29,360 bases of DNA from a virus. Position 1 is the first letter of the stretch, and each line of letters opens with the position of its first letter. Made by a program: the position numbers and the translations under genes. Of the stretch, positions 1 through 29,360 are shown piece by piece. Under the pieces are notes generated by a model that was given only the letters and a program-made list of their open reading frames with translations, was not told the DNA's origin and did not search any database. Location: IMG/VR virus record IMGVR_UViG_3300037137_001530, positions 1 through 29,360 of that record; one strand, 5' to 3'.

Positions 1-1
1 A

Positions 2-193
2 AGGATCACAAAACTTCAGTTCGTTATAGCCACGCTCGAGAGAGCGGTTAAGAAAGAAATACAGGTGGAACCTGAGCCTTTGCTCGTGGAGGTCCCGCGA
101 GAGAGAGTTGAGACGGAGAACCGACCCGGACAGGATAGAGTAGGGAATCTGATTAACTTCGTGCGGAGGATTGAGGGGGTTAGGACCGGATGA
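2..193 (+). CDS. 3' end of a gene, probable small terminase subunit (partial)
   Basis: An open frame runs from the window edge to the TGA at 191-193, giving 63 residues. They are highly charged, with many Glu, Arg and Lys, and end in a basic stretch around VRRIEGVRTG. The stop overlaps the ATG of the large terminase (ATGA), as expected for translational coupling. A gene directly before terL in this layout is usually the small terminase subunit, which recognises the packaging site. The call rests on position only: the DNA-binding domain would lie outside the window and no diagnostic motif is visible. Confidence 0.55.
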   Translation, partial: RITKLQFVIATLERAVKKEIQVEPEPLLVEVPRERVETENRPGQDRVGNLINFVRRIEGVRTG

Positions 194-1749
194 TAACTGC
201 GACCGAAGAGCGTAAGAGGACCTACGATATGATCGCTGAGGTGGTTAGAGGTATGCCTGACGAGGATAAGGCCCTTATAGACGAGATATTGACCGAGGAA
301 CTCCCTGTGTGGAGTCCTATAGAGGGACCTCAGCGCGAGGCGTACGATAGTGAGGCTGATGTGTTGTTCTTCGGCGGGGCTGCGGGTGGGTCTAAGACTG
401 ACCTGTTGATAGGATTAGCGCTGACCAAACACTACCGCTCTATCATATTCAGGCGGGAAGCGACGCAGTTACCAGCTATAATAGACAGGATCGCGGAGGT
501 GATGGAGTCGCGTAACGGGTATAACGGACAGATACACGTGTGGAGAGTTTCTAACGGTCGGCAGATAGAGTTCGGGTCGACGCCTTTCGCTGGCGACGAG
601 CGCAGGTACCAAGGGCGCCCGCATGACCTGTTGTGCTTCGACGAGCTCTCTAATTTCCTAGAGTCTCAGTTCCGGTTCCTCTGTGGGTGGAATAGGACGA
701 CGCTGAAGGGTCAGAGGTGTAGGATAGTGTGCGCTGGGAATCCGCCGACTGAGGCGGAGGGCGAGTGGGTTATACGCTACTGGGCTCCTTGGTTGGATCC
801 TAATCACCCAAACCCTGCTAAACCTGGGGAGTTGAGGTGGTTTCTTATGGTTGACGGAAAAGAGGTTGAGGTCGAGGACGGTAGTTCGGTCGTCCACAAC
901 GGTCATGTGATCAGGCCTCAGTCCCGGACGTTCATACCGTCTAAGGTGCAGGATAACCCGTTTCTCATGGAGACTGGGTACGAGGCTACTCTGCAGGCAT
1001 TACCAGAACCGTTGAGGTCTCAGATGTTGGAGGGTTCGTTCACAGCTGGTAAGGAAGACGATGTGTGGCAGATGGTGCCGTCCGGATGGGTGGACGAAGC
1101 GATGCAGAGGTGGAAAGAAGAGGGTAAGTTTGGGAGGAAGATGTCGTCCGTTGGGGTTGATGTGGCGCGAGGCGGGAAGGATAGCACCGTCGTGTCGACG
1201 AGGTTTGACTGGTGGTTTGACAGGTTGAGGTCTTACCCCGGTTCCGAGACGCCGGACGGAGCGATGGTGGCAGGGATAGTGTTCGCGCTGTCGTCGGACC
1301 ACGCACCGATACACGTAGATGTCATAGGTGTTGGGAGTTCGGTGGTGGACCATTTGAAGGGAAATAACGTTCACTGCGTGGCGGTGAACGGGGCGGAGAG
1401 AGCGGACGAGGGCGCTCGGGACCGAGCGACGGGGCGGATGAGGTTTCGGAACCGAAGGGCCCAGTGCTACTGGAGGTTTAGAGAGTTGCTTGACCCGGGT
1501 AACCGGAACAACGTTATGTTACCGTTGGACACCAAGCTTAAGGCTGACCTCTGCGCGCCGAGGTGGAAGTTGACTGCGTCAGGGATATTGGCGGAATCGA
1601 AGGACGAGATAAAGAAGAGGTTGGGTCGCAGTCCTGACTACGGTGACGCTGTGGTATTAGCCGCTATAGAGACGGAGAAGAACAGCGGGTCTTACCTTGG
1701 TAAGGTGTGGAGGAAAACGGTGAGGAAAGGGAGTTGGCGTGTTAACTAA
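190..1749 (+). CDS. terL: terminase large subunit (packaging ATPase-nuclease)
   Basis: This motor protein (519 aa) pumps phage DNA into the prohead through the portal and cuts it. The ATPase half shows a Walker A motif GGAAGGSKT (62-70), a Walker B motif LLCFDE (147-152) and a coupling motif CAGNPP (181-186). The nuclease half shows the RNase H-like acidic motifs GVDVARGGKDSTV (322-334), HVDVIGVGSS (375-384) and PDYGDAV (482-488), which supply the metal-binding aspartates. Length and motif order fit the Terminase_6/6C families. The ATG overlaps the upstream stop, and a GGGGG-containing ribosome site lies about 12 bases before it. The 3' end overlaps the next gene by 11 bases. Confidence 0.96.
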   Translation: MITATEERKRTYDMIAEVVRGMPDEDKALIDEILTEELPVWSPIEGPQREAYDSEADVLFFGGAAGGSKTDLLIGLALTKHYRSIIFRREATQLPAIIDRIAEVMESRNGYNGQIHVWRVSNGRQIEFGSTPFAGDERRYQGRPHDLLCFDELSNFLESQFRFLCGWNRTTLKGQRCRIVCAGNPPTEAEGEWVIRYWAPWLDPNHPNPAKPGELRWFLMVDGKEVEVEDGSSVVHNGHVIRPQSRTFIPSKVQDNPFLMETGYEATLQALPEPLRSQMLEGSFTAGKEDDVWQMVPSGWVDEAMQRWKEEGKFGRKMSSVGVDVARGGKDSTVVSTRFDWWFDRLRSYPGSETPDGAMVAGIVFALSSDHAPIHVDVIGVGSSVVDHLKGNNVHCVAVNGAERADEGARDRATGRMRFRNRRAQCYWRFRELLDPGNRNNVMLPLDTKLKADLCAPRWKLTASGILAESKDEIKKRLGRSPDYGDAVVLAAIETEKNSGSYLGKVWRKTVRKGSWRVN

Positions 1750-2020
1750 GAAGTTTGACTCTACGTGCGTTGATGCCGCTGGGTATGACCCGGTTAAGAA
1801 AGAGTTAGTCGTTAAGTTCAAGGGAGGTAAGGTTTATCGCTACAGCGGGATCGGTGGGCATGTGTACGCTGGTTTGATGGGCGCTGAGAGTCCTGGAAGG
1901 TTCGTTCACCAGGTGCTCAGGTCTTACGCGGGCGAGGAGGTCGCAGATATAGAGGAGGAAAAAGATGCCGGAAGGGACGAAAGTGGCACGATGCGTGAAC
2001 AAGTTGAAGAAGAAGGGTAA
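1739..2020 (+). CDS. KTSC-domain protein
   Basis: A 93-residue protein. Residues about 4-60 match the KTSC domain pattern: a start strand, then a Tyr-Asp-x5-Leu-x-Val-x-Phe-x2-Gly-x2-Tyr-x-Tyr-Ser core (YDPVKKELVVKFKGGKVYRY, from residue 16), then a helix with VYAGLMGAESPGRFVHQVLRS. This family is common in phages and bacteria next to DNA-processing genes. Its biochemical role is not established. The start is GTG, overlapping the terL stop, with GGGAG 5 bases upstream. The C-terminal 25 residues are acidic and overlap the next small gene by 56 bases, so that tail may be constrained by both frames. Confidence 0.82.
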   Translation: MLTKKFDSTCVDAAGYDPVKKELVVKFKGGKVYRYSGIGGHVYAGLMGAESPGRFVHQVLRSYAGEEVADIEEEKDAGRDESGTMREQVEEEG

Positions 2021-2126
2021 AGGAAACCCGTACGCTATATGTCAGGCGTCGACGGGTCAGAGCTATAAGACAGGTAAGTCGTTGGGTAAGAGGAAAGGAC
2101 GCGCGTTGAGCATGGGCGATAAATGA
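1965..2126 (+). CDS. small basic phage protein (VARCV...NPYAICQASTGQSY type)
   Basis: A 53-residue ORF starting at ATG 1965 with a perfect AGAGGAGGAA ribosome site 2-14 bases upstream. The translation starts MPEGTKVARCVNKL, then has a Lys/Gly-rich stretch and NPYAICQASTGQSYKTGK, and ends in a basic tail. Small proteins with this V-x-x-C-V...AICQ-STG-S pattern recur next to terminase and portal genes of many metagenomic phages. No function is known to me. The ORF begins inside the KTSC gene in another frame, and its stop overlaps the next ATG (ATGA). Strong ribosome site and coupling make it a real gene. Confidence 0.75.
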   Translation: MPEGTKVARCVNKLKKKGKGNPYAICQASTGQSYKTGKSLGKRKGRALSMGDK

Positions 2127-2266
2127 GCGGGCACGGTGGAGGGCACTCAGATACTAGTCGCCCGTGGATGGAGTCAGAGAAAAAGAAGAAGACGTCGATA
2201 GGCAAGGGCAAGAGGAAGAAAAGACAGCTGTCGATGCACGAGAAGGAGGTTAAGAGTGGCAGATAA
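2123..2266 (+). CDS. tiny His/Gly- and Lys-rich basic protein, unknown
   Basis: A 47-residue ORF starting at ATG 2123, overlapping the previous stop by four bases (ATGA). It has a His/Gly N-terminus (MSGHGGGHSD), then SRPWMESEKKKK and a strongly basic stretch from residue 20 to the end. The C-terminus overlaps the next gene (GTG 2256). It could bind nucleic acid through its charge, but no domain is recognised. Support comes from overlap coupling and its position in an otherwise gapless operon. Confidence 0.6.
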   Translation: MSGHGGGHSDTSRPWMESEKKKKTSIGKGKRKKRQLSMHEKEVKSGR

Positions 2267-2450
2267 AGCGCCGGAAAATATAATGGATTTGAGGAAGAAA
2301 AGGGCGGAGAGGGAAAAGAAATTGAAGGAAAGAGAGAAAGTGCCGTTACAGCAGATTCGCCCGAAACAGAAAATAAACCCTAAACCTGGGCCTTCTCCGA
2401 GGTTACCGAGGGAGTTGGACTTAGATCGACCGAAGACCTGGAACATATGA
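2256..2450 (+). CDS. small charged helical protein, unknown
   Basis: A 64-residue protein with a GTG start at 2256, preceded by AGAAGGAGGT at 2241-2250, an excellent ribosome site. Residues 8-30 form a Lys/Glu/Arg-rich helix (DLRKKRAEREKKLKEREK); the rest is Pro-rich and basic. There is no recognisable domain. The stop overlaps the next ATG (ATGA at 2447-2450). The gene belongs to the run of tiny genes between terL and portal. Confidence 0.65.
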   Translation: MADKAPENIMDLRKKRAEREKKLKEREKVPLQQIRPKQKINPKPGPSPRLPRELDLDRPKTWNI

Positions 2451-3058
2451 TAAATTGGTTGGGTGGGTTGTACAGAGAGTTACACCACGTTAACGTTCCG
2501 GATTCGGATACCGGATACGAGCCTTCTCTCGTGATACTCGATCATAAGAAGAAGGGTAGGTCGTTTATCATACCCGTATCTGCGATGTGGAAATACGTTG
2601 ACCCAATTGACTACAGCGAGGATGCCGTCGCTACTAAGGCAGATTGGTCTGATTTCAATAAGATTGTGATGAGGGCGAACCGAGTCTTGAGAGGAGGGTC
2701 TAAATCAGAATTCGTTCAAGTTAAATCTTCCTCTGACGACAAGAGAGAAGCGATGATGGATGTGGCCGCGTGCCAGTTTTCGTACGCATTCCACAAATCC
2801 ACCGCCGTTTATCTGTGTACTGGATATAACCTGGCTAAGTGTATGCAGATGTTCCAGATATCCCCAACGGTTCAAGCTGCAGCGCAGTTGCTGCTGTGGA
2901 TTCAGTCTCGGTTGGATGACCTGAAGAATATGCCAGAACCAGAGAAGGAGGAACAGTACGTGGGAGGAGAAGCCGATATATTCGTCGACGGAAAGAGAGT
3001 CGCGACGAAGGAGATGACTGTGAGCGAGACAGAATTAGTGGTGCACGAAAATGCCTAG
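2447..3058 (+). CDS. hypothetical protein between terminase and portal
   Basis: A 203-residue protein that I do not recognise. The N-terminus (MINWLGGLYREL) is followed by a mixed alpha/beta region with LVILDHKKKGRSFIIPVSAMWKY-like strands. A helical section around residues 100-160 carries three Cys (CQFSY, CTGYNLAKCM), and the C-terminus is acidic (PEPEKEEQYVGGEADIFVDG). It starts by ATGA overlap without its own ribosome site and overlaps the portal gene by 8 bases, so it is probably made in step with them. A head-assembly or packaging accessory role is possible only by position. Confidence 0.7.
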   Translation: MINWLGGLYRELHHVNVPDSDTGYEPSLVILDHKKKGRSFIIPVSAMWKYVDPIDYSEDAVATKADWSDFNKIVMRANRVLRGGSKSEFVQVKSSSDDKREAMMDVAACQFSYAFHKSTAVYLCTGYNLAKCMQMFQISPTVQAAAQLLLWIQSRLDDLKNMPEPEKEEQYVGGEADIFVDGKRVATKEMTVSETELVVHENA

Positions 3059-5231
3059 TTACGATATAAATAGACACGACGCGAGCGATAAGCACGTAGC
3101 CCCATCGCTTCGAACTAAGGAGCAAGGTGGGGTGTCTCTCGTTACCGGAGAACGAACGCACGTGTTGGACGGAGCGGATTACCAGCTCCGGTTTAAGAAG
3201 CTTCAGCAGTGGCGTCGTCAGGCTAGGGTCGCTCAAGCGGATAATCGCACTGAGATGGCCATCGACGAAGATTTTTACGATGGAATTCAGATGGACGCTG
3301 AGGATCTGATAATCTTAGCCGATAGGTCCCAAGCTCCTGTCGTCTTTAACGTGATAAAGAACGCCCTTAATTGGGTCATTGGCACTGAGAAGAAGAGTCG
3401 CGTGGACTGGAGAGTATTGCCAAGGAAGAAGACTAACTCGGCGGACGCGAAGGTGAAAACGAAAGTTATGAAGTATGTGAGCGACGTCAATAAGGTTGAG
3501 TACGCTCGCAGCGAAGCGTTCATAGAAGCAGCGTGTTCTGGTATTGGGTGGTTAGAGTGTGGTGCTCGTAACACCGACGAAGTTCTCTTCGTTCGTTCAG
3601 AGAGGTGGAGGAACATGTGGTTTGACCACCTTGGTACTGCTCTTGATGGAAGTGATATGCGCTACGTCTTCAGAGAGAAATGGGTTGACTTAGATATCGT
3701 CGAGTGTATGTTCCCCGAGAGAAAGAATGAGTTGAAGGTGTTATCTGAAGGGGTCAACAGCTTATATCCGTATCACCCCGATGATACCGTTATCACAGAC
3801 AATGCGTCAGAGTTTGACCTTGAGAGCGACCTTGATTCGTTGTTCGGCGGTCCTTTTGACGGAATGAGGGAGAGACTTAAGGTCGTTGAGATGAATTATA
3901 AGATGCCACAGATCGTTCCAATTATGAAATTAAGAGATCCTGATACGCCTTACGGATCTCTTGATGGTGCGATTTATAGACCAGAATATCCTGATCACCA
4001 GTACTTAGTGAAAGGAAAGTATTTTACTGTGTCCGACGCGATGAGATTAGTCGTTCGTTGCGCGATGTGGGCTGGCCGAACGCTGCTTCAAGACACAATA
4101 TCTCCGTATAATCACAACAAATTCGCGTTCGTTCCGATATTCTGTTATCGACGGAAGCGAGATAATATGCCGTACGGTATAATAAGGGATCTCCGCGATC
4201 CTCAGAGCGATCTCAATAAGAGGAGATCAAAAGCTTTATTTCTTCTTTCAGCAAATCAGGTTGTCGTTGAGAAAGGTGCTGTCGATGATATCGCAGATTT
4301 TCACAGCGAGTTACAGAAACCAGATGGAATTGGTGTGGTTAATGAAGGTAAGATGAATATGTGGAGGCAGATCGAACACACCAAACAGGTCGGAGAACAC
4401 GCGCAGATGGCGCAAGACGACGAGCGCTTCATACACTCAATATCAGGCGTGACGAACGATAGTGAGTGGATGGCGAAAAGAGAGCTCAGCGGAAAAGCCA
4501 TAAACCTTATGCAGAATCAAGGAATGACGGCGCACGGAGTTATATTTGATAATTATTTCTTCGCTCATCAGACGATGGGTGAGATGTTGCTCTCGCTCAT
4601 GGAGCAGTTCTACGATCAGCAGAAAGAGATAAGAATAACTGGAGATCAGTACAAGGACGAGTTCGTTGAGATCAATAAGATGAACGACGATGGAACGATA
4701 CAGAATTCTATCACATCCTCAAAGGCTGACTTCATCGTTGGTAAGCAAGATTATAGAGAGACGATAAGAATAGCGATGCTTGAGCAGTTCATAGAGCTCG
4801 TGAATACGGTCGGAAAAGTTAGCCCAGAAGTTTCGCTTGCTCTCCTTGACCTAGTCGTTGAGTTGATGGACGATCTTCCGAATAAGGATGAAGCGGTGGC
4901 TAGGATTCGTAAGATTAATAAGCAACACGCGCCTGAGGACGAGATGTCTCAGGAAGAGAAGATGAAACAGTACCAACAAGATATGCAGGCCGCGCAGGAG
5001 ATGCAAGCGATGAAACAACTGCAGCAAGCCTTGCTTCAAATACAGGTTTCGGAGGGTCAGAGTAAAGTCGCGAAAAATAAAGCGGAAGCTGCGATGAAGA
5101 AGCTTGAAGGATTTCTTAAAGCTCTTGAAGCGGCTGGAACTGTGGATATGGCTCCGCATTTAGTTGAGGCCGCAGACACTATCGTGACAGAAGCGCAGAA
5201 TATAACCAATTCAACAGAGGGAGGGCAATAG
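3051..5231 (+). CDS. portal protein (P22-type)
   Basis: The portal forms the dodecameric ring at the head vertex through which DNA is packaged and ejected. The 726-residue length and sequence fit the P22-like portal family. Near the N-terminus is DEDFYDG (72-78), followed by a region ending VVFNVIKNALNWVIGTEKKSRVDWRVLP (97-124), the wing/stem entry typical of these proteins. Other family-like blocks are the FAFVPIFCYRRKRDNMPYGIIRDLRDPQSDLNKRRS section and SGVTNDSEWM. The last 100 residues are a Gln/Met/Lys-rich coiled coil, likely a barrel-like extension. The start ATG overlaps the upstream gene and has only a weak ribosome site. Confidence 0.92.
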   Translation: MPSYDINRHDASDKHVAPSLRTKEQGGVSLVTGERTHVLDGADYQLRFKKLQQWRRQARVAQADNRTEMAIDEDFYDGIQMDAEDLIILADRSQAPVVFNVIKNALNWVIGTEKKSRVDWRVLPRKKTNSADAKVKTKVMKYVSDVNKVEYARSEAFIEAACSGIGWLECGARNTDEVLFVRSERWRNMWFDHLGTALDGSDMRYVFREKWVDLDIVECMFPERKNELKVLSEGVNSLYPYHPDDTVITDNASEFDLESDLDSLFGGPFDGMRERLKVVEMNYKMPQIVPIMKLRDPDTPYGSLDGAIYRPEYPDHQYLVKGKYFTVSDAMRLVVRCAMWAGRTLLQDTISPYNHNKFAFVPIFCYRRKRDNMPYGIIRDLRDPQSDLNKRRSKALFLLSANQVVVEKGAVDDIADFHSELQKPDGIGVVNEGKMNMWRQIEHTKQVGEHAQMAQDDERFIHSISGVTNDSEWMAKRELSGKAINLMQNQGMTAHGVIFDNYFFAHQTMGEMLLSLMEQFYDQQKEIRITGDQYKDEFVEINKMNDDGTIQNSITSSKADFIVGKQDYRETIRIAMLEQFIELVNTVGKVSPEVSLALLDLVVELMDDLPNKDEAVARIRKINKQHAPEDEMSQEEKMKQYQQDMQAAQEMQAMKQLQQALLQIQVSEGQSKVAKNKAEAAMKKLEGFLKALEAAGTVDMAPHLVEAADTIVTEAQNITNSTEGGQ

Positions 5232-5232
5232 T

Positions 5233-5748
5233 ATGGCAACAGGTGATCAGACGTTATTGCAGACTTTAGGTTACGAGATACTCGCTGTCTGTAACAATGG
5301 AACGTTAATCTTTGAAGCGTGTAGCGATGGGTGGTTACGGACATATGCGATTGCAGGTGGTGCGGTAGTAGATTTAGCAAAATTCGACGAGGGAATAGTA
5401 GATATAGATACTGATAACACTAATATCTATGTTCTACTTGAGACTGGAAAAGTCAAAAAGTGCGCTATTTCTGGCGGTGCAGTGACTGAAATTGGTACTA
5501 GTACTGGGCGTTTGCTTGCTAATAGGCCGAAGGCTATAACGTATTATAACGGAATTCTTTACATCGCTGAAGAAGGTGGATTTATGGTCAGCATAACGAC
5601 CGCCGGAATTACTTCGCTTTCGCCGAGCATTTCGCCTAGTAAATCGCCGTCATTGTCGCCGAGTAAATCGCCGTCATTGAGTCCGTCGATATCGCCGAGT
5701 AAATCGCCGTCATTGAGTCCGTCGATATCACCGTCACCGTCGACGTAA
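5233..5748 (+). CDS. propeller-like small protein with Ser-Pro-Ser repeat tail
   Basis: A 171-residue protein starting one base after the portal stop, with GGGAGGG at 5219-5225. Residues 1-128 have the short beta-strand/turn pattern of propeller blades (LIFEACSDGWLRTYAIAGGAV, NIYVLLETGKVKKCAISGGAV, ITYYNGILYIAEEGG). Residues 130-171 are low-complexity SPSxSPS repeats ending in ISPSPST. The same tail design closes the gene at 11487. A gene of this kind between portal and scaffold is unusual; it may be an added (moron-like) virion surface protein. There are too few blades for a complete propeller, so it may oligomerise or be a partial domain. Function is unknown. Confidence 0.72.
   Translation: MATGDQTLLQTLGYEILAVCNNGTLIFEACSDGWLRTYAIAGGAVVDLAKFDEGIVDIDTDNTNIYVLLETGKVKKCAISGGAVTEIGTSTGRLLANRPKAITYYNGILYIAEEGGFMVSITTAGITSLSPSISPSKSPSLSPSKSPSLSPSISPSKSPSLSPSISPSPST
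5620..5745 (+). repeat. in-frame repeats encoding SPSxSPS (CG-rich version)
   Basis: The 18-base block agtaaatcgccgtcattg occurs at 5638, 5662 and 5698. The last two copies lie inside a 36-bp direct repeat (5662 to 5698) that is exact for at least 32 bases. The encoded unit is Ser-Pro-Ser plus Ile, Lys or Leu, built mainly from TCG, CCG and AGT codons. Confidence 0.9.
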
Positions 5749-5774
5749 GATGAAATAAAAGGAGGATTTGAAAA

Positions 5775-6734
5775 ATGCCAGGACAGTCTAAGGAAAAAGA
5801 CGAAATAATTATTCCAGATGAGGAGAAGATGATCGTTCCAGAAGGGTATACAGAAGAGGAATGGTTGGGTCTCTCTGAAGGAGAGAGAACGGCTATACAA
5901 TCGAAGGAAGAGGACGATGAAAAAGAGGAACTTACTGAGGCGCAGTTAAAATCCATAGCGGAAGAGCCTCCGAAGGAAGAGCCTCCGAAGGAAGAGCCTC
6001 CGAAGGAAGAGCCTCCGAAGGAAGAGCCTCCGAAGGAAGAGCCTCCGAAGGAACGAATTTCTGATGAAACGTTACTATCATTTCGACCGACGATCGACGA
6101 AACGACTCTTCCAATTCCTGGAGAGGAGTTTATTACGGACGAGATTCAGGTCCAGTTAGATGAATTGGAGAAGAAGTATACGGACGAAGAACTTCCTCTC
6201 AAAGATTATATGAGTCAAAGAGACGTCTTAAATCGGAGAATCTCATCTGAAAATAACGCGGCGTATCAACTGACTAGGGAACAAGCGAGAGCAGATCTTA
6301 CTTGGAAAGCAGAACAGACCGCGTTTTTCCGGGCTCGTCCAGAGTACGAATATGCTAAGGACGGATCTTTAAAGGGTAAGTTGTTGTACGGAGCTCTTAA
6401 TCAGGCGGTTAAAGACATTGATTTGAATCCTGAGTATACTGGATTATCAGGTGTAGCTCTTCTCGTTCGAGCTGATAAGATGGTTAAAGAGGCTTTTGGA
6501 CTCAATAAATTGCCTGAAATTAAGAAAGAAGAGAAGAAGGAGGATAAGAAAGCGGAATTAAAACCGCCGGTTCAAGTACCAGATCTCAAAACTTTAGCAG
6601 ATATTCCTGCGGCTCAAATGCCCGAGACCGATAGTCCATGGAATGCGCTGGATAAATTGTCAGGTGACGCGTTCGAATCAGCGTTGGAGAGATTAACGCC
6701 GGCACAACGCGATCGGTACTTGGCTTCTAAGTGA
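5775..6734 (+). CDS. probable capsid scaffolding protein
   Basis: A 319-residue, strongly acidic and helical protein immediately before the capsid genes, the usual place for the scaffold that shapes the prohead and is lost on maturation. The N-terminus is Glu/Asp-rich (EEWLGLSEGERTAIQSKEED), followed by six EEPPK repeats (about 63-92). A helical middle contains QVQLDELEKKYTDEELPLKDYMSQR, and the end is FESALERLTPAQRDRYLASK, a pattern I associate with scaffolds beside N4-gp56-type capsid genes. AGGAGG lies 9-14 bases before the ATG. No protease motif is visible. Identification is by position, composition and C-terminal pattern. Confidence 0.7.
   Translation: MPGQSKEKDEIIIPDEEKMIVPEGYTEEEWLGLSEGERTAIQSKEEDDEKEELTEAQLKSIAEEPPKEEPPKEEPPKEEPPKEEPPKEEPPKERISDETLLSFRPTIDETTLPIPGEEFITDEIQVQLDELEKKYTDEELPLKDYMSQRDVLNRRISSENNAAYQLTREQARADLTWKAEQTAFFRARPEYEYAKDGSLKGKLLYGALNQAVKDIDLNPEYTGLSGVALLVRADKMVKEAFGLNKLPEIKKEEKKEDKKAELKPPVQVPDLKTLADIPAAQMPETDSPWNALDKLSGDAFESALERLTPAQRDRYLASK
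5961..6050 (+). repeat. six perfect 15-bp tandem repeats (EEPPK)
   Basis: The unit gaagagcctccgaag is repeated six times without a mismatch at 5961, 5976, 5991, 6006, 6021 and 6036. Each copy encodes Glu-Glu-Pro-Pro-Lys. The absence of silent differences points to recent expansion by slippage, so copy number may vary between phages of the population. Confidence 0.97.
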
Positions 6735-6735
6735 T

Positions 6736-6918
6736 ATGGCTTTAATAAAGATCATAGGAGTCGGAGATCAACTGATCTTTAACGTAAAAGGAGAGGAGAT
6801 TTCTGTGACGCTTTCGGAAAAAGCAGGAAGACAAGCTGTTCTGAAGATCGTCGCGGATAAGTCGATAGGGATAACCACAGTGTCAAAGGACAAGGTGTGG
6901 GTAGGGACACCGGCATGA
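6736..6918 (+). CDS. 60-residue protein, possibly CsrA-like
   Basis: Starts one base after the scaffold stop and lacks a clear ribosome site, so it is probably coupled. The sequence (GDQLIFNVKGEEISVTLSEK, then GRQAVLKIVADKSIGITTVSKD) resembles the carbon storage regulator pattern: G-(E/D)-x-(I/L), a polar turn, EIxVT, G-x-Q-x2-L-x-I-x-A-x-(K/R)-x-(I/V)-x-(I/V). CsrA binds GGA motifs in mRNA and controls translation. The arginine that CsrA proteins carry in the VHRxE segment is replaced (ITTVS), so RNA binding may be altered or lost. An alternative is a small head-associated beta protein. The family assignment is tentative. Confidence 0.5.
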   Translation: MALIKIIGVGDQLIFNVKGEEISVTLSEKAGRQAVLKIVADKSIGITTVSKDKVWVGTPA

Positions 6919-6926
6919 AGTCGGAC

Positions 6927-6944
6927 AAGTCTCTTTAGAGACTT
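6927..6944 (+). terminator. 7-bp hairpin upstream of capsid gene (weak terminator or processing site)
   Basis: AAGTCTC (6927-6933) pairs perfectly with GAGACTT (6938-6944) around a TTTA loop. The following sequence agtttatt is T-rich but not a clean T-run. It could reduce read-through or protect the capsid mRNA 5' end. Confidence 0.45.
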
Positions 6945-6951
6945 AGTTTAT

Positions 6952-6969
6952 TAATACGACCTAGGATGG
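6952..6969 (+). promoter_or_regulatory. T7-promoter-like sequence before the capsid gene
   Basis: TAATACGAC at 6952-6960 equals the upstream half of the T7 RNA polymerase promoter. The next nine bases, CTAGGATGG, agree with the T7 consensus at four positions including the +1 G. It lies 20 bases before the capsid ATG, directly after a hairpin, as in T7 before gene 10. It may be chance: no polymerase gene is in the window and no second copy was found between genes. Confidence 0.25.
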
Positions 6970-6989
6970 TCAGAAGAAGGAGGTAGTAA

Positions 6990-8102
6990 ATGGCGCAAAC
7001 CATCATAGGTTTGAATGACGCAAAAGCAGTAAAGCGCTACTCCGGAAACCTCGCGGTTGACGTTGGGCGCAAAGGGTATTTTACCAGAAAGTTTATGGGA
7101 AAAGGCAATGTCCCAACAAAACCTATCTGGCAACTTACTGATCTTGAAGCGGATGCCGGGGAGCAAATCACTTACGATCTTTCTATGCAGCTCAATATGC
7201 AACCAATAGAGGGTGACAGAGAACTGCACGGGAAAGAAGAAGCGCTCGTATTCTACACAGACGTCGTCTACATCGATCAGATGAGAGGTGGCGCGGATTG
7301 CGGTGGTAGGATGACGAGGAAGAGAACCCTTCACGACCTTCGTCAGGTCGCGAGAGCAAGGTCCACAGATTGGTGGGCAAGGGTATTTGATGAGGTAATT
7401 TTCATGTACCTCTCGGGTTCGCGCGGAACGAACAGCGAATTTGTATTTCCGACAACTTACTCCGGATTTGCTAACAACACCCTTACGGCCCCGGATACAA
7501 ACCATCTAGTATACGGCGGAGTTGCTACGGCTAAGACCAATCTCGCTTCGACTGATACGATGAGCACTCTCCCTATCGACCGAGCGGTTGCTTACGCCGA
7601 GATGATGGGTGGAGGCGGACCTGCTTACTCAGAGATTCCGCAGATCCAGAAGTGCGAGATTGACGGAGAAGAGTTGTTCCTCTGTATCATGGACCCTTAC
7701 CAAGCGTTCAACCTTAGGAGAAATACGACGACCAACGATTGGGCTGATATTCAGAAAGCCATCGCAACTGCGGTTGGTCGCGAGAGCATGTTCCTTAAAG
7801 GTGGAATGGGTATTTGGAACGGAGTAGTCCTTCACAAACACCAGAACTGCATTCGGTTCACTGATTATGGATCAGGTGGAGTGACAAGTGCCACAAGAGC
7901 GTTGTTCCTTGGATTACAGGCAGGTGCTATGGCATTTGGTTCTCCTGGTCAGGACCTTCGCTTCGGGTGGCATGAGGAAGGGCGTGACAATGATAACCGG
8001 GTCGTAATTACCACTCACACGATCTGGGGATTCAAGAAAGTCACGTTTAACGGAAATGACTTTGGTGTGATGGCGATCGATACGGCCGCCACAAAACCGT
8101 AA
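6990..8102 (+). CDS. major capsid protein (N4-gp56/DUF4043-like)
   Basis: The main shell protein, 370 residues, with an HK97-type fold expected for this family. Recognisable features are the N-terminal AVKRYSGNLAVDVGRKGYFTRKFMGKG region, the GEQITYDLSMQLNMQPIEGD segment with LHGKEEALVFYTDVVYIDQMRGG (the E-loop side), and the RTLHDLRQVARARSTDWWARVFDEVIFMYLSG helix typical of N4-gp56 family capsid proteins. AGAAGGAGGTAG (6976-6986) precedes the ATG. Upstream are the scaffold and a promoter-like element; downstream is a second head protein and a terminator. GC content and CpG frequency are high here, as in the other core head genes. Confidence 0.9.
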   Translation: MAQTIIGLNDAKAVKRYSGNLAVDVGRKGYFTRKFMGKGNVPTKPIWQLTDLEADAGEQITYDLSMQLNMQPIEGDRELHGKEEALVFYTDVVYIDQMRGGADCGGRMTRKRTLHDLRQVARARSTDWWARVFDEVIFMYLSGSRGTNSEFVFPTTYSGFANNTLTAPDTNHLVYGGVATAKTNLASTDTMSTLPIDRAVAYAEMMGGGGPAYSEIPQIQKCEIDGEELFLCIMDPYQAFNLRRNTTTNDWADIQKAIATAVGRESMFLKGGMGIWNGVVLHKHQNCIRFTDYGSGGVTSATRALFLGLQAGAMAFGSPGQDLRFGWHEEGRDNDNRVVITTHTIWGFKKVTFNGNDFGVMAIDTAATKP

Positions 8103-8128
8103 GCAAATAAAGAAAGGAGGTATATAAT

Positions 8129-8641
8129 ATGACAGACGTATTTGTGCCGTTAGACATTTACATTGAACCGCCGATTGCGGCAATACCGGGTTCAAGAGTT
8201 ATTCACAAATCAGTCACGTTGACCGCGGCTCAACAGGTCATCACCAACTACTTTGGTTTTGGCGTTTTGCCTGCTGGTCACAAATTGATGGATTGTGTCC
8301 TTGAGTCTGCTGACATTGATGGCGCCACTTCTCACACCATCTCTGTTGGTATTCTCAACACCTATTATGGACAAGCTCCGGCTACAGTAGCTGTTCCTGC
8401 GGCATATAGTTCCGGTGGTGCGACGAATACAGGTACTGCGCCTGCACTTGTGTCGGGGCAGAACGTTCTTACCGCGTCCACCGTCGGACAGGCTGGAGGT
8501 CGAGTTTACCCTTCGCTCGCGTTCACTGAAGCGATTGGGGTGGACTACAGTAAGGACCGAATTATCGCGCTGTATTTTCCAGCGGTCGGTACTTCGGTCG
8601 AAGGAAAAGTCGGTCTGATTTACACGATCGACGCTGCGTAG
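8129..8641 (+). CDS. small head protein following capsid (decoration/structural candidate)
   Basis: A 170-residue beta-rich protein with no signal peptide. The block VTLTAAQQVITNYFGFGVLPAGHKLMDCVLESADIDGATSHTISVGI resembles small structural proteins that follow N4-gp56-type capsid genes, in which a strand with polar turns precedes a statement of expected particle properties in Ala/Thr-rich loops. AAAGGAGG lies at 8112-8119. The gene is co-transcribed with the capsid gene and closed by a terminator, so it is probably needed in high amounts, as expected for a decoration or minor head protein. The exact role is inferred from position. Confidence 0.65.
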   Translation: MTDVFVPLDIYIEPPIAAIPGSRVIHKSVTLTAAQQVITNYFGFGVLPAGHKLMDCVLESADIDGATSHTISVGILNTYYGQAPATVAVPAAYSSGGATNTGTAPALVSGQNVLTASTVGQAGGRVYPSLAFTEAIGVDYSKDRIIALYFPAVGTSVEGKVGLIYTIDAA

Positions 8642-8653
8642 CATTTAAGGATG

Positions 8654-8676
8654 GAGGGGACGAAAGTCCCCTCTTT
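8654..8676 (+). terminator. Rho-independent terminator after the head genes
   Basis: A perfect 8-bp stem GAGGGGAC / GTCCCCTC (8654-8661 and 8666-8673) closes a GAAA tetraloop and is followed by TTT and an A/T stretch. It lies 12 bases after the stop of the head gene ending at 8641, separating the capsid transcripts from the tail genes. Confidence 0.85.
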
Positions 8677-8706
8677 AAAATAAGATAAGGATATAGGAGG
8701 ATAGGA

Positions 8707-9138
8707 ATGTTGATAGAATGTTTGATAAAAAGAGAAGGCCCGACGCCTGTAGAATTGGGGAAGACGCGCTACATGTTTATGCCGATACCTAATTTGAATC
8801 GAAAAAAAGGTGAACCATCGACTTCTGTGTGCGAGATTAATTCTGAAGAACACCTTGAGTTTCTCCTCAAATCTAATCAATTTCGTCAATACAAAGATGG
8901 ACAGATTATCGAGGAGGTAAAGGACTTAGATCTTACCGGATTTAGTATCGTAAAACATCAAGAAGGCAGAATGGAGGGTTATCGCGTAGAAGATGGTACG
9001 GTAAAACCCAAGGAATACATAGGAAGTGACGGAATTAGGAGACAATCATTACAGAATCTCCCTCCGTTTGATACAGAGTTTACTGCATGGCAATGGCTGA
9101 GAGAAGAAGTTAGTATGAGCGTTAAAGAGGAGGGATAA
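8707..9138 (+). CDS. hypothetical phage structural-region protein
   Basis: A 143-residue protein with AGGAGG at 8696-8701. The first half (MLIECLIKREGPTPVELGKTRYMFMPIPN...STSVCEINSEEHLEFLLKSNQFRQY) resembles a small family often found just after capsid genes, with a beta hairpin, a Val-Cys-Glu-Ile strand and a helix ending in a Phe/Tyr pair. The C-terminal half is charged and ends FTAWQWLREEVSMSVKEEG. No catalytic motif is seen. The stop overlaps the next start (TAATG). A head-completion or connector accessory is plausible by position. Confidence 0.65.
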   Translation: MLIECLIKREGPTPVELGKTRYMFMPIPNLNRKKGEPSTSVCEINSEEHLEFLLKSNQFRQYKDGQIIEEVKDLDLTGFSIVKHQEGRMEGYRVEDGTVKPKEYIGSDGIRRQSLQNLPPFDTEFTAWQWLREEVSMSVKEEG

Positions 9139-10085
9139 TGGCTCAAACTATCAGTACGTTGACCGTCGACGTATTGCCGAGATTAACGATGGCGCCCAAG
9201 AAGGGCATCTCAATCTATCAAGCGGCGAATTCAATACAATCTCTGTTATACAAGAAATTGGTTGATAGAGGGTCTGATCTCGTGGCTTCTGGTAATTTAG
9301 AACTTGTGATACCTGCTTTTGGGTATACAGTATCATTACCTACCGATTTTGTGTCAATGGCCGAAAAGCCTAAGGCGCAAGAGCTTTATACGGATTGGAT
9401 GGCCGGTACAGTTACTTCATACGATTCAATTACGGGGATTCTCGTGATAAATTCCATAAGTTCTGCTGGAACAGATTCTCTCAGCGATTGGAGAATTGCT
9501 CTCGCAGAAACGCCTGGAACTCCATCGACCATAATAGGAAGTTCAACGACGACATTAACGCCTATTACTGGACCTATTACGCTGACGATGGAATCTGGTG
9601 CTACGTTAGTTCCGGGGGATTACGTGTTTATCGTACCAGCAAATTTACCAGATAACCTTAAATCGATGCACAAATGGTTGAATCCATCGTACCTCTTAGA
9701 AGATCATGATCATGACCTTCATTGGTGGACGTCGTACGGATTAGTTAGCTTTGACTACGAACCGCCGTGTAACCGACCGACCTATTATAAGGTGGTAGGA
9801 AATACGCTTTTTGTTAGACCTAAAGTCGTCATAAACGTGTCAATTACCGGGAGATATAACCAAAAACCTGTAGATTTTACGAGACCGGACGACGTTATTC
9901 CATGGAATGGATTGTTTTACGAGGTATTTAGAGAAGGAGTTGTGAGGATAATTTCAAAGCAATTATCTATGCCAGATACTGATGCTGATTTTATGAAATT
10001 TTTTTATCGAGAAGTAGATATAATCGTAAATTCTCGGTATAGGATTTTACCGACGAGAAGGATGAGGAGGGCATATTGGTTATGA
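9138..10085 (+). CDS. probable head-tail connector protein
   Basis: A 315-residue protein starting within TAATG, with GAGGAGGG upstream. The N-terminus is helical (SIYQAANSIQSLLYKKLVDRGSDLVAS), followed by LVIPAFGYTVSLPTDFVSMAEKP, a strand-turn pattern seen in phage adaptor proteins. A fibre-like beta module (TSYDSITGILVINSISSAG...DWRIALAETPG, about 95-135) is inserted. The second half has WLNPSYLLEDHDHDLHWW and WNGLFYEVFREGVVRII, and a basic helical end RYRILPTRRMRRAYWL. Position between capsid and adaptor genes supports a connector role; the precise ring position is unknown. Confidence 0.62.
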   Translation: MAQTISTLTVDVLPRLTMAPKKGISIYQAANSIQSLLYKKLVDRGSDLVASGNLELVIPAFGYTVSLPTDFVSMAEKPKAQELYTDWMAGTVTSYDSITGILVINSISSAGTDSLSDWRIALAETPGTPSTIIGSSTTTLTPITGPITLTMESGATLVPGDYVFIVPANLPDNLKSMHKWLNPSYLLEDHDHDLHWWTSYGLVSFDYEPPCNRPTYYKVVGNTLFVRPKVVINVSITGRYNQKPVDFTRPDDVIPWNGLFYEVFREGVVRIISKQLSMPDTDADFMKFFYREVDIIVNSRYRILPTRRMRRAYWL

Positions 10086-11128
10086 TAGGAACTTATACAG
10101 ACATTTTAACAGATTTAGCGAGATTTATAACTGAGGTAAATAACGTTAACATTGTTCAGATGTGCGGATTAGCGAAAGGTACCTCTACTCATACACTTAA
10201 GACGACGCAACAAGTGGTATATTCTCTTTTTAATAAGCAAATAACATTTGCATTGACGGATAATATAGCGATGACACCGTGTAACGTGCAAGCGGTAAAT
10301 ACGTTCTGTTATTATCTTGTCTCTGCGAATTTAGCATTTATTCCAGTAATTACCGTGACTAAAGGTACGGATAATATATACGCATTACCAACTATTCCGT
10401 GGGGAAATATCCCTATAGCTGTGTTTAAAGTGACGACAGATTTAGTTACGACGTTTACGTCAGGGACTACGGATTTAGCTGCTGTTGGACTTACTGTACA
10501 GTATTTTGATCTGGATGTTGGGATAGCGACGAAACTCCTTAATCAGGCAATGAGAGGATTAGAGAGAAAGACGAATTTTCGTGGAATGAAAATCAGAGTT
10601 GCGTACGCTTTAGCTTCTGCGTTTGCTACAGCATTCGATAATCCAATTCCTTTATACAAACAACTTCTGCAGGAAGGTGGAGCATATGGTGTTGACGCGT
10701 TGAATAAAAGATACCCTATAAATAAACAAGATATTGATGAGGTTGAGGGTGCGTTCTTGGATACACAGACTGGACCACCGCAGTTGATCACAGAAATTCC
10801 CGCGACAGAGACCATATTAACACCAGACACAATTCCTAATCTCCAATTTCTGATTAGACCGATACCTGATGCAGCGTATACTGTGGTTTTAACCGGATAT
10901 CAATATAGTCCGTACCTAGACGGGGTCATATACGATCAGAATTGGTGGACGATGTATCATTCAGATGTTCTCCTCTTTGGCGCGTTGGTTCAGGCGGAGA
11001 TGTACCTTAAAAATGATTCACGAATCCAGGTGTGGAAGGAAATGTACAACGAAAAACTCGGGGACCTCATAGTCGCGGAATCTGACGAACAATATTCAGG
11101 GTCTTCTAAATACGGACAAGGAAGATGA
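10082..11128 (+). CDS. head-tail adaptor candidate (SU10-type)
   Basis: The C-terminal third (LLFGALVQAEMYLKNDSRIQVWKEMYNEKLGDLIVAESDEQYSGSS) is the helical signature of SU10-type adaptor proteins: leucine-rich helix, Lys-Asp-x-Arg, WxxxYxxxL, then acidic residues and SGS. Adaptors sit under the portal and carry the nozzle. The N-terminal half carries a beta region (IYALPTIPWGNIPIAVFKVTTDLVTTFTSGTTDLAAVGLTVQYFDLD) common in phage fibres, so the protein may be a fusion. I chose ATG 10082, which overlaps the upstream stop (ATGA). A TTG at 10076 has better spacing from AGGAGG (10065-10070) and would add two residues. Confidence 0.65.
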   Translation: MIGTYTDILTDLARFITEVNNVNIVQMCGLAKGTSTHTLKTTQQVVYSLFNKQITFALTDNIAMTPCNVQAVNTFCYYLVSANLAFIPVITVTKGTDNIYALPTIPWGNIPIAVFKVTTDLVTTFTSGTTDLAAVGLTVQYFDLDVGIATKLLNQAMRGLERKTNFRGMKIRVAYALASAFATAFDNPIPLYKQLLQEGGAYGVDALNKRYPINKQDIDEVEGAFLDTQTGPPQLITEIPATETILTPDTIPNLQFLIRPIPDAAYTVVLTGYQYSPYLDGVIYDQNWWTMYHSDVLLFGALVQAEMYLKNDSRIQVWKEMYNEKLGDLIVAESDEQYSGSSKYGQGR

Positions 11129-11490
11129 TAGAACAGGAAGATTGGGATAAAATAAGGTCTTTAATCGACGAGATGGTGGAAAAAGGGAAGCAAGATGTTA
11201 TGCTCCTTCTCCCTGAAGTATCTGCTAACCTTTACATGCGTACGGTAGCTAAGATGAAGGCTCTTGATAAGTTTCGCGGAGAGTATAAAGAGTTAGTTCC
11301 TCATTTGGATATTGTTCGGTTTGAGATGGAAAAGGTTGAGGGTGATAACCCGGGAAAAACGTACGACGAGATTTTAAAGCTCGCTCTCCCTGAAATAAGT
11401 TCTAAGGTCAAGCAGATAGGAAAGATGGACGTATCTACGGTACAGAAGCCTACAGACCTTAAGATGAAGGGCGATTTAGGGGTATTGTGA
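11125..11490 (+). CDS. small helical protein, unknown
   Basis: A 121-residue, mainly helical, charged protein (EEDWDKIRSLIDEMVEKGKQDVMLLL..., NLYMRTVAKMKALDKFRGEYKELVPHLDIVRFEMEK). It starts in an ATGA overlap with the adaptor gene and ends in a GTGA overlap with the next gene. A tail or head-joining accessory is possible by position. No family is recognised. Confidence 0.65.
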   Translation: MIEQEDWDKIRSLIDEMVEKGKQDVMLLLPEVSANLYMRTVAKMKALDKFRGEYKELVPHLDIVRFEMEKVEGDNPGKTYDEILKLALPEISSKVKQIGKMDVSTVQKPTDLKMKGDLGVL

Positions 11491-12335
11491 AAGAAGCGAC
11501 TATACCGTTAAAGGAAATTTTAGCTAAAGGTTTAGTTCCAGCGCACAATCCCCGGAATAATCCAATGCTGACGTCCCTAATCGGCGGATACGTTTACGAA
11601 GGCGTTCTCACGACGAGCGAATTATTCTCTACGATGGAGTTACCTGCTGGAATTGAATTTGTGTTTCCGTATCCTCAATTAAAGGTATTGAGCGATGTAA
11701 TAGTGCTGATGAACGATAATCAAATATGGGAATGGAATGGAAATGGTTGGACCTCTAAGATATCTGGTCTTACTCCCGGGGTATTGTGGCGTGTCGTAGA
11801 TTTTAAGGCATTTCTCTGGTTTACTAATGGACAGATTTCTGTGGTAAAGAATGCAGCGAGCGGTGTGTACGCGATTGATACGGATAAACCATTCGGTACG
11901 TGTCTTGGTAATTATGGCGGTAAACCCTTTCTTGGGAGTCCTAATACTCCAGCGACAGGTGTTGATGCTGTATTAGAACCAGAACATTTACATTCATCAA
12001 TTTCACGTTCTAAATCCCCATCTTCATCAATAAGTCCATCATCTTCAATATCACGATCTAAATCACCCTCTAAATCTCCGTCTATTTCTCCATCTATATC
12101 ACCATCAGTAAGTCCATCATCATCAATATCACCATCAGTAAGTCCATCAATAAGTCCATCGTCATCAATTTCACCGTCTAAATCACCTTCAATATCCAGA
12201 TCTAAATCCCCATCGATATCTTTGTCTGTAAGTCCATCAATTTCACTGTCTGAATCTCCAAGTATTAGCCCATCAATTTCACCGTCTGAATCTCCAAGTA
12301 TTAGCCCATCAATTTCACCGAGTCCAAGTACATGA
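11487..12335 (+). CDS. propeller-like tail protein with Ser-Pro-Ser tail (nozzle-like N-terminal half?)
   Basis: A 282-residue protein with a GTG start coupled to the previous stop. Residues 1-168 contain P(A/V)HNPRNNP, a proline-rich PYPQLKVLSDVIVLMNDNQIWEWNGNGWTSK segment and WRVVDFKAFLWFTNGQISVV, the short strand-turn-Trp pattern of tail-nozzle beta propellers. Residues 170-282 are SPSxSPS repeats ending SISPSISPSPST, almost the same end as in the gene at 5233. The propeller part looks incomplete. The missing blades may be in the gene at 16074, suggesting a split nozzle. From the repeat region on, base composition drops in GC and CpG. Function as a nozzle is inference. Confidence 0.6.
   Translation: MKEATIPLKEILAKGLVPAHNPRNNPMLTSLIGGYVYEGVLTTSELFSTMELPAGIEFVFPYPQLKVLSDVIVLMNDNQIWEWNGNGWTSKISGLTPGVLWRVVDFKAFLWFTNGQISVVKNAASGVYAIDTDKPFGTCLGNYGGKPFLGSPNTPATGVDAVLEPEHLHSSISRSKSPSSSISPSSSISRSKSPSKSPSISPSISPSVSPSSSISPSVSPSISPSSSISPSKSPSISRSKSPSISLSVSPSISLSESPSISPSISPSESPSISPSISPSPST
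11994..12332 (+). repeat. in-frame repeats encoding SPSxSPS (AT-rich version)
   Basis: About 339 bp of degenerate tandem repeats built from TCA, CCA, AGT and CCG codons. At the 3' end, a 36-bp unit starting gtctgaatctccaagtatt repeats at 12248 and 12284. The period equals that of the repeat at 5662-5729, but the codons differ. Confidence 0.9.
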
Positions 12336-12336
12336 T

Positions 12337-15036
12337 ATGAGTAATTGGAAATTAAATAAAAATTCTGGTCCTTGGCCGTTTCAGAAGCAATATGATGTCT
12401 GGGGTTATATTAATAATCCAAGATGGACCACTCTTCAACAAAAAGAGGAAGTTGAAATTAAGTACTGGAACAAACTATTTGCTACAGTGTTCGAAGGAGA
12501 AATTGCTTATCTAGCCGGAAGTACTGCTTATGGCACACTTTATGCTAGATTATATTACAAAGACACATTATTTAATGAAGTTAATAGCCCTTCTCATAGT
12601 CAATTTGACTACGGTGGATTTCTAGAGGGTTTAAGAGACGATAAAAATAATGTAGTTTTTACTGCATTAATACGGCACAATCCATCTGTTGGTGGACATT
12701 GGGTTCATGTTATTAGAGAGAGTAAATGGTATTATACTAAAGTATTCGATGAAACTAGTTATACTTATCCATCAAAAACTTATAGGCCAAATAGACAGAA
12801 AAGTCTTGTTACAAAATCAAATGGAATTATGTGTGCAGTTTGTAGTCTTTTTACTGATAATCCTACTAATAGATTCGATCTTTTAGTTAGAACTTCCTAT
12901 GATTGGGGAAAGACATGGACTCCGGTGTTAATAGTTGCTACAAATTATGGAGGAAATCAAGATCATATAGCTATAGATGTTGCAGAGGATGGTTCGATTT
13001 ATTTACTTGCATTTAAAACTTCTGGAACAGTAGCTACTAATATTGTAGGTACTTTTAAGTCTATAGATGATGGTTTAACTTGGACTCTACAATCTGAGAC
13101 AGATATGAGAAGATTAGGAAGTAGTGCTACTTCTTATGAATCATCTTTGAGTATTAGGATAACTAATGGAATCCTTTATACTTCAACAATGTGGTCAGAT
13201 GCATATATAGGAACACATTATTCTCTAAATTATGGTGTAACTTGGGTTACTAATCATAGGTATATAAATCAACGTCCTGTATATGGTCTAGCTCAGACCG
13301 CTTACAATGATACAGTGGTTCAAGTTTTTCCAAAGAACCAATATCCTCTTGTAGAGTGGGTAGTGCATAAGAGCATTGATAGAGGTGCAAATTTTACTCA
13401 AGTATTTTCTTTTGATGGGGGTTATTTTGCAAATGATCCTGTAAATCCTTGTATAGATAATGAAAGAGATTTGTACGTAGTTACATCTCATATTCCTTTT
13501 TATAATCTAGGAGATGTATCTTATTTAGGTTATCTTGTTGGGTATAATGGATGGGAATCTGTAGAGGAAGCTAAGACCCCTCTTGATAGAGCAACTGTAT
13601 ATATTGGTCCAGGAGCTGCACCGCCATTTGGTTTACCAGAGTTAGAGTGGTGGCAAAGGAATACAGCAGATACCCATTTTCCTTGTGGCCATTGGCATAT
13701 GCAAAAATTTATTCTTGGTGTAAGTATGCTTGAAATACCTCATTCCTGTTTTAGTGATGTTGATGTTAAGACCTATATAGATGATAAAGGTCAGTTACAA
13801 GTTTGGATTGCTATGGCTATGGGTATCGATCTTGATCCAAACGGTATGCTTGTTCTTGTTTATGATTCGGGTGATAGAGTTTGGGTTCCTTCTACAGGAC
13901 CTGTGGAGTTGGATTGGGAGTTTAGTGATAAATGGAATGTTATTGATTGGCTTCCTACAAGGTATTATTATTACCCAAGAATGGAAATTGGGGACAAGAA
14001 TTTCTGGGTATGGAGTTTAGGTTATGATATGGAAACTACGGAGTATTGGGGTATTCAATCTCTTTGGGTATGGAAAGATGGAGTTATAACATATCGATAT
14101 TTTGATAAAGAATATGATGATGATAACCCCCCATACGATTATGGCGGTGCTTGGTATAAAACCGATTCTTCCAATTTAAAGGTTACTGCTGCTGGAGTTA
14201 TCGTGTGGGTTTATGAGTGGGAGTATGGAGAATCAGGAAATGATTATCAAGATATTATTTGTCAGGTTTCTCAGGACTATGGTCAAACTTGGACTAGACA
14301 CATCATTGCTCATGGGGATTGGAATTCGTTCTTAGGACCTAATCCTGAATGTAGAGCAGACTCAAGTGGTAATTTCTACATAATGTATACAGAAGAAGAT
14401 TTAGGGGTTAGAATATGGAAAAGTGTTGATAGTGGATCCAGTTGGGTTCTTATGGGTACTCTTGCAATTCCTGAAGGATTGGAGTTACTTACTATTCAAA
14501 GGGATTATGTTAGATCATATATTGATTCTACTACAGAGGATTTATGGATAATAGATGATTGTTGGCAAGCGACGAGTCATCCTATTGAGGGTTTTCATGT
14601 AGACTTTTGGAAGAGTACTGATAGTGGTGTTACTTGGAGTAAGGTTGCTACATTTTCTTTAGGTTTTGCTTTTTGGTTTATTGGTTTTGCGGTGAAGGGT
14701 AGTATGATATTAGTATCCGCAACAGAATACTATATAAGTTATGGGGTAAAAATTTATAGAAGTACAGATTCTGGTGTTAACTTCGGTATAGTTCAAGATA
14801 TGACAGGTCTTCATGTGTGGAACGAAGCCCAGGAGTTTAAGAATGATGGTGATGTATGGGTTTGGTCGGGTCAAGAGTATCATGATCCTGTAGCTAATAG
14901 ATTAGGATTCCAGATGAGTTGGGATAATGGTGCTACATGGGAGCAAGTATTAACTGATATAAGTTTTGATTATCCTAATACTACTATACCTGTGTACAGA
15001 ATATTTAAAGAGCCGCAGATTTGGACTTTACCGTAG
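12337..15036 (+). CDS. Asp-box (sialidase/BNR-fold) virion protein
   Basis: A 899-residue protein with nine Asp-box motifs (Ser-x-Asp-x-Gly-x-Thr/Ser-Trp/Phe): SYDWGKTW (187), SIDDGLTW (242), SLNYGVTW (296), SIDRGANF (346), SQDYGQTW (645), SVDSGSSW (696), STDSGVTW (760), STDSGVNF (809) and SWDNGATW (861). These mark beta-propeller blades of the sialidase/BNR kind, probably two propellers. It may bind or cleave surface glycans as a receptor-binding or depolymerase protein. Catalytic residues of a true sialidase (arginine triad, Tyr/Glu pair) could not be assigned by eye, so an enzyme activity is unproven. The gene is AT-rich and nearly free of CpG, unlike the head genes, which suggests acquisition. 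It lacks a clear ribosome site and starts one base after the previous stop. Confidence 0.8.
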   Translation: MSNWKLNKNSGPWPFQKQYDVWGYINNPRWTTLQQKEEVEIKYWNKLFATVFEGEIAYLAGSTAYGTLYARLYYKDTLFNEVNSPSHSQFDYGGFLEGLRDDKNNVVFTALIRHNPSVGGHWVHVIRESKWYYTKVFDETSYTYPSKTYRPNRQKSLVTKSNGIMCAVCSLFTDNPTNRFDLLVRTSYDWGKTWTPVLIVATNYGGNQDHIAIDVAEDGSIYLLAFKTSGTVATNIVGTFKSIDDGLTWTLQSETDMRRLGSSATSYESSLSIRITNGILYTSTMWSDAYIGTHYSLNYGVTWVTNHRYINQRPVYGLAQTAYNDTVVQVFPKNQYPLVEWVVHKSIDRGANFTQVFSFDGGYFANDPVNPCIDNERDLYVVTSHIPFYNLGDVSYLGYLVGYNGWESVEEAKTPLDRATVYIGPGAAPPFGLPELEWWQRNTADTHFPCGHWHMQKFILGVSMLEIPHSCFSDVDVKTYIDDKGQLQVWIAMAMGIDLDPNGMLVLVYDSGDRVWVPSTGPVELDWEFSDKWNVIDWLPTRYYYYPRMEIGDKNFWVWSLGYDMETTEYWGIQSLWVWKDGVITYRYFDKEYDDDNPPYDYGGAWYKTDSSNLKVTAAGVIVWVYEWEYGESGNDYQDIICQVSQDYGQTWTRHIIAHGDWNSFLGPNPECRADSSGNFYIMYTEEDLGVRIWKSVDSGSSWVLMGTLAIPEGLELLTIQRDYVRSYIDSTTEDLWIIDDCWQATSHPIEGFHVDFWKSTDSGVTWSKVATFSLGFAFWFIGFAVKGSMILVSATEYYISYGVKIYRSTDSGVNFGIVQDMTGLHVWNEAQEFKNDGDVWVWSGQEYHDPVANRLGFQMSWDNGATWEQVLTDISFDYPNTTIPVYRIFKEPQIWTLP

Positions 15037-15050
15037 TAAAAGGAGGATTA

Positions 15051-15224
15051 ATGGGTAATTTAAGCGAAGAAGAAAAAATTATTCAGAAAGAAAAAAATAA
15101 AGATAAAATAATAATCACTGTAAACAGAGAAGTTAAAAGTATTTTACTGGAAAATATAACTTCACACAAAGATCTTATGAGAGGATTTCACAGAGCAAAA
15201 AAATTATTTTTGAAAGGAGAATAA
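15051..15224 (+). CDS. small charged protein, unknown
   Basis: A 57-residue protein, Lys/Glu-rich (MGNLSEEEKIIQKEKNKDK, then VNREVKSILLENITSHKDLMRGFHRAKKLFLKG). The start is fixed by AAAAGGAGG at 15038-15046, four bases before ATG 15051; an upstream TTG in the same frame lies inside the previous gene and lacks such a site. It is AT-rich like its neighbour and probably part of the same insert. The role is unknown. Confidence 0.65.
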   Translation: MGNLSEEEKIIQKEKNKDKIIITVNREVKSILLENITSHKDLMRGFHRAKKLFLKGE

Positions 15225-15641
15225 ATGGCAGAGGCTATTGGTATAATATCAAATTATTGGAAATATTACTTACTCAGTTTAATTGAAGGACATACGTTTA
15301 AGGCTATTTTAATGCAACCAGGGTTTGCGTTCAACAGAAATTCTCATAAAGTGTATGCGGATATATCTCCTTTTGAAATTGCTGCAGTATCCGGATATAT
15401 ATACGGAGGAATAGAATTAACTAATCCAGTAGTAGTTCAAGACGATATAAATGATAGGGGCACTTTATCGTTCGATAATTTACCATTTGTTCCGTCCGGC
15501 GCAGATGTTTCGTTGTCGGGTACAATTGTCCTTGATTCTACTGCAGATGTTATTCTCGTATTTGCGAGTACGGGTGGGACGGTTGTAGCGATTGATGGTA
15601 TTGGGTATATATTAAGAAATATACAGGGAAGAATTACTTAA
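15225..15641 (+). CDS. phage tail/fibre-associated protein, copy 1 of a tandem pair
   Basis: A 138-residue protein starting directly at the previous stop, with AAAGGAGA upstream. Family-like blocks are SNYWKYYLL (9-17), ILMQPGFAFN, a polar strand region (SPFEIAAVSGYIYGG), INDRGTLSFDNLPFVPSG, ADVILVFASTGGTV and a final beta strand YILRNIQGRIT. I recognise this as a widespread family of small virion/tail proteins in metagenomic phages, with the NYWKY-LMxxGF and NDRGxxxFD-VxxTPSG patterns. No enzymatic motif is present. It is paralogous to the next gene. Confidence 0.7.
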   Translation: MAEAIGIISNYWKYYLLSLIEGHTFKAILMQPGFAFNRNSHKVYADISPFEIAAVSGYIYGGIELTNPVVVQDDINDRGTLSFDNLPFVPSGADVSLSGTIVLDSTADVILVFASTGGTVVAIDGIGYILRNIQGRIT

Positions 15642-15657
15642 TTTTAAGGAGGGATAA

Positions 15658-16074
15658 ATGGCTGCAAGTACCACAGTATCAAATTATTGGAAATATCATC
15701 AATTAAACAATTACGTGGCAAAGGCTTTTGTCGTTTTGCTCATGCAACCCGGGTTTGTGTTTGATATGGATGATCATATCGTGTATTCTGCCTTTTCCGC
15801 CAGCGAATTACCGTCGGCATATGGGTATGTGAAAGGTGCTGGGATTGCGCTTACAATATCCAGTATCGTTATTGATAATGTCAATAATCGAGGGAAGATA
15901 GTGTTTAACAGCGTCAGTTTTACGCCCAGCGGAGGTGATATCTCGATCGGTGGTGGAATGATATGGGATTTATCTGACGATGTAGTTGTAGGATATATGG
16001 ATGCAGGAGGAGTAATTACCATTCTTAATGGCATACCGTACGTGTTTCAGAATTTGGAGGTAAGGAATAATTAA
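15658..16074 (+). CDS. phage tail/fibre-associated protein, copy 2 of a tandem pair
   Basis: A 138-residue protein with AAGGAGGG upstream. It aligns end to end with the previous protein: SNYWKYHQL, LMQPGFVFD, ASELPSAYGYVKG, VNNRGKIVFNSVSFTPSGGDIS, DDVVVGYMDAGG and VFQNLEVR occupy matching positions. The two therefore arose by duplication. The nucleotide sequences have diverged substantially, so the duplication is not recent. The stop overlaps the next ATG (TAATG). Confidence 0.7.
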   Translation: MAASTTVSNYWKYHQLNNYVAKAFVVLLMQPGFVFDMDDHIVYSAFSASELPSAYGYVKGAGIALTISSIVIDNVNNRGKIVFNSVSFTPSGGDISIGGGMIWDLSDDVVVGYMDAGGVITILNGIPYVFQNLEVRNN

Positions 16075-17144
16075 TGGCTGAACCCATTTATTTCAATGCG
16101 CCACCCTTAGAGGTTGTATGTGAGATTTCTGGGATAATGACGTCTAACGTATTTGGTGGTCCTTTAGAGGTGACTACGGAAATTAGCGTTGGTGGTGGGG
16201 GAATTAGCGAAGACAATGTCCCAGTCATTATTGACAATGTCATTTTTACTGCACAAACGAGTTTTGGTCTATGGTTCATAAAGTTATTTGCAGCCAATCC
16301 GGTCATATGGAGAGCCCGTACCGGCACCGTTGATTTTACGATATATGAGAGCGAGAGCAATAAGCCTCTTGGCGCCGGAAAGACGTACATGGAAAATTTT
16401 GGGTGGGTGTATCAACTCAAGAAGCTTGGGAATAACATGATTGCTTACGGACAGAATAGCGTGATGGCTCAAATGCACGTAGAAGGTGCTAAATGGGGGA
16501 GAAAGACGATCCATTCTGTCGGCCTTAAGTCTTTCAATTCTGTGTGCGTAGATAATGAATTCAACCCGACAAAACATTGGTTTATTGATAAGGCAGACAG
16601 GTTGTTCGTGTTAACGAATGAAGGCGCTCAAGAGATATCTGATTATTCGAACTGGTTATCAAAGCTCGGGGAAAATACGATAATGTTGTACGATGAGTAC
16701 ATGAAGGTGGTTCGGATAGCGGATGGAGATTATGGATTTACGCTTACAGAATCTGGACTCGGTTGGGGTCCGCCCACTCTTTCTGGAATAGGTGTTAGAA
16801 ATGGAGAATATTACTTAGTATCTTCGGACGAAACGATAATGGTTCCTCCGCTTTCATTTGTAACAGATATTTTTGACCTTAATTCAAGGAGAACGAAACA
16901 CGTGCACCGAGTAGATTTTGGGTCTGATTTTGTTTTACAGGCCGCTCTGGATTACCGGTGGAAGTCAAACCAAAACTGGTTCTCTACTCCATGGACGAGT
17001 ACGGATTTTGGTGGAAGCGCGTTTATTCAGTGCGCTGGTGTTGAATTTAGGCTTAAAGGAAAATTATCTGCGTACGCTTTTGGGCGAGTGGATTATGCAG
17101 ATGTGAGAATACGGTACGATGAAATAGCAGAGGTATCCGCGTGA
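16074..17144 (+). CDS. beta-propeller tail protein (nozzle C-terminal half?)
   Basis: A 356-residue protein with GGAGGTAAGGA upstream and a start in TAATG. The N-terminus has a short repeated motif: LEVVCEIS (12-19) and LEVTTEIS (31-38), likely two strands of a linker. The rest has propeller-like pieces (MIAYGQNSVMAQMH, LFVLTNEGAQEISDYSNWLSKL, VRIADGDYGFTLTESGLGWGPPTLSGIGVRNGEYYLV) followed by DIFDLNSRRTKHVHRVDFGSDF...ALDYRWKSNQ, as in the end of nozzle-type proteins. It may complete the partial propeller of the gene at 11487. The role in the tail is inference. Confidence 0.6.
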   Translation: MAEPIYFNAPPLEVVCEISGIMTSNVFGGPLEVTTEISVGGGGISEDNVPVIIDNVIFTAQTSFGLWFIKLFAANPVIWRARTGTVDFTIYESESNKPLGAGKTYMENFGWVYQLKKLGNNMIAYGQNSVMAQMHVEGAKWGRKTIHSVGLKSFNSVCVDNEFNPTKHWFIDKADRLFVLTNEGAQEISDYSNWLSKLGENTIMLYDEYMKVVRIADGDYGFTLTESGLGWGPPTLSGIGVRNGEYYLVSSDETIMVPPLSFVTDIFDLNSRRTKHVHRVDFGSDFVLQAALDYRWKSNQNWFSTPWTSTDFGGSAFIQCAGVEFRLKGKLSAYAFGRVDYADVRIRYDEIAEVSA

Positions 17145-17575
17145 TCATTCAGTTGTCAGTGGAGAATATAGTGGAAATGTGGCCTGTGATAAAATACGCT
17201 GCAGCTAAAACTAGCGGTGTTAAAGAAAAACATGTGCCAAAATATTTGACCGGATTGCTTAAGGACCTTATGTGCGAGAAAATACAGTGTTGGTTTAATC
17301 TCTCTGATTCCAGAGAAGTAATAGCGGTTGGTTTGGCTAGGATTATGCTTGAAGTATCGGGTGTTCCGTATCTTTTCCTTTTCTGTACTTACGGGTTTTC
17401 TCCGTCGTCTGATCAGGACAAAGCGGATATTATAGAGATTCTGGATAAATTTGCGCGTAATACAGGTTGTATTTCAATTATCGGTGTTACGGATAATCCT
17501 ATGGCGGTTAATATTATGCAAAATAAGTTTGGGATGAAGGAAAAATATAAAGTGTTTGAGAGAGAGGTGAAGTAA
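17141..17575 (+). CDS. GNAT-fold-like phage protein
   Basis: A 144-residue protein with a GTG start coupled to the previous stop. It resembles a GNAT-like family often located between tail and ejection genes in these phages: an N-terminal helix pair (VENIVEMWPVIKYAAAK, YLTGLLKDLMCEKIQCWF), central strands (VIAVGLARIMLEV, YLFLFCTYG), a helix DIIEILDKFARNTGC, and the motif B-like VTDNPMAVNIMQNKFGM. The canonical acetyl-CoA pyrophosphate-binding R/Q-x-x-G-x-G/A loop is not evident, so it may have lost catalysis. The substrate is unknown. Confidence 0.6.
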   Translation: MIIQLSVENIVEMWPVIKYAAAKTSGVKEKHVPKYLTGLLKDLMCEKIQCWFNLSDSREVIAVGLARIMLEVSGVPYLFLFCTYGFSPSSDQDKADIIEILDKFARNTGCISIIGVTDNPMAVNIMQNKFGMKEKYKVFEREVK

Positions 17576-18442
17576 ATGGGCAAAAGCGGTGGGGGTGATA
17601 CTGTCGTAAGATATGCACCATTTCTTGAAACTGCTGCTAAGAGATTAATAGCTGATGGATGGGTTCATACGGATGAACAAATGGATATTTCTCCTTATAC
17701 AGGTCTTGTGGTAACAAATCCTGCTTTAGCGTTTTTCGGAATTGGGTACGTGATGTCTGATTATCCGTCAATGTTTGATATGTTCGGGAAATTTATGGCT
17801 GGACTGGATATAGAGACCCTTAACGCTCAAATACTTCAAGACGCACTTTACGGACCTGTTGTTGAAGAAGCAGTATCTGCTGCGGCGGCGATACTTGATT
17901 CAGATATCAACGCCCATTCGTATCCTAGGTTTGAGGAGGGGATGGCAGATATAAATGCAGTGATGGATTCTGAATTTATGATGGGTAGAGCTTTTATGGA
18001 GGATGGTCGAAATCGGAGCGTGGCTAAATATATATCAGATATTCACCTTCACATGTTAGACCTTGGTCATCAGCGCTGGGTGCATCACCTTCAGTGGAAT
18101 GCGCAGGTTATAAGTCATTATTTGTCAATATTCCATACGTATTTCGGGGAAGAGACGCAGTACGTGAGCACGACAACAGGGTTAGAAACTGCAAATCATT
18201 TATGGCCGTTTACGGTATTGAGTCATCAGAGAGAATTGATTGGAGTATTGAATGGAGCACATGCCGCTGCGGTGAAGAAGGATTCTGGATTTGCACGAGT
18301 TATGAGCGGGGTTCTTGGGGTTGCTGGGATATTGGCTGCTCCGATGACCGGAGGCGCGAGTCTGTTGGGAACATTGGCGTCTGGGGTTTCATCGTTAGGT
18401 GGATCGGCTCAGACAATGAATCGAGAAGGTGTAATGGGATAA
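17576..18442 (+). CDS. probable internal virion/ejection protein
   Basis: A 288-residue protein. The block VRYAPFLETAAKRLI...SPYTGLVVTNPALAFFGIGYVMSDYPSMFDMFGKFMAGLDIETLNAQIL followed by YPRFEEGMADINAVMDSEFMMGRAFMEDGR belongs to a family I recognise from many metagenomic phages, always between tail and ejection genes. The C-terminal 40 residues are Gly/Ala-rich and hydrophobic (GVLGVAGILAAPMTGGASLLGTLASG), suiting membrane insertion during DNA entry. GAGAGGTGAAG lies upstream. The ejection role is inferred from position and the hydrophobic end; no experimental relative is known to me. Confidence 0.62.
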   Translation: MGKSGGGDTVVRYAPFLETAAKRLIADGWVHTDEQMDISPYTGLVVTNPALAFFGIGYVMSDYPSMFDMFGKFMAGLDIETLNAQILQDALYGPVVEEAVSAAAAILDSDINAHSYPRFEEGMADINAVMDSEFMMGRAFMEDGRNRSVAKYISDIHLHMLDLGHQRWVHHLQWNAQVISHYLSIFHTYFGEETQYVSTTTGLETANHLWPFTVLSHQRELIGVLNGAHAAAVKKDSGFARVMSGVLGVAGILAAPMTGGASLLGTLASGVSSLGGSAQTMNREGVMG

Positions 18443-18451
18443 GGAGGTTAT

Positions 18452-19828
18452 ATGCCTGAATTGAATATAGATCAAATAATTCCTGGGTCTGGGTACGAAG
18501 ATGAGTGGATGTTACGTCCTCCGGACGCACAGCCCCGGTCTTTGGTAGGCGGACAAATGCCTGTATCAATGGTTCCTGGTCAACAGTCTGCTAACGTTAC
18601 TACACCTGCTCCACCTGGAATGAGGCCTTTTGTTGATGCGAATCAACCGACACAAAAACCAATGAGCGAAGGGAGGAGACAATTGCAAGGAAGTGGATTA
18701 TCAAACGCTCTTGCTTCAGCGGCTGCGGCAATTGGTCCAAATTCGTGGGGCGGTAGGTTAGGTGAACGGACGTTAGATATGAATCAGAGAAATTTTGAGA
18801 ATTTGATGAGAACTCAGCAAGAGGATATACAGCAAGGGCGTTTTGATATAGAGCAACAGATAGCAGACGAAGAGAGGAGAAATAAGCAAGGAATAATTCG
18901 TTCTCTGACTGAACCTGGAGCAGAGGGCCGATCTCTGTTAGAGAAACAGTATGAAGGAGATCCGCAGAGACAACAGCTCGCTCTAGCGAACATCGGTCTT
19001 GGTGATATGAAAGAGGTAGAGAGCATATTGGGAAGACCTGCGGCTCAATTTGAGATGAAGGCGATCGGAGACGCGTTTGAGGCTGTGGATCACACTAAAC
19101 CTGTAGACGATCAGCGCGGTGAGTTTGTTGGAAAAGTGATGAAATCAGGTATGATAAAAGACAAAAAGACTGCGCTTGATTTTGCTAAGCTCCTTATTCC
19201 AGAGAAGACCTCTCACTTTGGATCCGCGATTGGAAAACAGGTGGAAGATCGAAATCGCCTCGTTCAGCAGTTTGGAGAAGATAGCTCTGAGGTGGAGAAA
19301 TTTGACGAGATGTCGCAGAGTAAGGAACAGGGTACTTTTAAGACTGAATACGGACCTGAAGGACAGACGAAGGAAACCTGGATGTCTAAGGGCCAGAGCT
19401 ATACTCCTGAGAAGGGCTGGTCCTTGACCGCGCCAAAGAGTCATGCTATTCCAGCGTCTAAGGTGAAGCAGGATATGGATATGATAAAGAACCAAATTTC
19501 CTCTAAGACGGGATTATCTCCGTTCGAATTTACTGATAACCCTGAGGTGCAGACTCTTCTTCTCGAGGCTCAAGAGATGTTTGAGGAGGGTAAAGGACCT
19601 AAGGAAGTTTGGCAACAGATCGCGGATAAACTTCCGGCGAAACAGGAACAGAAAGAAGAGAAGCATTGGTGGCAAGATGTGTGGCATGGAATTAAGCGGG
19701 GGTTGGGGATGGAGAGCGAGGAAGAGAGCGGAGATGTTCGAGTGGTGGCGCCGAACGGACAGACTGGAACGATTCCTAAAAAACAGCTCGAGGAAGCGTT
19801 GAAATCTGGGTATAAGAGGGTTGAATGA
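18452..19828 (+). CDS. probable ejection protein, helical
   Basis: A 458-residue hydrophilic, mainly helical protein after a good AAGGAGG site (18441-18447). The N-terminal 70 residues are Pro/Gln-rich (QPRSLVGGQMPVSMVPGQQS); then come an Ala-rich stretch SGLSNALASAAAAIG and long Gln/Glu/Arg helices (MRTQQEDIQQGRFDIEQQIA). The C-terminal VRVVAPNGQTGTIPKKQLEEALKSG is a short module seen at the ends of phage ejection and tail proteins. It overlaps the next gene by four bases (ATGA). Together with its neighbours it resembles the set of internal proteins of podoviruses. The function is inferred. Confidence 0.62.
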   Translation: MPELNIDQIIPGSGYEDEWMLRPPDAQPRSLVGGQMPVSMVPGQQSANVTTPAPPGMRPFVDANQPTQKPMSEGRRQLQGSGLSNALASAAAAIGPNSWGGRLGERTLDMNQRNFENLMRTQQEDIQQGRFDIEQQIADEERRNKQGIIRSLTEPGAEGRSLLEKQYEGDPQRQQLALANIGLGDMKEVESILGRPAAQFEMKAIGDAFEAVDHTKPVDDQRGEFVGKVMKSGMIKDKKTALDFAKLLIPEKTSHFGSAIGKQVEDRNRLVQQFGEDSSEVEKFDEMSQSKEQGTFKTEYGPEGQTKETWMSKGQSYTPEKGWSLTAPKSHAIPASKVKQDMDMIKNQISSKTGLSPFEFTDNPEVQTLLLEAQEMFEEGKGPKEVWQQIADKLPAKQEQKEEKHWWQDVWHGIKRGLGMESEEESGDVRVVAPNGQTGTIPKKQLEEALKSGYKRVE

Positions 19829-22800
19829 TAGATTTTAAGCCAGATAAGAAGGAAACTGTACCTGATCTTATTAGGAGAAAAGCCCAAGAGTATGGTGTAG
19901 ATCCTAACATCGCTCTTGGTGTCGCAGAACAGGAGAGCAACTTTAATCCTGACGCGAGGAATAAGAAGAGCGGAGCTACTGGGGTTATGCAATTAATGCC
20001 TAAGACTGCTAAGGGATTAGGTGTCAAAGATTCAAAAAATCCAGAACAGAACGTAGATGCAGGCGTTCGTTATCTATCAACGCTTCACGAGAAACACGGA
20101 GGAGATACAGATAAAGCTCTTGCGGAATACGGAGGATTTAAGAAGAAAGACCCAACTTCTTATGTGGAGGGGGTGAAGGAGAAGGCTCAAAAGTACGTCA
20201 CGCCTAAGGTGGATTTTAAAGCGGATAAACCATCTGGCCCATTGGGAAGAGCAGCGGAATCTATTGTCAAGAGGTCGAGAGAACTTGCTCCTCAAGTGGT
20301 GGGTGATTATGTTGGAGTTCTTGAGGGCTTAGCCACTACAGCATCTGGTATGACTGCATTTCCGTTATCCGTGGCCGCTGGAGTGGGTGCGATGGTTGGT
20401 CAAGCGGCGAAACAGGGAAATTTTGAGGTGGATCCAGAAATTTATTCAGAGGCGCAAGAGAAAGTTGCTCGAGTGTTGACGTATCAACCAAAGACAGAGA
20501 AGGGAGAATTTCAGGCGAGGACCCTCGGCGCGCCGTTTGAATTGCTTGGTAAAGCGCAGGAAAAGGGTTTAGAGTTCGTCCCGGAGAAGTACCGAGGCGA
20601 GGCTAAGATCGCGTCTGACATCGCTCTCATAGCAGCTCCTTTCGCGAAGAGTTTCGTTCTGCGACCTATCGCGGAATCCAATTGGTATCGGAGGATGACA
20701 GTTAAAGAGAGAGGTCTCGTCAATCAGGCAGTTCAGGAAATGAAAAGGGAAGGAATGTCTGAAGGAGACATCGTTCAAGAACAGTGGAAAGATTCGTCGA
20801 AGAGAGAAGAGCTTCTGAAGAAATACGCAGGTGTGCAGGAGGAACTTAAGACAGAACCTAAAGCGGAACGTAAAGTGGAACCTAAGGAAGAAGGACCTAA
20901 AACTCCGCCAGCGAGAGAGGGAGAAGAACCTATATTAAAATCTAAGTGGTCTGAGACCGAGTACTTCGACAAGAAGTTGAAGGAAGGTGTAGAAGATGTT
21001 GCTCCTATTGTGGTTGAAAAAGCGAAGGAAGAACCAATAACGCCTGAAGTCATAACACCAGAAAAGAAAGGGCTTTCAAAAGAAGTAAAAGAAGGTAAAA
21101 CAGAAAAACCTGAGATACCTCAGCTCACTACGAAGGAAGAAGATGTGAGTCCCACCTCACTATCCCCGAAGGAGCCGCCGGTCCCCCCAGCGGCTCCTTT
21201 AATAGAGGTAGAAACGAAGGTGTCTGAGGTTCCGGCGGAGGAAGTTCCTGAGGGTAAGGTCGATCTTGAGGCGTTGGCTAAAGAGGCTGTAGAAGAAAAG
21301 GCGCCTGAGAAAATAGAAAAAGTTAAGCCTTCTGGACGGATGGGGAATGCTCTTGAAGGGATGGTTAGATTTAAAAAGACATTTCCTAATGGAAGTTCTG
21401 GTATAGTTGTTGGAAAAATAATAGATGAAAGTAATCCATCTAAGATCAAAGTTCAACCTATAGACGTTGAAGAAGCTAGAAACAAAGATGGTGAATTGAT
21501 AAAGGCTCGTTTTGATTTATCTAAGTGGAATGAAACTGAGGTAGATATAAAAGATGTATTAGGTAGCGCAGCGCCTTTAGCTGGAACCGAGGGTCTTACT
21601 TCTGAAGCACAGGCTCAAATATTGAGAAATAAACTTGGACTTGAGGAGAAAGAAGTAGAACCAGTTAAAGACGTAAAACCTGTTACAGATGATTTAAATG
21701 AACTTCGAGTTAGTCTTGAGAAAAAATATGAATCAGATTATCCAAAATTTGATGATTATATGGAAGAAGGGAAAAGCACCTATGATTATCAGATAGCATT
21801 AAGAGAATATAATCAGAAAATTACACAGGAATTTGAAAGCGATCCAAGGGTAAAGGGAATTATAGACTCTGTTGCAGGTAAGTGGAATGTAATAGGGAAA
21901 TCACCAGATGGTCAACATATTAAAGCCTCAAATGTTTCATATAAAGAAGGTAGAGAGATTCTGCATAAGAATGGTATTCTTGAGGAAGCAGATAGAGATG
22001 GTTTATTTCCTACAGGTAGAGGAACTCGTGTTGTATCTAATGATGGTTTTGTTACAGAACTTCGTCCAGTAGATGCTGCTGCTCAAGCAGAGTACCAAAA
22101 AGTAGTTGATTATGCTAAAAAAGCTTATTCTGAAGAGGTTGATATAAGTATCGAAAAACCAGAGGTTCCTGAAAAACCTAAACCCGAAATTCCAAGCGAT
22201 TGGTTCAAACAGGTGACAGAGGCATATTCTGGTAAAAAGGCTGAGGAACTTTTCGAGAAATTTGGTAAGACGAGAGAAGATTACATGCTTTTTAAAGCGA
22301 ACGAGGAGGTGAGGGTTCCGGAACCTGAGGAGATGACCATTGAGCAACTTGAGGGTTACGAGCGCACCTTTAAGGGAGAAGCGTGGGATAAAGATTCTTT
22401 ACTCATTCGCCGAGACGCTGCTGAGAGATTAGGTGTTGAGGCTAAGGGAAAAGATCCTGAACAGCTCAAGAAAGAAGTCACAAAGAAAATTAAGGAACTT
22501 AAGCCTAAAGCGAAAAGTGGAATTGAGGCCGAAGAAATTAAGGAAGAGGTTCCTGAGGAAGTGAAGACGAGTATTAAAGAGATCATCGCAAACATAAAGC
22601 CTGAGGTACCTAACGAGGTTGTGTGGGATTATTTTGACCTCGACGGACTTTTAAAGGCCCATGGAATAGATAAGGCTGATTTTATTAAGGAAGAACAGAA
22701 ACTCATCGTGTCTGACGAAGTTAAAAGAGCTATTGAGAAGTTGAGATTGCCTAAGAAAGAGGAAGGACTTGGAGAAGCTGGATTTATTGATCTTACTAAG

Positions 22801-25137
22801 CTTAAAGACGTCGGAAAAGACCTTTGGGACTTTTACAGGAAGAGACCGGAATTTACTCCTATGAAGGAAATGATCGGAAAATATACCGGCGGTCTTCAGG
22901 TCATAGACCTTGAGCTCACTAAACTCGCGAAGAGGATCAATGAAGAGATTCCGAAGGATAAGCAGGTGGCGATCAATGTGTATATGGAAGCTGGAGGAGA
23001 TCCTGAGACTCTGAAGAAATACGCCTCTACGGTGAAGGGCGATTATAAGAAGATGTACGAAGACGCCCAAAATCTATCTCCCGAGGAAAGGGCAAAGGCC
23101 GACGAATTCCGGAAACAGTTCGACGAACTTTGGATCGCGGCGTTTGGCGAGGACGTAATAGATTCCTACGTGGAAAATTACGTTCGCCACCAGTGGAAGG
23201 ATCCTGAGAAAGCTGGGGCTAAGACGTTAGCTGGATTGCAAGCTGGTTTCTTCCGCGTTAACCCGAGAGAGGCTATGAAGAGAGTTTTTCAGGACAACTA
23301 CGAGGGTATTCAGGCTGGATATGAGCCAGTTGACATGAGGATTGGTTACCAGTTCGTCGCGTGGCAGAGGTCCGTAAGACAGGCGATCTTGGCCAGGAAG
23401 TTTCTCAAATCTCTCATGAGGTCTAAGGAAGTAGACGGTCGTCCTTCTGTCGTGATCGGCGGATCTGGAAAACCGATAAAATCAGAGGGCGTCGACCTTA
23501 AAAAAGCGCACTTCATTAAAGCGAACAATAAGGGACATGATACTAGAGATTTTAAGTTCATCGATCACCCTGCCCTTCGCAGGTGGAAATGGATTGGAGA
23601 GACAGAGGACGGTGCTCCGATATACATGGAAGGTAACATGTGGGTACACCCTGAAGCGTACCACCGGATGAATGCGATGTTCGGTAAGTCTGCGATCAGA
23701 GAATTTAAGATACCGGACCGAGTACCTCTTTTAGGTGGAAAGAAGCCAGGTAAAGGCGCTCTCGCAGCCGGCGGATTTGTTAAGGGTACTGTGCTCGTAG
23801 GTCCATTTCACCACGTACACATGGCGGAACACGCGTTGTTCCACAAGGTGAATCCGTTTACGACAAGGGAAATAGAATTTAACGAACGTCCAGTGCTCAA
23901 AGACCTTGTAGATCACGGACTTATGCTCTACAATCACAACGCTCTTGCGGAATTTGGTGAGGGTTTAGCTTCCGGCGGTGCTTGGAAATATGTACCTGTA
24001 GTAGGAGAGAATCAGCGGAGGTATCAGGAGTGGTTGTTTACGGACTATATCCCCCGACTTAAGGCTGAGATGGCAGAACACGCGGTTGAGAGGGCGAAAG
24101 GGTATTACGAAAAACAGCTTACGAGCGGAGAGTTATCAATGGATCAACTCCTTGAGAACGTCGCGATGCAGTCCAACGCAGCGTTCGGGGAGCAGAATTA
24201 CAAGTACCTCGGTAGGAACCCTACTCTTCAAGACGCTCTCCGGATCGGGTTACTTGCGCCTGATTTCCTTGAGGCGAGGCTCCGCTTCGGCGGTCAAGCT
24301 ATGAGGCCCTACGGAAAAGAGCAGACGATGGCTCTCCTTCGCGGAGCTGCGATCATGGGGTCTGCGGCCATAGTCGCTAGTCTCCTCTTCGGCGACGAAA
24401 ATAAGTGGAATCCTAATAGACCGTTCAGCGTCGTTATAGGAGGGAGAGAGTACACTCCAAGGTCTGTGGTCGGGGATATTGCGCACCTCATATCCGACCC
24501 AAGAGGATTTTGGTATTATCGCCTCAATCCTTTGTGGGGTCGTCCTGTAGCTCAACTTGCCACTGGACGAGATGAAAAAGGGAGGAAGAGCACGCCTCTC
24601 AACGTAGCGAAAGATACGCTCAAGACGTGGGTTCCTATTCCTGCTCAAGGGTTAGTGAAAGATCAAGGCGACGACGTCCTCAACGCGATGATGCACGGAT
24701 TATTGTCCTCCGTCGGTCTGTCTAATTACGAGTATCAGACGGATTTTGGGAGATACTCGATGAAGCTTGATAGACCGGCGTACCCGAAGACGGAGAAGAG
24801 CACGGAAAAGAGCAAGATCGTCCACCAACTGAAAGTAGACCGGAAAGAGGGAATGAAGTCCCTTCGAGAGGCTATGAAGAAAAACGTTATCACGGAGAGA
24901 GATCGCGCTGAGACTGAGGAGAGAGCGTTTCACCCGGCGAAGTTCTCGTCGAAGAAGATGACCCTTGAGGAGTTAGCTAAAGGCGTAGATTCTACAACCC
25001 TCACGAGGCAAGAGAGAAGCGACATTCTCCCTGTATTTAGTGGTAAGTTGAACAAAGCTTGGGAAGAAGGAAAATTGACCAAAGACGATAGAAATCGTTA
25101 CGCAGAAATCTTAAGGAAATTAAAGGAGAGACAGTGA
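19825..25137 (+). CDS. giant ejection protein with N-terminal lytic transglycosylase
   Basis: A 1770-residue protein. Residues about 11-105 form an SLT domain: helix, AEQESNFNP with catalytic Glu37, GVMQLMP (53-59) and the AEYGG segment in place of AYNAG. It likely opens murein locally as DNA enters, as T7 gp16 does. Residues 157-197 are a hydrophobic, Gly/Ala-rich stretch. Residues about 330-515 are a Lys/Glu/Pro-rich linker. Residues about 508-785 derive from an AT-rich block unlike the rest. Later parts contain a helical core with hydrophobic segments near 1310-1340 and 1501-1522 and an end typical of large phage virion proteins (RPFSVVIGGREYTPRSVVGDIAHLI, RPVAQLATGRDEKGRKSTPLN). It starts by ATGA overlap. 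Confidence 0.8.
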   Translation: MIDFKPDKKETVPDLIRRKAQEYGVDPNIALGVAEQESNFNPDARNKKSGATGVMQLMPKTAKGLGVKDSKNPEQNVDAGVRYLSTLHEKHGGDTDKALAEYGGFKKKDPTSYVEGVKEKAQKYVTPKVDFKADKPSGPLGRAAESIVKRSRELAPQVVGDYVGVLEGLATTASGMTAFPLSVAAGVGAMVGQAAKQGNFEVDPEIYSEAQEKVARVLTYQPKTEKGEFQARTLGAPFELLGKAQEKGLEFVPEKYRGEAKIASDIALIAAPFAKSFVLRPIAESNWYRRMTVKERGLVNQAVQEMKREGMSEGDIVQEQWKDSSKREELLKKYAGVQEELKTEPKAERKVEPKEEGPKTPPAREGEEPILKSKWSETEYFDKKLKEGVEDVAPIVVEKAKEEPITPEVITPEKKGLSKEVKEGKTEKPEIPQLTTKEEDVSPTSLSPKEPPVPPAAPLIEVETKVSEVPAEEVPEGKVDLEALAKEAVEEKAPEKIEKVKPSGRMGNALEGMVRFKKTFPNGSSGIVVGKIIDESNPSKIKVQPIDVEEARNKDGELIKARFDLSKWNETEVDIKDVLGSAAPLAGTEGLTSEAQAQILRNKLGLEEKEVEPVKDVKPVTDDLNELRVSLEKKYESDYPKFDDYMEEGKSTYDYQIALREYNQKITQEFESDPRVKGIIDSVAGKWNVIGKSPDGQHIKASNVSYKEGREILHKNGILEEADRDGLFPTGRGTRVVSNDGFVTELRPVDAAAQAEYQKVVDYAKKAYSEEVDISIEKPEVPEKPKPEIPSDWFKQVTEAYSGKKAEELFEKFGKTREDYMLFKANEEVRVPEPEEMTIEQLEGYERTFKGEAWDKDSLLIRRDAAERLGVEAKGKDPEQLKKEVTKKIKELKPKAKSGIEAEEIKEEVPEEVKTSIKEIIANIKPEVPNEVVWDYFDLDGLLKAHGIDKADFIKEEQKLIVSDEVKRAIEKLRLPKKEEGLGEAGFIDLTKLKDVGKDLWDFYRKRPEFTPMKEMIGKYTGGLQVIDLELTKLAKRINEEIPKDKQVAINVYMEAGGDPETLKKYASTVKGDYKKMYEDAQNLSPEERAKADEFRKQFDELWIAAFGEDVIDSYVENYVRHQWKDPEKAGAKTLAGLQAGFFRVNPREAMKRVFQDNYEGIQAGYEPVDMRIGYQFVAWQRSVRQAILARKFLKSLMRSKEVDGRPSVVIGGSGKPIKSEGVDLKKAHFIKANNKGHDTRDFKFIDHPALRRWKWIGETEDGAPIYMEGNMWVHPEAYHRMNAMFGKSAIREFKIPDRVPLLGGKKPGKGALAAGGFVKGTVLVGPFHHVHMAEHALFHKVNPFTTREIEFNERPVLKDLVDHGLMLYNHNALAEFGEGLASGGAWKYVPVVGENQRRYQEWLFTDYIPRLKAEMAEHAVERAKGYYEKQLTSGELSMDQLLENVAMQSNAAFGEQNYKYLGRNPTLQDALRIGLLAPDFLEARLRFGGQAMRPYGKEQTMALLRGAAIMGSAAIVASLLFGDENKWNPNRPFSVVIGGREYTPRSVVGDIAHLISDPRGFWYYRLNPLWGRPVAQLATGRDEKGRKSTPLNVAKDTLKTWVPIPAQGLVKDQGDDVLNAMMHGLLSSVGLSNYEYQTDFGRYSMKLDRPAYPKTEKSTEKSKIVHQLKVDRKEGMKSLREAMKKNVITERDRAETEERAFHPAKFSSKKMTLEELAKGVDSTTLTRQERSDILPVFSGKLNKAWEEGKLTKDDRNRYAEILRKLKERQ
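21169..21199 (+). other. strong hairpin inside the giant gene
   Basis: AAGGAGCCGC (21169-21178) pairs perfectly with GCGGCTCCTT (21190-21199) around an 11-base C-rich loop and is followed by TAATAG. A smaller hairpin GTGAG/CTCAC (21145-21149, 21156-21160) precedes it. It looks like a terminator but lies in frame in a proline-rich linker. Confidence 0.6.
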
Positions 25138-25355
25138 TGGAAATGACTGACGGATATTGGATTTTCCACGAGTCCTCTAACGAGGACCGCGGGCTTGAGC
25201 TCGTGACTAAGAAACTCATCGCGCAGATTAAGGAAGCAGAAGAGGATTTTGAGATTGAGTTCATTAGCAACGCTAAGATAGACGCAGATAGCGGAGGGAG
25301 CGGACGCGCTGTGTATTACGGATATCAGTGCGCTGTCCTCAAAAGGAGGGAGTAA
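25137..25355 (+). CDS. small acidic protein, unknown
   Basis: A 72-residue protein starting at ATG 25137, which overlaps the giant gene's stop, with AGGAG at 25124-25128. An in-frame GTG at 25134 is the alternative start. The sequence MEMTDGYWIFHESSNEDRGLELVTKKLIAQIKEAEEDF is followed by a strand-like part ending YYGYQCAVLKRRE. No family is recognised. It is the last gene of the ejection operon before a new promoter. Confidence 0.65.
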   Translation: MEMTDGYWIFHESSNEDRGLELVTKKLIAQIKEAEEDFEIEFISNAKIDADSGGSGRAVYYGYQCAVLKRRE

Positions 25356-25372
25356 TTGTTAGAAGATCCCCG

Positions 25373-25402
25373 TGTACAAACGTATAAGAATTGTGGTATA
25401 AT
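25373..25402 (+). promoter_or_regulatory. sigma-70-type promoter directly before the ATP-grasp gene
   Basis: TATAAT at 25397-25402 is preceded by TGG, an extended -10. A -35-like TGTACA at 25373-25378 is 18 bases upstream. The predicted start point, about 7 bases after the -10, falls on or beside the ATG at 25409. Confidence 0.6.
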
Positions 25403-25408
25403 ACTCTA

Positions 25409-26686
25409 ATGAGGATTTCTGACACAACGTTCTTTGTGGTGGATCAGGGAATCCTCGGTGTATCGATCGGTCAAGCGCTCGCTAAGGACGCGAAGAAGGT
25501 GTACTATTTTAAGCATTGGATGAGCGCTTTTCCGAAGCCCCACGAGTTGTGGATTGGGAAGGGGATCCCAGGTATTGATCGCGCGGACAGTTACGAGGAT
25601 ACGAAGAAAGAGGTCCTTGCGATTGACGGAATATTTGTTTTTCCTGACGTTGGAGACGGAGATAAGCAAAAGGAGTTAAGGGAATTAGGCGCTCGGGTCT
25701 TTGGTTCTGGGGAATCTGGTGAGATGGAGATGAATCGCCGACTCTTTAAAAGGATATTGAAGCAACAAGGTCTTTCTGCTCCGAAATACGGATTTGTTAC
25801 AGGTCTTGATGATCTTGAGGAGTTATTGAGGATGGAGAAAGATTTATGGATAAAATTGAACGTTGAGAATAGGGGAATACTTGAGACTTGTCACCACGAA
25901 GATTGGGAAACGTCTAAGGTAAAATGGTTTTATAAGCTCGCTAAAGACCTTGACTGTTTCGGCGGAGTTACTAATTTTTTATGGGAAAAACCGTGGCCTG
26001 GAGTAGAGGCTGGAACAGATAAATTCGTGGTGAATGGAAAGAATTTCGCAGAGTGTTTGTACGGATTTGAGTTAAAAGGCGATGGATACGTGTGTAAGAG
26101 GATGGAGATGGACCAATTACCACCACCAATTAAACTGTTAGAATCGCGGATGACCTCCGTTGAAAGAATGTACGATACGTGCGGTGCAGTGTCCTCAGAG
26201 GTGCGCGTCGGAGAGAATAAGGTACCTTACTACGTAGACCCGTGTCGAAGGTTCGGAAATCCGCCGACGGCATGTATTACCGCGATGTACAAGAATTTTG
26301 CCGAGGTAGTGGCCGGAATTGCTGATGGTATAGAGATTAAACCGGAGTGGAATTCTGAGTATGGAGCTGAACTCAGCATTGATGTACTTGGGGCAGATGA
26401 ATCGTCGGTTAAGATGGATTTGAAAGACAAAGACTTTGATTCGATTAAACTTCGAGCCGCTTGTAAGATAGAAAACGCGTACTACAATATTCCATTTAAA
26501 TCCGTTGGCACCGTCGCGGTAAAGGCGGTTGGACTTGGTTCCTCAAAGGAAGAAGCTGAATTTAACGTGCTCAAATCGGCGAAAGAGTTTTGCGATAAGA
26601 CGAAATACGCGTACTACGATCCTGAGACGTTTGATAAATTGGACGAGGAATTAGAAAAAGCAGATAAATTTGAAGTCGGACTTTAG
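25409..26686 (+). CDS. ATP-grasp (PurD-like) enzyme
   Basis: A 425-residue protein. It begins with a Rossmann-like strand (TTFFVVDQGILGVSIGQALA) as in the pre-ATP-grasp domain. Residues 100-210 resemble the ATP-grasp fold: GESGEMEMNRRLFKRIL, LWIKLNVENRG (nucleotide-binding Lys near 149) and EKPWPGVEAGTDKFVVNG. DPCRRFGNPP (277-286) aligns with the metal-binding ExNxRxGDPE motif of PurD, keeping Arg and Gly but changing the Glu, Asn and Asp positions. ATP-grasp enzymes join a carboxylate to an amine with ATP; the substrate is unknown. No ribosome site precedes ATG 25409. A TTG at 25391 in the same frame overlaps the promoter and is less likely. Confidence 0.75.
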   Translation: MRISDTTFFVVDQGILGVSIGQALAKDAKKVYYFKHWMSAFPKPHELWIGKGIPGIDRADSYEDTKKEVLAIDGIFVFPDVGDGDKQKELRELGARVFGSGESGEMEMNRRLFKRILKQQGLSAPKYGFVTGLDDLEELLRMEKDLWIKLNVENRGILETCHHEDWETSKVKWFYKLAKDLDCFGGVTNFLWEKPWPGVEAGTDKFVVNGKNFAECLYGFELKGDGYVCKRMEMDQLPPPIKLLESRMTSVERMYDTCGAVSSEVRVGENKVPYYVDPCRRFGNPPTACITAMYKNFAEVVAGIADGIEIKPEWNSEYGAELSIDVLGADESSVKMDLKDKDFDSIKLRAACKIENAYYNIPFKSVGTVAVKAVGLGSSKEEAEFNVLKSAKEFCDKTKYAYYDPETFDKLDEELEKADKFEVGL

Positions 26687-26700
26687 GGAGGGTTTGTGAA

Positions 26701-27009
26701 TTGAAACGAATAATGTTTGAAATCCTTGGAGGAGTACCTTTTCTACTTGCTACTGACACGGGAGGCATGAAACTTAATTATGCCCGTATTGTGGAAGCTC
26801 TTATTATCGCAGGAGTAGGGGGATTCTTTGCGGCTCAACTAACTATGGGTGAACTGAAGGTGAAGTTGAGTTACCTTGAAGGGCAAAATGCAAGGACTGA
26901 AGCTCAAATAAAGGAGACTTGTACCTTATTGCAAGATCAGATGAGGGAGCTAACCAGAATAGATACCCTACAGAAAGAACGGATTGAACGTGAACGCAGG
27001 AATAGATAA
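26701..27009 (+). CDS. small membrane protein with coiled coil (lysis accessory candidate)
   Basis: A 102-residue protein with a TTG start at 26701, fixed by GGGAGGG (26686-26692) eight bases upstream; the ATG at 26713 is too far. One membrane segment (VEALIIAGVGGFFAAQLTM, about 31-49) is followed by a coiled coil (50-102) with many Gln, Arg and Glu. The layout matches small phage membrane proteins near lysis genes (holin-associated or spanin-like). From about here on, CpG frequency falls. The function is inferred. Confidence 0.6.
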   Translation: MKRIMFEILGGVPFLLATDTGGMKLNYARIVEALIIAGVGGFFAAQLTMGELKVKLSYLEGQNARTEAQIKETCTLLQDQMRELTRIDTLQKERIERERRNR

Positions 27010-27029
27010 CATGAGAGTGGGGTAGTTAT

Positions 27030-27230
27030 GTGGATATGCAGAATAGACCAACACTGGGATTCATCGAATGGCTGGAGATTATGCGAAGCCACTCTTGCCC
27101 GAACTGCCAGCATGGGGAAATCATGATGAATCTTGACGAAATGAGGATACCTGTAGGTTGTGCTGAATGTTATGCGGGATATGCACAGTATGTACTTAAG
27201 CAGGATAAGAATAGTGGAAGCTCCAAGTGA
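27030..27230 (+). CDS. small four-cysteine (zinc-ribbon-like) protein
   Basis: A 66-residue protein with a GTG start at 27030 or an ATG at 27036, and only a weak purine-rich ribosome site. CPNC (23-26) and CAEC (44-47) make two CxxC knuckles 17 residues apart, as in zinc ribbons. It could bind zinc and possibly nucleic acid or a partner protein. The start is unsure, and an overlapping shorter frame from ATG 27028 has no comparable motif. Overlaps the next gene by 17 bases. Confidence 0.55.
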   Translation: MDMQNRPTLGFIEWLEIMRSHSCPNCQHGEIMMNLDEMRIPVGCAECYAGYAQYVLKQDKNSGSSK

Positions 27231-27390
27231 GAAATGTGCGAAATGCAACTGGTGGTTATTGTTGGGAGAGATAAGGGAGCAGTTGAATATTAAATTAATG
27301 GGTAAACGCATGGCAACAGATAGGATATTGAGTTTATTCAGCCAAGCTGCACATAAAGTCTGTAAAGAACACTGGGATGGTAAGAGATGA
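27214..27390 (+). CDS. small CxxC...CxxH protein, unknown
   Basis: A 58-residue protein from GTG 27214, with AGGAT eight bases upstream. CAKC (8-11) and CKEH (50-53) could form a single zinc site; between them lies a basic helical part (REQLNIKLMGKRMATDRILSLFSQAAH). The frame stays open upstream to ATG 27160, but that start lies deep in the previous gene. The stop overlaps the endolysin ATG (ATGA). Confidence 0.5.
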   Translation: MEAPSEKCAKCNWWLLLGEIREQLNIKLMGKRMATDRILSLFSQAAHKVCKEHWDGKR

Positions 27391-27746
27391 CCTGGGCTGA
27401 TATAAAGCACTTCAAAGAAGCAGAATTTAGCTGTCCTGACTGTGGCAAGAACAACATAAACCTTGAATTGGTATCAAGGCTTGACCGAATCAGAACTGTT
27501 CTCAATATGCCTATGAAAATAACATCTGGTAGCAGATGTGAAGCACATAACTTAACGGTAGGTGGGAAAGATGACTCCGCACACCTCGAAGGGTTAGCAG
27601 TTGACTTCTCTGTTCCAGGGTCATCTTTCAGGTTTATTGTTCTCAGTATGTGTATGCGAATGTTCAAAAGGGTGGGTATAGGCAAGACCTTCATTCATGT
27701 GGATATTGATGAAGGCAAACCTTGGCCTGTCTGCTGGATGTACTGA
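27387..27746 (+). CDS. M15 peptidase endolysin (L-Ala-D-Glu / D-Ala-D-Ala type)
   Basis: A 119-residue, single-domain zinc peptidase expected to cleave peptidoglycan stem peptides at lysis. Motifs include the FSCPDCG N-terminal block, TSGSRCEAHNLTVGG (47-60), SAHLEGLAVDF (64-74) with zinc ligands His66 and Asp73, and FIHVDID (102-108) with the third ligand His104. This order is that of the M15A family (Peptidase_M15_3). It lacks a separate wall-binding domain, typical of lysins from Gram-negative-infecting phages. It is coupled to the previous gene by ATGA. Confidence 0.88.
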   Translation: MTWADIKHFKEAEFSCPDCGKNNINLELVSRLDRIRTVLNMPMKITSGSRCEAHNLTVGGKDDSAHLEGLAVDFSVPGSSFRFIVLSMCMRMFKRVGIGKTFIHVDIDEGKPWPVCWMY

Positions 27747-27747
27747 A

Positions 27748-27918
27748 ATGAAAGACTCAGAAAAGTTGCAGATATTATTAAAAGATACTTGCGATGAAGA
27801 TACTGAGATTCGAGATTTATGTAAACAAGTATTTCCGGCAGATGTTGTTGATGGTGATAGTTATGCGGTTCCATCAATCGTTGACTTGGTTGAAATGCTT
27901 GTGAAGAAATTGAAATGA
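27748..27918 (+). CDS. small acidic protein, unknown
   Basis: A 56-residue protein from ATG 27748, two bases after the endolysin stop, with no strong ribosome site. It is acidic (MKDSEKLQILLKDTCDEDTEIRD, then VFPADVVDGDSYAVPSIVDLVEMLVKKLK). The upstream in-frame ATG at 27697 lies inside the lysin gene and is rejected. No domain is recognised. Confidence 0.5.
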   Translation: MKDSEKLQILLKDTCDEDTEIRDLCKQVFPADVVDGDSYAVPSIVDLVEMLVKKLK

Positions 27919-27957
27919 GCATATTCTCGGACATAGTATTATGAATCAAACTCAATA

Positions 27958-27974
27958 AAGTTGTTGAGCAACTT
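27958..27974 (+). other. hairpin next to the holin ribosome site
   Basis: AAGTTG (27958-27963) pairs with CAACTT (27969-27974) around TTGAG, directly followed by the AAGGAGG at 27975-27981 that serves the holin-like gene. It could modulate holin translation. Confidence 0.35.
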
Positions 27975-27989
27975 AAGGAGGCAATAAAG

Positions 27990-28169
27990 ATGGGTATATT
28001 CTTTAAGTATGTAATAGCAAGGCTGAAAGAACCGTCAACATGGAGAGGACTCGTATTGCTTGCAACCTCACTTGGAATTACATTGGATGAAGAACAATCA
28101 ATGGCGATTATTGCGGCAGGGATAGCCTTAGCAGGAGCAATCGGAGTATTGATACCAGACCCGAAGTAA
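27990..28169 (+). CDS. holin-like small membrane protein
   Basis: A 59-residue protein with a strong AAGGAGG (27975-27981) and eight-base spacing. After a short amphipathic start come two hydrophobic stretches: GLVLLATSLGITL (20-32) and AIIAAGIALAGAIGVLIP (39-56), joined by a polar turn DEEQS. The pattern LKEPSTWRGLVLLATSLG...AAGIALAGAIGVLIPD is common among phage holin-like proteins that sit beside M15 lysins. Holins form membrane lesions that trigger lysis. The end overlaps the next ATG (TAATG). Confidence 0.72.
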   Translation: MGIFFKYVIARLKEPSTWRGLVLLATSLGITLDEEQSMAIIAAGIALAGAIGVLIPDPK

Positions 28170-28273
28170 TGGATAAGAAGAAACTAAAACCTCTACTTAT
28201 CCCTTGTGAATGGGAGGAGTGGTTGCTGAAGATATGGAGAAAGATATTCGGAAAGAAGAAGGGAGGCAAATAG
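28169..28273 (+). CDS. tiny Trp/Lys-rich protein
   Basis: A 34-residue ORF in TAATG overlap with the holin stop. It has a Trp/Glu centre (PCEWEEWLLKIWRKIFG) and Lys-rich ends. Such basic amphipathic helices can associate with membranes. The stop codon overlaps the GTG of the next gene. It is short, so coding status is uncertain. Confidence 0.45.
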   Translation: MDKKKLKPLLIPCEWEEWLLKIWRKIFGKKKGGK

Positions 28274-28521
28274 TGATTTCTTGGGTTTATAAGAATCTGA
28301 TAGTAAAGATAATCGAATGGCTGACAGGTAAGGATATTGACTTCGATGTGATACTGACTTATGTCAAAGAGGCTGAAGATACACTGAAGACAGGTAGAGA
28401 CAAGGCCTCTTGGGTTGCAGATCAGATTGTCAAGATACTGCCTACAGTAGCGTCATGGATAGTCAATCTCTTGATTGAGTTAGCTGTGGCATATGCAAAG
28501 AAACAAGGATGGATTAAATAG
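28273..28521 (+). CDS. small membrane-associated protein (lysis cassette)
   Basis: An 82-residue protein starting at GTG 28273, six bases after GGGAGG (28261-28266). An in-frame ATG at 28210 lacks a ribosome site. Residues about 2-17 form an amphipathic helix (VYKNLIVKIIEWL). Residues 50-74 (ADQIVKILPTVASWIVNLLIELAV) are strongly hydrophobic and end in KKQGWIK. This resembles a small accessory membrane protein of lysis modules. The function is unproven. Confidence 0.6.
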   Translation: MISWVYKNLIVKIIEWLTGKDIDFDVILTYVKEAEDTLKTGRDKASWVADQIVKILPTVASWIVNLLIELAVAYAKKQGWIK

Positions 28522-28524
28522 GTA

Positions 28525-28911
28525 ATGGATAAATTCTACAAAGTGGCTGACGGGATTTACAGGAGTGCGAGACCTGATGATTTCTCATTGTTGAAAAGTC
28601 TGGGAATAAAGTCGAGGCTTGTACTTGAAGACTATGTTCAACAAGATGGATTGACAGAGATTTTTCATTATCCTCTCTCAGGATTTATGAAACCATCGGT
28701 TGATGATATTGAATCTTTAATATTCACGATAGATGAAAGAAAACCCTTACTCATCAACTGTCAACATGGGGTAGACCGTACAGGAATAGTGGTTGCTGCT
28801 TACAGGATAAAGGTCAACGGATGGAGCATAGATAAGGCATGGGAAGAAGCTCAAAGAATTGGAATGAGTAAATTTATATGGTGGTGGAAAGAATGTCTGG
28901 AAACGATTTAA
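28525..28911 (+). CDS. dual-specificity/tyrosine phosphatase
   Basis: A 128-residue protein with the Cys-phosphatase P-loop INCQHGVDRTG: Cys79, then five residues, Arg85. The N-terminal VADGIYRSARPDDFSLLKSLGIKSRLVLE pattern (7-35) is typical of atypical dual-specificity phosphatases (DSPc, Siw14-like). Histidine before the loop is replaced by Asn (INC). It would remove phosphate from Tyr/Ser/Thr or a small phosphorylated compound. It starts three bases after the previous stop with a weak ribosome site. A phosphatase in a lysis cassette is unusual. Intact motifs suggest activity. Confidence 0.82.
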   Translation: MDKFYKVADGIYRSARPDDFSLLKSLGIKSRLVLEDYVQQDGLTEIFHYPLSGFMKPSVDDIESLIFTIDERKPLLINCQHGVDRTGIVVAAYRIKVNGWSIDKAWEEAQRIGMSKFIWWWKECLETI

Positions 28912-29201
28912 TGACAATCACGGTTTTAGTTATCTGTCTACTGAGTGAATTAGCACTCGGTGTTTGTATAGGAATGAATCTTAAAATGAGAAGGGAGGTG
29001 AAAGAGATTATGTCAGAATTAGGAGACGCTTTAAACGCAATTTCAGTACAGTTAGCAAAGGCAAAGGATGAGATTTTAGCTAAGATTTCGGCTTTAGAAG
29101 GACAGATTGGTACTATACCAGCAGATGCACAGGCAAACCTTGATGCAGTCAAGGCGATAGCACAGGCACTTGACGATGTTGTGCCGGATGTACCGGCTTA
29201 A
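28911..29201 (+). CDS. small phage protein: membrane anchor plus coiled-coil/Ala-rich domain
   Basis: Start ATG 28911 is in TAATG overlap with the phosphatase stop; in-frame ATGs also exist at 28878 and 28893. Residues 2-22 are a membrane segment (TITVLVICLLSELALGVCIG), followed by a basic amphipathic helix and, from residue 34, a coiled coil (ELGDALNAISVQLAKAKDEI, then ILAKISALEGQIGTI) and an acidic Ala/Pro end (VPDVPA). An internal Met34 (29010) is preceded by AGGGAGGTG, a better ribosome site than any at the first start, so a soluble 63-residue product is likely as well or instead. Confidence 0.6.
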   Translation: MTITVLVICLLSELALGVCIGMNLKMRREVKEIMSELGDALNAISVQLAKAKDEILAKISALEGQIGTIPADAQANLDAVKAIAQALDDVVPDVPA

Positions 29202-29212
29202 AGGATTAAATG

Positions 29213-29233
29213 GGGAGAGCTAATCCCTCTCCC
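29213..29233 (+). terminator. possible terminator after the lysis cassette
   Basis: GGGAGAG (29213-29219) pairs with CTCTCCC (29227-29233) around a 7-base loop, 11 bases after the last stop. No T-run follows (taactta), so termination may be weak or Rho-assisted. The rest of the gap to 29338 is AT-rich and shows no gene. Confidence 0.5.
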
Positions 29234-29338
29234 TAACTTAAAGGATTTATGAATTGTTATATGACTTTGAATATGAGTTCACATGGGAGAGCGCTTCACG
29301 AAAATCATTTAATTACCACAAAGGAGAATACATGATCA

Positions 29339-29360
29339 ATGGGTCGCACTAATTATGAAA
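29339..29360 (+). CDS. 5' end of a gene cut by the window edge
   Basis: ATG 29339 starts MGRTNYE and runs off the window. AAGGAG (29321-29326) lies 12 bases upstream, which is long. An ATG at 29332 has better spacing but stops after six codons. The product cannot be named. Confidence 0.4.

Follow-up and report, generated by a model that had tools for sequence, protein, structure and literature searches.

Two proteins of a P22-like structural gene block end in alternating-serine tails that are alike in peptide and different in codons

Two phage genes of one structural gene block, g5233 and g11487, encode proteins that end in tails with serine at every second residue, and comparison with a sister phage supports the conclusion that the tail peptide is kept by selection at the protein level. 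We consider it fairly probable that the tails are disordered alternating-serine arms of a kind that is probably O-glycosylated in many phages carrying such arrays. The window, that is the whole stretch of DNA analysed, comprises an entire virus record of 29,360 bases with genes in the order large terminase, portal, g5233, scaffold-like protein, major capsid protein (MCP), SU10-like adaptor, g10076, g11125, g11487 and BNR-propeller protein; further structural genes and a 1,770-aa transglycosylase protein are also present. By portal, the nearest named phages (35-39% identity) infect Pseudomonas, Burkholderia, Serratia and Klebsiella and have ~60 kb, so the record may lack about half of the genome. 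The window additionally encodes a tyrosine/dual-specificity phosphatase-like protein (28525-28911), an M15 peptidase (27387-27746) and a KTSC-domain protein (1739-2020). The features concerned are:

3051..5231, plus strand: P22-like portal protein (PF16510, E=8e-138)
5233..5748, plus strand: g5233, 171 aa, small beta-blade protein with C-terminal SPS tail, between portal and scaffold
5620..5745, plus strand: tail 1 (g5233), SPSISPSKSPSL...SISPSPST, Ser at every second residue, TCG/CCG-rich, three Lys
5647..5733, plus strand: 36-bp tandem repeat in tail 1, 2.4 copies, 92% matches (TRF)
5722..5745, plus strand: terminal SISPSPST of tail 1
5775..6734, plus strand: scaffold-like protein with perfect 15-bp tandem repeat
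6990..8102, plus strand: major capsid protein (PF13252, E=3e-50)
11487..12335, plus strand: g11487, 282 aa, GTG start, 168-aa body with blade-like strands and 114-aa SPS tail
11991..12332, plus strand: tail 2 (g11487), 114-aa alternating-serine array, TCA/TCT/CCA-rich, Lys/Arg-rich
12234..12320, plus strand: 36-bp tandem repeat in tail 2, 2.4 copies, 98% matches (TRF)
12309..12332, plus strand: terminal SISPSPST of tail 2
12337..15036, plus strand: BNR-propeller protein directly 3' of tail 2 (PF13088, E=1.5e-6, under the curated cut-off)

An earlier note on this DNA had described Ser-Pro-Ser tails with ends at or close to SISPSPST, a 36-bp period in both 3' parts and a difference in codons, and these observations hold. 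Both proteins end in exactly SISPSPST before the stop, and each tail contains one TRF array that stops 12 nt short of the stop codon. In tail 1, TCG accounts for 10 of 21 Ser codons and CCG for 10 of 11 Pro codons; in tail 2, 28 of 61 Ser codons are TCA and 17 are TCT, and 15 of 21 Pro codons are CCA, each tail mixing several different Ser codons. A degenerate SPSISPSPST-stop pattern has two sites in the whole window, namely both tail ends (0 expected from 100 shuffles). Over the last 27 residues the tails share 23 amino acids, 3 codons and 57% of nucleotides, and codon class differs at 5 of 13 aligned serines. Part of the amino acid agreement is due to the common Ser/Pro register: 19 of the 23 matches are in-register Ser or Pro, and otherwise only I, I, P and T agree. 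The two genes had been called unlinked; they are 5.7 kb apart and lie within one structural gene block.

The sister phage is represented by two contigs, L111 and L001, which derive from one metagenome and whose proteins are 79% (portal), 84% (TerL) and 91% (MCP) identical to those of the window. The scaffold is represented by residues 1-80 in L111 and by residues 67-318 in L001; because both contigs break in the same 15-bp-type repeat, their sequences very probably belong to one virus. In the window, the corresponding perfect 15-bp x 6.3 tandem repeat is located inside the scaffold-like gene (5960-6053), and it seems to be its sister counterpart that divides the sister virus into two contigs. 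L111 encodes a tailed g5233, closing in SISPSPSA before the stop, and L001 encodes a g11487 with an array, so that g5233 and g11487 each have an array in window and sister alike.

The g5233 tails of window and sister, aligned over 40 codons, are 87.5% identical in amino acids and 37.5% in codons, with 20 of 20 serines kept, six of them via switches between TCN and AGY; these figures are strong rather than exact, since repetitive tails were aligned for best fit and codons may move as an array turns over. The g5233 bodies are 60% identical in amino acids and 32% in codons. When neutral change was simulated up to an equal codon divergence, mean amino acid identity was 50%, and all serines were kept in none of 20,000 runs. 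Selection for the peptide, as proposed in the earlier note, is therefore supported, and by stronger evidence than the window alone could offer. Slippage alone, in which both tails are repeat expansions of low function, identical as short Ser-Pro codon units expand easily, would fit the recent local duplications in both tails (36-bp units, 92 and 98% matches). We regard it as very improbable: neutral divergence cannot retain 20 of 20 serines at 37.5% codon identity, and arrays of up to 1,312 aa in other phages hold register with all six Ser codons in use. The reading we prefer is that the extension is maintained by selection acting on the peptide, above all on the alternating serines, while local duplication and synonymous change turn over the underlying DNA, which would explain why the two tails, and the sister phages, are alike in protein and not in codons. 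Such codon-shuffled tails of constant peptide indicate that low-complexity sequence can face strong protein-level selection. Homology searches miss them because of repeat masking and because neither g5233 nor g11487 has a Pfam or PHROGs match.

Alternating-serine tails are not confined to this pair of phages. We define an SPSx array as at least 40 aa in a phage gene in which Ser alternates with other residues, ~40% of these being Pro; both window tails are of this kind (array calls of 49 aa for tail 1 and 117 aa for tail 2, Ser 0.92 and 0.97, Pro 0.44 and 0.36). A scan with a TCN-coded SPSISPSxSPS pattern, and hence a TCN-biased set, yielded 77 viral stretches, most of them true arrays. The arrays occur in ~50 environmental phage contigs, mostly incomplete, and the longest comprises the 1,312 aa mentioned above. 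The search for SPS tails in related phages that the earlier note had named as a check thus found them both on the same two genes of the sister and across these contigs. Serine occupies ~95-100% of register positions in most arrays, all six Ser codons occur, and Pro takes ~40% of the alternate positions. After removal of near-duplicates, the set consists of 61 linkers, 13 free tails and 10 open ends.

Against this background the window pair is less special than the earlier note had it. The array terminus is SPSPS in 29 of 86 cases, compared with 3.9% Pro at that position within arrays; being common at array ends and rare inside, the shared SISPSPS end is a habit of the family. At least two genes carry arrays in 19 of the 49 contigs, and a period of 36 fits best in 9 of 74 arrays, so that the shared 36-bp period is unremarkable by itself. 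Within a contig, arrays resemble one another in both residue and codon usage (0 of 2,000 permutations for each). Codon usage is shared in most array phages, while the codon difference of the window pair reaches the 99.2 percentile, in agreement with the earlier argument against a fresh DNA copy.

The window pair is unusual in Lys/Arg content as well. Among 84 arrays, the K/R content of both window tails and of the L111 tail exceeds that of all others; the K/R shares of non-Pro, non-Ser alternate residues are 0.30, 0.27 and 0.33 (median 0). The Lys/Arg-rich tails might thus bind an acidic partner, such as packaged DNA, lipopolysaccharide or the capsid surface, and carry no sugar. This is improbable in our judgement, as tail 2 contains Glu too, its last repeat having E at a position held by K in tail 1, the L001 array has a lower K/R share (0.14), and most arrays of the group are without K/R.

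To judge from gene position, g5233 and g11487 are probable virion proteins, each ending in what would be an intrinsically disordered SxSP extension. About 15 MCP relatives encode a blade protein of 77-131 aa without a tail between portal and scaffold, a position that is conserved in the relatives, and a blade family HMM matches the window protein with E=2e-33, its seed alignment including the window protein. In the alignment, the window g5233 body stops where most of the tail-less relatives stop; the tail is therefore an add-on to a complete blade protein, and the earlier description of a propeller domain that is stopped abruptly is misleading. A truncated propeller gene is ruled out, as the tail-less relatives end at the identical place. 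Other C-terminal sequence follows the blades in L016, L021 and L030, and a tailed homologue was found only in L111.

The AF2 model of g5233 has pLDDT above 90 across most of residues 11-120, which form three blades and hence no closed beta-propeller ring in one chain, and pLDDT below 50 at residues 127-145, part of the tail. Its best PDB match is the designed protein Ika4 (Foldseek E=3.9e-6), likewise a blade fragment, of a size that does not suffice for a closed ring by itself; the similarity is a structural analogy only, at 13% identity, and the phage protein has three blades. The g5233 body would be a propeller fragment that probably oligomerises.

For g11487, body homologues were found in L001 only among viral contigs and in none of the INPHARED phages. 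The AF2 model of the body is poor (mean pLDDT 41) with two blade-like sheets. A nozzle gene split between 11487 and 16074 was considered; the loci examined contain no relative of 16074. The L001 homologue consists of the body, a 285-aa array and a 123-aa domain, and the sequence downstream of the array differs between window and sister. Since the sister has a domain behind its array, the array would serve as a spacer there and as a bare arm in the window. Tail 2 could instead belong to the N-terminal side of a fusion protein made by frameshifting into the BNR-propeller gene, whose ATG lies 1 nt past the g11487 stop in the +1 frame, open for 35 codons upstream, and the domain behind the sister array would be in keeping with this. 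By eye no slippery sequence is seen, however, the stop-start layout is that of ordinary translational coupling, and tail 1, in unrelated context, also ends in SISPSPST and stop; we rate a fusion as the least probable of the readings considered.

The case for glycosylation comes from the array group. A GT2 glycosyltransferase domain (PF00535) is found in 37 of the 49 array contigs and in 7 of 50 controls of similar length (Fisher p=4e-10; the controls comprise 20 contigs that the same or a similar pattern had hit but that lack a true array, with 3 positives, and 30 MCP relatives, with 4), the controls being unmatched for host or habitat and some contigs in each set related, so that the association may reflect host or habitat instead of the arrays. 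GT2 density is 55 hits per Mb in array contigs and 7 in controls. The N6_N4 methylase family, taken as a control, shows no difference (10 of 49 against 5 of 50, p=0.17). In 26 of the 37 contigs a GT2 gene lies at most 5 kb from an array, with 18 expected, a value reached by 10 of 2,000 shifts. Array carriers include a tail-terminator-like protein in the head-tail operon of L103, and in L125 an SPS tail is carried by the protein behind the major head protein. In virion operons of the same two contigs (L103:4768-8657, L125:9352-12783), GT2, methyltransferase and further glycosyltransferase-like genes (Anp1-like or GT17) come directly after the SPS-tailed structural gene.

The lineage of the window is different in this respect. 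GT2 is absent from the window (29.4 kb) and from L111 and L001 (27 kb), records that are probably incomplete; no other glycosyltransferase occurs among the window genes scanned, and the rest of the sister contig carries replication-type genes (by eye). Relatives with glycosyltransferase-like cassettes beside the blade gene have no SPS tail, which counts against a glycan arm. In L006, L010, L012 and L017, proteins resembling glycosyltransferases, methyltransferases and an acyltransferase (by eye) are encoded between the portal and the tail-less blade gene. Gene content thus suggests glycosylation as the most likely modification across the array group, with no support from this phage's own genes, and glycosylation in the window phage would be the weakest step of the explanation.

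A rival account takes the arrays as unmodified elastic spacers that could be replaced by any flexible polar sequence, free tails being spacers that have lost or swapped their C-terminal domain. Of the roles that the earlier note suggested for the tails (linker, glycosylation target or display arm), that of a linker is directly visible in most other arrays (61 of 74 are linkers). In the sister, a C-terminal domain missing from the window follows the g11487 array and downstream regions differ, and the lineage is without GT2. A mere spacer, however, needs no alternate Ser retained across codon-class switches, the g5233 tail is bare in both sisters, so that a loss would not be recent, and the GT2 association is strong; on balance we think this account unlikely. 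As disordered alternating-serine arms, the preferred reading, the tails would likely serve as flexible arms projecting from the particle, added in g5233 to a complete small beta-blade protein, and in many array phages the phage glycosyltransferases would probably O-glycosylate the serines in the host cytoplasm. Quite conceivable, if short of probable, is a widespread mucin-like phage system in which glycosyltransferases encoded in or near the structural operon O-glycosylate arrays of tens to more than a thousand residues, so that the particle bears a glycan brush; arrays and enzymes would have spread together among unrelated environmental phages. If the group-level link is true, many uncultured phages may sugar-coat their particles via one dedicated acceptor sequence that is easy to recognise. 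This would bear on how particles recognise hosts and how stable they are, and would offer a substrate that can be tested for the many glycosyltransferases encoded by environmental phages.

Known systems offer a comparison. The serine-rich repeat proteins (SRRPs) of Gram-positive bacteria have long alternating-serine repeats of variable copy number that are O-glycosylated on Ser/Thr, with several glycosyltransferase genes (PMC6973325). The phage arrays, both window tails included, share the alternating-serine repeat region and differ in the high Pro content of alternate positions (~40%), in being encoded in structural operons, whereas SRRPs are SecA2-exported adhesins, and in that O-glycosylation is suggested by a group-level GT2 association, with none in the window lineage. 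GtfA (TIGR02918) is above cut-off in 0 of 49 SPS records; the arrays therefore resemble SRRPs and are not members. Ig-like domains are an optional C-terminal add-on of several classes of phage structural proteins (PMC9022992), as the arrays are too, but are folded domains in place of a disordered alternating-serine array, and for the arrays no frameshift delivery is recognised. By analogy, the arrays may function like SRRP serine-rich repeats combined with add-on Ig domains while belonging to neither. Phage glycosyltransferases are also thought to modify capsid proteins in glycosylated mycobacteriophage virions (Freeman et al. 2023, as summarised in PMC11256854); set against that summary, the acceptor in array phages would be a dedicated serine array.

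DNA and protein searches, to which low-complexity filtering applies, returned no isolated phage with an array or with the YTRG domain described below. Literature searches gave nothing on such alternating-serine arrays in phages, and no report of SPSISPS, SPSVSPS, SPSASPS, SPSLSPS or SISPSPS in phage was found in open-licence literature, which is weak evidence of novelty. A domain of ~130 aa (YTRGDxxxLPxDDxDLE) follows nine arrays (L090, L097, L101, L104, L112, L126, L147, L148 and L156), without a Pfam match in the one example scanned. Long SPS arrays are also present on contigs binned as Patescibacteria (Woese-, Yanofsky- and Zambryskibacteria; L164, L170, L186, L232, L235 and L239). Because L232 and the viral contig L150 have the same array end and C-terminal domain, some array phages may infect Patescibacteria. 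Finally, L117:1958-4197 encodes two adjacent paralogues resembling tail proteins, only one of which has a serine-rich tail.
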